From Xenorhabdus griffiniae (GTDB lineage Bacteria; Pseudomonadota; Gammaproteobacteria; Enterobacterales; Enterobacteriaceae): a stretch of DNA of 53,379 bases. Numbering within the stretch: the first letter of the stretch is position 1; every line of letters starts with the position of its first letter. Shown here piece by piece: positions 1-53,379 of this stretch. The translations under genes and the position numbers were made by a program. Where the stretch lies: positions 1-53,379 of the forward strand of contig NZ_LDNM01000057.1 in assembly GCF_001028135.1 (NCBI RefSeq). The letters run 5' to 3'. The notes under the pieces are model-generated. The model had not been told where the DNA came from, did not search any database, and saw only the letters and a program-made list of their open reading frames with translations.

Positions 1-56
1 CAGAAAAAATACTCTATAAAGAGTATGGTTCACAAGGTGGGGAAGACCATCTCATT
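1..56. other. Non-yidE sequence at the left edge, possible end of a mobile element
   Basis: The YidE reading frame can be followed upstream only to about base 57. Before that, all three plus frames lack YidE similarity and the YidE frame has stops at 17-19 and 56-58. The segment holds a short perfect hairpin, ATACTC/GAGTAT with loop TATAAA (10-27). An insertion-sequence end or a rearrangement joined to yidE would explain this, and repeats of that sort commonly end assembly contigs. No transposase is visible, so the identity is a guess. Confidence 0.35.
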
Positions 57-622
57 AACTCCAGCAAGTACAAATGTTGCCTGTATTTATAGGAATAGGG
101 TTAGGGATTTTATTAGGTTCGATTCCTCTATTTATTCCTGGTTTTCCCGCTGCGTTACGTTTGGGATTGGCGGGAGGGCCTTTAGTTATTGCGTTAATTT
201 TGGGACGGATTGGCACGATCGGTAAACTTTATTGGTTTATGCCTCCTAGTGCGAACCTTGCATTACGCGAATTGGGGATTGTTATGTTTCTGGCGGTGGT
301 AGGGCTGAAATCCGGCGGTAATTTTATTAATACACTGGTGCATGGCGAAGGGCTGGCATGGATTGGTTATGGTGCATTGATAACAATAGTCCCCCTGTTA
401 GTTGTAAGCCTGCTGGCACGTGTTGTTATAAAAATGAATTATCTCAGCTTATGTGGGGTGTTGGCTGGTGCCATGACCGATCCTCCCGCTCTGGCTTTTG
501 CGAATGGAATTCATAGTACCAGCGGGGCTGCGGCGTTGTCATATGCGACAGTTTATCCATTGGCAATGTTTTTAAGGATTATGTCTCCCCAAATTTTGGC
601 CGTTATTTTCTGGGCCTTATGA
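57..622 (+). pseudogene. yidE: YidE-type putative transporter, 3' fragment
   Basis: This is the C-terminal third of a YidE/YbjL membrane protein of the AspT (aspartate:alanine antiporter) duplication-domain family; its substrate in enterics is not established. About 180 residues remain of roughly 550 in the family. They form several hydrophobic segments, with the typical stretches [35 protein letters not shown] and [12 protein letters not shown]. The residues LQQVQ directly before the Met at 74 still match the family, so that Met is internal and not a natural start. The cytoplasmic RCK/TrkA_C domains and the first membrane half are absent, and the sequence before base 57 is unrelated. It is therefore either a gene broken by insertion or rearrangement, or an assembly chimera at the contig end. 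The identity is firm; the broken state depends on the edge being real. Confidence 0.75.
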
Positions 623-814
623 TTTAGTGCATTAAGTATATTGTTTGATTCATTAAATGTGCTTTAGATCACAGAATACGGCCCAATTATCTTAATTTGG
701 CTTCAATTTGAGATAGTAGAGGCAATTTAAAGTAAAAAATCCCTGCTTATTCAATTCATTAGAATAATATTTTTTTGGTTAAATATACGCAGTTCAGGGA
801 AGGTATAAAAACAA

Positions 815-940
815 GGAGTGTTTTCCTTTCCTATTGTGTGTGAAGAATTCTTTTGGGATTCTAATAACTACTGTCCTGTTCGCAGGTAAAAGTCCTCGTT
901 ATCATCTTGCTCCCTCCCTAAAATGAGGGAGCTTTTTTTA
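815..940 (+). ncRNA. Candidate structured small RNA ending in an intrinsic terminator
   Basis: Three stem-loops lie in a row: AGAAT/ATTCT (844-848 with 858-862), CCTG-TTCG-CAGG (875-886, a UUCG-type tetraloop) and the GC-rich terminator at 909-939. A single-stranded stretch (887-908, rich in pyrimidines) lies between the second loop and the terminator, as in Hfq-dependent RNAs. A TATAAA box at about 804-809 could be a -10 element, but no good -35 is placed at the right distance. No long reading frame fits. It could instead be only the 3' tail and terminator of the yidE transcript. I do not recognise a known family. Confidence 0.35.
909..939 (+). terminator. Intrinsic terminator (plus strand)
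   Basis: The stem GCTCCCTC (909-916) pairs with GAGGGAGC (925-932) around an 8-base loop and is followed by seven Ts (933-939). The T-run lies only on the plus strand, so it ends a plus-strand transcript (yidE or a small RNA), not avtA. Confidence 0.85.
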
Positions 941-973
941 TTTTATTGCTAAGGACAGATTGCGATGCAAGAT

Positions 974-2230
974 TCAGCGTCCTGCTGCTTGATGTGCTAT
1001 TTCAATCTCTTCAGACAGAATACGAATACCTTCTTCGATCTTATCAATATCAGGAACATAGTTCATTCGCATACATTGATGGGCATGTGACCAATCGTGT
1101 TCCAGTCCCGGAAAGAAGAAATGTCCCGGCACCATCAGCACTTTGCGTTTCTTCAGCCGTTGATAAAGCTCTTCTGTCGTGATGGGTAAGTCTTTGAACC
1201 AGAGCCAGAGAAATATGGCCCCTTCCGGTTTATGGATAAGGCAGCGATCTTCCGAGATGTGGCGACGAATGATGGTAATCACGCTATCTACCCGCTGTTT
1301 GTAAAACGGTTGAATAACATTTTGTGACAGGCGGAACAGATCGTTACGTTTAATCATTTCCAGAGCGATGGCCGGCCCTATCCCTCCAGGGGATAAGCTG
1401 ATAATGCCATTCATATTACTGATAGCATTGATGATTTTTTCATCGGCGATAATGATACCGCAGCGGGAGCCGGGTAGTCCGAGTTTGGACAGACTCATGC
1501 ACAAAATAACATTGTGATTCCACAGCGGCGTAGCTTCATTGAAGATAATACCGGGGAAGGGGACACCGTAGGCATTGTCTATCAATAAGGGGATCTGATG
1601 CTGTTGAGCCAGACTATCCAGGCGCAGTAATTCTTCATCGGTGATCACATTACCGGTTGGATTAGTGGGACGAGAGACGCAAATCAGGTTAATGTCTTCG
1701 GTAATATTCAGGTGATCGAAATCAACGTGATATTTGAATTGACCGTTGGGTAGCAATTCAATATTCGGTTTATTAGCAACAAATAACCCTTCATCCAAAC
1801 CTGAATCGGAATAGCCAATATATTCTGGCGCAAGAGGAAATAAAACGCGCTTCATTGAACCATCTTCAGCGCGGCCGGCCAATAAGTTAAACAGATAGAA
1901 AAAGGCACTTTGGCTGCCATTGGTCAGGGCAATATTTTGTGGGTGGATATCCCAGCCGAGCTTTTCTCTTAGCTCCTGAGCCAATGCTGCTATCAAGGTG
2001 TTTTTCCCTTGTGGCCCGTCATAGTTACATAGTGTTTCGCTTAATTGACCGTCTAACGCCATGTCAGTCAATATCTGCTGGAAATAGGCATCCATTGCTG
2101 GGATATGTGCAGGATTGCCGCCGCCTAACATAATTGCGCCAGGTGTTCTCAGGCCCTGATTGAGATCCTCCATCAGACGGGTAATTCCTGAATCTTGTGT
2201 AAATTTGTTTCCGAATTGCGAAAATTTCAT
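974..2230 (-). CDS. avtA: Valine--pyruvate aminotransferase
   Basis: AvtA (418 aa) is a cytoplasmic PLP-dependent class I/II aminotransferase. It interconverts valine plus pyruvate with 2-oxoisovalerate plus alanine, so it links branched-chain and alanine synthesis. Fold-type I landmarks are visible: SRPTNPTGN near residues 186-194, IDNAYG near 217-222, and the Schiff-base lysine in SLSKLGLPG (K249). The length matches enterobacterial AvtA (about 417). The start ATG at 2230 begins with the family sequence MKFSQFG, although the ribosome-binding site in front is weak. It stands alone on the minus strand, about 220 bases downstream of tag. The 3' end lies just beyond the candidate small RNA terminator, so the two transcripts converge. 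Confidence 0.95.
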   Translation of the reverse strand: MKFSQFGNKFTQDSGITRLMEDLNQGLRTPGAIMLGGGNPAHIPAMDAYFQQILTDMALDGQLSETLCNYDGPQGKNTLIAALAQELREKLGWDIHPQNIALTNGSQSAFFYLFNLLAGRAEDGSMKRVLFPLAPEYIGYSDSGLDEGLFVANKPNIELLPNGQFKYHVDFDHLNITEDINLICVSRPTNPTGNVITDEELLRLDSLAQQHQIPLLIDNAYGVPFPGIIFNEATPLWNHNVILCMSLSKLGLPGSRCGIIIADEKIINAISNMNGIISLSPGGIGPAIALEMIKRNDLFRLSQNVIQPFYKQRVDSVITIIRRHISEDRCLIHKPEGAIFLWLWFKDLPITTEELYQRLKKRKVLMVPGHFFFPGLEHDWSHAHQCMRMNYVPDIDKIEEGIRILSEEIEIAHQAAGR

Positions 2231-2358
2231 AGTGGCGTTTGCGTCTGTTTTTTTGTATGAGAAGAAAACACCATACCCTGCTCACTATCAGGGCGCAATG
2301 GGATAAAACGGATATTCTGCGGTTCTGTATCGTTTGTTTTGTCTTTTTTTTGAATTTT

Positions 2359-2389
2359 AAAACTGGATAATTGCGTTTAATCCAGTTTT
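2359..2389. terminator. AT-rich inverted repeat between tag and avtA
   Basis: A perfect 10-bp repeat AAAACTGGAT (2359-2368) / ATCCAGTTTT (2380-2389) lies between the end of tag and the start of avtA. The stem itself ends in Ts on both strands, and a T-rich stretch follows on the plus side. It may act as a weak terminator for tag on the minus strand; it could also be part of avtA control. Confidence 0.4.
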
Positions 2390-2452
2390 ATATTTTAAGG
2401 TGATATTTTTGTTTATTTTTATGCACTAATTTTAATTTTTCACCTCAGCCAC

Positions 2453-3016
2453 TTATTTCCGGCATAAACAATTTATGAGGTGATCATTGACTAAACCAGC
2501 TGCCTGCATAAAAGCGTAGCAGGTGGTGCTACCAACAAATTTAAATCCCCGTTTTTTCAACTCCTTTGCAAGTGCATCGGAATTGGCTGTTTTGGCAGGA
2601 ACTTCTGATAAATTTTGCCAGTGATTCATTTGTGGAGAGTGATCAACGAAACGCCAGATAAAAGCGCTGAAGTCTTCACCTTGTTCAGCCATTTTCAGAT
2701 AAGCGCGGGCATTGTGAATAATGGCATTGATTTTGCCACGATTACGCACGATAGCCGGTTCTTCCATCAGTCTCTCAACGTCTGTTTCATCCATTTTGGC
2801 TATTTTGACCGGATCAAACTGATGAAAACATTTTCGATAGCCTTCCCGTTTTTTCAGGATGGTAAACCATGATAAACCGGCTTGTTGTCCTTCCAGACAA
2901 AGCAGTTCGAAAAGTTGTTGGCTATCTCTTAAAGGGATTCCCCATTCGTTGTCGTGATAGGCCAGATAATCAGGGGCGGATGTTACCCAACCACAGCGCG
3001 TTATTTCCTTGTCCAT
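2453..3016 (-). CDS. tag: DNA-3-methyladenine glycosylase I
   Basis: Tag (187 aa) is the constitutive base-excision repair enzyme that removes 3-methyladenine from alkylated DNA. The sequence carries the family opening RCGWVTSAPDYLAYHDNEWG and the conserved block GLSWFTILKKREGYR. The four zinc ligands of the family's zinc snap are in place: C8, H21, H179 and C183. The length matches the E. coli enzyme (187). The ATG at 3016 has a good site upstream (GAGGTAA on the minus strand). It is divergent from glyQ across about 190 bases, an order also found in other enterics where tag, glyQ and avtA lie in the same region. Confidence 0.96.
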   Translation of the reverse strand: MDKEITRCGWVTSAPDYLAYHDNEWGIPLRDSQQLFELLCLEGQQAGLSWFTILKKREGYRKCFHQFDPVKIAKMDETDVERLMEEPAIVRNRGKINAIIHNARAYLKMAEQGEDFSAFIWRFVDHSPQMNHWQNLSEVPAKTANSDALAKELKKRGFKFVGSTTCYAFMQAAGLVNDHLINCLCRK

Positions 3017-3208
3017 GAATTGAACTTACCTCAAATAGTGGTTGATAATGACCCTAATCTTAGCTGTATAAATATACAAGTAAAGCGCCCTGAATAAGAT
3101 TTTTTATACTGCGATAAAATTGAGGATGATCAGTGCTGTATATCTTACGTCCAAAGGGTATACTGACCGCTTTCGTTTAAATTCATATGCATCGCGTGCG
3201 GGGTCAAC

Positions 3209-4117
3209 ATGCAAAAGTTTGATACCAAAACCTTTCAGGGACTTATCCTGACATTACAGGATTACTGGGCGCGTCAAGGCTGTACCATTGTCCAACCACT
3301 GGATATGGAAGTCGGCGCAGGAACCTCTCATCCTATTACCTGTCTGCGTGCTTTGGGACCAGAGCCTATTGCAGCAGCTTATGTGCAACCTTCTCGTCGT
3401 CCAACGGACGGTCGTTATGGCGAAAACCCAAACCGCCTCCAGCACTACTATCAATTTCAGGTTATCATCAAGCCATCTCCAGAGAACATTCAGGAACTCT
3501 ATCTGGGTTCCTTGAAAGCGTTAGGACTTGATCCGACTGTTCACGATATCCGCTTTGTTGAAGATAACTGGGAAAACCCAACTCTGGGCGCATGGGGGCT
3601 GGGTTGGGAAGTCTGGTTGAACGGTATGGAAGTCACCCAGTTTACCTACTTTCAGCAAGTTGGTGGCCTTGAATGTAAGCCAGTAACGGGCGAAATTACT
3701 TACGGATTGGAACGTCTTGCGATGTATATTCAAGGCGTGGACAGCGTTTACGATCTGGTATGGAGCGATGGCCCGTTGGGTAAAACCACCTATGGCGATA
3801 TTTACCACCAGAATGAGGTTGAACAGTCGACTTACAACTTTGAGCACGCAGATGTGGATTTTCTGTTTACCTGCTTTGAGCAATACGAAAAAGAGGCACA
3901 GGAATTACTGGCGCTGGAAACGCCGCTGCCATTGCCGGCGTATGAGCGCATTTTAAAAGCGGGCCATACCTTCAATTTGCTGGATGCCCGCAAAGCGATT
4001 TCCGTGACTGAACGTCAGCGCTATATCCTGCGCATCCGTACCCTGACCAAAGCGGTTGCTGAAGCTTATTATGCCTCCCGCGAGGCGCTTGGCTTCCCTA
4101 TGTGTAACAAGAAATAA
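3209..4117 (+). CDS. glyQ: Glycyl-tRNA synthetase alpha subunit
   Basis: GlyQ (302 aa) is the class II catalytic subunit of the bacterial alpha2-beta2 glycyl-tRNA synthetase, which attaches glycine to tRNA-Gly in the cytoplasm. It opens with the highly conserved [17 protein letters not shown] and contains [16 protein letters not shown], the part that helps form the ATP and glycine site. Length is within one residue of E. coli GlyQ (303). The ATG at 3209 follows a GGGG-containing site. glyS follows after 9 bases, so the two subunits are co-translated from one operon. Confidence 0.98.
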
Positions 4118-4126
4118 GAGGCCATC

Positions 4127-6199
4127 ATGATTCAACAGACTTTCCTTGTGGAAATCGGCACAGAAGAGCTGCCACCAAAGGCGCTGCGTTCATTGGCTGA
4201 ATCTTTTGCGGCCAATTTTGAAGCCGAACTGGATAACGCCAATCTGGGTCATGGTGAAGTTAGCTGGTTTGCGGCTCCTCGCCGTTTGGCACTGAAAGTC
4301 GCCAATTTGGCGGCAGCACAGGCTGATCGTGAAGTTGAAAAGCGTGGCCCTGCGATTGCTCAGGCGTTCGATGCAGAAGGTCAACCAACCAAAGCCGCAG
4401 AAGGTTGGGCGCGTGGTTGCGGTATCACCGTTGATCAGGCTGAACGCATGGTAACGGACAAAGGGGAATGGCTGCTTTATCGTGCTCAAGTTAAAGGCCG
4501 CGAAGCAAAAGCGCTGCTGGCGGATATGGTGAGCAGTTCTCTGAGTAAGTTGCCGATCCCTAAGCTGATGCGTTGGGGCGATAAACAGACCCAGTTTGTT
4601 CGTCCGGTACATACGGTCACTATGCTGCTGGGCGGCGCAGTGGTTGAAGGCGAAATTCTGGGTATTCAATCGGATCGCATTATTCGTGGTCACCGCTTTA
4701 TGGGTGAAGCGGAATTTACCATTGGGAACGCGCAGCAGTATCCGGCTATTTTGCAGGAGCGGGGGCGGGTTATCGCGGATTATGAAGTTCGTAAGGCGAT
4801 GATCAAGCGTGATGTCGAACAGGCCGCAATACAGCTGGGTGGTGTAGCGGATCTGAGCGACAGTTTATTGGAAGAAGTGGCTTCGCTGGTGGAATGGCCG
4901 GTTGTACTGACGGCGAAATTCGAAGAAAAATTCCTGCAAGTTCCTGCTGAGGCGCTGGTTTATACCATGAAAGGTGACCAGAAATATTTTCCGGTTTACG
5001 ACAAGGCCGGCAAATTGATGGCGAGCTTTATTTTTGTCACCAATATTGAATCTTCTGATCCTCAGCAAATTATTTCCGGTAACGAAAAAGTGGTTCGCCC
5101 ACGTCTGGCGGATGCGGAATTCTTCTTCAAGACTGACCGTAAGCAACGTTTAGAAGACAACCTGCCGCGTTTGGAAACCGTACTGTTCCAGAAACAATTG
5201 GGCACTTTGCGTGACAAAACGGATCGCATTCAGGCTCTGGCTGGCTGGATTGCGGAAAAAATCGGTGCAGATGTCAATCATGCGACGCGTGCTGGGTTAT
5301 TGTCCAAATGTGACCTGATGACCAACATGGTGTTCGAATTCACCGATACGCAGGGCGTGATGGGGATGCACTATGCACGTCATGATGGCGAAGCGGAAGA
5401 TGTGGCACTGGCACTGAATGAGCAGTATCAGCCACGTTTCTCTGGTGATGCACTGCCATCAACAGGCGTCTCCTGTGCCGTTGCCATTGCCGATAAAATG
5501 GACACTTTGGCTGGGATCTTCGGGATTGGCCAGCATCCGAAAGGGGATAAAGACCCGTTTGCTTTGCGCCGTGCGGCACTGGGTGTTCTGCGCATTATCG
5601 TTGAGAAAAAATTACCTCTCGACCTCCAGACTTTGGCAGAAGAAGCGGTACGTCTGTATGGCGACAAGCTGACCAACGAAAAAGCGGTGGATGAGGTAGT
5701 TGAGTTTATGCTCGGTCGCTTCCGCGCCTGGTATCAAGAGCTGGGGTATAGCGTTGATATTATTCAGGCGGTATTGGCGCGTCGTCCGACTCAACCGGCA
5801 GATTTTGATGCCCGAATGAAAGCGGTTACGCATTTCCGTACTCTGGATGCTGCCGTTTCGCTGGCGGCAGCCAACAAACGCGTTTCCAATATTCTGGCGA
5901 AATCAGCAGAACCGTTGAATGATACTGTCCTTGCTTCCGTGTTAAAAGCGGCAGAAGAGATCCAACTGGCGACACACCTTGTGGTATTGAAGGAAAAACT
6001 GGCTCCTCTGTTTGCCGAAGGCAACTATCAGGATGCGTTGGCTGAATTAGCTTCCCTGCGTGAAGTGGTGGATGCGTTCTTCGATAATGTGATGGTGATG
6101 GATGAAGACAGCCAGGTCAGGGTCAATCGCTTGACGCTATTAAGTGAATTGCGTGACCTGTTCTTGCGTGTCGCCGATATTTCCCTGCTCCAGTCATAG
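4127..6199 (+). CDS. glyS: Glycyl-tRNA synthetase beta subunit
   Basis: GlyS (690 aa) is the tRNA-recognition subunit of the heterotetrameric glycyl-tRNA synthetase. The N-terminus [15 protein letters not shown] is diagnostic. The middle holds the HD-like domain (for example [19 protein letters not shown]), and the C-terminal 120 or so residues form the DALR-type anticodon-binding domain ending in [18 protein letters not shown]. Length matches E. coli (689). An AAGAGG site precedes the ATG by a few bases, right after glyQ. No clear intrinsic terminator follows before the tRNA gene about 100 bases downstream. Confidence 0.98.
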
Positions 6200-6299
6200 G
6201 CTATATCGGTCATATTGGATGGTTTATGGTCAACTAACCACTTATCTTTAAAAAGATATTGACGGTTTGTGGCTCTGGCAGTAAGATGCGGCTCGTTTT

Positions 6300-6376
6300 C
6301 GGCGAGTAGCGCAGCTTGGTAGCGCAACTGGTTTGGGACCAGTGGGTCGGAGGTTCGAATCCTCTCTCGCCGACCA
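6300..6376 (+). tRNA. proM: tRNA-Pro (anticodon TGG)
   Basis: A 77-base cloverleaf with encoded CCA end: acceptor arms CGGCGAG / CTCGCCG, D-arm with AGCTTGGTAG, anticodon stem ACTGG/CCAGT with loop TTTGGGA giving anticodon TGG, and T-arm GGAGG-TTCGAAT-CCTCT. It reads CCA and, by wobble, other proline codons. As I recall it, the sequence equals E. coli proM. It precedes the dpp operon; in E. coli a proline tRNA (proK) also sits near dppA. Confidence 0.97.
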
Positions 6377-6384
6377 GCATTCAG

Positions 6385-6413
6385 AAACCCTGCTCTTATG
6401 AGCGGGGTTTTTT
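6385..6413 (+). terminator. Intrinsic terminator of tRNA-Pro
   Basis: AAACCC-TGCTC (6385-6395) pairs with GAGC-GGGGTTT (6400-6410), one bulge, 4-base loop, then more Ts to 6413. It starts nine bases after the CCA end of the tRNA. Confidence 0.85.
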
Positions 6414-6420
6414 CTTATAT

Positions 6421-6520
6421 GCTCGATAAACTTCAAGTTGTAATCTGCAAGACAACGCAAGACCTTATATTTCTCAGCGTAGCGGGGAAATATAACACGC
6501 CTCTTGAAGTTGGAATCGAT
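6421..6520. repeat. Imperfect palindromic repeat element (MITE-like)
   Basis: The outer arms are inverted copies: TCGATAAACTTCAAG (6424-6438) and CTTGAAGTTGGAATCGA (6503-6519). An inner inverted pair is TATATTTC / GAAATATA (6466-6473 with 6486-6493). The whole folds into one long hairpin of about 100 bases without coding capacity. Its size and shape fit a small non-autonomous repeat or REP-like element dispersed in Xenorhabdus and Photorhabdus genomes. Only one copy is in this window, so dispersal is inferred. Confidence 0.55.
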
Positions 6521-6630
6521 AGGGGCTTTTTAGTTAGGGAAGAAAATTCATAATCACCTAGCTCTAGCTTCAGCTTCAAAAATGAAACATTTAAATAATT
6601 ACCAAAGCTGACAATGAGTTAACTATGCAA

Positions 6631-6741
6631 TCACATTGACTTTTTTTTGCTCTTAATGTGATTATTATCATTGGCACAATAACTAAATGCAAAAAATGCA
6701 ATTATCGATGGAATGATTATCGTAAAAAATAACCAAATCAT
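6631..6741 (-). CDS. Possible small membrane protein, 36 aa
   Basis: The minus strand has ATG at 6741 behind a well-spaced AAGGGG site (seven bases before the ATG). It encodes MIWLFFTIIIPSIIAFFAF followed by SYCANDNNHIKSKKKSM and a stop. That is one hydrophobic helix (residues about 2-19) and a short polar tail ending in lysines, the common plan of bacterial single-pass microproteins with the basic tail in the cytoplasm. I do not recognise a family. The 3' end overlaps the 9-bp inverted repeat at 6629-6662, which could end its transcript. The region is AT-rich, so a chance frame is possible, but the ribosome-binding site and the amphipathic-free helix argue for a real gene. Confidence 0.4.
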   Translation of the reverse strand: MIWLFFTIIIPSIIAFFAFSYCANDNNHIKSKKKSM

Positions 6742-7118
6742 TTTGATGCCCCTTAAGTAAAATGTTTAAAAATTGTATTTTACGCATTCCAAAATATCAA
6801 AGATTATTTTCTCAGCAATCCGTAATAGGTGAACATCTCTCTGCCTTACTTTAACTATTTATATTTAAATCAATTCTCCTGATCGGATCAGATTTCATCT
6901 CATATATCCCCACCTTTTTATAAGCTACATTGCCTATTATTTAAGCATTTGGTCGCAAATTCAAAATTATCATCACCAGAGATTAATTCTTTACATTCGC
7001 TTAATTTTTGGTTTATTTGTCTATTTCATGTGCTTTCCGTCATGTTTTTTAACCATGATTGTTAATAATTCTTTTCTTTTGTGTTTTTCTTGTGTTTCTG
7101 GTGTTGTGTTTGATGATG

Positions 7119-7209
7119 TTGACGTCAGGCATAACAATTGATTAATTGATAAGCGAAAAATAATAAAACAAGTTAAACATCATAAACATCATAAACATCA
7201 CAAACGGGG
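7119..7209 (+). promoter_or_regulatory. dppA leader with triple CA-rich repeat, likely GcvB target
   Basis: Three tandem 9-mers AAACATCAT, AAACATCAT, AAACATCAC (7175-7201) run straight into AAACGGGG, the dppA ribosome-binding site. In E. coli and Salmonella the small RNA GcvB represses dppA by pairing its GU-rich R1 region with CA-rich mRNA near the start, so the repeat is a likely multi-copy target (inference). A possible promoter is TTGACG (7119-7124) with a 17-base spacer and a weak -10 TTAATT (7142-7147). Confidence 0.5.
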
Positions 7210-7217
7210 TTCAAGTA

Positions 7218-8828
7218 ATGACAATTTCCAAGAAAAAACCGTCTGGTTTGTTAAAACTGGGTGTCGGTCTTGTCGCACTGGTTGTTACCGCCAGTATTCA
7301 GGCCAAAACGTTGGTGTACTGCTCTGAAGGTTCTCCTGAAGGTTTCAATCCACAACTATTCACTTCTGGCACAACTTATGATGCTAGCTCTGTACAACTC
7401 TATAACCGTTTAGTGGATTTTAAGTTAGGTACAACAGAGATCATCCCTGGTCTTGCTGAACGCTGGGAAGTGAGTGAGGATGGAAAAACTTATACTTTCT
7501 ATTTGCGTAAGGGCGTGAAGTGGCACAGCAGTAAGGACTTCAAGCCAACACGTGATTTTAATGCTGATGATGTGATTTTTACTTTCATGCGCCAGAAGGA
7601 TGAAAACCATCCATATAATAAAGTGTCAGGGGGGAGTTATGAATACTTTATTGGTATGGATCTGGGTAACATCATCAGTAAAGTAGAAAAAGTCGATGAT
7701 TACACGGTTCGTTTTGTGTTATCTCGTCCAGAAGCCCCTTTCTTGGCTGATATCGGTATGGATTTCGCCTCAATTCTGTCTCAAGAGTATGCCGATGTCA
7801 TGATGAAGGCTGGAACACCTGAAAAGGTTGACCTTAACCCGATTGGTACAGGCCCATTCCAATTGGTGCAATATCAAAAAGACTCCCGAATCCTCTATAA
7901 GGCATTTAAAGATTATTGGAAAGGGCCAGCGAAAATTGACCGTTTAGTTTTCTCTATTACCCCTGATGCGTCTATTCGTTATGCAAAATTACAGAAAAAC
8001 GAATGTCAGGTAATGCCATATCCAAATCCGGCTGATATCGCCCGCATGAAACAAGATAAAGGCATTGTTTTGAAAGAACAGGCGGGGCTGAATGTCGGTT
8101 ATCTCTCCTTTAATGTCACTAAGCCGCCGATGGATAATCAAAAAGTCCGTCAGGCTCTGGCGATGGCGGTCAATAAAGATGCCATCATTGATGCGGTTTA
8201 TCAGGGAGCGGGACAGAAAGCGAAAAATCTAATCCCACCGACGATATGGAGTTATAACGATGATATTAAAGACTATGCGTATGACCCTGCCAAAGCTAAA
8301 GCGCTATTGAAAGAAGCGGGTTTCCCGAATGGTTTTGAAACTGATTTGTGGGCCATGCCGGTACAGCGCCCGTATAACCCGAATGCTCGTCGCATGGCGG
8401 AAATCATTCAGGCTGACTGGGCGAAAATTGGCGTTAAAGCCAAAATTGTCAGTTATGAATGGGGGGAATACCTGAAACGAGCCAAAGATGGTGAACCGAA
8501 GACCGTGATGATGGGATGGACAGGGGACAATGGTGACCCTGATAACTTCTTTGGCACTTTGTTTAGCTGTGCCGCCAAAGAAAAAGGCTCCAACTATTCT
8601 AAATGGTGTTACAAGCCATTTGAGGATGTTATCCAACCTGCGCGTGAAACTGCTGATATCAACAAGCGTACTGAACTTTACAAACAAGCGCAGGTTGTTA
8701 TGCACGAACAAGTACCGGCATTGATTATTGCCCACTCTACGGTTTACGAGCCAATTCGTAAAGAAGTGAAAGGTTATGTGGTCGATCCTTTCAGTAAACA
8801 TCATTTCTACAACGTTGATCTCAAATAA
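7218..8828 (+). CDS. dppA: Dipeptide ABC transporter, periplasmic binding protein
   Basis: DppA (536 aa) captures dipeptides in the periplasm for the DppBCDF importer; in E. coli it also takes part in peptide chemotaxis and haem uptake. The N-terminus is a Sec signal peptide, with a KKK start, a hydrophobic core and likely cleavage after A29 (SIQA-KT). The mature part begins KTLVYCSEGSPEGFNPQ and is a family 5 solute-binding protein throughout. Length matches E. coli DppA (535). The ATG at 7218 follows ACGGGG. A large hairpin between dppA and dppB probably raises dppA mRNA over the downstream genes, as usual for a binding protein needed in excess. Confidence 0.97.
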   Translation: MTISKKKPSGLLKLGVGLVALVVTASIQAKTLVYCSEGSPEGFNPQLFTSGTTYDASSVQLYNRLVDFKLGTTEIIPGLAERWEVSEDGKTYTFYLRKGVKWHSSKDFKPTRDFNADDVIFTFMRQKDENHPYNKVSGGSYEYFIGMDLGNIISKVEKVDDYTVRFVLSRPEAPFLADIGMDFASILSQEYADVMMKAGTPEKVDLNPIGTGPFQLVQYQKDSRILYKAFKDYWKGPAKIDRLVFSITPDASIRYAKLQKNECQVMPYPNPADIARMKQDKGIVLKEQAGLNVGYLSFNVTKPPMDNQKVRQALAMAVNKDAIIDAVYQGAGQKAKNLIPPTIWSYNDDIKDYAYDPAKAKALLKEAGFPNGFETDLWAMPVQRPYNPNARRMAEIIQADWAKIGVKAKIVSYEWGEYLKRAKDGEPKTVMMGWTGDNGDPDNFFGTLFSCAAKEKGSNYSKWCYKPFEDVIQPARETADINKRTELYKQAQVVMHEQVPALIIAHSTVYEPIRKEVKGYVVDPFSKHHFYNVDLK

Positions 8829-8853
8829 TTCTTGCGGTTGAGCTGTTGTGATT

Positions 8854-8887
8854 AACCATCCCCTCGGATTTTTCTGGGGGGATGGTT
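8854..8887 (+). terminator. dppA-dppB intercistronic hairpin
   Basis: AACCATCCCC (8854-8863) pairs with GGGGATGGTT (8878-8887), followed by TTCGCTTCTTT. The 10-bp GC-rich stem in the 143-base dppA-dppB gap suits a partial terminator or an mRNA-stabilising element that lets the binding protein exceed the membrane subunits. There is no long T-run, so full termination is unlikely. Confidence 0.6.
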
Positions 8888-8971
8888 TCGCTTCTTTGAT
8901 GGGCAAGTCAACTCTGTAGACACCAAGCGGTCCGAAGAACCGCACTGGTATTTAAAAAGGGAACTCAGGAT

Positions 8972-9991
8972 ATGCTGCAATTTATCCTCCGACGTCTGGG
9001 ATTAGTGATCCCGACGTTTATTGGTATTACGCTGCTGACTTTCGCATTTGTGCACATGATACCGGGTGATCCCGTGCTGATTATGGCGGGAGAGCGAGGT
9101 ATTTCTGCTGAGCGTCATGCCCAATTACTGGCTGAAATGGGGCTGGATAAGCCTCTCTGGGAGCAATATCTTCATTACATCAATGGCGTATTGCATGGCG
9201 ATTTGGGGATTTCGTTAAAAAGCCGCATTCCGGTGTGGGATGAGTTTGTCCCGCGTTTTAAAGCGACTTTCGAATTGGGTATCTGTGCCATGTTATTTGC
9301 CATCTCTGTCGGTATTCCGGTCGGGGTATTGGCAGCTGTCAAACGGGGTTCTGTCTTTGATCACACCGCGATAGGTTTGTCATTGACAGGCTACTCCATG
9401 CCCATTTTCTGGTGGGGGATCATGCTGATCATGCTGGTTTCCGTTCACTGGAACTTAACCCCTGTTTCTGGCCGAATCAGTGATAGTGTGTTTCTTGATG
9501 ACAGCAATCCCCTGACGGGATTTATGTTGATCGATACGCTGATTTGGGGCGAGGAAGGGGATTTCACTGATGCTGTCATGCACATGATCCTGCCAGCCAT
9601 TGTGCTGGGAACGATCCCGTTAGCCGTCATCGTGCGCATGACGCGCTCTTCCATGCTGGAAGTGCTGGGCGAAGATTATATCCGCACTGCCAGGGCAAAA
9701 GGGTTGAGTCGTCTCCGCGTCATTATCGTCCATGCGCTGCGTAATGCGTTGTTACCTGTCGTCACGGTGATTGGCCTGCAAGTGGGCATCATGTTGGCGG
9801 GTGCCATTCTGACCGAAACCATTTTTTCATGGCCAGGATTAGGGCGCTGGCTGATTGATGCCCTGCAACGTCGTGACTATCCGGTGGTACAGGGCGGAGT
9901 ATTGTTGGTGGCAACCATGATTATTCTGGTCAATCTGGTGGTTGATTTGTTGTACGGCATCGTCAATCCGCGCATTCGTCATAAGAAATAG
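8972..9991 (+). CDS. dppB: Dipeptide ABC transporter permease DppB
   Basis: DppB (339 aa) is one of the two inner-membrane permeases of the dipeptide importer. It has the family start MLQFILRRLGLVIPTFIGIT and about six membrane helices. The cytoplasmic EAA loop, which docks on the ATPases, is EDYIRTARAKGLS near residues 230-242. Length matches E. coli (339). The ATG at 8972 has an AGGGAACTCAGGA site. dppC follows after 6 bases. Confidence 0.97.
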   Translation: MLQFILRRLGLVIPTFIGITLLTFAFVHMIPGDPVLIMAGERGISAERHAQLLAEMGLDKPLWEQYLHYINGVLHGDLGISLKSRIPVWDEFVPRFKATFELGICAMLFAISVGIPVGVLAAVKRGSVFDHTAIGLSLTGYSMPIFWWGIMLIMLVSVHWNLTPVSGRISDSVFLDDSNPLTGFMLIDTLIWGEEGDFTDAVMHMILPAIVLGTIPLAVIVRMTRSSMLEVLGEDYIRTARAKGLSRLRVIIVHALRNALLPVVTVIGLQVGIMLAGAILTETIFSWPGLGRWLIDALQRRDYPVVQGGVLLVATMIILVNLVVDLLYGIVNPRIRHKK

Positions 9992-9997
9992 GAGCAC

Positions 9998-10903
9998 ATG
10001 ATGACTCAAACAACCGAGCCTGTCGTATCAGATGCGCCGAAATTAATGACGCAGATACAGGAATTCTGGCACTACTTTAAACGTAACAAAGGCGCAGTGA
10101 TTGGCCTTGTCTATATTATCCTGATGCTGCTGGTTGCGTTATTGGCGGGGATATTAGCGCCGCATGGTCCGGCAGAACAGTTTCGTGATTCCTTGCTAGT
10201 GCCTCCGGTATGGCAGGAAGGCGGAAGCTGGCAATTTATTCTCGGCACCGATGATGTTGGGCGCGATATTCTGTCCCGCCTGATGTATGGGGCACGTCTT
10301 TCATTATTGGTGGGCTGTCTGGTGGTAGTGATGTCACTCATCATGGGCATCATTCTGGGATTATTGGCCGGATATTTCGGCGGTGTGGTAGATACCATGA
10401 TCATGCGTATCGTCGACATTATGTTGGCCTTGCCAAGCCTGCTGCTGGCATTGGTGCTGGTGGCGATCTTTGGTCCATCAATTGTCAATGCGTCCCTGGC
10501 ACTCACTTTTGTCGCCCTGCCTCACTATATCCGCTTAACAAGAGCGGCGGTACTGGTGGAAGTTAACCGCGATTATGTGATGGCTTCCCAGGTGGCGGGT
10601 GCGGGAGCCATACGCCAGATGTTCATCAATATCCTGCCAAACTGCCTTGCACCGCTGATTGTGCAAGCGTCATTAGGGTTTTCGAACGCTATTCTTGATA
10701 TGGCGGCCTTGGGGTTTCTGGGAATGGGAGCACAGCCGCCAACCCCAGAATGGGGAACCATGTTGGCCGATGTTTTGCAATTTACCCAGAGTGCGTGGTG
10801 GGTTGTGACCTTTCCGGGGCTGGCTATCCTGTTGACGGTACTGGCATTTAACCTGATGGGGGACGGGTTGCGCGATGCACTTGATCCCAAGCTCAAGCAG
10901 TAG
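9998..10903 (+). CDS. dppC: Dipeptide ABC transporter permease DppC
   Basis: DppC (301 aa) is the second permease. The N-terminal OppC_N segment (EFWHYFKRNKGAVIGLVYI) is followed by the transport domain, with the EAA-loop sequence RDYVMASQVAGAG and the signature GFLGMGAQPPTPEWG. Length matches E. coli (300). Two adjacent ATGs (9998 and 10001) follow AGGAGCAC; the second has slightly better spacing, a one-residue difference. dppD begins 12 bases after the stop. Confidence 0.97.
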   Translation: MMTQTTEPVVSDAPKLMTQIQEFWHYFKRNKGAVIGLVYIILMLLVALLAGILAPHGPAEQFRDSLLVPPVWQEGGSWQFILGTDDVGRDILSRLMYGARLSLLVGCLVVVMSLIMGIILGLLAGYFGGVVDTMIMRIVDIMLALPSLLLALVLVAIFGPSIVNASLALTFVALPHYIRLTRAAVLVEVNRDYVMASQVAGAGAIRQMFINILPNCLAPLIVQASLGFSNAILDMAALGFLGMGAQPPTPEWGTMLADVLQFTQSAWWVVTFPGLAILLTVLAFNLMGDGLRDALDPKLKQ

Positions 10904-10915
10904 GGGGATTGTGAA

Positions 10916-11896
10916 ATGGCATTATTGAATGTAGACCAATTGTCTGTGCATTTTGGGGATGAAGATGCGCCATTCCGCGCCGTTGACCGTATCAGCTACC
11001 GTGTTGAGCAGGGAGAGGTTGTCGGTATTGTTGGAGAATCCGGCTCAGGTAAGTCGGTCAGTTCATTGGCGATTATGGGGCTGATTGATTATCCGGGCAA
11101 AGTCATGGCCGAAAAACTGGAATTCGCGGGCCGTGACCTGACTAAAATTTCAGAAAAAGAGCGCCGGCAGTTGGTAGGGGCGGAAGTGGCGATGATTTTC
11201 CAGGATCCCATGACCAGTTTGAATCCGTGCTACACCGTCGGTTATCAGATAATGGAAGCCTTGAAAGTCCATCAGGGCGGCAATCGGAAAACGCGATATC
11301 AGCGGGCAATAGACTTGTTGAACCTGGTGGGTATTCCCGATCCGGTTTCTCGTTTGGATGTTTATCCGCATCAATTATCTGGCGGAATGAGCCAGCGTGT
11401 GATGATCGCAATGGCTATCGCGTGCCGCCCGAAGCTTTTGATTGCCGATGAGCCGACGACGGCACTGGATGTCACCATTCAGGCACAAATCATCGAGTTG
11501 TTGCTGGAATTGCAGCAGCGGGAAAACATGGCATTACTCTTGATCACCCATGATTTGGCGCTGGTGTCGGAAGCCGCCCACCATATTATTGTGATGTATG
11601 CCGGGCAGGTGGTAGAAATTGGCAAGGCAACGGAAATCTTCCGTGCGCCACGCCATCCTTATACACAAGCATTATTGCGGGCATTGCCGGAATTTGCAGT
11701 GGATAAATCCCGTTTGGCATCGTTGTCCGGTGTTGTTCCCGGAAAATATGATCGCCCAATGGGATGTCTGCTCAACCCGCGTTGTCCTTATGCCAATGCG
11801 CATTGTCGCCAGGAGGAGCCGCCACTGAAATCAGTAGGAGAGCGTCAGGTTAAATGTCACATGCCACTGGATGATGAGGGGAGGCCGACAGTATGA
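10916..11896 (+). CDS. dppD: Dipeptide ABC transporter ATP-binding protein DppD
   Basis: DppD (326 aa) is one of two ATPases that power dipeptide import. Visible motifs are Walker A GESGSGKS (about residues 41-48), the Q-loop [10 protein letters not shown], signature LSGGMSQR, Walker [13 protein letters not shown] and the switch histidine in LLITHDLA. The C-terminal oligopeptide/dipeptide extension carries the Cys-rich [14 protein letters not shown], which in this family binds an iron-sulfur cluster (established for Dpp and Opp relatives; not tested here). The last four bases overlap dppF (ATGA at 11893), so the pair is translationally coupled. Confidence 0.97.
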
Positions 11897-12909
11897 GCAT
11901 TCAACAAAACAGGGAACAAGAAAAGGCGACAGTACCTTTACTGCAAGCCACTGAATTGAAAAAATATTATCCGGTGAAAACAGGCTTATTTTCGCCTGAG
12001 CGTATGGTCAAGGCGTTGGATGGTGTCTCATTTGAACTGGAAAAAGGCAAGACGTTGGCGGTTGTCGGCGAATCGGGCTGTGGAAAATCCACATTGGGCC
12101 GCTTGTTGACCATGATTGAAAAACCGACTGAGGGGGAACTTTATTATCTGGGACAAGACCTCTTAGTGCCAAATAAAGAAGCAGAAAAACTTCGTCGCCA
12201 GAAGATCCAGATTGTCTTTCAAAACCCCTATGCTTCCTTAAATCCCCGTAAAAAAGTAGGGCAGATTTTGGAAGAGCCGTTGCTGATTAATACTTCACTT
12301 ACTGCGCATGAACGTAAGGAAAAAGTCTTACAGATGATGGAGAAAGTAGGATTAAAACCGGAACATTATGCGCGTTATCCCCATATGTTTTCTGGAGGGC
12401 AGCGTCAGCGTATCGCCATTGCCCGTGGATTAATGTTAAACCCAGATGTGGTCATTGCAGATGAACCCGTTTCAGCGTTGGATGTTTCAGTGCGGGCGCA
12501 GGTTCTGAACCTGATGATGGATTTGCAACAGGAGTTGGGATTGTCTTACGTCTTTATATCCCATGATCTTTCAGTCGTCGAACATATTGCTGATGAAGTG
12601 ATGGTGATGTATTTGGGACGCTGTGTTGAAAAAGGGAGTAAGGAAATGATTTTCAACACGCCTCGTCATCCTTATACACAGGCGTTGTTGTCGGCGACGC
12701 CTCGTCTGAATCCTGAGCTGCGCCGTGAACGCATTAAGCTGACAGGAGAACTGCCAAGCCCGATGAATCCGCCGACGGGGTGTGCTTTTGCTGCCCGTTG
12801 TCGTCGTGCATTTAACCCATGTACCCAATTCCAGCCGAAGTTAAAGCAATATGGCGGACAACTGATCGCGTGTTTCGCGGTCGAACAGGATGAAAACCCA
12901 TCCACCTGA
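11893..12909 (+). CDS. dppF: Dipeptide ABC transporter ATP-binding protein DppF
   Basis: DppF (338 aa) is the second ATPase and forms the nucleotide-binding pair with DppD. Motifs: Walker [11 protein letters not shown]-loop [10 protein letters not shown], signature FSGGQRQR, Walker [13 protein letters not shown], switch region FISHDLS, and the C-terminal Cys motif [14 protein letters not shown]. Length is close to E. coli DppF (334). It ends the operon; I see no convincing intrinsic terminator directly after the stop, only a triplet repeat about 45 bases later. Confidence 0.97.
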
Positions 12910-12952
12910 TCATATCTGACCGTGGTATAACGTATAAGCATTGTGGTAGGTT

Positions 12953-12985
12953 GTAGTAGAAGAAGTAGAAGTAGTAGTAGTAGAA
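12953..12985. repeat. Trinucleotide microsatellite (GTA/GAA)n
   Basis: Eleven consecutive triplets of only two kinds, GTA and GAA (seven and four copies), lie between dppF and the next gene. It is outside any supported gene. On the minus strand it yields a spurious poly-leucine reading frame. Confidence 0.8.
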
Positions 12986-13161
12986 ACTTATACAATCACT
13001 TTATGCGCTTTATTGAGTGATACCGTTATATCCCGGTCATTTCTCTGTTGTATTCATCAAAATAAGACGACCACAAGTAAGATCAAGTATACTCACTCAC
13101 ATTGTTAAGATGTGCTGGTCAGTGTTTTCACTATTATTATCTCAGTGTTGGTTTGGATAAG

Positions 13162-13869
13162 ATGAAATTGCGTGTCAAACGTTCGTTAACTATTAAACAG
13201 ATGGCCGCTGTGACAGGAGTCACTTTGGTTACCATTGCTATTTTCATCACCATCCAGTTGTCTCATCTGTTACAGCAGCGGAAAGATGACTATATCAGTC
13301 AGCTTAACAATGCGGCCGTACAGATCCAGACTCCTTTGGCAGAAGCCTTGTTGAGTTCAGATCTCAATAAAGCGAAAACGCTGTTGATTGGATTAAAGAC
13401 CTCAGGCATTCTGGGTCGGGCCGATGTACTGTTACCTGATAACGTTCGGGTAATGAGCCTGGATTTTGCCACTCATCGTCCCATACCTGAACTGGCAAAG
13501 CAGGTTTTTGGCATTCCCGTTGAGGTTAATATTCCTCTCTATGTTTATGGTGTTTCGCCAAAAATAGCGCAATCACAGGGGCACCTTATTTTACAGGTTG
13601 ATTCCAATCGAGTGTATCGTTTTGCCTTGAATACACTTGCATTAATGTTGACCACTTATTTATTACTCGCACTTATTCTTACGGTGTCGATAAGCTGGTG
13701 CGTAAATCGCATTGTCATCCATCCGTTGCGTGATGTTGCGCGGGAACTGAATGAAGAACAGGCACCAGAGCCTATGCCTTGCCCGAAAAACCATCAGGAT
13801 GATGAGCTGGGGTTGTTGGTGAAAGGCTATAATCGTCAGGTTAATAAGCAGAAAACGCCATCAAAATGA
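13162..13869 (+). CDS. HmsP/YhjK-like sensor stub (periplasmic sensor plus HAMP, no GGDEF-EAL)
   Basis: This 235-residue protein matches only the N-terminal third of the c-di-GMP phosphodiesterase HmsP/PdeK (YhjK). Features: start MKLRVKRSLTIKQMAAVTG, a first helix (about residues 13-35), a periplasmic sensor domain with GRADVLLPD, a second helix (about 155-180) and a HAMP segment with HPLRDVARELNE. It then stops after GLLVKGYNRQVNKQK, where the family continues into GGDEF and EAL domains of more than 400 residues. No remnant of those fits in the 100 bases before the next gene. The ATG at 13162 follows GGATAAG and matches the family start; an upstream ATG at 13102 would add 20 unrelated residues. 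It may be a decayed enzyme or a retained membrane sensor with a new partner. Confidence 0.8.
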   Translation: MKLRVKRSLTIKQMAAVTGVTLVTIAIFITIQLSHLLQQRKDDYISQLNNAAVQIQTPLAEALLSSDLNKAKTLLIGLKTSGILGRADVLLPDNVRVMSLDFATHRPIPELAKQVFGIPVEVNIPLYVYGVSPKIAQSQGHLILQVDSNRVYRFALNTLALMLTTYLLLALILTVSISWCVNRIVIHPLRDVARELNEEQAPEPMPCPKNHQDDELGLLVKGYNRQVNKQKTPSK

Positions 13870-13976
13870 AACCTGACAAGATGAATAACAGTCTAATCCT
13901 TGATGATAATATTCAGGGATGAATGATTGTCTTAGGCTATCGCAGGATAAAATTAAACAGGTAGGGGTAAGTGAAC

Positions 13977-15446
13977 ATGCTGAGCAATAAAATCGGATAT
14001 CTTATTGGTGGTGCGATTCTGGTTACAACTTGTTTGGCACAGGCTGAGACCTTGCAACCAGATCCAGCCTGGCAACAAGGCAAACTTGAAAATGGATTTA
14101 GCTGGCAAATCCTGCAAACACCACAGCGGCCTAATGACAGAGTACAGTTGCGGTTATTGGTAAAGACTGGCTCACTGTCTGAAAAAACCCAACAACGGGG
14201 CTATACCTCCCTGATTCCGAAAATCGTCTTATCCAGCAGCAAAGATTTATCATCGCAGAAACTGGAAAACCTATGGCACAATGCGATAGACACTAAAAAT
14301 CTCTTTCCGCCTGCCATTGTTTCCTATGATTTCACCCTTTACAGTCTGAGCCTGCCAAATAATCGTCCCGATCTATTGCAGGATGCATTGATATGGTTAT
14401 CCGATATTGCTGGTGGTGCGGTATTTACACCGGAGACACTGGCACAGGCCATAAAAGGGGATGAACATCTTGTGACGACGTTCCCATCTGATATTCAGGA
14501 TCCTGTGTGGCGTATGCGTCTGCAAGGTTCGACACTTATCGACCATGATCCCGGTATGTCCATATCAGTGCCTGTCGATGTAAAAAAAGTCGAAAATTTT
14601 TATCATCAATGGTACACGCCGGATGCGATAACGCTGTATATCGCAGGGCATGTTGACAACCGATTACTGTCAGAGCGGATTAACCGGATCTTTGCCTCAT
14701 TGGCGGGGAAACGGCAGACACCGGTTCCTGTTTCTACCTTGCTGCCACTGAGAGCAGCAACGATTGGCATAGTGAGTGATAAGGCCGAACAAGATCGCTT
14801 ATCGTTAATCTGGAACCTGAACTGGTTGCCGATTAACAATTCGGAAACCCTGATTCAGTACTGGTTAAATGACCTGACGCGTGAAGCGCTTTACCGTTAC
14901 CTGCAATCGGGGCTTAAGGATAAGCAGGATGACATGAAATTAGGCTTGGATTGCCGGGTGCTATACCAGCGGGCAAACTGCTCACTAAATCTGGATTCTT
15001 CTGCGGACAAGCTGATGAAATCCACGCTTTATCTGGCTTCCCAGCTATCAACATTGCGGGAACATGGCTTGCCACAGGAACAATTTGATGAGCTTTACGC
15101 GCAGAAAAAAAGTCAGCTCCAGCAGTTATTTGCCATGTATGCCCGCACTGATACCGATGTTTTGATTAATCAACGTCTGTTGTCACAGCAAAATAATGTG
15201 ATAGATATCGCCCCTGAACAATTCCAGCGGTTAAGGCAGGCGTTTTTATCCTCTCTGACACCCCAAATTTTGAATAAGAGGCTGAAAGAGATGCTGTCCC
15301 AGGAAATCTCTTTTATTCTGGTGCAACCAAAAGGTGAAGCGACGATGGATGTGAATCAGATTAAAAATAGCTTTAATCAGATTATGCGCCCCGGTCCATT
15401 GCCGGAGAAACCGAAAGAGCCTGAAAGGGTGAAGGAGGGGAAATAG
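13977..15446 (+). CDS. yhjJ: YhjJ-like M16 peptidase-family protein, probably non-catalytic
   Basis: This 489-residue secreted protein matches YhjJ: a signal peptide (cleavage near CLAQA-ET), then LQPDPAWQQGKLENGFSWQIL, NRPDLLQDALIWLSD and ARTDTDVLINQRLLSQQNN in the expected order. It is an M16 zinc-peptidase fold, but the HxxEH zinc motif is not present anywhere, so it is probably inactive or a binding protein. I chose the ATG at 13977, nine bases after AGGGGT, over the GTG at 13971, which is too close to that site. It follows the HmsP-like stub; in E. coli yhjJ and yhjK are also near neighbours. Confidence 0.85.
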   Translation: MLSNKIGYLIGGAILVTTCLAQAETLQPDPAWQQGKLENGFSWQILQTPQRPNDRVQLRLLVKTGSLSEKTQQRGYTSLIPKIVLSSSKDLSSQKLENLWHNAIDTKNLFPPAIVSYDFTLYSLSLPNNRPDLLQDALIWLSDIAGGAVFTPETLAQAIKGDEHLVTTFPSDIQDPVWRMRLQGSTLIDHDPGMSISVPVDVKKVENFYHQWYTPDAITLYIAGHVDNRLLSERINRIFASLAGKRQTPVPVSTLLPLRAATIGIVSDKAEQDRLSLIWNLNWLPINNSETLIQYWLNDLTREALYRYLQSGLKDKQDDMKLGLDCRVLYQRANCSLNLDSSADKLMKSTLYLASQLSTLREHGLPQEQFDELYAQKKSQLQQLFAMYARTDTDVLINQRLLSQQNNVIDIAPEQFQRLRQAFLSSLTPQILNKRLKEMLSQEISFILVQPKGEATMDVNQIKNSFNQIMRPGPLPEKPKEPERVKEGK

Positions 15447-15746
15447 ATAGTGACTAATAAAAGAGCAAACTGGTGTTGAGTCTAAATGTGAACAGCGCTA
15501 TCATGATTAATAGTTTCTAATAGAAACTATTATATTAATATCAGTTTATCTACTGATAAGGTTTGGAATTTCATCTTGTTACGGATATTTTTTACTGATG
15601 CCTTGCTGCCGTAACCCGATTTTCACTCAGAGCTTTGAGATATTCGCGTATATATCCGACTAGTTCGATTTCCTTGGCTTCATTTTCCTGCAATATTTGG
15701 CTATTACTCTCGAGGCTCTTTCCAATAGACATCTCAGGAATGAATT
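15447..15746. other. Intergenic region between yhjJ and phospholipase gene
   Basis: It holds one AT-rich inverted repeat AATAGTTTC/GAAACTATT (15509-15517 with 15523-15531), a possible weak terminator for yhjJ. The rest must contain the phospholipase promoter, but I see no clear -35/-10 pair. A plus-strand reading frame in 15635-15817 overlaps the next gene and lacks support. Confidence 0.45.
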
Positions 15747-17888
15747 ATGCCAAACTTTTCACACAGAGAAAGATTAAAAGCTGCCGCCGCCGGATCAGCG
15801 TGTTCATTGCTGCCTGACTCGATTCTCAAGGCGCTGGTCATACCAGCCAACAACCGTACCGGTACTATTGACGACGTGGAGCATGTCGTGATCCTGATGC
15901 AGGAAAACCGTGCCTTCGACCATTATTTTGGCACCTTGTCTGGTGTACGTGGCTTCAGTGACCGTATCACCATTCCACTCCCCGGTGGCCGCAATATCTG
16001 GCAACAGCAGGGGAATGGGCGGCTGATCTTGCCATATTATCTGGACAGTCGATGTGGCAATGCACAGAGAGTTGAGGGGACGCCTCATTCCTGGGATGAT
16101 GAACACTCCGCCTGGGACAATGGCCGTATGAGTGCCTGGCCAACCTATAAGACGGCAAACTCAATGGGCTATTACCGTCAGGCTGAATTGCCATACCAGT
16201 TTGCTTTGGCCAACGCCTTCACCTTGTGTGACGCATACCACTGTTCGATCCATGCCGGCACTGATCCCAATCGTCTGTTCCTCTGGACCGGCACCAACGG
16301 TCCTAGTGCGGCTAACGTCGCCACAGTGATCAATGAGTGGGACGCGCCTGGCCCGCCAGAAGAAGGGTATACGTGGAAAACCTATCCAGAAAGATTGGAG
16401 GAGAGCGGCATTAGCTGGAAAATTTATCAATACCTGCCGGACAACTTCGGTGATAACCCGCTGGCCGGTTTCCGCCAGTACCGTGCTGCCAGTGTCGAGG
16501 CGGGTAATCCGGCACAGCCACCGGAAGGTTTCCACGACTTTGTACCTTACAGTGATGAACTGAACGAGAGAGTTCCACTGTACAAGGGCAATGGTAATAC
16601 TCTGCCGGCTGCCAGTGGTGATGATTTGGAGACGATACTGGCTGGATTTCGCGCCGAGGTGAAGAAGGGCCGATTGCCGCAGGTAAGCTGGATCGTCGCA
16701 CCGCAGGCCTATAGTGAGCATCCAGGGCCGTCCTGCCCTGTGCAGGGTGGCTGGTTCGTTCAGGAAATCATCAATGCGCTGACAGATGACCCACAGGTGT
16801 GGAGCAAAACGGTATTGCTGGTGAATTTCGATGAGAATGATGGTTTTTTTGACCACATGCCTTCACCCTCCGCACCGTCGCTACGGGAAGATGGTAGTTT
16901 CGCCGGCAAATCCACGCTACCCTTCGACACTGAGATCTTCCAACACGTAGCCCCAGAGGGATCGCAGCAGCCACCACCAGACGGGCGCATTTATGGTCCC
17001 GGGCCGAGAGTACCGATGCTGATCCTGTCACCCTGGAGTCGTGGTGGTTGGGTTAACTCACAGGTATTCGACCACACCTCAGTCCTACAGTTTTTGGAAA
17101 AACGCTTTCGGGTACGTGAGCCGAATATCAGTGCCTGGCGGCGTGCAGTGTGCGGTGACCTCACTTCCGCGTTCAACTTTGTTAATCCCAACAATGAAGT
17201 ACCCTGCTTGCCTGCCATTACACGACAGATAGCAGACAACCTGCGTTGGGATCAGGAAGCGTTATCGCCTGTGCCGTTACCGGAGGTTGAAAACCAGCAC
17301 TTGCCGTATCAATGGCGGCTGGCTCGTCCTTCCCGCGCCTTACCTTACCGACTTAATGTTGAAGCCTCGGCTTACCCTGACAAGGGTTTACTGACACTGA
17401 GCTTTTACAACATGGGTGAACAGGGTGTGGTATTCCATGTTTACGATAAACTACATCTGGATGAGATCCCGCGGCGTTACACCGTTGAGGCGGGAAAGTC
17501 GCTCAGTGATGACTGGCAGACGGCAGATAACTATGATCTCTGGTTATTAGGACCCAATGGTTTTCACCGTGCATTGAGCGGTTCACTGACACAGCGGGAG
17601 CCAGAAGTGAGTCAAATCATGAATGATACTTGCCTGCAACTGGAACTGAACAATCCGGGTGACAAAACGGTGGAGATCATCATAAACCGCTGTCCTTATA
17701 CATTGCAGGGACCGTGGTGCATTAACATGCCAGCGGGAAGCTGTCACAGCCAGGTTTTTGACACCCGCATCAGTGGTGGCTGGTACGATATTTCACTGGT
17801 GGGGCCGAAAGGATGGCACCGCCGCCTGGCTGGCAGACTGGAAAACGGTGAGCACAGTATCAGCGATCCGTTGATGGGAAAAGAATAA
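15747..17888 (+). CDS. plcC: Phosphocholine-preferring phospholipase C
   Basis: This 713-residue enzyme belongs to the PlcN/PlcH/AcpA phosphoesterase family, which hydrolyses phosphatidylcholine or sphingomyelin outside the cell to release phosphocholine. Catalytic-domain landmarks: VEHVVILMQENRAFDHYFG near residues 43-61, GTDPNRLFLWTGT, and NFDENDGFFDHMP, with the metal-binding Glu/Asp/His residues. Two C-terminal copies of the DUF756 repeat follow (each contains a GxxGWHR- or GPNGFHR-like end), as in Pseudomonas PlcN. The family uses the Tat pathway, but here the N-terminus reads NFSHRERLKAAAAG, so the twin arginine is replaced by His-Arg. The ATG at 15747 follows AGGAATGAATT, and an in-frame stop lies two codons upstream, so no longer start exists. 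Likely host-lipid attack or nutrient release. Confidence 0.92.
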   Translation: MPNFSHRERLKAAAAGSACSLLPDSILKALVIPANNRTGTIDDVEHVVILMQENRAFDHYFGTLSGVRGFSDRITIPLPGGRNIWQQQGNGRLILPYYLDSRCGNAQRVEGTPHSWDDEHSAWDNGRMSAWPTYKTANSMGYYRQAELPYQFALANAFTLCDAYHCSIHAGTDPNRLFLWTGTNGPSAANVATVINEWDAPGPPEEGYTWKTYPERLEESGISWKIYQYLPDNFGDNPLAGFRQYRAASVEAGNPAQPPEGFHDFVPYSDELNERVPLYKGNGNTLPAASGDDLETILAGFRAEVKKGRLPQVSWIVAPQAYSEHPGPSCPVQGGWFVQEIINALTDDPQVWSKTVLLVNFDENDGFFDHMPSPSAPSLREDGSFAGKSTLPFDTEIFQHVAPEGSQQPPPDGRIYGPGPRVPMLILSPWSRGGWVNSQVFDHTSVLQFLEKRFRVREPNISAWRRAVCGDLTSAFNFVNPNNEVPCLPAITRQIADNLRWDQEALSPVPLPEVENQHLPYQWRLARPSRALPYRLNVEASAYPDKGLLTLSFYNMGEQGVVFHVYDKLHLDEIPRRYTVEAGKSLSDDWQTADNYDLWLLGPNGFHRALSGSLTQREPEVSQIMNDTCLQLELNNPGDKTVEIIINRCPYTLQGPWCINMPAGSCHSQVFDTRISGGWYDISLVGPKGWHRRLAGRLENGEHSISDPLMGKE

Positions 17889-17906
17889 GGCTACTGCGTC
17901 GAATAA

Positions 17907-17928
17907 CAGGGCGGTTTAAACCGCCCTG
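17907..17928. terminator. Bidirectional terminator after phospholipase gene
   Basis: CAGGGCGGTTT (17907-17917) is directly followed by its reverse complement AAACCGCCCTG (17918-17928), then ATTTAAAT. It lies 18 bases after the phospholipase stop, between two converging genes. Confidence 0.75.
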
Positions 17929-17938
17929 ATTTAAATAA

Positions 17939-17961
17939 TTAATGGTTTCTGAAACCATTAA
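17939..17961. terminator. Second hairpin in the convergent gap, terminator for the tautomerase gene
   Basis: TTAATGGTTTC (17939-17949) and GAAACCATTAA (17951-17961) form an 11-bp palindrome right at the end of the minus-strand tautomerase gene. Together with the hairpin at 17907 it insulates the two converging genes. Confidence 0.55.
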
Positions 17962-17962
17962 C

Positions 17963-18169
17963 TTATTTCTTCGCGGCAGCCCGTAACTCCGTGACGTTTT
18001 TACCCCCAATGCCCCAGTTATCTGTTTCTACTTCATCGATGATCACAACGGTTGTTGCCGGATTTTTCCCAAGTACATCCACCAGCAATTGGGTGGCTCC
18101 TTCAATCAGTTGTTTTTTCTGTTCAGTGGTGACGCCTTCACGGGTAATTTTGATGTTCACAAATGGCAT
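17963..18169 (-). CDS. 4-oxalocrotonate tautomerase family protein
   Basis: This 68-residue protein is a small tautomerase-superfamily monomer. After Met removal the N-terminus is Pro (PFVNIKITREGVTTEQK), and that proline is the catalytic base of the family. It resembles the DmpI/PptA type, which forms hexamers or dimers; the physiological substrate is unknown in most enterics. The start ATG at 18169 follows AGGAGTTATTTTT on the minus strand. It converges with the phospholipase gene and lies 76 bases downstream of the end of yhjD. Confidence 0.88.
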   Translation of the reverse strand: MPFVNIKITREGVTTEQKKQLIEGATQLLVDVLGKNPATTVVIIDEVETDNWGIGGKNVTELRAAAKK

Positions 18170-18245
18170 AAAAATAACTCCTTTTTGAGGTTGTTATAGA
18201 CACGTGGGTACAGCCCAAAAACAGTCTTACCTGATATGTGGATGT

Positions 18246-19223
18246 TTACTTGGCTTTCTTCTCTTCCGCTGTGGCGATCCAGGCGGCACAAAACAGTGTC
18301 AGACGAGCGAAAAAATAGAAGAATGCCATTAAGCCAATCACCGAACCAAAAGCGGCACCCGAAGGGGAGCTGGCAAGGCGTGGCAGCATCATAGTCATAA
18401 TATATTTAATCACTTCAAATCCAATGGCGGCCATTAGGGTGCCTTTAAACAGCGCTGTTCTTTCAGGGCGATGACGCGGCAAGATCCACAATATCCACAG
18501 GAATAATAAATAATTGGCTGAAATGGAAATGGTCATGCCAATTGATGTCCATGCTGGCCGGAGCCATTCGATGCCTTCCAGTCCGAGGGCGTGGACGATA
18601 GTCGCCTGGGCAGAGCCTGCTATGGAAGTCAGCGAAAGGGTGATAACCAATGCAAACAGCAGACCGAATAAAGAGAAAAAGTCGCGGATATATTGAAAGT
18701 AAATTTTCTCTTTATCTTCATGATGACGTTCCCAGACATCTCTGGATTGGGCGAGTATTGCCTCACGTAAATTACCAACCCAGTTCATCCCTGAATAAAG
18801 TGCAATCGCCAAACCCGTCAATCCCACCGTTGTTCTTTGGTTAATCGCCGTGTCTACGCTGTTTTTCAGGGTGTTGGCGAGCGCGGGATCACTGATGCTA
18901 TTGGCGATGCCATTAATCAAACGTGTCAGCAAGTCAGGGTTGGAAGCCAGCACAAAACCTGCGACGGCAAAAGAGAGCATCAGAATTGGGATTAAGGATA
19001 GAAACGAAAAATAGGTGATGGCAGCCCCGAATTGGCTACCCATGCGGTCGTTAAAACGTTGTGCCGCCCTAATAAAGTGGGCGATAAAAGGAATACGGCG
19101 GATGACATTGCCAATACGGATGGTTACGGAAAGTGCTTTTTTACTGCCATATAGCCCTTTCTCTAACGGTGTGAAACGCTTCCCTGTATGGCGTTGCTCC
19201 CTGTTTTCATGGTTATCTGGCAT
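18246..19223 (-). CDS. yhjD: YhjD family inner-membrane protein (BrkB/YihY superfamily)
   Basis: YhjD (325 aa from the start used here) is an inner-membrane protein with six or so helices. A gain-of-function form of E. coli YhjD suppresses loss of lipid A precursor export, and its normal role is unclear. Characteristic stretches are RFNDRMGSQFGAAITYFSF, MNWVGNLREAILAQSRDVW and the C-terminal SGAAFGSVIGLMAFFYFF. I placed the start at 19223 (MPDNHENRE), which has GGGG seven bases upstream. A longer frame to 19286 would add 21 hydrophobic residues without a ribosome-binding site or family match. Confidence 0.9.
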   Translation of the reverse strand: MPDNHENREQRHTGKRFTPLEKGLYGSKKALSVTIRIGNVIRRIPFIAHFIRAAQRFNDRMGSQFGAAITYFSFLSLIPILMLSFAVAGFVLASNPDLLTRLINGIANSISDPALANTLKNSVDTAINQRTTVGLTGLAIALYSGMNWVGNLREAILAQSRDVWERHHEDKEKIYFQYIRDFFSLFGLLFALVITLSLTSIAGSAQATIVHALGLEGIEWLRPAWTSIGMTISISANYLLFLWILWILPRHRPERTALFKGTLMAAIGFEVIKYIMTMMLPRLASSPSGAAFGSVIGLMAFFYFFARLTLFCAAWIATAEEKKAK

Positions 19224-19310
19224 TACATCCCCTGACGAAAAAATATGTCTGCAAAAAAAGAGTAACAGGCAAAATGGAAAAGGCAACAGGTTGGGGAATA
19301 TGAAGAAATA

Positions 19311-19333
19311 CGGTAGCCGTATATTGGCTACCG
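19311..19333 (-). terminator. Terminator of the TpsA gene
   Basis: CGGTAGCC (19311-19318) pairs with GGCTACCG (19326-19333). On the minus strand the stem is followed by TATTTCTTC, a T-rich tail, some 30 bases after the tpsA stop. Confidence 0.6.
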
Positions 19334-19363
19334 CACAAGAGGATCAATCGTTAGTCATCATGA

Positions 19364-22300
19364 TTAATCTAACTGACGACCCTTAACTTCACTGTGGATA
19401 GTGGGCAGTTCAGTATCGTGGCCCTCATTTTTCACAAAAGGCACTTTACCGGAGAAAATATCTTTTTGTGCAGAGGTTGCCAGACTGGTGAGGGAATCAG
19501 GTACATTAATACCTAAGTTTTTGCCCTTATCGTATCCGGCGACAGATTGTTGATTAATTTGTGGCGTGTTCAGCGAGACAGCACCTTGTGCACTGTCAAT
19601 TTTGCTGCCCATTAAAGAGGTTGTTCCAGAGACATCCAGATTAACCCCTTGAGTACCGGTCAATGCTGTTTGCTTACCTACAGTTTCCCGATCGAGAGAA
19701 TCGTAGTTGCCTTTGAGTTTGCCATTGAAGCCCTTGAATGTGGCTTTCAATTGATCTGTCAAACTTGGGGCTTTATCCCCGGTTTTAGCGTCACCGGTAG
19801 CCGCAGTTTCAGTTACGGTCTTTGTTATGTTTTCTGACAAGGCGTCTGTGGTAGGAACAGCCTGTTTAGAAGCGGCATCCCCTTTGACGGTTTTGCTATA
19901 ACCCACGCCCGCATCCAGACCCACATTCAGGCTATGGATGCTGTCTTTGCGGCTTTCGACATTGAAATTGCCACCGACGTTGCCCGTTACCTGATCAGCA
20001 TCCACATTCGCCCCTTTAAGTGAGGTATCACCCGCACTGGTCAGGTTAACATTGCCGCCGGAAACCTGTGCGTTATGGTGTGTGGTTTGCGTCAGGTTAT
20101 TGACACCCAATTTCAGTTCACCACCCATATTATATTTATTGTCGAAAATTCTGTTGGCCGGATCGTTTGTTGTTGAAGCATGGCCTGCTGCGCCATCACC
20201 TCCTTCTTTGCGGGCGGTAGAAGACATGCCGCCTTTAGCTTTAGCACCGACATGCCAACCCTCGGCGCTCGCCGTATCCTGAGCCGAGATCAGTTCGATT
20301 TTCCCACGCTGTGCGGTTAAATCTACCTGTTTGGCGGAAACGTTGGCACCTTGTAATGTCAGATTATTGCCTGCATTCAGATTTACCCCTTGTCCACCCG
20401 TGATATTGCTGGTTTGGGCGGTAGTGTTATTCTGATTGGCGGTGTTATAACCGCCACCGAGGCTACCACTGAAATTCTTGCCATCCGGGTTGGTTCCCAC
20501 GGTCAGGGAAATTTCCCCATTGTAACCATGACCTTGTTTCTCATTACGGTTGGTGGCCTGATTGAACTGAATATTGCCACCCGCTTTAACATTGGCTGAA
20601 CCTTCACCGGCATTGATTGACGTGCCCTGGTAGCGTGCATCTCTGGTCACCTGAACATTAACGCCATTTTGGGTGTTGATGCCGCTGGTTACTGCACGGG
20701 TAGTGCTGTTCGATGTTTCCTGATAACTGCCACTGCCTTTGCCATTGACGGAGATATCTGCACCGGTTGTGGTGTAGACACGCAGGCTGGCATTGCCAGT
20801 TGTGTCAGCGGTATGGGAGCGTTGACTGTTGGTTGCGGCTTCACTGGTATGGCTGCCGGCCGTCAGCGAGACACCCCCTTTATTGGCCTGGTATTGCGTA
20901 CCCTGGTCATAGATATCACCGTTCGTTGTGACGTTGACATCATCCGCCTTGATAGTCGTGACTACCGCATTGGACTGATGGTTATTGGTGTAACGACTGT
21001 TGCCATTCATGGTCAGTTCAATACCGGCATTAGGCAAACCCGTTTTCGTGATCGAAGCATCCAGTTTCTTATCTGCGGCCGCCCTGGCTGTTTTTTCTAC
21101 AGGCCGAGTGGTTGCACTGTAATCGGCAGTCCCGCTAATCTCGCCGCTTGCCTGTAATTGATGGGTTGAGCTGGATGCGGTATTGGCCGTTGCCACATTT
21201 TTAATGCTGCCGGCATTCGCCTGATAAGAACCTTGTACTTGATGATCCGTGCCCTGTTGCTTCAACTCACCCATCGCATTCAGCTCAAGGTTACCCGTTA
21301 CCTGGGTTTTGGTGACTTCTGCCGTTGTCCGGTTGTCAGATTTTCCGTTGCTGTTGTAAGTTCCTTCAACACCACTACCGAGTTTGTCCATACCGCCAGT
21401 GACAAATACACTGCTGCTCAGTTTTTCTTGTGAGGCTGAGGTTGATGTGCTGTTTTCGCCAGCCAGCAACGCAATGTTATTGCCGCTAATTTTCGCATCA
21501 CCGTGGGTTGTGACCAATTTAGAGCCAGTTACAGTGACATTGTTGCTCGCATTTACGCTAAGGCTGCCACCATTCAGTTCTGATGGGCGTTGAGTTGTAC
21601 TTTCATTTTTCTGTTTATCGGTAGTGTGTTCAAAACCCACACCCGCACGATATTGGTTATCTTTCATCTCCTTGGCGTAGTACTGCCAGTCAAGGTGGGT
21701 TTTTTCCTGTTGATATTGATTGTTCTCACTATAATTCAGGATATTGATATTACCTGACGTATTCAGTTGCAGTTTGCCGGCACTTTTTGCCAGACTGCCA
21801 ATGACATTGATGTCTTTATTACTGAGTAATTTCAGATCGACATCGGAAATCAATTGACTGCCGGAAGATTTTTGCTGTTTGTTGTGTTCCTGATTCGTAT
21901 TTTTGGTGATGTTGAAGATTGTTCCCTTTCTTTCATCCACCTCTTGAGAAATATAGCTGACCGCATTATCGATAATTAACGGCCCTTCATTGGCTTGAAC
22001 ATAAGCGCCTTTTTGCGCTTTGACATTACTGCCCGTAATGGTGACACCCTTTGTACCTGTCAGCAGCAAGTGCCCGTCAGCCGTCACTTCGGAAATATGA
22101 TGGGTTTCTGATTTATCGCGGTTATCTTTTTTGCTGCCACCGGCAATCCCGCCCCAATAGGTTTTATCCTTGGCAAGGATCTGATCATCAACGAGGGATT
22201 GGACAGTAATGTGAGTTTGCTGATCCGCAGAAATAAGCAGGTTTTTGCCTGAGTTAATCTGGGTTCCGATAATGTCAACATTGCCTTTCGCCTTAATCCC

Positions 22301-23809
22301 TAAGTCTCCGCCTGCGCTTAATTCATTGCCGGTGCTTCTTTGGGTGGAATTGACCTCATTCCAATTACCCGTTTGCAATGATGCCCGATGGTTCTTTTTG
22401 TATCCCTTCTCTAAGGTCATTTCTGATTCCACTAAACCCGCCAGCTTCACATTTTTCTGGGCGGATACGGACAACTGGTTGCCCGCTTTGATCTTACTGC
22501 CAAGAACTTCGGCATCGCCTTCACTGGCGGTCAACTGGATATTTTCACGCGCGTTAACGGTATTGCCTTCGTGCTGATATTTTTCACTTTCATTGGTGAC
22601 ATCGTACTGCCAGCCCCACTCCCGTTGATTGTTCGTGTTACGGTCAAGTTGGTGAAGCTGTTGCCCATCCAGTTTCAGGTTGGCACCAGTCAGTTTGATA
22701 TTATCCCCTTCAATATCGGTTGCCATCACGTGATTGTTTTGTCTGGCCACCAGCGTGATGTTCTTGCCTGCCAGTTGGGTACGGGCAACAGATTCACTGA
22801 TTTGTTTTTGTTCGGTATAAATGCCACTAAAAGTGCTATCGTGATTGTTGCTGCCTGTTTTGTCTGATGAAAATTGATTCAGGCGACCCTGGGACAGCAC
22901 ATTTTTGCCGCTCAAGGTGATATCCCCGCCTTTTAGCTCCGCCGCTTCCAACTTCACATCACCGTAGGATTCAACTTCAATCCCATCATTGGCGGTTACC
23001 TGACCCTTTAAATTGACGCCGCTTCCTTCTGCGGTATTCAGCAGACGAATGCGTCCTGCCCGCATACTGCCCAAATAATAGCTGTCAAGTGCATTGATAT
23101 TGGCTTGCTGGGTATCCAGGATGCGACCATCGGCCGAAATCTTGTTATTCCCCGTTGTAATATTGAGACTTTTTGTGGTGATCACCTGACCATTGATGTC
23201 AATTTTGGGGGCAATCAGATTCAGCACGTCATGATGGGATAACCCATTGGTTCTGATATTCAGGGCGTTTTGGTTATCAAAGGTGTTGAAGCCCTGCAAG
23301 ATCCCACTTTCCACCAGTGGATTACCGACAACCAGTGATGCCTGATTGGTATTGATAAAACCACAGCCGTCACAAGTGATACCGTTAGGGTTTGCCAGGA
23401 CATAATCGGCGGCGATACCAAATATTTCCTGTTCGCCGAGCAAGAATGAAGGGTTACGGCTAATAACCTCATTTAAGATCACACTGGCAACTTGTCCATT
23501 AAGGTTACTGTTGGCAGATAATTCCCCTGCCAATTGTGATGTTCCATCCTCCAGAGAGTTATTGAACACCGCCCCCGTTTGATTGACGTTAAAATCCTGG
23601 TATTGGTTATGTGATAACCCTGATTCGGAAGGCGCAACGATATTGACCACGGTTGCCCCGGTATCAGCTTGCATAACATCCGGGCTGTGGGCGGCATCGC
23701 CACCGGGCGTAATATCATGGGCAAAACTGACTGAACAGGTTGCCAGAATAATTGCCATAGAGGCGGCAAGCTTGCCCGTGGGAGACAGTTTAAATTTTTT
23801 ACTTTTCAT
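19364..23809 (-). CDS. TpsA: filamentous-haemagglutinin/haemolysin-type exoprotein (XhlA/ShlA-like)
   Basis: This 1481-residue exoprotein is the secreted partner of a two-partner (type Vb) system. Domains: signal peptide (cleavage near SFA-HD, residue 30); an N-terminal TPS secretion domain (about 31-280) with NPNGI at 140-144 and the disulfide-type CDGC at 146-149; then a long beta-helix of FHA-type repeats rich in N, G and T (repeated GN/LxLTAG- and G.VNLNAGNNLTL-like strands). The C-terminus (PFVKNEGHDTELPTI...) has no VENN motif or recognisable nuclease domain, so it is not an evident contact-dependent-inhibition toxin. Length and plan resemble the haemolysins ShlA (Serratia) and XhlA (Xenorhabdus), but haemolytic activity is inferred. 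It lies 110 bases downstream of its transporter and shares its operon. Confidence 0.88.
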   Translation of the reverse strand: MKSKKFKLSPTGKLAASMAIILATCSVSFAHDITPGGDAAHSPDVMQADTGATVVNIVAPSESGLSHNQYQDFNVNQTGAVFNNSLEDGTSQLAGELSANSNLNGQVASVILNEVISRNPSFLLGEQEIFGIAADYVLANPNGITCDGCGFINTNQASLVVGNPLVESGILQGFNTFDNQNALNIRTNGLSHHDVLNLIAPKIDINGQVITTKSLNITTGNNKISADGRILDTQQANINALDSYYLGSMRAGRIRLLNTAEGSGVNLKGQVTANDGIEVESYGDVKLEAAELKGGDITLSGKNVLSQGRLNQFSSDKTGSNNHDSTFSGIYTEQKQISESVARTQLAGKNITLVARQNNHVMATDIEGDNIKLTGANLKLDGQQLHQLDRNTNNQREWGWQYDVTNESEKYQHEGNTVNARENIQLTASEGDAEVLGSKIKAGNQLSVSAQKNVKLAGLVESEMTLEKGYKKNHRASLQTGNWNEVNSTQRSTGNELSAGGDLGIKAKGNVDIIGTQINSGKNLLISADQQTHITVQSLVDDQILAKDKTYWGGIAGGSKKDNRDKSETHHISEVTADGHLLLTGTKGVTITGSNVKAQKGAYVQANEGPLIIDNAVSYISQEVDERKGTIFNITKNTNQEHNKQQKSSGSQLISDVDLKLLSNKDINVIGSLAKSAGKLQLNTSGNINILNYSENNQYQQEKTHLDWQYYAKEMKDNQYRAGVGFEHTTDKQKNESTTQRPSELNGGSLSVNASNNVTVTGSKLVTTHGDAKISGNNIALLAGENSTSTSASQEKLSSSVFVTGGMDKLGSGVEGTYNSNGKSDNRTTAEVTKTQVTGNLELNAMGELKQQGTDHQVQGSYQANAGSIKNVATANTASSSTHQLQASGEISGTADYSATTRPVEKTARAAADKKLDASITKTGLPNAGIELTMNGNSRYTNNHQSNAVVTTIKADDVNVTTNGDIYDQGTQYQANKGGVSLTAGSHTSEAATNSQRSHTADTTGNASLRVYTTTGADISVNGKGSGSYQETSNSTTRAVTSGINTQNGVNVQVTRDARYQGTSINAGEGSANVKAGGNIQFNQATNRNEKQGHGYNGEISLTVGTNPDGKNFSGSLGGGYNTANQNNTTAQTSNITGGQGVNLNAGNNLTLQGANVSAKQVDLTAQRGKIELISAQDTASAEGWHVGAKAKGGMSSTARKEGGDGAAGHASTTNDPANRIFDNKYNMGGELKLGVNNLTQTTHHNAQVSGGNVNLTSAGDTSLKGANVDADQVTGNVGGNFNVESRKDSIHSLNVGLDAGVGYSKTVKGDAASKQAVPTTDALSENITKTVTETAATGDAKTGDKAPSLTDQLKATFKGFNGKLKGNYDSLDRETVGKQTALTGTQGVNLDVSGTTSLMGSKIDSAQGAVSLNTPQINQQSVAGYDKGKNLGINVPDSLTSLATSAQKDIFSGKVPFVKNEGHDTELPTIHSEVKGRQLD

Positions 23810-23919
23810 ATAATTTCCTTATTTGCTTCTTTTTATTGCCATGTGCAGCGCTCTGGGGATCATGGTTCTGATCATTCCCACAACGGGCTGCGGTTAAAAA
23901 AATCAAATGGTTCAAAAAA

Positions 23920-25590
23920 TTAAAAAGAGTAAGAGAAGCGGGTTAACAGCTGCATAGGTTCATCCGTGTGCCTATTTTGGTGAGAAAGCAATTTGCCTCG
24001 GCTGAACTCAACATCCGCAAACAGTTGCTGATAGCGTAGTGTCAAACCTGCACTTAATCCGGCACTGCTTTTCCAGCTGTCCTGGCTGCGATAGCCTTTA
24101 ACCTGGCCGATATCCACGCCGGTACGCAACAAAAGTGAGCCTTTGGCAATGGGGATTGAGTGAGAAAATGTATTTCTTAAATACCAGCCATTATCAGCCG
24201 ATGACACATTTTTGCTGAATCCTCGCACCGCATTCCGGTCGGTCACATTGAGCCACTCAACACCGGGTAGCCCATCTTTGCTGTATTGAGCATAAAATTG
24301 GCTGCTGAATTGGTAAGGCACATCCAGGAGTGTGAAACGCTGTTGTAAATTTGCCGATAATTTACCTTTGGTAAACTGCTTATTCAGGTTGGCTGTCGTG
24401 GTTTGGGCACCAAACCACGGCATTCCCCGCTCAATACTCATATTGAGAGAGAGCAGGCCTGAAGGGATAATTTGTAAATGGTGAATACCCAGTTCGAGGA
24501 CACTCAATGTCTGGCTACTGACGGTGAGCCTGGCTTCTTGGAAATGGTTGGTGTAATTCTTATAAACTAACTGGGTGTTTAATGTACTAATCTGCGACTG
24601 GTTACGATGAAAAACCCAATCGGCACGAATGCCCGTTTGCGTTGAATTCCCGTACAATTTAGTCGAATGTATCTTTAAACGAGGATGACTGGTGTATTGG
24701 GAATAACTGTTGAATCCACTCAATGTTACGGCTCCATAGGGGAGTGAATAGAGCAGAGTATAGGCGCGATTATATTGGGTATCGGGTTTATCTATGGTAC
24801 TGGCGCCGCTGAGGCTAACAAAGTCAGATAACCCTAATGGGCTATCAACACTGGCATTGAGTCGCGTGATCCATTTTCCTGTGCTTTTCTGTCCATAATT
24901 ATCGGTTGTAGTGGTTATTCTCCACGGAGAAGCGTGCCGATTATGTAGCCTGACGACAGAACCCCCATTAACTGTACCCGGTAGAATATCGAGAGTGGTT
25001 TTGTTTGACTGCAAACGATTTGCCTGATCCAGCCCTTGATCAAGTTGATTCAGGTTGAGTGGTTTATTTACCAAACGTGGGAAGAGTGTTTGGCTATTGA
25101 CCCAACGGTCAGCACCTTCTATCGCCTCGACAAAACCTTCAACAACATTGATCCCTAGCTCGCCATTTGCGTTGGGGGGAATAAACTGTACCCGCGCCGT
25201 AATGTAACCTTTAGCAATATAAAGGTTGGTGATTTCCGCTGACAGCGTGTTGATGTCATTGCGGGTGATACAGCTATCGGGCAGGGCACTGAGGGTATTC
25301 AGATCCCCCAGAGAGAGTAAGGTAATGCCTTGAAGATAAACCCCATTAACCGCCAAACATGGCGGTGCTTCCACTACGACGGGTGAGACAGTTTGTGGTG
25401 AAACGTTATCGGTGCGATTAATCAATCCCTGATGACGGCGTTCTTCAATTAATTGGTCTATTTCTCGAGAACTATCTTGTAAGGTTCTTCTTGCTTCATC
25501 TGTAGGAAAAGCGGGATTAGGCGTATCAGGCGATGCGCTCCCCTGAAATGCAGTACATAATAAGATGAAGATTGTCGTCCTTTTAATCAT
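23920..25590 (-). CDS. TpsB: two-partner secretion outer-membrane transporter (ShlB/FhaC family)
   Basis: This 556-residue protein is the Omp85-type pore that exports, and in haemolysins activates, the adjacent TpsA. Order of parts: Sec signal peptide (MIKRTTIFILLCTAFQGSAS), a Pro-rich linker after an N-terminal helix (about 25-60), two POTRA domains (first near CLAVNGVYLQGITLL, second near YITARVQFIPPN), then a 16-strand barrel ending in an aromatic residue (TRFSYSF). Length matches ShlB (about 557). I used the ATG at 25590, which has GGG at proper distance; an in-frame TTG at 25602 would add four residues. It is the first gene of the pair. Confidence 0.92.
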   Translation of the reverse strand: MIKRTTIFILLCTAFQGSASPDTPNPAFPTDEARRTLQDSSREIDQLIEERRHQGLINRTDNVSPQTVSPVVVEAPPCLAVNGVYLQGITLLSLGDLNTLSALPDSCITRNDINTLSAEITNLYIAKGYITARVQFIPPNANGELGINVVEGFVEAIEGADRWVNSQTLFPRLVNKPLNLNQLDQGLDQANRLQSNKTTLDILPGTVNGGSVVRLHNRHASPWRITTTTDNYGQKSTGKWITRLNASVDSPLGLSDFVSLSGASTIDKPDTQYNRAYTLLYSLPYGAVTLSGFNSYSQYTSHPRLKIHSTKLYGNSTQTGIRADWVFHRNQSQISTLNTQLVYKNYTNHFQEARLTVSSQTLSVLELGIHHLQIIPSGLLSLNMSIERGMPWFGAQTTTANLNKQFTKGKLSANLQQRFTLLDVPYQFSSQFYAQYSKDGLPGVEWLNVTDRNAVRGFSKNVSSADNGWYLRNTFSHSIPIAKGSLLLRTGVDIGQVKGYRSQDSWKSSAGLSAGLTLRYQQLFADVEFSRGKLLSHQNRHTDEPMQLLTRFSYSF

Positions 25591-26216
25591 GGGAATACCC
25601 AAATGACAATAGTTGATGGGAAATGTATCGTGTTGGGTTAGGTTTAAACATCCTGGTTTATTAATTAAGCATTAGAGCATAGAAAATCTTTTATGTTGTT
25701 CTGATTAACAAATGTGTTTTGTCAGGAATTATAATTTCCAGTTATAAATTTACATTAGTGATTTATGATAATTCATTTTAGTTATGTATTAACTCAATGT
25801 GAAGAGTTAAGTGAAATTTAATTTGGCTTAATCAATGCTCAGCAGAATAATGAGATTGAATTAGGGGCTTTTTCTGTATTTTCAGCTTTTTATTTGCAAG
25901 TTTTACTTATGGAATGTTGATGAAAGGTATTGAAGTGGCGGAAATGTAACACATTAAGAACAGCGGTTTTTTAGTCAGATTGCTTGGCGTAAAATCAATC
26001 ATGCATGTAACTATAAATTCATCTATCTTTATTTGTTGTGAAAATAATTACTATATGAAAATCTGACAGCGAAAAAAAAAGCAGAAAAACAAATATAAAA
26101 TAGAAAAACAGGAATTAAAGTAAATTAGCGGGAATTTTGAGATGTTAGAATGATTCAGCCAATGAATAATATTCATTGGCTGAAAAATTATGACTTAATA
26201 TTTAATGAATAAGATA
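25591..26216. other. AT-rich intergenic region between tpsB and hcp
   Basis: About 625 AT-rich bases. It must hold the tpsBA promoter, reading leftward. Apart from the long hairpin at 26154-26184 I see no gene, RNA or clear operator. Confidence 0.5.
26154..26184. terminator. Strong hairpin after hcp
   Basis: A 14-bp perfect stem TTCAGCCAATGAAT (26154-26167) / ATTCATTGGCTGAA (26171-26184) with a 3-base loop lies 33 bases beyond the hcp stop. It has no long T-run on the minus strand, so it may protect the 3' end of the abundant hcp mRNA as well as stop transcription. Confidence 0.6.
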
Positions 26217-26735
26217 TTAAGCAACAACCGGTGCGCGCCAGTCGTCAGCACCAGAAGTACCCGCAGTAGTGTGTTCCCAAGTAATCTTACGATAAGAAAG
26301 AGATACACGAACTAATTGCGTGAATTCTGATTTAGCCGGATCCTGGCAGTGTGGCATTTTGCAATCGATATCAACGATAGTTGCATCTTCCAGTTTTGTC
26401 GTAAAGAAATGCTCTTGTTTACCTTCGATTGAAGTACGATACCATTTCAATTCTACAGTAGGCAGCATTTCGCCAGAAGCCAGTGCGTTGTACAGCAGAG
26501 GAACTGATTTATTCAATGCAACGGTAAAGCGGAATGGCTTATGCGCACGCTGGCCAGAAGGTTGTCCTGACTGTGGATCAGTGGGGACAGTGACGATGTG
26601 GTCAAATTCTTGAACCAGCATTTCGTCTTCGTGACCCTGAACAAAGATATTACCTACGGATTCAGCAGTGAATGAACCAGCGGTAATATGACCCTGAGTT
26701 TTACCATGGATGGAAATATAACATGGAGTTGGCAT
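26217..26735 (-). CDS. hcp: T6SS inner-tube protein Hcp
   Basis: Hcp/TssD (172 aa) forms hexameric rings that stack into the inner tube of the T6SS and are expelled with effectors. The sequence begins MPTPCYISIHGKTQGHITAG and has the family blocks VQEFDHIVTVP, HKPFRFTVALNKSVPLLYNAL and SLSYRKITWEH. Length is typical for enterobacterial Hcp. The start ATG follows AGGATATTC. It is transcribed away from the rest of the T6SS genes, with a private strong hairpin behind it, so tube protein can be made in excess. No toxin extension is fused to its C-terminus. Confidence 0.96.
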   Translation of the reverse strand: MPTPCYISIHGKTQGHITAGSFTAESVGNIFVQGHEDEMLVQEFDHIVTVPTDPQSGQPSGQRAHKPFRFTVALNKSVPLLYNALASGEMLPTVELKWYRTSIEGKQEHFFTTKLEDATIVDIDCKMPHCQDPAKSEFTQLVRVSLSYRKITWEHTTAGTSGADDWRAPVVA

Positions 26736-27652
26736 ATGAATATCCTATAAAAAGTTACCAATATTAGTGTAAGTGTTCATTTCTTGCGTGATTATTCCAT
26801 CTGTTAATAAAATGAAATTATCGCTTACCAAACACTCGGGGCGAATAATAAAGCTGAAATTGCCTGATGCAAAGTCATTTGAAAAATGCAACATGCACGA
26901 TAATTCAATGACAAATAATAATTTTATAATTATTGCCGTTATAAAATTTATAGCTGATTTTTTATAAACAATAAGCTCATTCAACTGGTTTAAAAATGAT
27001 CTATGACTTTTTTGTTTTTTTAACCTTTTGATATTTAATGTTTTTTATTTTTTTGTTTAAATGTTTTTTATGATCATTTGAAAAGTGTTAACTAGATCAA
27101 AAAAATGGAAATAACCTGAATTGTTATGGCGCATAATTAATCAGGATAAAATACAAAATGATATTGATGATGATTATTGATAACGGTCTGTAAGGTTATA
27201 TTTTATTCAGGTGAAGATGAAAAATATTTCTTTTAACGCAAATAATAGGTAGTGGGGTTACGTACTCTTACAGAGAGTAAAACCAAACTTTCCTCTATTT
27301 TGAGCGCAAAAAAATGTTTATAACTTGCTATGGATTTTGATAGGAAGATTAAAGGCTTGAATAGAGGTCTTTATCAATTTGTGTTTAGGCTTTACATCAA
27401 AAAAATAAAATGTCAAACTCGAACTTGACGATTTTCGTATCGATGTTATTTCCACGATTGGATAGGGTATATCTGATTATTTAACTATATGTTGATATAA
27501 AACTATTCGTGCCTGCAAATATAGTTGTCTTCTTTAGCCTATTTTTTAGGAAGATTTTCTGTATTTATTATATGGGTGAACATTGGAATCATTCTCTCAC
27601 CAATAATGGGTTGTTAGACAGTTCATGGTTGTATTAGCCAAAGGATTCAAAT
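26736..27652. promoter_or_regulatory. AT-rich divergent control region between hcp and tssB
   Basis: About 900 bases, very AT-rich, between divergent hcp and tssB. It must contain both promoters. Two overlapping frames (26745-26984 minus, starting at TTG; 26773-26967 plus) have no good ribosome-binding site or similarity and are left out. I looked for a sigma-54 -24/-12 pair (GG-N10-GC within TGGCAC-N5-TTGC context) on both strands and found none convincing. The composition would suit silencing by H-NS (inference). Confidence 0.5.
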
Positions 27653-28150
27653 ATGAGTAAGAATAGTCCAGGTAGCGTAGCGCCGAAAGAAAGAATTAAT
27701 ATTAAGTATGTTCCTAATAATGGTGACCAGACCGCAGAAGTTGAATTACCTCTAAATCTTCTGGTTGTTGGTGACTTGAAAGGAAAAAGCGAAGATACGC
27801 CAATTGAAGAGCGGCAGACAGTTTCTATCAATAAGAACAACTTTAATGCCGTAATGAATGAAGCGAACATCAACCTAACTTTTAACGTTCCTAATCGTCT
27901 CGATGAAAAAAGCGAAGAAGATCTGCCGGTTAATCTGGAAATAAAATCGCTGAATGATTTTTCGCCAGATAATGTCGCGAAGAAAGTGCCTGAATTAAAT
28001 AAACTTCTCGAACTTCGTGAGGCATTAGTTGCATTAAAAGGTCCATTGGGAAATATCCCAGCATTTCGTGCTCGTTTGCAGTCACTACTGGATGATGAAT
28101 CCGTTCGTGAGCAACTCCTGAAAGAACTTGAAATCGTCAATAAAAAATAA
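27653..28150 (+). CDS. tssB: T6SS contractile sheath small subunit TssB
   Basis: TssB/VipA (165 aa) pairs with TssC to build the contractile sheath around the Hcp tube. The start SKNSPGSVAPKERINIKYV and the block ELPLNLLVVGDLKG are typical, as is the C-terminal helix region with LLDDESVREQLLKELE. Length matches the family (about 165-170). The ATG at 27653 follows AAAGGATTC. tssC begins 20 bases later. It is the first gene of the main plus-strand cluster. Confidence 0.96.
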   Translation: MSKNSPGSVAPKERINIKYVPNNGDQTAEVELPLNLLVVGDLKGKSEDTPIEERQTVSINKNNFNAVMNEANINLTFNVPNRLDEKSEEDLPVNLEIKSLNDFSPDNVAKKVPELNKLLELREALVALKGPLGNIPAFRARLQSLLDDESVREQLLKELEIVNKK

Positions 28151-28170
28151 CTGGTTAAAGGAATTTTTAA

Positions 28171-29649
28171 ATGGCTCAACGCGAAGAAAACAGCACAGCT
28201 ATTGCTTCTGGCGCAACGACTTCCTTGCTTGATGAAATTATGTCTCAAGCGAGAATGACTCCTGAAAATGACGGCTACTATATTGCTAAACAAGGTGTTG
28301 CTGCGTTTATCGGTAGCATCCTGGATACTGGCTCTAACGACGAACCCATCAACAAGCTGCTTGTTGATAAGATGATCGTTGAGTTGGATAAAAAGCTAAG
28401 TGAGCAGATGGATGAAATCATGCACGCGAAGCCGTTCCAGGAATTGGAATCTTCCTGGCGTTCACTGAAAATTTTGGTGGATCGCACAGATTTCCGTGAA
28501 AACATCAAAATCAACATCCTTCATGCCACTAAAGATGAATTGCTGGAAGATTTTGAATTCTCTCCTGAAATTATTCAGTCTGGCTTCTATAAGCACGTTT
28601 ATGCCTCAGGCTACGGCCAGTTTGGGGGGGAACCTGTTGCTTCCGTCATCGGTAACTACGCGTTCAACAACACCACGCCTGATATTAAACTGATGCAGTA
28701 TGTCAGTTCGGTTGGTGCGATGGCTCATGCACCATTCTTGTCTTCCGTTTCACCGGAATTCTTTGGTGTTAACAGCTTTACTGAGCTGCCTGCCATCAAA
28801 GATCTGAAATCCGTCTTCGAAGGCCCTTCACATACTAAATGGCGTGCGCTGCGTGAGTCAGAAGATTCACGTTACTTAGGCCTGACCGCCCCTCGTTTCT
28901 TGCTGCGTCTGCCTTATTCCAGTGTTGAAAACCCAATCAAGAACTTCAACTATCAGGAAAATGTCAGCCGTGAGCACGAACATTTCTTGTGGGGCAATAC
29001 TGCGTACTTGTTGGCTAGCTGCCTGACTGACAGCTTTGCTAAATACCGCTGGTGTCCAAACATCATTGGTCCACAAAGCGGTGGTGCAGTCAGCGACCTG
29101 CCAGTTCACCTGTATGAAGCAATGGGTCAGATTCAGGCGAAGATCCCAACAGAAGTTTTAGTCACTGACCGCCGTGAATTCGAACTGGCAGAAGAAGGCT
29201 TCATTACCCTGACCATGCGTAAGGGTAGCGATAATGCCGCATTCTTCTCGGCAAACTCGGTTCAGAAACCCAAAGTGTTCCCCAATACTCGTGAAGGGAA
29301 GAACGCCGAAACCAACTACAAGTTGGGCACCCAGCTTCCATACATGTTCATCATCAACCGTCTGGCTCACTACATCAAAGTGTTGCAGCGCGAACAGATC
29401 GGCTCCTGGAAAGAGCGTCAGGATCTGGAACGTGAACTGAACATGTGGCTGAAACAGTACATTGCTGATCAGGAAAATCCACCAACTGACGTTCGTAGCC
29501 GTCGTCCTCTGCGTGCCGCTGAGATTAAGGTACTGGATGTTGAAGGCGATCCAGGCTGGTATCAGGTGGCGATGCAAGTTCGCCCGCACTTCAAATACAT
29601 GGGTGCAAGCTTCGAACTGTCGCTGGTTGGACGTTTGGATAAGGAATAA
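28171..29649 (+). CDS. tssC: T6SS contractile sheath large subunit TssC
   Basis: TssC/VipB (492 aa) is the large sheath protomer. Conserved stretches: KPFQELESSWRSLKILVDRT, SGYGQFGGEPVASVIGNY and the C-terminal LRAAEIKVLDVEGDPGWYQ, followed by the sheath-handshake strand near residues 475-490. Length matches the family (about 490). It is preceded by AAAGGAATTT. tssE starts two bases after its stop, so translation is coupled. Confidence 0.97.
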   Translation: MAQREENSTAIASGATTSLLDEIMSQARMTPENDGYYIAKQGVAAFIGSILDTGSNDEPINKLLVDKMIVELDKKLSEQMDEIMHAKPFQELESSWRSLKILVDRTDFRENIKINILHATKDELLEDFEFSPEIIQSGFYKHVYASGYGQFGGEPVASVIGNYAFNNTTPDIKLMQYVSSVGAMAHAPFLSSVSPEFFGVNSFTELPAIKDLKSVFEGPSHTKWRALRESEDSRYLGLTAPRFLLRLPYSSVENPIKNFNYQENVSREHEHFLWGNTAYLLASCLTDSFAKYRWCPNIIGPQSGGAVSDLPVHLYEAMGQIQAKIPTEVLVTDRREFELAEEGFITLTMRKGSDNAAFFSANSVQKPKVFPNTREGKNAETNYKLGTQLPYMFIINRLAHYIKVLQREQIGSWKERQDLERELNMWLKQYIADQENPPTDVRSRRPLRAAEIKVLDVEGDPGWYQVAMQVRPHFKYMGASFELSLVGRLDKE

Positions 29650-29651
29650 TC

Positions 29652-30092
29652 ATGGCTGCGCTGTACAGTTGGAGTAGGGGCAGCTCTGCCAGTCTGTTCG
29701 AGCGCATTCAAGGGAAGAGCGGTGGCTCTTCCCGTCAATCAAGGATGCGTGCACTACTTGATTCTATTAGGAAGCATTTGAATGAAGTGCTGAATTCCCG
29801 TCCGGGTGCTTGCCAAAGTGCCGTAGATTTAGGGGTCATTGATCTCAATGATGCGACCGCAACATCGGTGGATTTCAAGCAAAGTATCGAATGGGCGATT
29901 GAAGGGTGCATCAGAAATTATGAGCCAAGAATATCAGCGGTTTCTGTCAGCGCCATCAATGATGATTCAGATCCGTTGCTGTTGAGCTTTCATATCAGCG
30001 CTGAAATCTCTCTGGATGATATCAACGATCTTGTGGAATTTAGCATCCAGTTGGATAACAACCGGCGCTATTGCCTGGAGCGAACCCAATAA
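29652..30092 (+). CDS. tssE: T6SS baseplate protein TssE (gp25-like)
   Basis: TssE (146 aa) is the T4 gp25-like baseplate wedge protein that starts sheath polymerisation. The N-terminal part has SLFERIQ, and the gp25 core contains the conserved IRNYEPRIS near residues 107-115 and the strand FHISAEIS. It is squeezed between tssC and tssF with gaps of 2 and 0 bases. Length is typical. Confidence 0.93.
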   Translation: MAALYSWSRGSSASLFERIQGKSGGSSRQSRMRALLDSIRKHLNEVLNSRPGACQSAVDLGVIDLNDATATSVDFKQSIEWAIEGCIRNYEPRISAVSVSAINDDSDPLLLSFHISAEISLDDINDLVEFSIQLDNNRRYCLERTQ

Positions 30093-31925
30093 ATGTCATT
30101 TGAAAAATATTTCAGAGATGAGTTGAACTATCTGCGGCAACTGGGAAAAGAAGCCGCAGTTGAGCGACCTCATCTTGCCGCATTTTTGTCAGAACAGGGT
30201 TCTGATCCCGACGTTGAGCGTTTGCTTGAAGGTTTTGCCTTCCTGACGGGTAACCTGCGGGCAAAGATTGATGATCAATTCCCTGAATTGACCCACGGCC
30301 TGCTCAATATGCTGTGGCCGAACTATTTGCGTCCAACTCCCAGCATGACCATCATCGAGTATACCCCGGATGAGAGCGTGGTGACGAAAGCGACACAGGT
30401 CAAGCGTGGCACACAGATTATGAGCCATTCGTTGTCGGCTCAGGATGATATTTTTTCGAACGAAAAATCGGCTGGCAAAAAAGACGATCCAGATCGCTGC
30501 ACCTTTACGCTCTGCCGCGATGTCTGGCTTTTTCCGCTTTCCATCCGTGACATTACCGTCAATAACAGTAATGAAACTGGAATTATCGGCCTGAATTTTA
30601 CGTCGAAAACAGAACTGAGCCTGCATGAGTTGGAGCTAGGCAAACTGCGTTTTTATTTGAGCGGTGATAATTATACCACCTCCCAGCTCTATTTCTGGCT
30701 TTGCTACTACTTCAGAAAAGCAGAGTTGGTGGCAGGCGATACCGTGATCCCGCTGCCAGATTTTGATTTTGTGCCTGTGGGATTTGAGCGGGAAGATGCG
30801 TTACTGCCTTACCCCAAAAATGCCTATATGGGATATCGTATCTTGCAGGAATATTTCTGTTTCGCGGAAAGTTTCCTGTTTTTTGATGTGAAAGGCTTCC
30901 CGGAACTGCCGGAAGATCTCAAGACCAAAGATTTCAAACTGAATTTACATTTTTCTCAGGCATTGCCACCAGAAGCCAAGATTCGCCATGACACTTTTCG
31001 TCTGCACTGCACACCCGCAATCAACCTGTTCCCCATGGACAGTGAAGCCATTGAACTCAATGGCAGCCAGACGGAATACCCATTGAAAGCCAGTTACAGC
31101 TTCCCGGATAACTACGACATTTTCTCCGTTGATAGCGTAGAAAGCTGGCTGACGGGGGAAAATGGTGAACGCAGTCGTGCCCGTCTTGGTGAGCGAGTCT
31201 ATACCCCGTTTGAAAGTTTCAACCACCAAATGGATGACGAAGATGAACGTTCGATGCGTTATTACCGTATCCGGGTGAAAGAGTCGCCTTTCCGCCGGGG
31301 GCTGGAACATTTCATCTCATTGGTACGGAACGATGAGGCTGATCTGCTCAGACTCAAACTGAAAGAAAATGTTTCGATCAGATTGACCTGTACTAACCGT
31401 GAATTGCCTTTAGAGTTGCGGGTTGGCGACATTAATTACCCTTCAACCGGCAGCCCGTCATTTGCGTCATTCCGCAATATTACGCGGCCGTCAGTGCCTC
31501 TCTACCCTTTGTTGGATGGCGGTTTGCACTGGTCATTGCTGTCAAATATGTCGCTCAACTATATGTCATTGCTGGATAAGGATGCCCTAAAACAGGTGCT
31601 ACGTACCTACGATTTCCCCAGTATTCATAACCGGCAGTCCAAGCGTTCATCGCAGAAACGGCTTGATGCTATTGAAAAAATTGATACAAAGCCGACAGAT
31701 CACCTATTCCGTGGTCAGCCTGTCCGTGGATTGCGCTCAACCCTGTATATCCGGCAACAGGCATTCAGCTCGGAAGGCGAGCTTTATCTGTTCAGTACGA
31801 TTCTGTCACGGTTTTTCTCACTGTATGCCAGCGTCAATGCGTTTCATATGTTGAAGGTAATCAATTTAGATAATCAGGAATGTTATGAATGGCCGGTACA
31901 GATAGGTCAACACTCGTTGATGTAA
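30093..31925 (+). CDS. tssF: T6SS baseplate protein TssF
   Basis: TssF/VasA (610 aa) forms the baseplate wedge with TssG and TssK. The N-terminus FEKYFRDELNYLRQLGKEA is diagnostic. Other family sequence includes PDVERLLEGFAFLTGNLRAK and, near the end, GEGELYLFSTILSRFFSLYASVN-like residues. Its ATG directly follows the TAA of tssE. The 3' end overlaps tssG by 37 bases, the largest overlap in the cluster. Confidence 0.96.
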   Translation: MSFEKYFRDELNYLRQLGKEAAVERPHLAAFLSEQGSDPDVERLLEGFAFLTGNLRAKIDDQFPELTHGLLNMLWPNYLRPTPSMTIIEYTPDESVVTKATQVKRGTQIMSHSLSAQDDIFSNEKSAGKKDDPDRCTFTLCRDVWLFPLSIRDITVNNSNETGIIGLNFTSKTELSLHELELGKLRFYLSGDNYTTSQLYFWLCYYFRKAELVAGDTVIPLPDFDFVPVGFEREDALLPYPKNAYMGYRILQEYFCFAESFLFFDVKGFPELPEDLKTKDFKLNLHFSQALPPEAKIRHDTFRLHCTPAINLFPMDSEAIELNGSQTEYPLKASYSFPDNYDIFSVDSVESWLTGENGERSRARLGERVYTPFESFNHQMDDEDERSMRYYRIRVKESPFRRGLEHFISLVRNDEADLLRLKLKENVSIRLTCTNRELPLELRVGDINYPSTGSPSFASFRNITRPSVPLYPLLDGGLHWSLLSNMSLNYMSLLDKDALKQVLRTYDFPSIHNRQSKRSSQKRLDAIEKIDTKPTDHLFRGQPVRGLRSTLYIRQQAFSSEGELYLFSTILSRFFSLYASVNAFHMLKVINLDNQECYEWPVQIGQHSLM

Positions 31926-32941
31926 TCACTGAACAGGATCCTGCCACGCCGCTGGCATTGGATATCTCACAGTACAACTTTTACCAGCTGGTTGAGCTGC
32001 TTAACCAGCTAGCGGTAGCGTGGGATAAAACCGGAGAGACAGATCGTCCTGATCTGGAATCTGTCCGTTTTCGTTCCAGCGCCAGCCTGGCATTTCCGAC
32101 CCGGGATGTCATCTCGCTTACGCAATCCAAAAAGGGATACTTCGAACTGGAAGTTTCCTTTATGGGGTTGCATGGCAGCCAGTCCCCGATGCCAGGCTAT
32201 TATCTGGATTCACTGGCATGGGAAGATGCTCAGGGGGAAAACCGTCTGACGGATTTTCTCAACATTTTCAACCACCGTTTAATTACGATCCTGCATCAGA
32301 TTTGGCGGAAATACCGCTATTACATCTGTTTCAAGAAAGGTGGGGAAGATTATTTTTCTCAACGTATGTTCTCTCTCGTTGGGTTAGGCAGTGATGTCAA
32401 CCGCCGGATGCTGAACATCAATCACAGCAAAATGCTGGCGTACGCCGGATTACTGGCAAGCCCCGGACGTTCGCCAGAAGTCATATGCAGCCTTGTTTCC
32501 CACTGTTTTGATTTGCAGGACGTCACGTTGCACGGCTGGCAATTCAGGAAAGTCACCATTCCCGTGTATCAGCAGAATCGTCTGGGGGGAGAAAACAAGG
32601 GGCTAAAAGTTGGTGATACCAAATTATCAGTATTAGGAGACAACTTCACCATTGGTGCTTGGGTTGGGGATTATAGTGGTAAGTTTTTGCTTAGTATTAA
32701 TAACTTAACTCGGGACCGGTTCCTTTCATTCCTGCCTGATGGCAAAAACTATCTGCCATTGGTGATGTTCATCTCTTTTGTCATGCGCAGCCAGTTTGCT
32801 TGGGAACTGCGTCTTAGTCTGGCTGAAAATCAGGTCAGCGGCATGGTATTGGGGGCAACGCAGAATAACCATTTGGGATGGACCAGTTTTCTCGGCGAAC
32901 CGGAACAGAAACCTTCTGTCATCATTTCAGTTATGGAATAA
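31889..32941 (+). CDS. tssG: T6SS baseplate protein TssG
   Basis: TssG/VasB (350 aa) is the second wedge protein and partner of TssF. Typical blocks: RFRSSASLAFPTRDV near residues 61-75, FMGLHGSQSPMPGYYLD, and FNHRLITILHQIWRKYRYY. The ATG at 31889 lies inside the end of tssF and has AGGA eight bases upstream. Length is in the usual range (330-350). Confidence 0.95.
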   Translation: MAGTDRSTLVDVITEQDPATPLALDISQYNFYQLVELLNQLAVAWDKTGETDRPDLESVRFRSSASLAFPTRDVISLTQSKKGYFELEVSFMGLHGSQSPMPGYYLDSLAWEDAQGENRLTDFLNIFNHRLITILHQIWRKYRYYICFKKGGEDYFSQRMFSLVGLGSDVNRRMLNINHSKMLAYAGLLASPGRSPEVICSLVSHCFDLQDVTLHGWQFRKVTIPVYQQNRLGGENKGLKVGDTKLSVLGDNFTIGAWVGDYSGKFLLSINNLTRDRFLSFLPDGKNYLPLVMFISFVMRSQFAWELRLSLAENQVSGMVLGATQNNHLGWTSFLGEPEQKPSVIISVME

Positions 32942-32946
32942 CGACC

Positions 32947-34242
32947 ATGGAAAAAAATCAACCAATCCTTTCATTGCGGGTTCTTAACAGTGAACAGCTG
33001 GAAAGTGGTAAAGCCGCCAACTGCCAGTTCTCGATACAGGGTGGTACGGTCGGTAGCAGTGAAAGCCACCTTTGGTCAGTGCAGGATCAGCAGGGCAATG
33101 TCTGCCCGTCCCAATTCGCCATTAAATGGCAGGATGGGGCATTTTGCCTGCAAGTATTTGCTGAATCAGTGCAAATCAACAGTGCGGCTTTGACGCCAGA
33201 GTCGGGTTTGATCTTGTTACAACAAGGCGATCAAATCAACGTAGGTAATTTGTCGATCAAGACCCATATCAGTTTTTCTGAGGCAGATCGTGTTGATCCT
33301 TCAATGATATCCCCCGAATCGTTGGTTTCCAGTTATAGCAATCCGTTGGATGCCATGATGGAAGGTGCACCTGTACAAAAATCGGCGTTTGCCCACGATG
33401 AAGGCATTGCTCCAACGGTTATGCATCGTTTCAGTGATGATCCGCTACGGGTACTTGATAGCGAGAGCCTGACCACATTGAAACCCAGGGTTGAAGCTGA
33501 TGATACGGAACAACTTTTGCCGCCGGATCATTACCAGACCCCCCCATTTGCTAACCCTATTTCTGATAACCGAGGCAGTGTTATGGATCAGGAGTTCCTT
33601 GATTTACCGGGCATCGATTCCGACAGACAGTACGAAAGTATGGATGTTGATCATGTCGCCATTACCCCTCTCATGCGTGGGCTGGAAGCACGTTTGCCTT
33701 TGCACGACAGCCAGCAGGCAAATGATTTTCTGCAAGAAATGGGTAAAACCATGAAAGCCGCCATTGAGGGGTTATTGGCTCTCCAGCGTGAACAACATGG
33801 GTTACGTGATAAACAGCTCCGGCCTATCGAAGATAATCCACTGCGCCTGAATATGGATTACGACACGACCATGCAGGTGATGTTTTCTGATCAGAAAAGT
33901 CCGGTTCATCTCTCCGCTCCGGCTGCGGTAGCGGAAAGTTTGCAAAACCTGCAATTACACTATCAGGCTAACCGAATTGCCATCTCTGCCGCACTGGACA
34001 CCATGCTGGAAGCCTTTGCGCCAGAGCAATTGCTCCGTCGGTTCTCACACTATCGTCGTAGCAATGAAGCCAGGAATAAAGACGCATCCTGGGCCTGGGA
34101 CATGTACACCAACTATTACCGAGAATTATCTTCCAGTCGCCAACAAGGATTCGAAAAATTATTCCGCGAGGTGTATGAGCAGGCTTATGACCGCGCATTG
34201 CGTCAGGGCTTGGAGGAATCCAGCAATGACACATTCCGCTAG
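32947..34242 (+). CDS. tagH: T6SS-associated FHA-domain protein TagH with degenerate FHA
   Basis: This 431-residue protein sits where V. cholerae has vasC/fha. An N-terminal FHA-like domain (residues about 8-105) is followed by a low-complexity linker and the conserved C-terminal T6SS domain (about 285-425; LRPIEDNPLRLN, RFSHYRRSNEARNKDASWAWD). In a canonical FHA domain the loops read GR-S and S-R-H; here they read GSSESH and CPSQF, so phosphothreonine binding is doubtful. No PpkA kinase or PppA phosphatase gene lies in the window, which fits a phosphorylation-independent role. The start at 32947 (MEKNQPILS) is six bases after the tssG stop; an upstream in-frame ATG at 32878 is inside tssG and adds unrelated residues. 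Confidence 0.85.
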   Translation: MEKNQPILSLRVLNSEQLESGKAANCQFSIQGGTVGSSESHLWSVQDQQGNVCPSQFAIKWQDGAFCLQVFAESVQINSAALTPESGLILLQQGDQINVGNLSIKTHISFSEADRVDPSMISPESLVSSYSNPLDAMMEGAPVQKSAFAHDEGIAPTVMHRFSDDPLRVLDSESLTTLKPRVEADDTEQLLPPDHYQTPPFANPISDNRGSVMDQEFLDLPGIDSDRQYESMDVDHVAITPLMRGLEARLPLHDSQQANDFLQEMGKTMKAAIEGLLALQREQHGLRDKQLRPIEDNPLRLNMDYDTTMQVMFSDQKSPVHLSAPAAVAESLQNLQLHYQANRIAISAALDTMLEAFAPEQLLRRFSHYRRSNEARNKDASWAWDMYTNYYRELSSSRQQGFEKLFREVYEQAYDRALRQGLEESSNDTFR

Positions 34243-34780
34243 TCGCCGTATATGGGCTGTAGGGATTTTATTGCTGTCAGTGATGTTGCTGAACGGCTGT
34301 AGCAGTGCATGGAACGCAACAAAAAAAGTGGGCCAGGTCATTTGGGACCCTTCCACACCGGTAGGTAAACCCGATGAGCAGGTCTCTGTTGCCAACATTA
34401 CATTGCTGGCCGAACCCGACATCAACCCCAATGAAAGTGGTGAAGCGGTTCCTGTTGAAATGAATTTGGTTTATCTCAGTGAGGATTCACGCTTTCTGGC
34501 TGCCGACTATGACCAGCTTGATAGCGATAAGCTCGAAAAAGCACTGGGGAAAAACTACATCGATCATCAGGATTACACCCTGTTACCAGGACAATACAAA
34601 CCCCTGGAGCAGATCGCATTGGAAAAGAAAAACCGTTACATCGGGGTCATCGTTCACTATGCAGATGCAAATCAATCTGAATGGAAAAAGATCATCCGGG
34701 TAAAAGACATCGGCCGCCATTATCACATCTTGGTGCATGTCAGAAATAACGACGTCGAACTTAGAAAAGAGGAGGAGTAA
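34226..34780 (+). CDS. tssJ: T6SS outer-membrane lipoprotein TssJ
   Basis: TssJ/VasD (184 aa) anchors the membrane complex to the outer membrane and binds periplasmic TssM. The start is MTHSASRRIWAVG, followed by a hydrophobic stretch and lipobox LLNGC with the lipidated cysteine at C25; the residues after it (SSAW) do not hold an inner-membrane retention Asp. The mature part is a transthyretin-like beta-sandwich (NITLLAEPDINPNESGEAVP near residues 55-75). The ATG at 34226 follows GGAGGAATCC and overlaps tagH by 17 bases. A longer frame upstream exists but is only tagH read in another frame. Confidence 0.92.
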   Translation: MTHSASRRIWAVGILLLSVMLLNGCSSAWNATKKVGQVIWDPSTPVGKPDEQVSVANITLLAEPDINPNESGEAVPVEMNLVYLSEDSRFLAADYDQLDSDKLEKALGKNYIDHQDYTLLPGQYKPLEQIALEKKNRYIGVIVHYADANQSEWKKIIRVKDIGRHYHILVHVRNNDVELRKEEE

Positions 34781-34782
34781 TC

Positions 34783-36135
34783 ATGCCAGGCAAAAATCGG
34801 GTGATTTGGCACGAAGGATTATTCATCAAACCCCAACATTTTCAGCAACAACAAAAACATATTGATTATCTGGCACATAGCCTTGTTTCAGTCTTGACAC
34901 CTTATGCGCACGGTTTCAGCTCCCTGAGCATTAATGATGATTTGCTCAAACTGGGACGTATCGGGATCACCGAAGCCAGTGGCATTATGCCGGATGGCAC
35001 TGTTTTTTCTGCACCTGGTCAAGATATGCTGCCAAAACCGTTGGATATCCAGAATACCAATGGCGAGAAAAGCAAAGATATTTATCTGGCATTGCCTATG
35101 TCCAGCGATACCATTCTGGAAATTGCCGATCCGGATGCAGAAACGCAAAGTACGGTGCGTTATCGCAAATTACCGACCAATATCCGAGACCTTCATACCA
35201 AAGGTGGTGATACCACTGCCGTGGAGCTTGCCCAACTGACGCCCGTTCTGATGCAAGGCTCCGAGGACATGAGTGCTTACACCACCATTCCACTGTGCCG
35301 TATCAAAGAAAAGCAAAAAAATGGCAACATTGTTCTGGATAACGAATTTGTCCCGACCTGTTTGTCTATCTTCGTGGCTGACAAACTCAGGCGTTTCATG
35401 GTGGAAATTGATGGCCTGCTGACCGAGCGTTCAAGAACACTGGCTAAACGCATTGGTTCGCCGGGTCAGCAAGGGGTGGCGGATGTCGCCGAATTTATGA
35501 TGCTGCAATTGCTCAACCGCGTTCAGCCGTTGTTCAACCATTATGCCAAACAAACCGTTTTGCACCCGCTACATTTGTATACCGAGCTACTCCAGACTTG
35601 TGGCGAGTTGAGGACGTTCACCGATTCAAGCCGCCTGCCGGGGAATATATTGGCGTATGACCACAATAACCTGACCGATACCTTCCAGGCTGTGATGCAC
35701 GCAATTCGTGATGCGTTGAATGTGGTTCTGACCCCACGTGCAACGTCGATTGCGCTGAAACAGAACGAAGGTGGCATTCGTGTGGCAACCCTGCACGACA
35801 ACGATCTGTTGCGCAAGTCCGAATTCGTACTGGCAATCAGCGCCAGCACACCGCAGGAGCAGTTGCGACGCCAGTTCGTCCAGCAAACCAAAGTCACATC
35901 AATGGAAAAAATCCGCGATCTGGTCAGCGTCCAGTTGCCGGGTGTGCCATTGATTGCCCTGTCTGCTGCGCCACGCCAGTTGCCGTATCACTCTGGATAT
36001 ACCTACTTCCGTCTGGATCAGAAGAGTCCGGCGTGGAAAGAGATCCTGCAAGGAAATTCCATCGCGTTCCACGTATCAGGGGATTTCCCTGACTTAGATA
36101 TGCAGCTCTGGGCTATCAGGGGCGGTAAGGAATAA
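34783..36135 (+). CDS. tssK: T6SS baseplate protein TssK
   Basis: TssK/VasE (450 aa) links the baseplate to the membrane complex through TssL and TssM and resembles a phage receptor-binding protein. Conserved: VIWHEGLFIKPQHFQQQ at the start and FRLDQKSPAWKEIL near the end, where the C-terminal domain contacts TssL. It begins two bases after the tssJ stop behind GAGGAGTAATC. Length matches the family (about 445). Confidence 0.97.
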   Translation: MPGKNRVIWHEGLFIKPQHFQQQQKHIDYLAHSLVSVLTPYAHGFSSLSINDDLLKLGRIGITEASGIMPDGTVFSAPGQDMLPKPLDIQNTNGEKSKDIYLALPMSSDTILEIADPDAETQSTVRYRKLPTNIRDLHTKGGDTTAVELAQLTPVLMQGSEDMSAYTTIPLCRIKEKQKNGNIVLDNEFVPTCLSIFVADKLRRFMVEIDGLLTERSRTLAKRIGSPGQQGVADVAEFMMLQLLNRVQPLFNHYAKQTVLHPLHLYTELLQTCGELRTFTDSSRLPGNILAYDHNNLTDTFQAVMHAIRDALNVVLTPRATSIALKQNEGGIRVATLHDNDLLRKSEFVLAISASTPQEQLRRQFVQQTKVTSMEKIRDLVSVQLPGVPLIALSAAPRQLPYHSGYTYFRLDQKSPAWKEILQGNSIAFHVSGDFPDLDMQLWAIRGGKE

Positions 36136-36137
36136 TC

Positions 36138-36905
36138 ATGAGTGATATCAATGTTGACAGTCCGTCACTGGAAAAGTCTGAAACGCTGCAAACGTCTCAA
36201 CGCCAGTACCAGCTACCGTTGCGTGGTGAAAGCCTCAACCCCATGATCGATGCCGCCACCCCCTTGTTGGGGATGGTCTTGCGTTTGCAGGATATGACGG
36301 ATCAGGCACTGCCAGACAAGCTTTACCAACAGGTTGTTACTGACATTCGGGCCATTGAGCAGTCTCTGCAAACCAAGGGTTATGAACCCGGCGCGATTGT
36401 TTCATTCCGTTACGTACTGTGCACCTTCATTGATGAAACTGCGTTGGGGCACGGCTGGAACAGCCAGAATGGCTGGTTGAAGCAATCACTGTTGGTGCAC
36501 TTCCACAATGAAACCTGGGGAGGGGAGAAGGTTTTCGTCTTGCTTGAACGTTTGATGGGAGAGGCACAGCGCTACCAGCATCTGCTGGAGTTCATTTACC
36601 TCTGCCTCTGTCTGGGCTATCGCGGGCGCTACAAAGTCAGCGCCCAGAAAAGCGATGACTTTGAGCGCTTGTTCCGTCGGTTGCAGCAACAGCTTCACTC
36701 ACTGCGCGGGGATACTCCGCCGACCACGTTGTATGTCAACGTCAACGAGAGTAATGCGCGTTATCGCCTGAGCAGACGATGGACTATCAAGCACCTGTTC
36801 GTGATTAGCGTGGGCTTGCTGGTGGCTGTTTACAGCTTTTATGCCATTCGCCTCGGTGATCAGACCCAAGACATATTAAAGCAGCTAAGTAACTTATTGA
36901 GATAG
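36138..36905 (+). CDS. tssL: T6SS membrane-complex protein TssL (IcmH/DotU), short form
   Basis: TssL/VasF (255 aa) is a tail-anchored inner-membrane protein whose cytoplasmic hook domain (residues about 35-205; NPMIDAATPLLGMVLRLQ, YVLCTFIDETALGHGWN) binds TssK. One membrane helix near residues 222-242 (FVISVGLLVAVYSFYAI) is followed by only a dozen residues. The form with an OmpA-like peptidoglycan-binding tail is thus not used here, and no separate peptidoglycan-binding subunit is visible in the cluster. It starts two bases after tssK. Confidence 0.95.
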   Translation: MSDINVDSPSLEKSETLQTSQRQYQLPLRGESLNPMIDAATPLLGMVLRLQDMTDQALPDKLYQQVVTDIRAIEQSLQTKGYEPGAIVSFRYVLCTFIDETALGHGWNSQNGWLKQSLLVHFHNETWGGEKVFVLLERLMGEAQRYQHLLEFIYLCLCLGYRGRYKVSAQKSDDFERLFRRLQQQLHSLRGDTPPTTLYVNVNESNARYRLSRRWTIKHLFVISVGLLVAVYSFYAIRLGDQTQDILKQLSNLLR

Positions 36906-36914
36906 GAAGTCGCC

Positions 36915-39632
36915 ATGATCCAGATTGATCTGCCTACCCTTGTAAATCGTATAAACCCGATGACCCGCCATGCACTGGAAGTGGCGGCGGCATCCTGCGT
37001 CAGTCAGCAACAACCTGAAATCACGGTTGCGCAGCTGCTGCTCCAAATGATCGATACGCCACTTAGTGATGTACGACTCATCTTCAATAAAGCAGACATC
37101 GATAAAGATCTGCTCAAAGAACAGCTCGATCAGGTAATAACGCACCATCAAACGCTGGTGCAGGCCTACCCCAATTTTTCCCCAATGCTGGTGGAATGGT
37201 TACAGGATAGCTGGTTGTTGGCTTCCACAGAGATGCAGCACACCGAACTGCGCAGCGGCGTTATGCTGATTGCATTGCTATTCAGCCCGCTGCGTTACCT
37301 GGCACCACAAACTGCACGTCTGCTGGCAGGTATCAACCGCGAATTATTGCGCCAAAACTTTGCAGAATGGACGAATGGTTCGGCTGAACAGCCTTTTGCG
37401 GACAACAGTAATAAAGATGGGCAGGGCGCACATCCGGCAAACAGCGACAATTTGCTGGCACGCTTTACCCAGAACATGACCGAACAGGCACGTCAGGGCA
37501 AGCTGGATCCGGTTTTATGCCGCGATAACGAGATCGATCTGATGATCGACATCCTGTGTCGTCGGCGCAAAAACAACCCCATCGTCGTGGGTGAAGCGGG
37601 GGTCGGTAAAAGTGCCCTGATTGAAGGTTTGGCATTGCGCATTATTAACGATCGCGTACCGGAAAAATTGCGTAACAGTGAACTGATGACACTGGATCTG
37701 GGGGCATTGCAGGCTGGGGCCGCAGTTAAGGGTGAATTTGAAAAACGCTTCAAAGGCATCATGGCTGAAATTAGCCAATCGGCAAAACCCATCATCCTGT
37801 TTATTGATGAAGCCCATACCCTGATCGGTGCGGGCAATCAAGCGGGAGGTTTGGATATCTCCAACCTGTTGAAACCGGCTTTGGCACGTGGTGAGCTGAA
37901 AACTATCGCCGCCACCACATGGAGCGAATACAAGAAATATTTTGAAAAAGATGCCGCGCTGTCCCGTCGTTTCCAACTGGTGAAAGTGTCTGAGCCAACA
38001 GCGGATGAAGCAACCGTCATCATGCGTGGCCTGCGAGCCATTTACGAGCAGGCGCACGGCGTGCTGATTGATGATGAAGCCCTGAAAGCCTCAGCGGTAT
38101 TGAGTGACCGTTACCTTTCCGGCCGCCAACTGCCGGACAAAGCCATTGACGTATTGGATACTGCCTGTGCCCGTGTTGCCATCAACCTGACTTCACCCCC
38201 GCGTCAGATCTCTTCGTTAACGACTGATCTGCACCAGATGCAAATGGAAATCGACGTGCTGGAGAGGGAACAACGCATGGGATTGAACATCCATGCTGAA
38301 CGATTGGACGCGTTGCAAAACCAGCAAAAAGACGTTCAGCAGCAACTCACCGCGTTGGAAATGAGCTGGCAACAGCAGCAAGAGTTGGTGAAACACATCA
38401 TCGAACTGCGCCACCAATTACTGGCGGATGATTCTTTCGTTGAAAATACGGTTGAAGAGATTGTCGGGGATGAGGATAAACATGAAGCGACTAAGCCGGG
38501 TGAGACCGCAGAAGAAGCCGGGATAGCCGGGATAACAGAAAAAGTCGCTGACGAACAATCCTTGATCGAAAAACTGGCGACGCTTAATGTCCAGTTGGCA
38601 GAACTACAGCAGAAGCAAATACTGGTTTCCCCGCATGTGGATAAAACCCAGATTGCGGCGGTGATTGCCGAATGGACGGGCGTACCATTGAACCGCTTGT
38701 CACAAAGCGAACTTTCCATTGTCACTGAATTGCCTGTTCACTTGGGGCAAAGCATCAAGGGGCAGGAAATGGCGATCCAGTGTTTGCACAAACACTTACT
38801 GACTGCCCGGGCCGATTTACGTCGTCCGGGGCGTCCTCTTGGGGCATTCCTGTTGGTCGGGCCAAGTGGCGTCGGTAAGACAGAAACCGTCCTGCAAATT
38901 GCGGAACTGATGTTTGGTGGCCGTCAATACCTTACCACCATCAACATGTCCGAGTTTCAGGAGAAACACACGGTTTCCCGTTTGATCGGTTCACCCCCGG
39001 GTTACGTCGGATATGGTGAAGGTGGTGTACTGACCGAAGCCATTCGCCAGAAACCGTATTCAGTTGTCTTGTTGGATGAAGTGGAAAAAGCTCACCCTGA
39101 CGTACTGAACCTGTTCTATCAGGCTTTCGACAAAGGGGAGCTGGCGGATGGAGAAGGCCGCATTATCGACTGTAAAAACGTCGTGTTCTTCCTGACGTCA
39201 AACCTGGGCTATCAAACCATCGTAGACAGTGCCGAACAGCCAGCGCAGATCAACGACCTGCTTTACCCTGAATTAGCGGCATTCTTCAAACCCGCCCTGT
39301 TGGCGCGGATGGAAGTGATCCCTTACCTGCCATTGGGCCATGAAACGCTGAAAATCATTATTCAGGGCAAACTGGCCCGACTGGATACCCTGTTGACCCA
39401 ACGTTTCAACGCAGAAGTCACCATCAGCGACGAGGTATCCGAAGAGATCCTGCAACGTGCTACCCGCGCGGAAAATGGTGCCCGTATGTTGGAGTCCATC
39501 ATTGATGGCGCACTGCTACCGCCAATTTCATTACTGCTGTTGCAGAAAATGGCGGCGGGGACTCCCATCAGGGCCATTCGCTTAACCGTGGTTGAACACG
39601 AATTCCACGCAGAGGTTGAGGAGGCAGAATAA
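36915..39632 (+). CDS. clpV: T6SS sheath-recycling ATPase TssH (ClpV)
   Basis: ClpV (905 aa) is the Hsp100 AAA+ unfoldase that takes apart the contracted TssBC sheath. It has an N-terminal Clp_N domain (1-150), a first AAA+ module with Walker A GEAGVGKS and Walker [13 protein letters not shown], and a coiled-coil middle domain (about 415-560) that here includes an acidic insert ([14 protein letters not shown]...). A second AAA+ module has [10 protein letters not shown] and [15 protein letters not shown]. Both ATPase sites look intact. Length is slightly above the family average (about 870), mostly due to the insert. The stop shares its last base with the next start (TAATG). Confidence 0.97.
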
Positions 39633-40429
39633 TGAAACAGCGGCTGAAAAGCGCGTTAGCGTTATTGGAAAATGACACTGTAGAACAACTGGCTGACCAT
39701 TTTTTGCAGATCAGCCATAGCTCGCGTTTTGATGCCCTGTTGGTTTTCCTGCTGAACATCAACGAAAACAGGTTGGAATGCTATAACTTGCCGGCGACTC
39801 AGCAAACCAGTTCGCGCCGATTGCAAGTGGACATTGATGACGTCAATAACCCGTTGATACAGGTATTACGCAAGGGAACCCCAACTGTTTGGGATTCCCT
39901 TAATCACGGGGCACGCATTGATGAGCCATACTTCCGCACGTTTATCGCGGAACTACCGCATAATTGTGGGTTGTACGGCATTCCCCTGTTTGACTGCAAT
40001 GGGCAGGGTTGTGGGGTGATCGCTATCTTTGCCGAAGATGTCCGCCATTTCATCAACAATGAAAACATGTTCGGCATCTATTGCCATGTCATGCAGCATC
40101 GCCTGAAAAAATTGCAGGAACTCGAACAACTGCGCGGACAGTTACGCCAAATCCGCCAGGTATTTCAGGTTCAACGCCAAAAAGAAAAACAATTGGATGA
40201 ATTGCTGGCTTCCCTGAGTGAATCGAAAAAACCGGCGGCGGTCAGCCGTATCTCCGTGGATTACAGTCATATCGATAATCTGCCAAAGGCCATAGAAGAA
40301 TTTGAAAGCGCCGTGTTGATTCAACGTCAGCGTCAGTTTGGCAATGACACCAGATTGATCGCACAAAGCCTGGGTATTGCCCAGCGGACGTTGGTTTACA
40401 AACTGGCTAAGTACGGGTGTAGATTATGA
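39632..40429 (+). CDS. VasH-position regulator lacking the AAA+ domain (GAF-like plus Fis HTH)
   Basis: The gene in the vasH position encodes 265 residues. Residues about 15-155 are a GAF-like sensor (SRFDALLVFLLNINENRLECY, and IPLFDCNGQGCGVIAIFAED). Residues 160-205 are a charged coiled coil (QLRGQLRQIRQVFQVQRQKE). Residues 220-265 are a Fis-type helix-turn-helix (NDTRLIAQSLGIAQRTLVYKLAKYG). The sigma-54 activator domain normally between them is missing: there is no Walker A, no GAFTGA and no space for about 240 residues. It may bind DNA as a conventional regulator or antagonise sigma-54 activators, but cannot itself remodel sigma-54 polymerase. The frame is intact and overlaps both neighbours (1 base with clpV, 4 with the next gene), so it looks retained and not decayed. 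Confidence 0.8.
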   Translation: MKQRLKSALALLENDTVEQLADHFLQISHSSRFDALLVFLLNINENRLECYNLPATQQTSSRRLQVDIDDVNNPLIQVLRKGTPTVWDSLNHGARIDEPYFRTFIAELPHNCGLYGIPLFDCNGQGCGVIAIFAEDVRHFINNENMFGIYCHVMQHRLKKLQELEQLRGQLRQIRQVFQVQRQKEKQLDELLASLSESKKPAAVSRISVDYSHIDNLPKAIEEFESAVLIQRQRQFGNDTRLIAQSLGIAQRTLVYKLAKYGCRL

Positions 40430-41094
40430 ATATTGTTTTAATTATCAGTTCATTGCTCGCTTCATTGACAGGGAACCCCAAGTTTGCAGAGGTGGCAGAA
40501 CTCAAGGACGTGGTTGCGGTGAAGGAAGAGCAAAATTTAGATGAGTTGCATAAATGCCGCTTTGAGCCGTCTCCTCTTATCCGGCTGGCATGTTATGACC
40601 GCGCGTTGAATAACCTCAAGTTCAAAACGGTGAAAATCCCTATCGAAAATATGGGGCATCTGTGGCGGCAAGCGATGGAACAGGAGATGAAACGTACCGA
40701 TTACTCTACCAGCTTCATTGTGACGCAGGGAGAGAATGGTGCGGCACCGATTATCTTGACCACGCCCGCGATTGGCGTAGCCCCCCCACGTCCCGTATTA
40801 ATGTTGAGTTGCATTGACAGTATCACCCGCTTGCAGGTGGCACTGCCCAAGCCCGTAGAGTCAGGGGTTGTCACTGTGGCAACAGACAGAACCGAGTACC
40901 GTACTGAATGGTTCGTGCGGGAACAGGGTTACTTGTGGGAATCCAGCCGGGGTTTACCGGGCATTGAAGAAATCAAGCGCCTGATGAACAGCGACCGGAT
41001 GAGTATTACAGGCAGTAATGGTAGCCAGATAACCTTTAACATTTCTCAGTTGGAGCAGGCAGCGAAGCCATTACGTGCTGCTTGCCGTTGGTAA
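40426..41094 (+). CDS. tagO: T6SS-associated protein VasI/TagO
   Basis: This 222-residue protein matches the VCA0118 (VasI/TagO) family: a short N-terminal signal-like helix (MNIVLIISSLLASLTG), then the small Cys-pair block CRFEPSPLIRLACYDRALN near residues 43-61, found in this family, and a C-terminal beta-rich domain with TRLQVALPKP and EWFVREQGYLWESSRGLPGIE. It is predicted periplasmic; its role in secretion is accessory and poorly known. It overlaps the regulator by four bases (ATGA). Confidence 0.85.
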   Translation: MNIVLIISSLLASLTGNPKFAEVAELKDVVAVKEEQNLDELHKCRFEPSPLIRLACYDRALNNLKFKTVKIPIENMGHLWRQAMEQEMKRTDYSTSFIVTQGENGAAPIILTTPAIGVAPPRPVLMLSCIDSITRLQVALPKPVESGVVTVATDRTEYRTEWFVREQGYLWESSRGLPGIEEIKRLMNSDRMSITGSNGSQITFNISQLEQAAKPLRAACRW

Positions 41095-41099
41095 TCGAC

Positions 41100-42545
41100 A
41101 TGGACATCAGAACACAATTCGATTGGTTCGGCTCCCTGCTGGCCCCCCTGTCCGACGAACAGATTGGCAAGGCGCTGGGAGACAACGAACCCGCATGGGA
41201 ATACATTGACGGCGAAATGATCAAATTTGGCTCGCTGTCACATGGGGCGCTGGATGTTGACGAGATCCAGCGTCAGGCACTGCAATTATTGCGTGAAAAC
41301 AGCAAAGACTTCCGGTTGGTGGTTCATCTGCTGCGTACCCTGCAACATGCTGGCAACGCGGCTGAACTGATCCTCGCAATGGAGTTGTTGACCGAATATA
41401 TCAAAAACTACTGGGAAAAAGCCTGGCCAACCAAGCCACAGTTAAAACGTCGGCTGGCACAGCAAGTACTCAAGCGTTTCGACTCCGCCCAGAGCAGTTT
41501 TATTGAACAGGCAAGCAAAAGTGAACGGGAGGATGCACAAGGGGCGTTAGCCCATCTCGCCCAATGCTGGCATGCTAATGAAGCGGATCTTGCTAAAGAC
41601 GTTGACCAACTGCGCATTCGTTATAACCGTCAGCCAGAAACCGTCCCTGTGGAGACAAAGCCTGCCCCTGCTGCGGTGCCCACATCATCTTCAGCCGAAT
41701 CTGTGGTGCAAACGCCACAGGGTTTTCAAGCTGCACCGATGCCAGACGTCGATGTCAACAGTTCGAGCGAAAAAGCGTGGAAGCAGACGTTGATGACCGT
41801 CGCAGATCTGCTGTGTGAACGCTATCCCGAATTGCCTGTGGGTTATTCCCTGCGCCGTCACGCGGTATGGCACACCATCACCACGGCACCGATGGCGAAT
41901 GCAACAGGCAAAACCCCATTGGCACCGACTTCCGCCGATCGTACTGCCGACTATGTGGCGAGATTACCGACGGCGGACAACAAATTGCTCCAGCAAATCG
42001 AGCAAAGCCTGACGCTGGCTCCTTACTGGCTGGATGGTCATGCCATTGCCGCACAAGCCGCATTGCAACTGGGATATGGCAATGTCGCTCAGGCCATTCG
42101 TGATGAACTGAATGCCTTTTTAGCACGGTTGCCCGTACTGAAAACCTTAAGTTTTTCTGACAGTAGCCCGTTTATTTCTCCTGAAACCCTCGACTGGCTC
42201 ACGCCTGAACCTGTGGCAACGGGCAAGGGTTCCGTTTCTGCTGATCAGGAAGTTATCTGGCAATGTTTCCAGCAACAGGGACTGGAAGCAGCCCTGAAAA
42301 TGCTGGAAGCACATCAGCAACAGTTAACGGAGCCACGGGATCAATTCTATGGTCAATGGCTCAATGCCCAATTGCTTGAAGAAGCTGGCATGACAGCGCT
42401 GGCCCAACAGCATTACCGGAATTTGTTACACACGGGACAACACATGCAACTTATTCAATGGGAACCCAGCCTGCTGGCTTTATTGGCTGAAAAACTCCCT
42501 TCTCCTCTCAAGGATACGGCTTCAAACAGGAGTGTTAACCCATGA
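41100..42545 (+). CDS. tssA: T6SS TssA (VasJ-type) cap/priming protein
   Basis: This 481-residue protein carries the N-terminal ImpA_N domain (about 8-115; WFGSLLAPLSDEQIGKALGD, ENSKDFRLVVHLLRTL), a Pro/Ala-rich linker (about 180-210) and a C-terminal VasJ domain with helical repeats (ALKMLEAHQQQLTEPRDQFYGQ). TssA proteins guide tube/sheath assembly at the baseplate or the distal end. The ATG at 41100 (MDIRTQFDWF) is preferred over a TTG at 41082. The start of tssM overlaps its stop by four bases. Confidence 0.9.
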   Translation: MDIRTQFDWFGSLLAPLSDEQIGKALGDNEPAWEYIDGEMIKFGSLSHGALDVDEIQRQALQLLRENSKDFRLVVHLLRTLQHAGNAAELILAMELLTEYIKNYWEKAWPTKPQLKRRLAQQVLKRFDSAQSSFIEQASKSEREDAQGALAHLAQCWHANEADLAKDVDQLRIRYNRQPETVPVETKPAPAAVPTSSSAESVVQTPQGFQAAPMPDVDVNSSSEKAWKQTLMTVADLLCERYPELPVGYSLRRHAVWHTITTAPMANATGKTPLAPTSADRTADYVARLPTADNKLLQQIEQSLTLAPYWLDGHAIAAQAALQLGYGNVAQAIRDELNAFLARLPVLKTLSFSDSSPFISPETLDWLTPEPVATGKGSVSADQEVIWQCFQQQGLEAALKMLEAHQQQLTEPRDQFYGQWLNAQLLEEAGMTALAQQHYRNLLHTGQHMQLIQWEPSLLALLAEKLPSPLKDTASNRSVNP

Positions 42546-45500
42546 AATGGCCCTCTTTGTCATCTTTGGCTCCATTGAAATCAGCTTTGCCGACACTGGC
42601 AAAGTTTAAATCCTTGCCACGTCTCAAGGCATTGATGGCACTGGTTCTGGCGCTTATTCCCTGCTTGCTGTTAATTGCGGTCTGGTGGTGGGGACCGGAC
42701 TGGAAACTGCGCAACGATTATCCACTGGAAAGCCTCGCCGCCCGCTGGCTGGCAACAATTATCATTGTCATGATGGTCGTGTTCTGGGTTGGCATGAAAG
42801 CCTGGCGTCGCTTGCGGACTCTGGAAAAACTGAACCTTGACGTTGAACTGAAAGTAGTTGATCCGGTACGGGTGGATATTGAACATCAGGATCGCTATCT
42901 CGACCACTGGAAATCCCAGTTGCAACGCCATCTGGACTCGTACAATTACCTGTATGAACGTCCGTGGTACATCATCATCGGGAGCCAGAAAAGCGGTAAA
43001 TCCTCACTGATCAAGGAAGGTTATAAGCTCTCCGAAATCGCGGCACCGGAATATTTGCGTCAGGATGGCGAAGTGCCCCTGATGCTGCGTTGCTGGTTAG
43101 GGGAAAAAGCGGTCATTATCGATCCGAAAGGGCAGTTAATAGACCAGCCAGTCCCGCTTAACAGCGACAAACCGCAAATCAATAGCCGTCTGTGGGAAAC
43201 ATTGCTGAACTGGTTGACTGAAAATCGTCAGCGTCAGCCCCTCAACGGCATTATCCTGACCGTGGATACCCTGCGTCTGATGTCTGATAGCCGTGAACAG
43301 CGTGAACGCTATGTACGGGAGATCCACCAGCGCCTGCAAGACATTCGCCTGACCTTCCACAGCCAGTTGCCGCTCTATCTGGTGATGACCAAAATTGACC
43401 TGTTACACGGCTTTGAGGCGATGTACCAGTCCCTGGATCGCAAACTGCGCGACCAGATTTTGGGCGTGACATTCAGCCTGAATAACCGCGATGAAAAAGC
43501 GTGGCGCAGTGAACTGGACGCGTTCTGGACACAGTGGATGGGCAACCTGAATGCGGCGATGCCAGATATGATGCTGAACAATGTGGACGCCAACCAGCGC
43601 AGCGCCCTGTTCAGTTTTACCCGCCAGATCCAGGGGCTGCACAGCTATATCACCCAGATGCTGGACGATATTCTGTATAACGACGAACACCACCGTCCCA
43701 CCTTGCGCGGTGTCTATCTGACATCAGCCCATCAGCGGGGACAGATGGATGACCTGTTCACTCAGTCTGCGTCGGCCCAGTATCACCTGGGATCGCAGGC
43801 ATACCCGACCTGGCCGGTGGGCGATACCCTGCCGTACTTCACCCATTCGTTGTTCGAAAATGTCCTGCTGGCCGAGCCGAATCTGGCGGCGGAAAACCGG
43901 ATCTGGTTGAGCCGCAATCGTCGCCAGTTGTATACCTTCTCCGTGATCAGTGCGTCGGTCATTCTGGCGATGTGGGGGGGCTGGCATTACTTCTACCAGA
44001 AAAACTATCGGGCCGGTGAAGAAGTGCTGGCACAGGCGAAAAACTTCCTGTCCGTCCCGCCTCCGAAAGGGGATGACCGCTACGGTAACCTCCAGTTGCC
44101 GCTGCTCAACCCGATCCGGGATGCGACTCTGGCTTACGGTAACTATCACGACAATAAATCCTTCCTGACCGACATGGCGTTATATCAGGGAGGCGGGGTC
44201 GGGCCGTATGTGGAAGGCACCTACCTGAAACTACTGGAGCAGCGTTTCATGCCGGCATTGATGCTGGGATTACTGGATGACTTAAATCAGGCCCCGGTCG
44301 GCAGCGAAGAAAAACTCGAGATCTTGCGCGTGATGCGCATGATGGAAGATGCCAGCAAGCGTAACAGCGGGCTGGTGGCCCAGTATATGCGTGAGCGCTG
44401 GAGCAAGGCATTCCACGGTCAGCGTGATGTGCAGGCGGCGTTGCTGACCCACTTGAATTACGCGCTGGAGCGGACTGACTGGAAGGAGAAACGGGATAAG
44501 GGCGAACAGGATGCGGTGGATCGCTTCGCCCCGTTTGTCAAACCGATCCGGCAGGTGCAGCAGGAGTTGAAAGCGTTGTCCGTCAACCAGCGGGTGTATC
44601 AGAACCTGCGTATCAAGGCTCAGGATGCCCTGCCCGCCCCGATCAACCTGCGTGACCAGATTGGCCCGAGCTTTGACAGCGTGTTTGTGGCCAGCAACGA
44701 AAAACGGCTGGTGGTACCGCAATTCCTGACCCGCCACGGCTTGATGGATTATTTCGTCCAGCAGGGCAATGAGCTGGTGGAGCTGACGGCGATGGACAGC
44801 TGGGTGCTGAACATCAAGAATAACAGCCCGGAGAAATACCCCGAACAGGCGTCGTCACCGGTGAACGATAAGTACAGTGACACCGATCAGTCGCGCATCC
44901 AGCGCGAAATCACCGAACTGTACGTGGCCGAGTACACCGCAACCTGGCGGGCAGCGATGAACAACCTTGAAGTGCGTGACTTTGATGACCTGCCGCAAGC
45001 CATCAGTGCTATCGAACAGGTGATCAGTGGTGAGCAGCCCCTCAAGCGGGCGCTGCAAATCCTGAGCGACAACACCAATCCGTCGCTGATAAGTCCTTCG
45101 CTGAGTGACAAGGAAAAACAGGCGCTGACGTTAAAAGAAGACTACCGCCTGTTAAACCGCATCAGCCGCGACTTTGCCCCGGAAACGGGGGTGCTGGTTG
45201 AACGCGGTGACAAGGGCAGCACGTTGCAAAGCGTCTACCAAAAACTGATGGCCCTGCACCGTTACCTGCTGGCGATCCAGAATTCACCGGTTCCGGGTAA
45301 GGCCGCCTTGCAGGCCGTCCAGATGCGTCTGGACAAAAACAACAGTGACGCCATTTTTGAAGTGCAGCAGATGGCGAAAAACCTGCCGGAGCCGCTGAAC
45401 CGCTGGGTCGGCGAACTGGCTGAACAGGCGTGGCGCGTGGTGATGATGGAAGCGGTTCGCTCGCTGGAAGTGGAATGGAACGACACGGTGGTCAAACAGT

Positions 45501-46150
45501 ATAAAACCTATCTGGCGGGGCGCTATCCGTTCAACCCGAATGCCCGCGAAGAAGTGCCGTTGAGCGAATTTGACCGCTTCTTCCGGCCGGGCGGGACGCT
45601 GGACGCCTTCTATCAGCAAAGCCTGAAACCGTTTGTGGAAAATAACCTGACCACGGGCACCGATGGCAAGATGCTGATCCGTCCCGACGTCATGAAACAG
45701 CTGGCCGTGGCGAATCGTATCCGCACCACCTTCTTTACTCCGCAAAACGGCCTCGGCACTCAGTTTGCCGTGGAACCGGTCAGCCTGACCGGGAACAAAC
45801 GCCGAGCCTTGCTGAATCTGGATGGTCAGCTGGTGGATTATTCTCACGGGCGCAGCAATGTGGCGCGGCTGGTCTGGCCAAACTCGATGCGCGCCGGCAC
45901 GGAAAGCCAGCTGACGTTGATGCCGGCGAAAAGCAATCAGGCGCCGCGCTCTGTCAGCTTTAGCGGCCCGTGGGCACAGTTGCGGCTGATTAACAGTGGC
46001 AAGCTGACTCACGTCCAGCCGGGCTTCTTTGATGTGCGCTTTAGCGTCGATAATGGCGAGATGACCTACCGCATCTATGTGGATGAATCGGATAACCCGT
46101 TTGCAGGCGGGCTATTCAGTCAGTTCAAACTGCCGGACACCCTTTATTAA
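42542..46150 (+). CDS. tssM: T6SS inner-membrane protein TssM (IcmF/VasK)
   Basis: TssM (1202 aa) is the large membrane-complex subunit spanning both membranes' periplasmic gap. Two N-terminal helices (about residues 30-52 and 68-88), a cytoplasmic GTPase-like domain with Walker A GSQKSGKSS (about 150-158) and DxxG-region residues, a third helix near 460-480 (VISASVILAMWGGWHYF), then the periplasmic IcmF-related and C-terminal domains (PRSVSFSGPWAQLRLI) that bind TssJ. Length is close to V. cholerae VasK (about 1180). The GC content climbs along this gene. A strong terminator follows 38 bases after the stop. Confidence 0.96.
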   Translation: MKWPSLSSLAPLKSALPTLAKFKSLPRLKALMALVLALIPCLLLIAVWWWGPDWKLRNDYPLESLAARWLATIIIVMMVVFWVGMKAWRRLRTLEKLNLDVELKVVDPVRVDIEHQDRYLDHWKSQLQRHLDSYNYLYERPWYIIIGSQKSGKSSLIKEGYKLSEIAAPEYLRQDGEVPLMLRCWLGEKAVIIDPKGQLIDQPVPLNSDKPQINSRLWETLLNWLTENRQRQPLNGIILTVDTLRLMSDSREQRERYVREIHQRLQDIRLTFHSQLPLYLVMTKIDLLHGFEAMYQSLDRKLRDQILGVTFSLNNRDEKAWRSELDAFWTQWMGNLNAAMPDMMLNNVDANQRSALFSFTRQIQGLHSYITQMLDDILYNDEHHRPTLRGVYLTSAHQRGQMDDLFTQSASAQYHLGSQAYPTWPVGDTLPYFTHSLFENVLLAEPNLAAENRIWLSRNRRQLYTFSVISASVILAMWGGWHYFYQKNYRAGEEVLAQAKNFLSVPPPKGDDRYGNLQLPLLNPIRDATLAYGNYHDNKSFLTDMALYQGGGVGPYVEGTYLKLLEQRFMPALMLGLLDDLNQAPVGSEEKLEILRVMRMMEDASKRNSGLVAQYMRERWSKAFHGQRDVQAALLTHLNYALERTDWKEKRDKGEQDAVDRFAPFVKPIRQVQQELKALSVNQRVYQNLRIKAQDALPAPINLRDQIGPSFDSVFVASNEKRLVVPQFLTRHGLMDYFVQQGNELVELTAMDSWVLNIKNNSPEKYPEQASSPVNDKYSDTDQSRIQREITELYVAEYTATWRAAMNNLEVRDFDDLPQAISAIEQVISGEQPLKRALQILSDNTNPSLISPSLSDKEKQALTLKEDYRLLNRISRDFAPETGVLVERGDKGSTLQSVYQKLMALHRYLLAIQNSPVPGKAALQAVQMRLDKNNSDAIFEVQQMAKNLPEPLNRWVGELAEQAWRVVMMEAVRSLEVEWNDTVVKQYKTYLAGRYPFNPNAREEVPLSEFDRFFRPGGTLDAFYQQSLKPFVENNLTTGTDGKMLIRPDVMKQLAVANRIRTTFFTPQNGLGTQFAVEPVSLTGNKRRALLNLDGQLVDYSHGRSNVARLVWPNSMRAGTESQLTLMPAKSNQAPRSVSFSGPWAQLRLINSGKLTHVQPGFFDVRFSVDNGEMTYRIYVDESDNPFAGGLFSQFKLPDTLY

Positions 46151-46188
46151 GGGGGAAGGCAGCACGTCAGTCTTGAGATCCACCCCGC

Positions 46189-46215
46189 CCCCTGCCTTCG
46201 GGCAGGGGTTTTTTT
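46189..46215 (+). terminator. Intrinsic terminator with UUCG tetraloop after tssM
   Basis: CCCCTGCC (46189-46196), loop TTCG, GGCAGGGG (46201-46208) and seven Ts (46209-46215). It is the only strong terminator inside the plus-strand T6SS cluster and separates the apparatus genes from vasL, vgrG and the effector genes, which therefore need readthrough or their own promoter. Confidence 0.9.
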
Positions 46216-46233
46216 AAGGAGAAAAGCGAGAAT

Positions 46234-47640
46234 ATGAGCGAACATCCTGAAAACCTTATCATCCGGGCTGGCGGCAGTCCGCTGAATTTGCCGGAATTTG
46301 CCGTTATCCGTGATGAAATCAATAAAACCAGCCATCCGGCGCAGCCAGAAGTGAACTGGCCGTTGGTGGAATCCCTGTCCCTGACGCTGTTCAAAACCAA
46401 CGGGGTCGATTTACAGACCGCGATTTACTACACTCTGGCGCGGATGCAACTCAATGGGTTGTCGGGGTTCACCGAGGGTTGTGAACTACTGGCGGGGGTG
46501 ATTGTCAGTGAATGGGAGACGTTGTGGCCAGCCCAGCCGCAGGTGCGTACCGACCTGTTGGAGTGGTTCCATTCCCGAACCGGCAGCGTGCTGCGCCAGT
46601 GGGATTTTACTGCCAGCGACCTGCGGATGATTTACCGCGCCGAACGTGCTCTCCAGCTGATTATCGACCGGTTGCAGCAATCCGACCTGAAACGCTTGCC
46701 GAGGGTGGAAAACCTGTTGTGGTTCTTCCAGAACGCAGCGAAAAAACTGGAAAAACCCCGTCAGGCGGCGAAACCGGTGTCACAACCGGTGCAGATGCCA
46801 CCGCTGGTCTACCTGTCCCAGTCGGAAGCCGAGCCGGAAACGCCTCCGTCCCCGCCGCCCCTGCGCCATGACCCTCAGCCAGCTCCCGATAGTCAACCGC
46901 GGGTGCGGGTTCGGTTTCCCGAACATCCGCCGCAGGGTCTCAATGCGTGGCAGGGTTTTGGTCTGGGCACCCTGTTGGGCTTATTGGTGTTCGTGGGCGG
47001 CTGGCTGTTGTGCTACAAGCCCCTGCAACAGCAACTCCGGGCCATCACCGACCACCCCGGGGGAGCCAGGCTTGCGTGGTTGTATCAACCGGAACTGGCG
47101 GATTATTCCCGCCAGCTGGAACGGCTGGCTGAGACCTCGCCCCGGGTCACCTGGGAGGCGGCCCGCCGCCTGACCGCGACTGCGGAACAGCAGTGGCCGC
47201 AGTCGCCGGTTCAGCAGCAGGCGACCCGCCAATGGCAGCAGCAGGTCACCGCCCGGATTGACAGCGTGCCGCTGACAGGTGGCTGGAACACCACCCGCGA
47301 TCAGCTTCAGCAGCTGGCGGATAAAATCCTGTTGCAGGAGCGTACCCGTGGCAGTTTCACGCTGTCCTACCTGAAAACCGCAGTCTATGACATCCAGTGC
47401 AGCCACGGCAGTGACGTGCCACTGGAAGAACAATTGCGCCAGTTGAGCGTTTATGCGGCCAAAGGGGAGCCGGCACCGCCGGTACTGCTGAAAAGCATTG
47501 ATGACCGCTTTAACGCCCTGCTCGGGCGCTATGACCGGCTGCGCCAGACGAGTGAACAGCGGGAAAGTCATCACCACACTGCGGCCGAACCTCCGGCCCT
47601 AAACCAGCCCCTCGCGGTTATACCGGACGGTGGGCATTAA
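46234..47640 (+). CDS. vasL: T6SS-associated TssA-like protein VasL
   Basis: This 468-residue protein has an ImpA_N-like N-terminus (about 10-125; NGLSGFTEGCELLAGVIVSEW), a Pro-rich linker (190-230), one membrane helix (about 245-265; GLGTLLGLLVFVGGWLL) and a C-terminal VasL domain (about 300-440; LSVYAAKGEPAPPVLLKSID). VasL is encoded directly after tssM in V. cholerae and is a membrane-associated accessory of uncertain function. The ATG at 46234 follows AAGGAGAAAAGCGAGA. It starts 19 bases after the terminator; vgrG is 15 bases further on. Confidence 0.88.
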   Translation: MSEHPENLIIRAGGSPLNLPEFAVIRDEINKTSHPAQPEVNWPLVESLSLTLFKTNGVDLQTAIYYTLARMQLNGLSGFTEGCELLAGVIVSEWETLWPAQPQVRTDLLEWFHSRTGSVLRQWDFTASDLRMIYRAERALQLIIDRLQQSDLKRLPRVENLLWFFQNAAKKLEKPRQAAKPVSQPVQMPPLVYLSQSEAEPETPPSPPPLRHDPQPAPDSQPRVRVRFPEHPPQGLNAWQGFGLGTLLGLLVFVGGWLLCYKPLQQQLRAITDHPGGARLAWLYQPELADYSRQLERLAETSPRVTWEAARRLTATAEQQWPQSPVQQQATRQWQQQVTARIDSVPLTGGWNTTRDQLQQLADKILLQERTRGSFTLSYLKTAVYDIQCSHGSDVPLEEQLRQLSVYAAKGEPAPPVLLKSIDDRFNALLGRYDRLRQTSEQRESHHHTAAEPPALNQPLAVIPDGGH

Positions 47641-47655
47641 TCAGGGAGACAGAAT

Positions 47656-49722
47656 ATGTCATTGAAAAAGCACAGGGCGAAACTTCAGCAGGGGCAGGCC
47701 CTTGTCCAGCAGGGGCAGTCGTTTGTCCAGCAGGGGCAGCAGGCTGCTCACATAGCCTCGCAGACGGCGGGGATAGCGGGCCGGGTCGGGCAAATGGCCG
47801 CCGGTGGTCAGGGACTGGCTGAGCGGGCCGCCAGCGGCCAGTCTGCCGCCGTGAAGGCGTTGCAAAAAGTCACCCAGATGCTGGGGGGCGGTGACAGCGT
47901 CCCGAGCGGCCTGCAATTTACCCTGACGGCGGGCAGTCTGGCCCCGCAGACCTTTGTCGTCACCGATTTTACCCTGAATGAACACTTTTCCCAGCCGTTC
48001 ACGCTGGACGTGGGGCTGGCGAGTGCGGATCCGGCGATCGACTTTCCGGCGGTACTGGATCGCACGGCAACCCTGACCATTTTGCAGGAAGGCATTGAAC
48101 AGCGCAGCATCACGGGGATGGTGGCCGGCTTTGAGCAGGGTAACACCGGGTTGCACCAGACCACCTATCAGATGAGTATTCGCCCGGATCTGTGGCGCAC
48201 CACCCTGCGTCAGAATTCGCGCATTTTCCAGCAACTCAATATCTCCGCCATTATCACCACGATTTTGAAAGAGCACGGTATCCGTGACGTGGTGTTCAGC
48301 CTGCGCCACGCCCACCCGGAGCGGGAATTTTGTGTGCAATATCAGGAAAGTGATTTTGATTTTCTGCAACGGCTGACAGCGGAAGAGGGGATTTTCTACT
48401 TCTTTGAATGTGGTAACGGGCGTAACACGCTGGTGTTTGCCGATGATGCCGGTTCGGTACCGCCAGACAAAGTGTTCCCTTACCAGCCGGGCGAGGCGAG
48501 CACCGTGGGTGAACCCGCCATCAGCAGCCTGACCTGTCGCGCCCAGGTGCGACCGGCTCAGGTGCAACTGAAAGATTACACCTTCAAAAACCCGGCCTGG
48601 CCCGCCGAATTCAGCCAGCAGATGAAGGAAGACACCCTGCAACAACGGTATTACGAGCACTACGATTATCCGGGGCGTTTTAAGGATGAGGCTCACGGGA
48701 AAGATTTTACCCGTTACCGGCTGGAAGCCCTGCGCAACAATGCCATGACCGGACAAGGCAGCGGTAACGCCATTGCCATTCAGCCGGGGAAATTATTCAC
48801 CCTGAGCAACCACCCGCGTGAAGACCTGAACCAGCCGTGGCAGGTGGTGAGCGCCAGTCATACCGGCAGCCAGCCGCAGGCGCTGGAAACGGCCAACAGC
48901 GGCACGGGCACCACCCTGCACAGCCACTTCCACTTTATCCGCCATAACCAGCACTGGCGGCCAGCCCCCCGGCCAAAACCGGTTATCGACGGCCCACAGA
49001 TTGCCAAAGTGGTGGGACCGGCCGGCGAAGAAATCTTCTGTGACCAGTACGGACGTATTCGCCTCCAGTTCCCGTGGGATCGTTACGGCAAGAGCGACGA
49101 CCAGAGTTCCTGCTGGATACGCGTTACCCAGCCGTGGGCCGGTCAGGGCTGGGGAATGCTCGCCATCCCGCGCATCGGTCAGGAAGTGGTGGTGGATTTC
49201 CTGCACGGCGATCCGGATCAGCCGATCGTCACCGGCCGAACCTACCACGCCAGCAACCTTCCGCCGGGCGGGCTGCCGGGCAGCAAAACCCAGATGGCCT
49301 TCCGCTCCAAAACCCACAAAGGCGAAGGCTACAACGAGCTGCTGTTTGAGGATGCTAAGGGCAGTGAAAAGCTGTCATTACATGCGCAGAGGAACATGGA
49401 TACCACCGTACTGAATGACCGCAGTACCCGCGTGATGCACGACCATACCGAAAGTGTCGGACACAATCAGGCTCTCAGCGTACGGGCTGATCGGCATAAA
49501 GAAGTCGTCGGCATGGAAGTGAGCAGCATCGGGACACGGCAGGTCACCGTGGAAAAAACCAGCGTACTCAGTGCCAAAGGACAAATTACCATTCAGTCCA
49601 CCGAGAGCGGTATCACCCTTGGCAACACCAAAGGGAGTATCTCGATTGATGCAGACGGCAATATCCATATTACCGGTAACACCGTCATTGTGAACGGAAA
49701 AGAGGTCATTACGCTGAACTGA
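47656..49722 (+). CDS. vgrG: T6SS spike protein VgrG with Gln-rich N-terminal extension
   Basis: VgrG/TssI (688 aa) trimerises into the spike at the tip of the Hcp tube. The gp27-like part runs from about residue 90 (LQFTLTAGSL) to 420, with VQYQESDFDFLQRLTAEEG. The gp5-like OB fold follows (QYGRIRLQFPWDRYGK), then the beta-helix blade ending GNTVIVNGKEVITLN. No C-terminal enzyme domain is attached, so it is a structural carrier. The first 85 residues are unusual: three tandem 7-residue units QQGQALV, QQGQSFV, QQGQQAA (residues 11-31) and a Gly/Ala-rich helix. It probably delivers the downstream PAAR-Rhs protein. Confidence 0.95.
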   Translation: MSLKKHRAKLQQGQALVQQGQSFVQQGQQAAHIASQTAGIAGRVGQMAAGGQGLAERAASGQSAAVKALQKVTQMLGGGDSVPSGLQFTLTAGSLAPQTFVVTDFTLNEHFSQPFTLDVGLASADPAIDFPAVLDRTATLTILQEGIEQRSITGMVAGFEQGNTGLHQTTYQMSIRPDLWRTTLRQNSRIFQQLNISAIITTILKEHGIRDVVFSLRHAHPEREFCVQYQESDFDFLQRLTAEEGIFYFFECGNGRNTLVFADDAGSVPPDKVFPYQPGEASTVGEPAISSLTCRAQVRPAQVQLKDYTFKNPAWPAEFSQQMKEDTLQQRYYEHYDYPGRFKDEAHGKDFTRYRLEALRNNAMTGQGSGNAIAIQPGKLFTLSNHPREDLNQPWQVVSASHTGSQPQALETANSGTGTTLHSHFHFIRHNQHWRPAPRPKPVIDGPQIAKVVGPAGEEIFCDQYGRIRLQFPWDRYGKSDDQSSCWIRVTQPWAGQGWGMLAIPRIGQEVVVDFLHGDPDQPIVTGRTYHASNLPPGGLPGSKTQMAFRSKTHKGEGYNELLFEDAKGSEKLSLHAQRNMDTTVLNDRSTRVMHDHTESVGHNQALSVRADRHKEVVGMEVSSIGTRQVTVEKTSVLSAKGQITIQSTESGITLGNTKGSISIDADGNIHITGNTVIVNGKEVITLN
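47686..47748 (+). repeat. Tandem 21-base repeat at the 5' end of vgrG
   Basis: Three 21-base units start CAGCAGGGGCAG at 47686, 47707 and 47728 and encode the QQGQ heptads. The first 12 bases of each are identical; the remaining nine diverge most in the third. Confidence 0.85.
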
Positions 49723-49819
49723 TACCGGGCAGACCAACAATAAGACTGAAACCCGCCCTGCCGGATTTTTCGGCAGCGGGCTGAATATTAATCAGGTAAA
49801 AAGAGTGAAAAGGAAAATC

Positions 49820-50239
49820 ATGAGCACACAACCCTACCAAATGAACGAAGGCACCCTGACCCTGCCTGCCGGCTGGCGTGATGAATCGATGCACGTGTTT
49901 GTGCTGCCGGATGACAGCGGCGTCAATCTGGTGATTAACCGCACCCCGGTGCCGGTGGGCACCGACAGCCAGGCGTATTATGAACAGACACTGGCGCAGT
50001 TTGTGACCCACCTGCCGGGGTATCAGGAGCATCAGCGGCTGCAAATCGAACTCAGCGGTGACATGGCGTGGCGGCTGGATTACCAGTGGCAAAGCCCGGA
50101 AGGGGAAATGCACCAGTCGGTGGTGCTGCAAATCCGGGGCAGTCAGCTGCTGGCGTTTAACCTGACCTCGCCGCAGCCCATGAACAGTGGACAGCGGGAA
50201 GTTTTACTGGCGGTGGTGAGCAGTTTTCAGGCGGCATAA
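49820..50239 (+). CDS. eagR: EagR-type Rhs effector chaperone (DcrB/DUF1795)
   Basis: This 139-residue protein belongs to the DcrB/DUF1795 family used as Eag chaperones, which shield the hydrophobic N-terminus of membrane-domain T6SS effectors and load them on VgrG. Sequence signs: MNEGTLTLPAGWRDESMHVF, LPDDSGVNLVINRTPVP and DYQWQSPEGEMHQSVVL. The ATG at 49820 follows AAAAGGAAAATC; a GTG at 49805 would add five residues. It stands just before a PAAR-Rhs protein with predicted N-terminal membrane helices, exactly the expected partner. Confidence 0.88.
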   Translation: MSTQPYQMNEGTLTLPAGWRDESMHVFVLPDDSGVNLVINRTPVPVGTDSQAYYEQTLAQFVTHLPGYQEHQRLQIELSGDMAWRLDYQWQSPEGEMHQSVVLQIRGSQLLAFNLTSPQPMNSGQREVLLAVVSSFQAA

Positions 50240-50251
50240 GGAGAAGCCGAT

Positions 50252-53200
50252 ATGGGATTAGGTGATGAAATTATTACCCGGATTGCCCGGGTCGGAGCCA
50301 CCCATGCCCGGCCTCCCCTGCCGCCAGCCAGCGGTGCCAGAGGGCCGGCCGCAGCACGTCAGGGTGACCCCATCCAGCATAAGAGTTTTTTTGGTGCCCT
50401 GATGGGGGCGGTGGCCGGTGCCCTGATTGGTGCCGCGATTTTCGGCGCCGTGGGGTTACTGGTTGCCGGCACCGGCGGGTTAGGGGCGACGCTGATTGTG
50501 GCGGCCGCCGGCAGCGGATTAACCTATCTGGCCAGCGATGCCATTGCGGCAGCCAGCTCGGCCGTCACAAACTTTATCGACAGCTTCGGCTCACCGGACG
50601 GGGCGTTGAGCAGTGGTTCCGGTAACGTCATTATTGAAGGAAAACCTGCGGCACGGGCCACCGTCGATATAGCGGCGTGCAGCAAACACCCGGCACCGCC
50701 CCTGATAGCACAGGGCAGTGAATCCGTATTTATCAACGGCCAGCCAGCGGCGCGGGTCGGTGACAAGCTGGTCTGTGGTGCGGCCATCAAAGGGGGGGCG
50801 AGTAAAGTCTTTATCGGCTCCGGTCAGGGGACTTACCTTGAGATTGAAGAAGAGTTCTCCGGCTGGCAGCGGGCGTTACTGGTGGCGGTGGAATTTCTGG
50901 TGCCGCCGACACGCGGGCTGCTCAAAGGCGCGGGGAAACTGCTGACCAAAACCGGCCCGCAGGCGGTGCTGACTGGCGCAAAGCTGGGAGCCAAAAAAGC
51001 CGGCCATGCCCTGAAAGGCAGGCTGATTTGTGCCAAAGCCGCGTTTAAAGCCAATAAAGGGGTTAAACGTTTCACTCAGGCCACCAAAAAATTCTTCACG
51101 GGCGACCCGATAGACGTGACCACTGGCAGCCTGTTTGACCAGCGTACCGAGTTTGAACTGGGGCAGACGATACCCCTGACCTTTACCCGCAGCTGGTCAC
51201 CGGGATTGCGGGGCCTGCTCGGCGAAAACTGGCTGGACAACTTCTCCGAGTCCGTTATCGTCACCGGCGACCGGATAGAAATCCTGACGCTGGAAGGCGC
51301 TTCCCTGCATTTCGCCCTGCCCCGGAGCGTTGACCACAGTATCAACCCGGAGCACCCGGAATTTACACTGAGCCGGCAAAAACAGGGCTTCGTTCTGACC
51401 GAGCGTAATAATCCGGTCAGAAAATATTTTACCCAACCGGGCATCTCAGTGACTGCCGGCACACAGCGTTGGCAACTGGCCGCCCTGCGTGACCGCAACG
51501 ACAATGCCATCGGGTTTCACTACACCGAACAAGGCCAGCTAAACCGGGTCACCCACAGCGACGGCCCGGAGCTGATATTGTTGTACCGCGAGGATGGCCT
51601 GCTGTCCGATATCCGCCGCCGCGACAGTGGTCTCAGTGACGTGCTGGTGCGCTATGACTATCACGATAATGGCTGGCTGGCGGAAGCGGACAGTACCCAG
51701 CAATTTCACCTGTTCTATGACTATCAGGCACAGGGACTGATAAGCCGCTGGTCAGACGGTGACCAGACAGCCGTGGATTATGTGTATGATGCACAGGGAC
51801 GCTGCATTGAAAGTGTCGGCAGCGGGGGCTATTATCCCGTCCGGCTGGACTATGAAGCCGGTACCACTCGCTCCACCACGCCACAGGGTCATACCACCAC
51901 CTGGCATTATAACGCCGAACAGCAGGTCACCCGGGTCGAAACCCCGTGCGGTCACGTCACGCGGTATGAATACGATGACTGGGGCAACCTGCAACGGCAG
52001 ATCCTGCCGGAAGGGCAGGTTCTGCAACTGGATTATCTGGCGGATACCGGGCTGGTGACGGCATTTACCGATGCCACCGGTGCAACATGGCAATATCACT
52101 ACGATGAGACTGACCGCCTTGTCAGCATGACCGATCCCCTCGGGCGTGTCTGGTGGCAGCAATACGATGATAATGGCAATGCGGCATGCTTTATTGCCCC
52201 CGATGGCAGCAAAACCACGCTGACGCGTAATGAATTCGGCCTGGTTATCGCGGCTGAAGACGATGAAGGGCATAAACGGACATGGGAATATGACGAACAT
52301 AAGCGCCTGAGCAAACTGTTTGATGAAGAGAACCGCAGCCTGCGGCTGGGTTACGACAGCCATGACCGCTTGCAGCGACTGGCCTCGGGGGGCGGCGCAC
52401 TGTGGCTGTGGGAATACGATCGCCATCATCGCGTGGCGTTAAGCGATCGCCCCAACAACAGTCTGGAACGATTTCGCCATGACCGCCACGGTAATCTGAC
52501 CGAGTGGACAGATGCGCGTGGTGTGCAATGGCATATCGAATACGGGCCGTTTGACCTGCCGGTGGGGCGCATCGACGGCGAAGGAAACCGCTGGCAGTAC
52601 CGTTATGATCCCGACAGCCTGCAATTACTGGCGGTCATTAATCCGCAGGGCGAAAGCTACCGTTATACACTGGATGCAGACGGGCGGGTGATCACCGAAA
52701 CCGACTATGCCGGTACGCAGTGGCACTATGCCTATGATGGCAACGGTAACTGCATTGAAAAACGGGATGCGTTAGGCAATATCACCCGCTTTGAGTATGA
52801 TGCAGCCAGCCGCATGACGGCCATGCACACCCCCGAAGGCACCACCACCTACGGTTACGATATTCTGGGGCGTTTGCTGGCCGTCACAACGCCTGACAGT
52901 ACACCGCTGACGTTCGAATACGATGATAAAGACCGCATCGTGAAAGAAACGCAGGCACACGGCGACATCCAGCGTGATTACCCGGACAGCGCCACCGTCG
53001 AAAGAACACTGCTCACCACCGATAATCAGGGCTGGCGGGCAAAAACCGAAGCCAATAAAGTCGGTGAACTGCGGCGAGTCAGTTTCAGCGGTGAACATAC
53101 ACTCAGCCTTGAACGGGATGACGACGGCCATGAATGGCACCGTCAGTCGGATAAAGGTTTTATTCTGCGGCAGGAACACTCCCTGATGGGGCAACTGACC

Positions 53201-53379
53201 GCTCAACGTGCCGGGCGTAACACTGAGTTTTTTGAAGCCCATGAAGTGGCCGATATCCCTCAGCCGACACTGGCGGGACTGGATCGGGAATATCGCTACG
53301 ATGCGGCACTCAATCTGGTGGCCGCAAACGATGAGCGGCAGTGGCTGCGTTATGTTGCTGCCTCTTATACACATCTTAC
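50252..53379 (+). CDS. PAAR-domain Rhs effector, class I, cut by the window end
   Basis: The frame from ATG 50252 (behind AAGGAGAAGCC) stays open to the last base, giving at least 1042 residues. Order: N-terminal tail with a Pro-rich stretch (20-40), two hydrophobic helices (about 46-70 and 76-95) for chaperone binding and membrane insertion, a PAAR spike-tip domain (about 113-195; GKPAARATVD, NGQPAARVGDK), a linker, then an Rhs cage that starts near GDPIDVTTGSLFDQRTEFEL and contains many YD repeats (YDYHDNGW, YEYDDWGN, YRYDPDS, YDGNGNC, YDILGR). The aspartyl-protease Rhs motif (DPxGWxDxxG type) and variable toxin have not been reached, so the toxic function is unknown. The last 22 bases are doubtful (see the adapter-like feature). 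Confidence 0.9.
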   Translation, partial: MGLGDEIITRIARVGATHARPPLPPASGARGPAAARQGDPIQHKSFFGALMGAVAGALIGAAIFGAVGLLVAGTGGLGATLIVAAAGSGLTYLASDAIAAASSAVTNFIDSFGSPDGALSSGSGNVIIEGKPAARATVDIAACSKHPAPPLIAQGSESVFINGQPAARVGDKLVCGAAIKGGASKVFIGSGQGTYLEIEEEFSGWQRALLVAVEFLVPPTRGLLKGAGKLLTKTGPQAVLTGAKLGAKKAGHALKGRLICAKAAFKANKGVKRFTQATKKFFTGDPIDVTTGSLFDQRTEFELGQTIPLTFTRSWSPGLRGLLGENWLDNFSESVIVTGDRIEILTLEGASLHFALPRSVDHSINPEHPEFTLSRQKQGFVLTERNNPVRKYFTQPGISVTAGTQRWQLAALRDRNDNAIGFHYTEQGQLNRVTHSDGPELILLYREDGLLSDIRRRDSGLSDVLVRYDYHDNGWLAEADSTQQFHLFYDYQAQGLISRWSDGDQTAVDYVYDAQGRCIESVGSGGYYPVRLDYEAGTTRSTTPQGHTTTWHYNAEQQVTRVETPCGHVTRYEYDDWGNLQRQILPEGQVLQLDYLADTGLVTAFTDATGATWQYHYDETDRLVSMTDPLGRVWWQQYDDNGNAACFIAPDGSKTTLTRNEFGLVIAAEDDEGHKRTWEYDEHKRLSKLFDEENRSLRLGYDSHDRLQRLASGGGALWLWEYDRHHRVALSDRPNNSLERFRHDRHGNLTEWTDARGVQWHIEYGPFDLPVGRIDGEGNRWQYRYDPDSLQLLAVINPQGESYRYTLDADGRVITETDYAGTQWHYAYDGNGNCIEKRDALGNITRFEYDAASRMTAMHTPEGTTTYGYDILGRLLAVTTPDSTPLTFEYDDKDRIVKETQAHGDIQRDYPDSATVERTLLTTDNQGWRAKTEANKVGELRRVSFSGEHTLSLERDDDGHEWHRQSDKGFILRQEHSLMGQLTAQRAGRNTEFFEAHEVADIPQPTLAGLDREYRYDAALNLVAANDERQWLRYVAASYTHL
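53358..53379. other. Adapter-like sequence at the contig end (Tn5 mosaic end)
   Basis: Bases 53358-53376 read CTGCCTCTTATACACATCT, which differs at one base from the 19-base Tn5 mosaic end CTGTCTCTTATACACATCT used in transposase-based library adapters. It sits at the very edge of the sequence and in a place where Rhs proteins normally continue differently after LRYV. It is best read as untrimmed adapter and not native DNA. Confidence 0.75.

Follow-up and report, generated by a model that had tools for sequence, protein, structure and literature searches.

The Gene between tssH and vasI

The window, a stretch of 53,379 nucleotides of Xenorhabdus griffiniae DNA (contig NZ_LDNM01000057.1), carries a T6SS cluster in which an intact open reading frame of 265 codons, from the ATG at 39632 to the TGA at 40429, lies between tssH and vasI, the place that VasH occupies in T6SS clusters of the V. 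cholerae type. It overlaps tssH by 1 nt (TAATG) and vasI by 4 nt (ATGA); the bounds and overlaps agree with an earlier note on this DNA, which had described an intact gene in the vasH position overlapping both neighbors. We refer to the product as short VasH. The relevant features are:

26217..26735, minus strand: hcp, divergent from tssB, without an upstream −24/−12 promoter (best score −0.97; maximum possible 19.96)
26736..27652, no strand: hcp-tssB intergenic region, 917 bp, without an enhancer palindrome or a good −24/−12 site
27653..28150, plus strand: tssB, which opens the main cluster
36915..39632, plus strand: tssH (ClpV/VasG)
39632..40429, plus strand: short VasH (sensor, helix and Fis-type HTH, no AAA+ domain), 265 aa, assigned from its open frame and translation, its slot and synteny, and homology to full-length VasH on both sides of a gap
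39632..40096, plus strand: N-terminal sensor region, aa 1–155, homologous to the VasH GAF region (hhalign 99.7%, 156 columns)
40097..40219, plus strand: long helix or coiled-coil region, aa 156–196 (selection, heptad score, predicted helix)
40220..40258, plus strand: variable linker, aa 197–209, at the place of the AAA+ domain in full-length VasH (alignment gap of about 250 columns; dN/dS as given below)
40259..40426, plus strand: Fis-type HTH, aa 210–265 (HTH_8, hhalign, predicted helices 217–236, 240–247 and 251–261)
40426..41094, plus strand: vasI, the orthologue of which is annotated VasI in Rahnella

The nearest named records are those of Xenorhabdus sp. BG5 (97%) and X. griffiniae VH1 (95%). 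Since length and synteny are the same across 13 genera and recur in named records, there is virtually no chance that the short frame is a gene-call or assembly error.

Homology to Full-Length VasH

In alignments, residues 1 to approximately 196 and 210–265 of short VasH flank a missing block of full-length VasH, and profile comparison with hhalign of 20 short with 28 full-length proteins gave 99.7% for the N-terminal part and 99.5% for the C-terminal part, versus less than 1% for the AAA+ part. A Pfam and NCBIfam profile search found no match of Sigma54_activat in the window protein; the same model matches two of the eight members of alignment A1, both full-length. The region of the GAFTGA loop is absent from the window protein, and a Walker A pattern was found in none of 20 short forms, a weak test, as the pattern was missed or misplaced in 8 of 18 full-length ones. 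The motifs GAFSGA, LFLDE and RxDLxxR are present in all 18 full-length genes checked, that is, in 17 of the 22 family places described below and in G045, a genome of another family with a 516-aa gene carrying AAA+ and GAFSGA in the same slot. Judged by these alignments, short VasH is a VasH after clean in-frame loss of the whole AAA+/sigma-54 domain, and the earlier proposal of a regulator that had lost its ATPase and GAFTGA motif and kept its frame stands. Two other short forms match no NCBIfam family at E 1e-5, and one full-length relative matches 28, mostly bEBP families among the matches listed. In G057, a 533-aa gene of the full-length kind precedes vasI, with no tssH found adjoining.

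The retained parts were also as the earlier note had read them, with one reservation. A weak HTH_8 match (E 0.002, 18.3 bits, below the Pfam cutoff of 22) is the only Pfam or NCBIfam match of the window protein; HTH_8 matches all eight A1 members at E up to 1, and a PDB search with the A1 profile brings up NtrC-family HTHs (E 0.0003) and Fis (1fip, E 0.023), which together with the C-terminal hhalign score bears out a Fis-type HTH. Heptad spacing and a predicted helix at 146–196 support the coiled coil. The reservation concerns the “GAF-like” sensor: its homology to the N terminus of full-length VasH, called GAF in PMC9972734, is the basis for the label, whereas no Pfam GAF model matches the window protein and the fold is not confirmed, because the AlphaFold model is poor (mean pLDDT 59, pTM 0.34). 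In that model, 10-residue blocks have pLDDT values of 37–66 in the sensor, 68–75 in the helix and 61–80 in the HTH, so that the long helix and a three-helix HTH are predicted at fair confidence.

The HTH recognition region differs between the two forms, reading KRTLDHKCQKL in 12 of 18 full-length proteins versus RTLxYKLxKY in 14 of 20 short ones, with YKLxKY in all 20. Separately, the full-length VasH of G218 (L201) has a short deletion in this region (LNIPKCQKLEVN), and the hcp of that genome keeps a sigma-54 site with a score of 16.3.

Distribution and Gene Order

Within the genus the gene is present in 29 of 30 genomes, the window's own included, in open frames of 268–294 aa, with no match in G022. 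Because a search of the family with the A1 profile, scoring three candidates per genome, missed most of the divergent short forms, vasI was used as the query, yielding 82 places in 76 genomes from an even sample of 392. The state of each place was read from the stretch between tssH and vasI, eight short and five full-length places being judged by open-frame length alone: 26 places are short (13 genera), 22 full-length (9 genera), two full-length with a ruined AAA+ domain, 31 empty and one unclassed (G404, without tssH). In the degenerate pair (G346 and G279; L203 and L204) the GAFTGA region is deleted and Walker B and RxDLxxR are lost, with Walker A kept. Gene sizes in 72 loci are either 260–268 aa (20 short loci, 13 genera) or 502–519 aa (20 full-length loci), with none between, and a sensor-loop insert gives 279–284 aa in some Xenorhabdus and in a MAG. 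A recent, strain-specific deletion, which would have counted against the reading in the earlier note, is ruled out by the presence of the short form throughout most of the genus and in 13 genera, which marks it as old.

One of the carriers, g162, is a Photorhabdus (93.5% DNA identity to P. thracensis). Named carriers beyond Xenorhabdus and Photorhabdus are Rahnella and Proteus mirabilis, possibly counted among the 13 genera. Each has the gene in the tssH-vasI slot and an hcp that diverges from tssB and lacks a sigma-54 site (3.45 and −1.07, respectively). The Rahnella gene is named “helix-turn-helix domain-containing protein” in RefSeq. Four genomes hold two clusters of this T6SS type in differing states: short and empty in G133, G250 and G387, and full-length and empty in G204.

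Two further loci were noted. In L102 (G367), whose genus has the full-length gene, an open frame of 281 aa aligns with the profile over its first 211 positions only; vasI, tssA and tssM were not found in that stretch, which looks like a recent cluster loss. G017 has, at C2:3921302-3952191, four short matches (27–38 residues, 53–59%) to short VasH residues of about 121–158, three of them with an internal stop and all within 50 kb of that genome's own copy.

Gene order around hcp varies with the state of the slot. An hcp of more than 70% identity is divergent from and adjoins tssB in 12 of 12 empty clusters (those with enough flanking sequence; one more had 63 bp and 18 had no tssB in the stretch), in 13 of 19 short-form clusters (one further cluster had no tssB in the stretch) and in 1 of 20 full-length clusters, G045 and the degenerate pair included. 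The hcp-tssB intergenic region in the genus is mostly 915–933 bp long, two of the 21 measured being 1009 and 1065 bp. In V. cholerae, VasH drives the auxiliary hcp clusters and is not key for the main cluster, according to PMC8855297; by analogy, with hcp beside the main operon, coupling through VasH may no longer be needed.

Evolutionary History and Selection

A tree of concatenated TssG, TssK, TssL and TssH (60 rows, 1922 columns), built by a quick method and rooted on five clusters of other families, unites the short and empty rows in one clade (SH-aLRT 100) that excludes the canonical full-length rows and has the degenerate pair as its sister (99). The four states need 4 changes on the rooted tree versus a shuffled mean of 28.8. 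An AU test rejects one single clade of empty rows (p 0.029), and the gene was therefore lost at least twice; the lineages without it keep the same cluster, so there it is dispensable. The AU test does not reject a tree that groups the degenerate pair with the full-length rows (p 0.19), nor one in which the short rows form a clade that excludes the empty ones (p 0.43). One loss of the AAA+ domain appears to be the simplest reading of this tree, and an order from degenerate to short to empty is suggested by it. The opposite polarity, with the short form ancestral and the AAA+ domain gained later, is rejected on the ground of full-length genes in seven other families (f10, f11, f12, f13, f21, f23 and f25).

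Selection was measured against Xenorhabdus and Photorhabdus loci with dS below 1.5 (20 of 30; 18 for vasI). Median dN/dS is 0.127 for short VasH, 0.116 for vasI, 0.105 for tssA, 0.072 for tssL and 0.055 for tssH; within short VasH it is 0.137 for the sensor, 0.64 for the linker and 0.054 for the HTH. For the helix at aa 156–196, median dN is 0 against 30 related loci and dN/dS is 0.0 (22 loci). Short VasH is under purifying selection, in which the deletion scar drifts and the retained parts do not, and the overall value bears out the constraint that was expected to have outlasted the AAA+ domain. These values weigh on the reading of the gene as a remnant with hardly any function that is decaying toward the empty state. 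The many empty clusters (31 of 82 places) and the repeated loss speak for such decay, but a dN/dS like those of vasI and tssA contradicts relaxed selection on the whole gene, and the narrow size range across 20 short loci likewise argues against it; we consider decay improbable.

The hcp Promoter and Its Candidate Enhancer

The 400 bp before each hcp were scored with an approximate matrix built from the sigma-54 consensus with weights that we set, which can miss weak sites, because a check at pspF gave only 10–11. The hcp loci were taken from the matches listed, 30 for the set of 21 full-length genomes and 30 for the set of 21 short-form genomes rather than every hcp copy, and loci of 70% identity or less were dropped (3 and 4), leaving 27 full-length loci (17 genomes) and 26 short ones (21 genomes), three of the latter (L281, L285 and L286) lying on contigs of empty clusters. 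Among these matches, a near-consensus −24/−12 site, scoring at least 12, is found upstream of hcp in 24 of 27 full-length versus 1 of 26 short-form loci, and at a score of 14 in 23 versus 0. The Fisher p of 9e-11 overstates this contrast, because it is largely one evolutionary event and relatedness makes the counts far from independent. In 19 of the 24 full-length loci the site stands 65–68 nt before hcp. The three misses, sorted after the fact, fall in the two genomes with degenerate VasH (9.26 and 0.0) and at the hcp on the contig of the empty cluster of G204 (2.59), the full-length cluster of that genome having an hcp with a site (14.6). No site occurs at hcp in 12 empty clusters (best 4.87). 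Against the contrast counts G031, a short-form genome with a site scoring 12.2 at 115 nt before hcp. No site of at least 12 was found at tssB in 20 full-length clusters (best 10.4, 14 nt before the start). The matrix scores of the window agree with the earlier reading that neither hcp nor tssB has a convincing −24/−12 promoter there.

A dyad search on collapsed sets (23 full-length, 24 short) returned a palindrome in the full-length genomes and, in the short ones, nothing clear beyond A/T words. This candidate enhancer, YTGCGCA-N3-TGCGCAA, scanned as TTGCGCA-N3-TGCGCAA with up to two mismatches, is present among the matches listed in 17 of 27 full-length versus 0 of 26 short-form loci (shuffled 0 and 0.05), the first count being partly circular because the motif was derived from those sequences. 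A scan of 16 whole genomes for the exact core, whatever the spacer, found it in 10, among them three of nine short-form genomes and both degenerate ones; the core with a TTC spacer gives eight sites, confined to four of the five full-length genomes. Seven of these sites lie about 140–230 bp ahead of an hcp match, and the eighth lies 1.9 kb ahead of tssB. The changed recognition region of the short forms would fit the loss of this palindrome. In these comparisons, the VasH ATPase, the hcp promoter and the palindrome are absent together while the sensor-helix-HTH protein is kept.

No shared operator emerged upstream of hcp or tssB in the short-form clusters, where the search yielded A/T words plus a single word close to the start codon, and conserved palindromes there score no better than column shuffles. 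Across 22 Xenorhabdus and Photorhabdus rows, conservation in the hcp-tssB region peaks in a 20-bp stretch within window positions 27353–27450, where a GTCAA-N8-TTGAC palindrome also does not beat shuffles. The lack of an operator would be expected if the HTH were irrelevant for DNA and the protein served as a T6SS accessory or scaffold, its helix and sensor binding Hcp, TssH or another part, and both the stronger constraint on the helix than on the HTH and the overlaps with tssH and vasI point the same way. We nevertheless regard a scaffold as unlikely, since the HTH is itself strongly constrained and its recognition region keeps YKLxKY in all 20 short forms compared.

The host keeps rpoN as an open frame of 487 aa, so that sigma-54 itself has not been lost. 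The host genome has five clear bEBP-type AAA+ genes, and three weak matches (E 5e-7 to 5e-5) in two long open frames. Two of the five were inspected by their neighbors, one lying beside methylcitrate-type genes, which we take to be prpR, and one beside its kinase, which we take to be ntrC; TyrR and PspF are presumably also represented, and a second full-length VasH was rejected on the strength of the five clear genes, two of them inspected. With rpoN and these genes at hand, and a helix that could allow mixed oligomers, short VasH might act as a dominant-negative partner of another bEBP or as half of an activator whose AAA+ part is supplied in trans; however, the two genes inspected read to us as PrpR and NtrC, and the window's hcp has no −24/−12 site to act on, which makes such a partnership quite improbable. 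In the same genome, an orphan Hcp-like gene (L063, 52-531) adjoins a gene that reads as glnG (NtrC).

Discussion

Taken as a whole, the observations are in our judgment best explained, with somewhat better than even probability, by a VasH that lost its motor and was kept for a new regulatory role. Short VasH was probably put to new use, since its sensor and DNA-binding parts are kept in at least 13 genera while the promoter is gone; it most likely regulates by binding DNA without sigma-54 and may still respond to Hcp. Of the roles put forward in the earlier note (sigma-70 regulator, anti-activator or DNA-anchoring factor), any may apply. Its ancestor was, as comparison among clusters shows, a normal bEBP with sigma-54-type promoters at hcp in its genomes, and would have fired them as is known from Vibrio. 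In one branch of Enterobacteriaceae T6SS clusters, hcp lies beside tssB, and the −24/−12 promoter, the enhancer-like palindrome and the AAA+ domain have gone, with no order of events implied. The sensor-helix-HTH remnant is kept in 13 genera, under strong selection in the Xenorhabdus and Photorhabdus loci measured, and was dropped in other lineages. It would dimerize through its invariant helix, bind DNA at sites unlike the old palindrome, and modulate sigma-70 T6SS promoters on a T6SS signal, by analogy plausibly Hcp.

In V. cholerae, VasH is described by two reviews (PMC9972734 and PMC10482370) as sensing Hcp by binding it through the GAF domain, with Hcp build-up lowering hcp transcription. 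Hcp sensing joined to plain DNA binding would be the simplest retained function. A more specific version, which we hold only tentatively, is that a sigma-54 activator, its motor excised, now stands alone as a repressor or activator that senses Hcp and acts at sigma-70 T6SS promoters, the sensor and its feedback loop surviving and the output changing from ATP-driven firing of sigma-54 to operator binding in step with the move of hcp beside tssB. If this were true, the full-length, broken-AAA+, AAA+-less and absent states of today would be snapshots along a single route.

In the literature, VasH (VCA0117) of V. cholerae and Sfa2 of P. aeruginosa are described as bEBPs of T6SS clusters. Short VasH shares with them the VasH-type slot between tssH and vasI, and full-length genes in that slot have homologues of its sensor and HTH, VCA0117 and Sfa2 themselves being compared by description; unlike them, it has no AAA+ domain or GAFTGA, and its hcp has neither the −24/−12 promoter nor the palindrome. 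RegA, ActR and PrrA, which act at sigma-70 promoters, likewise combine a sensor with a Fis-type HTH and have no AAA+ domain, but differ in having a receiver domain and a kinase partner in place of the VasH sensor, and in having no known tie to T6SS. Fis, a general nucleoid factor, has an HTH related by profile to that of short VasH and has no sensor. TyrR, DhaR, HupR and VpsR keep their AAA+ domain. These four are bEBP homologues with a defective GAFTGA, as a bEBP survey reports (PMC3162934), which also names forms without the sensor, without the HTH, or without both. Like them, short VasH is bEBP-derived and no longer able to fire sigma-54; in contrast, they are full-length homologues faulted at GAFTGA, and the degenerate pair is of that kind. 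The titles and abstract openings of open-licence papers on VasH, AAA+-defective bEBPs and the T6SS of Xenorhabdus and Photorhabdus contain no description of an AAA+-less VasH.

In these clusters one can follow, as a natural series, how a sigma-54 activator was dismantled together with its promoter and candidate enhancer site while the rest of the regulator was kept. The short form isolates the VasH sensor from the ATPase, such that Hcp sensing could be tested alone. Models based on Vibrio would assume VasH/sigma-54 control of hcp in the short-form genera; the prediction here is that hcp in Xenorhabdus, Photorhabdus, Rahnella, Proteus and at least nine other genera would not be controlled through VasH and sigma-54.
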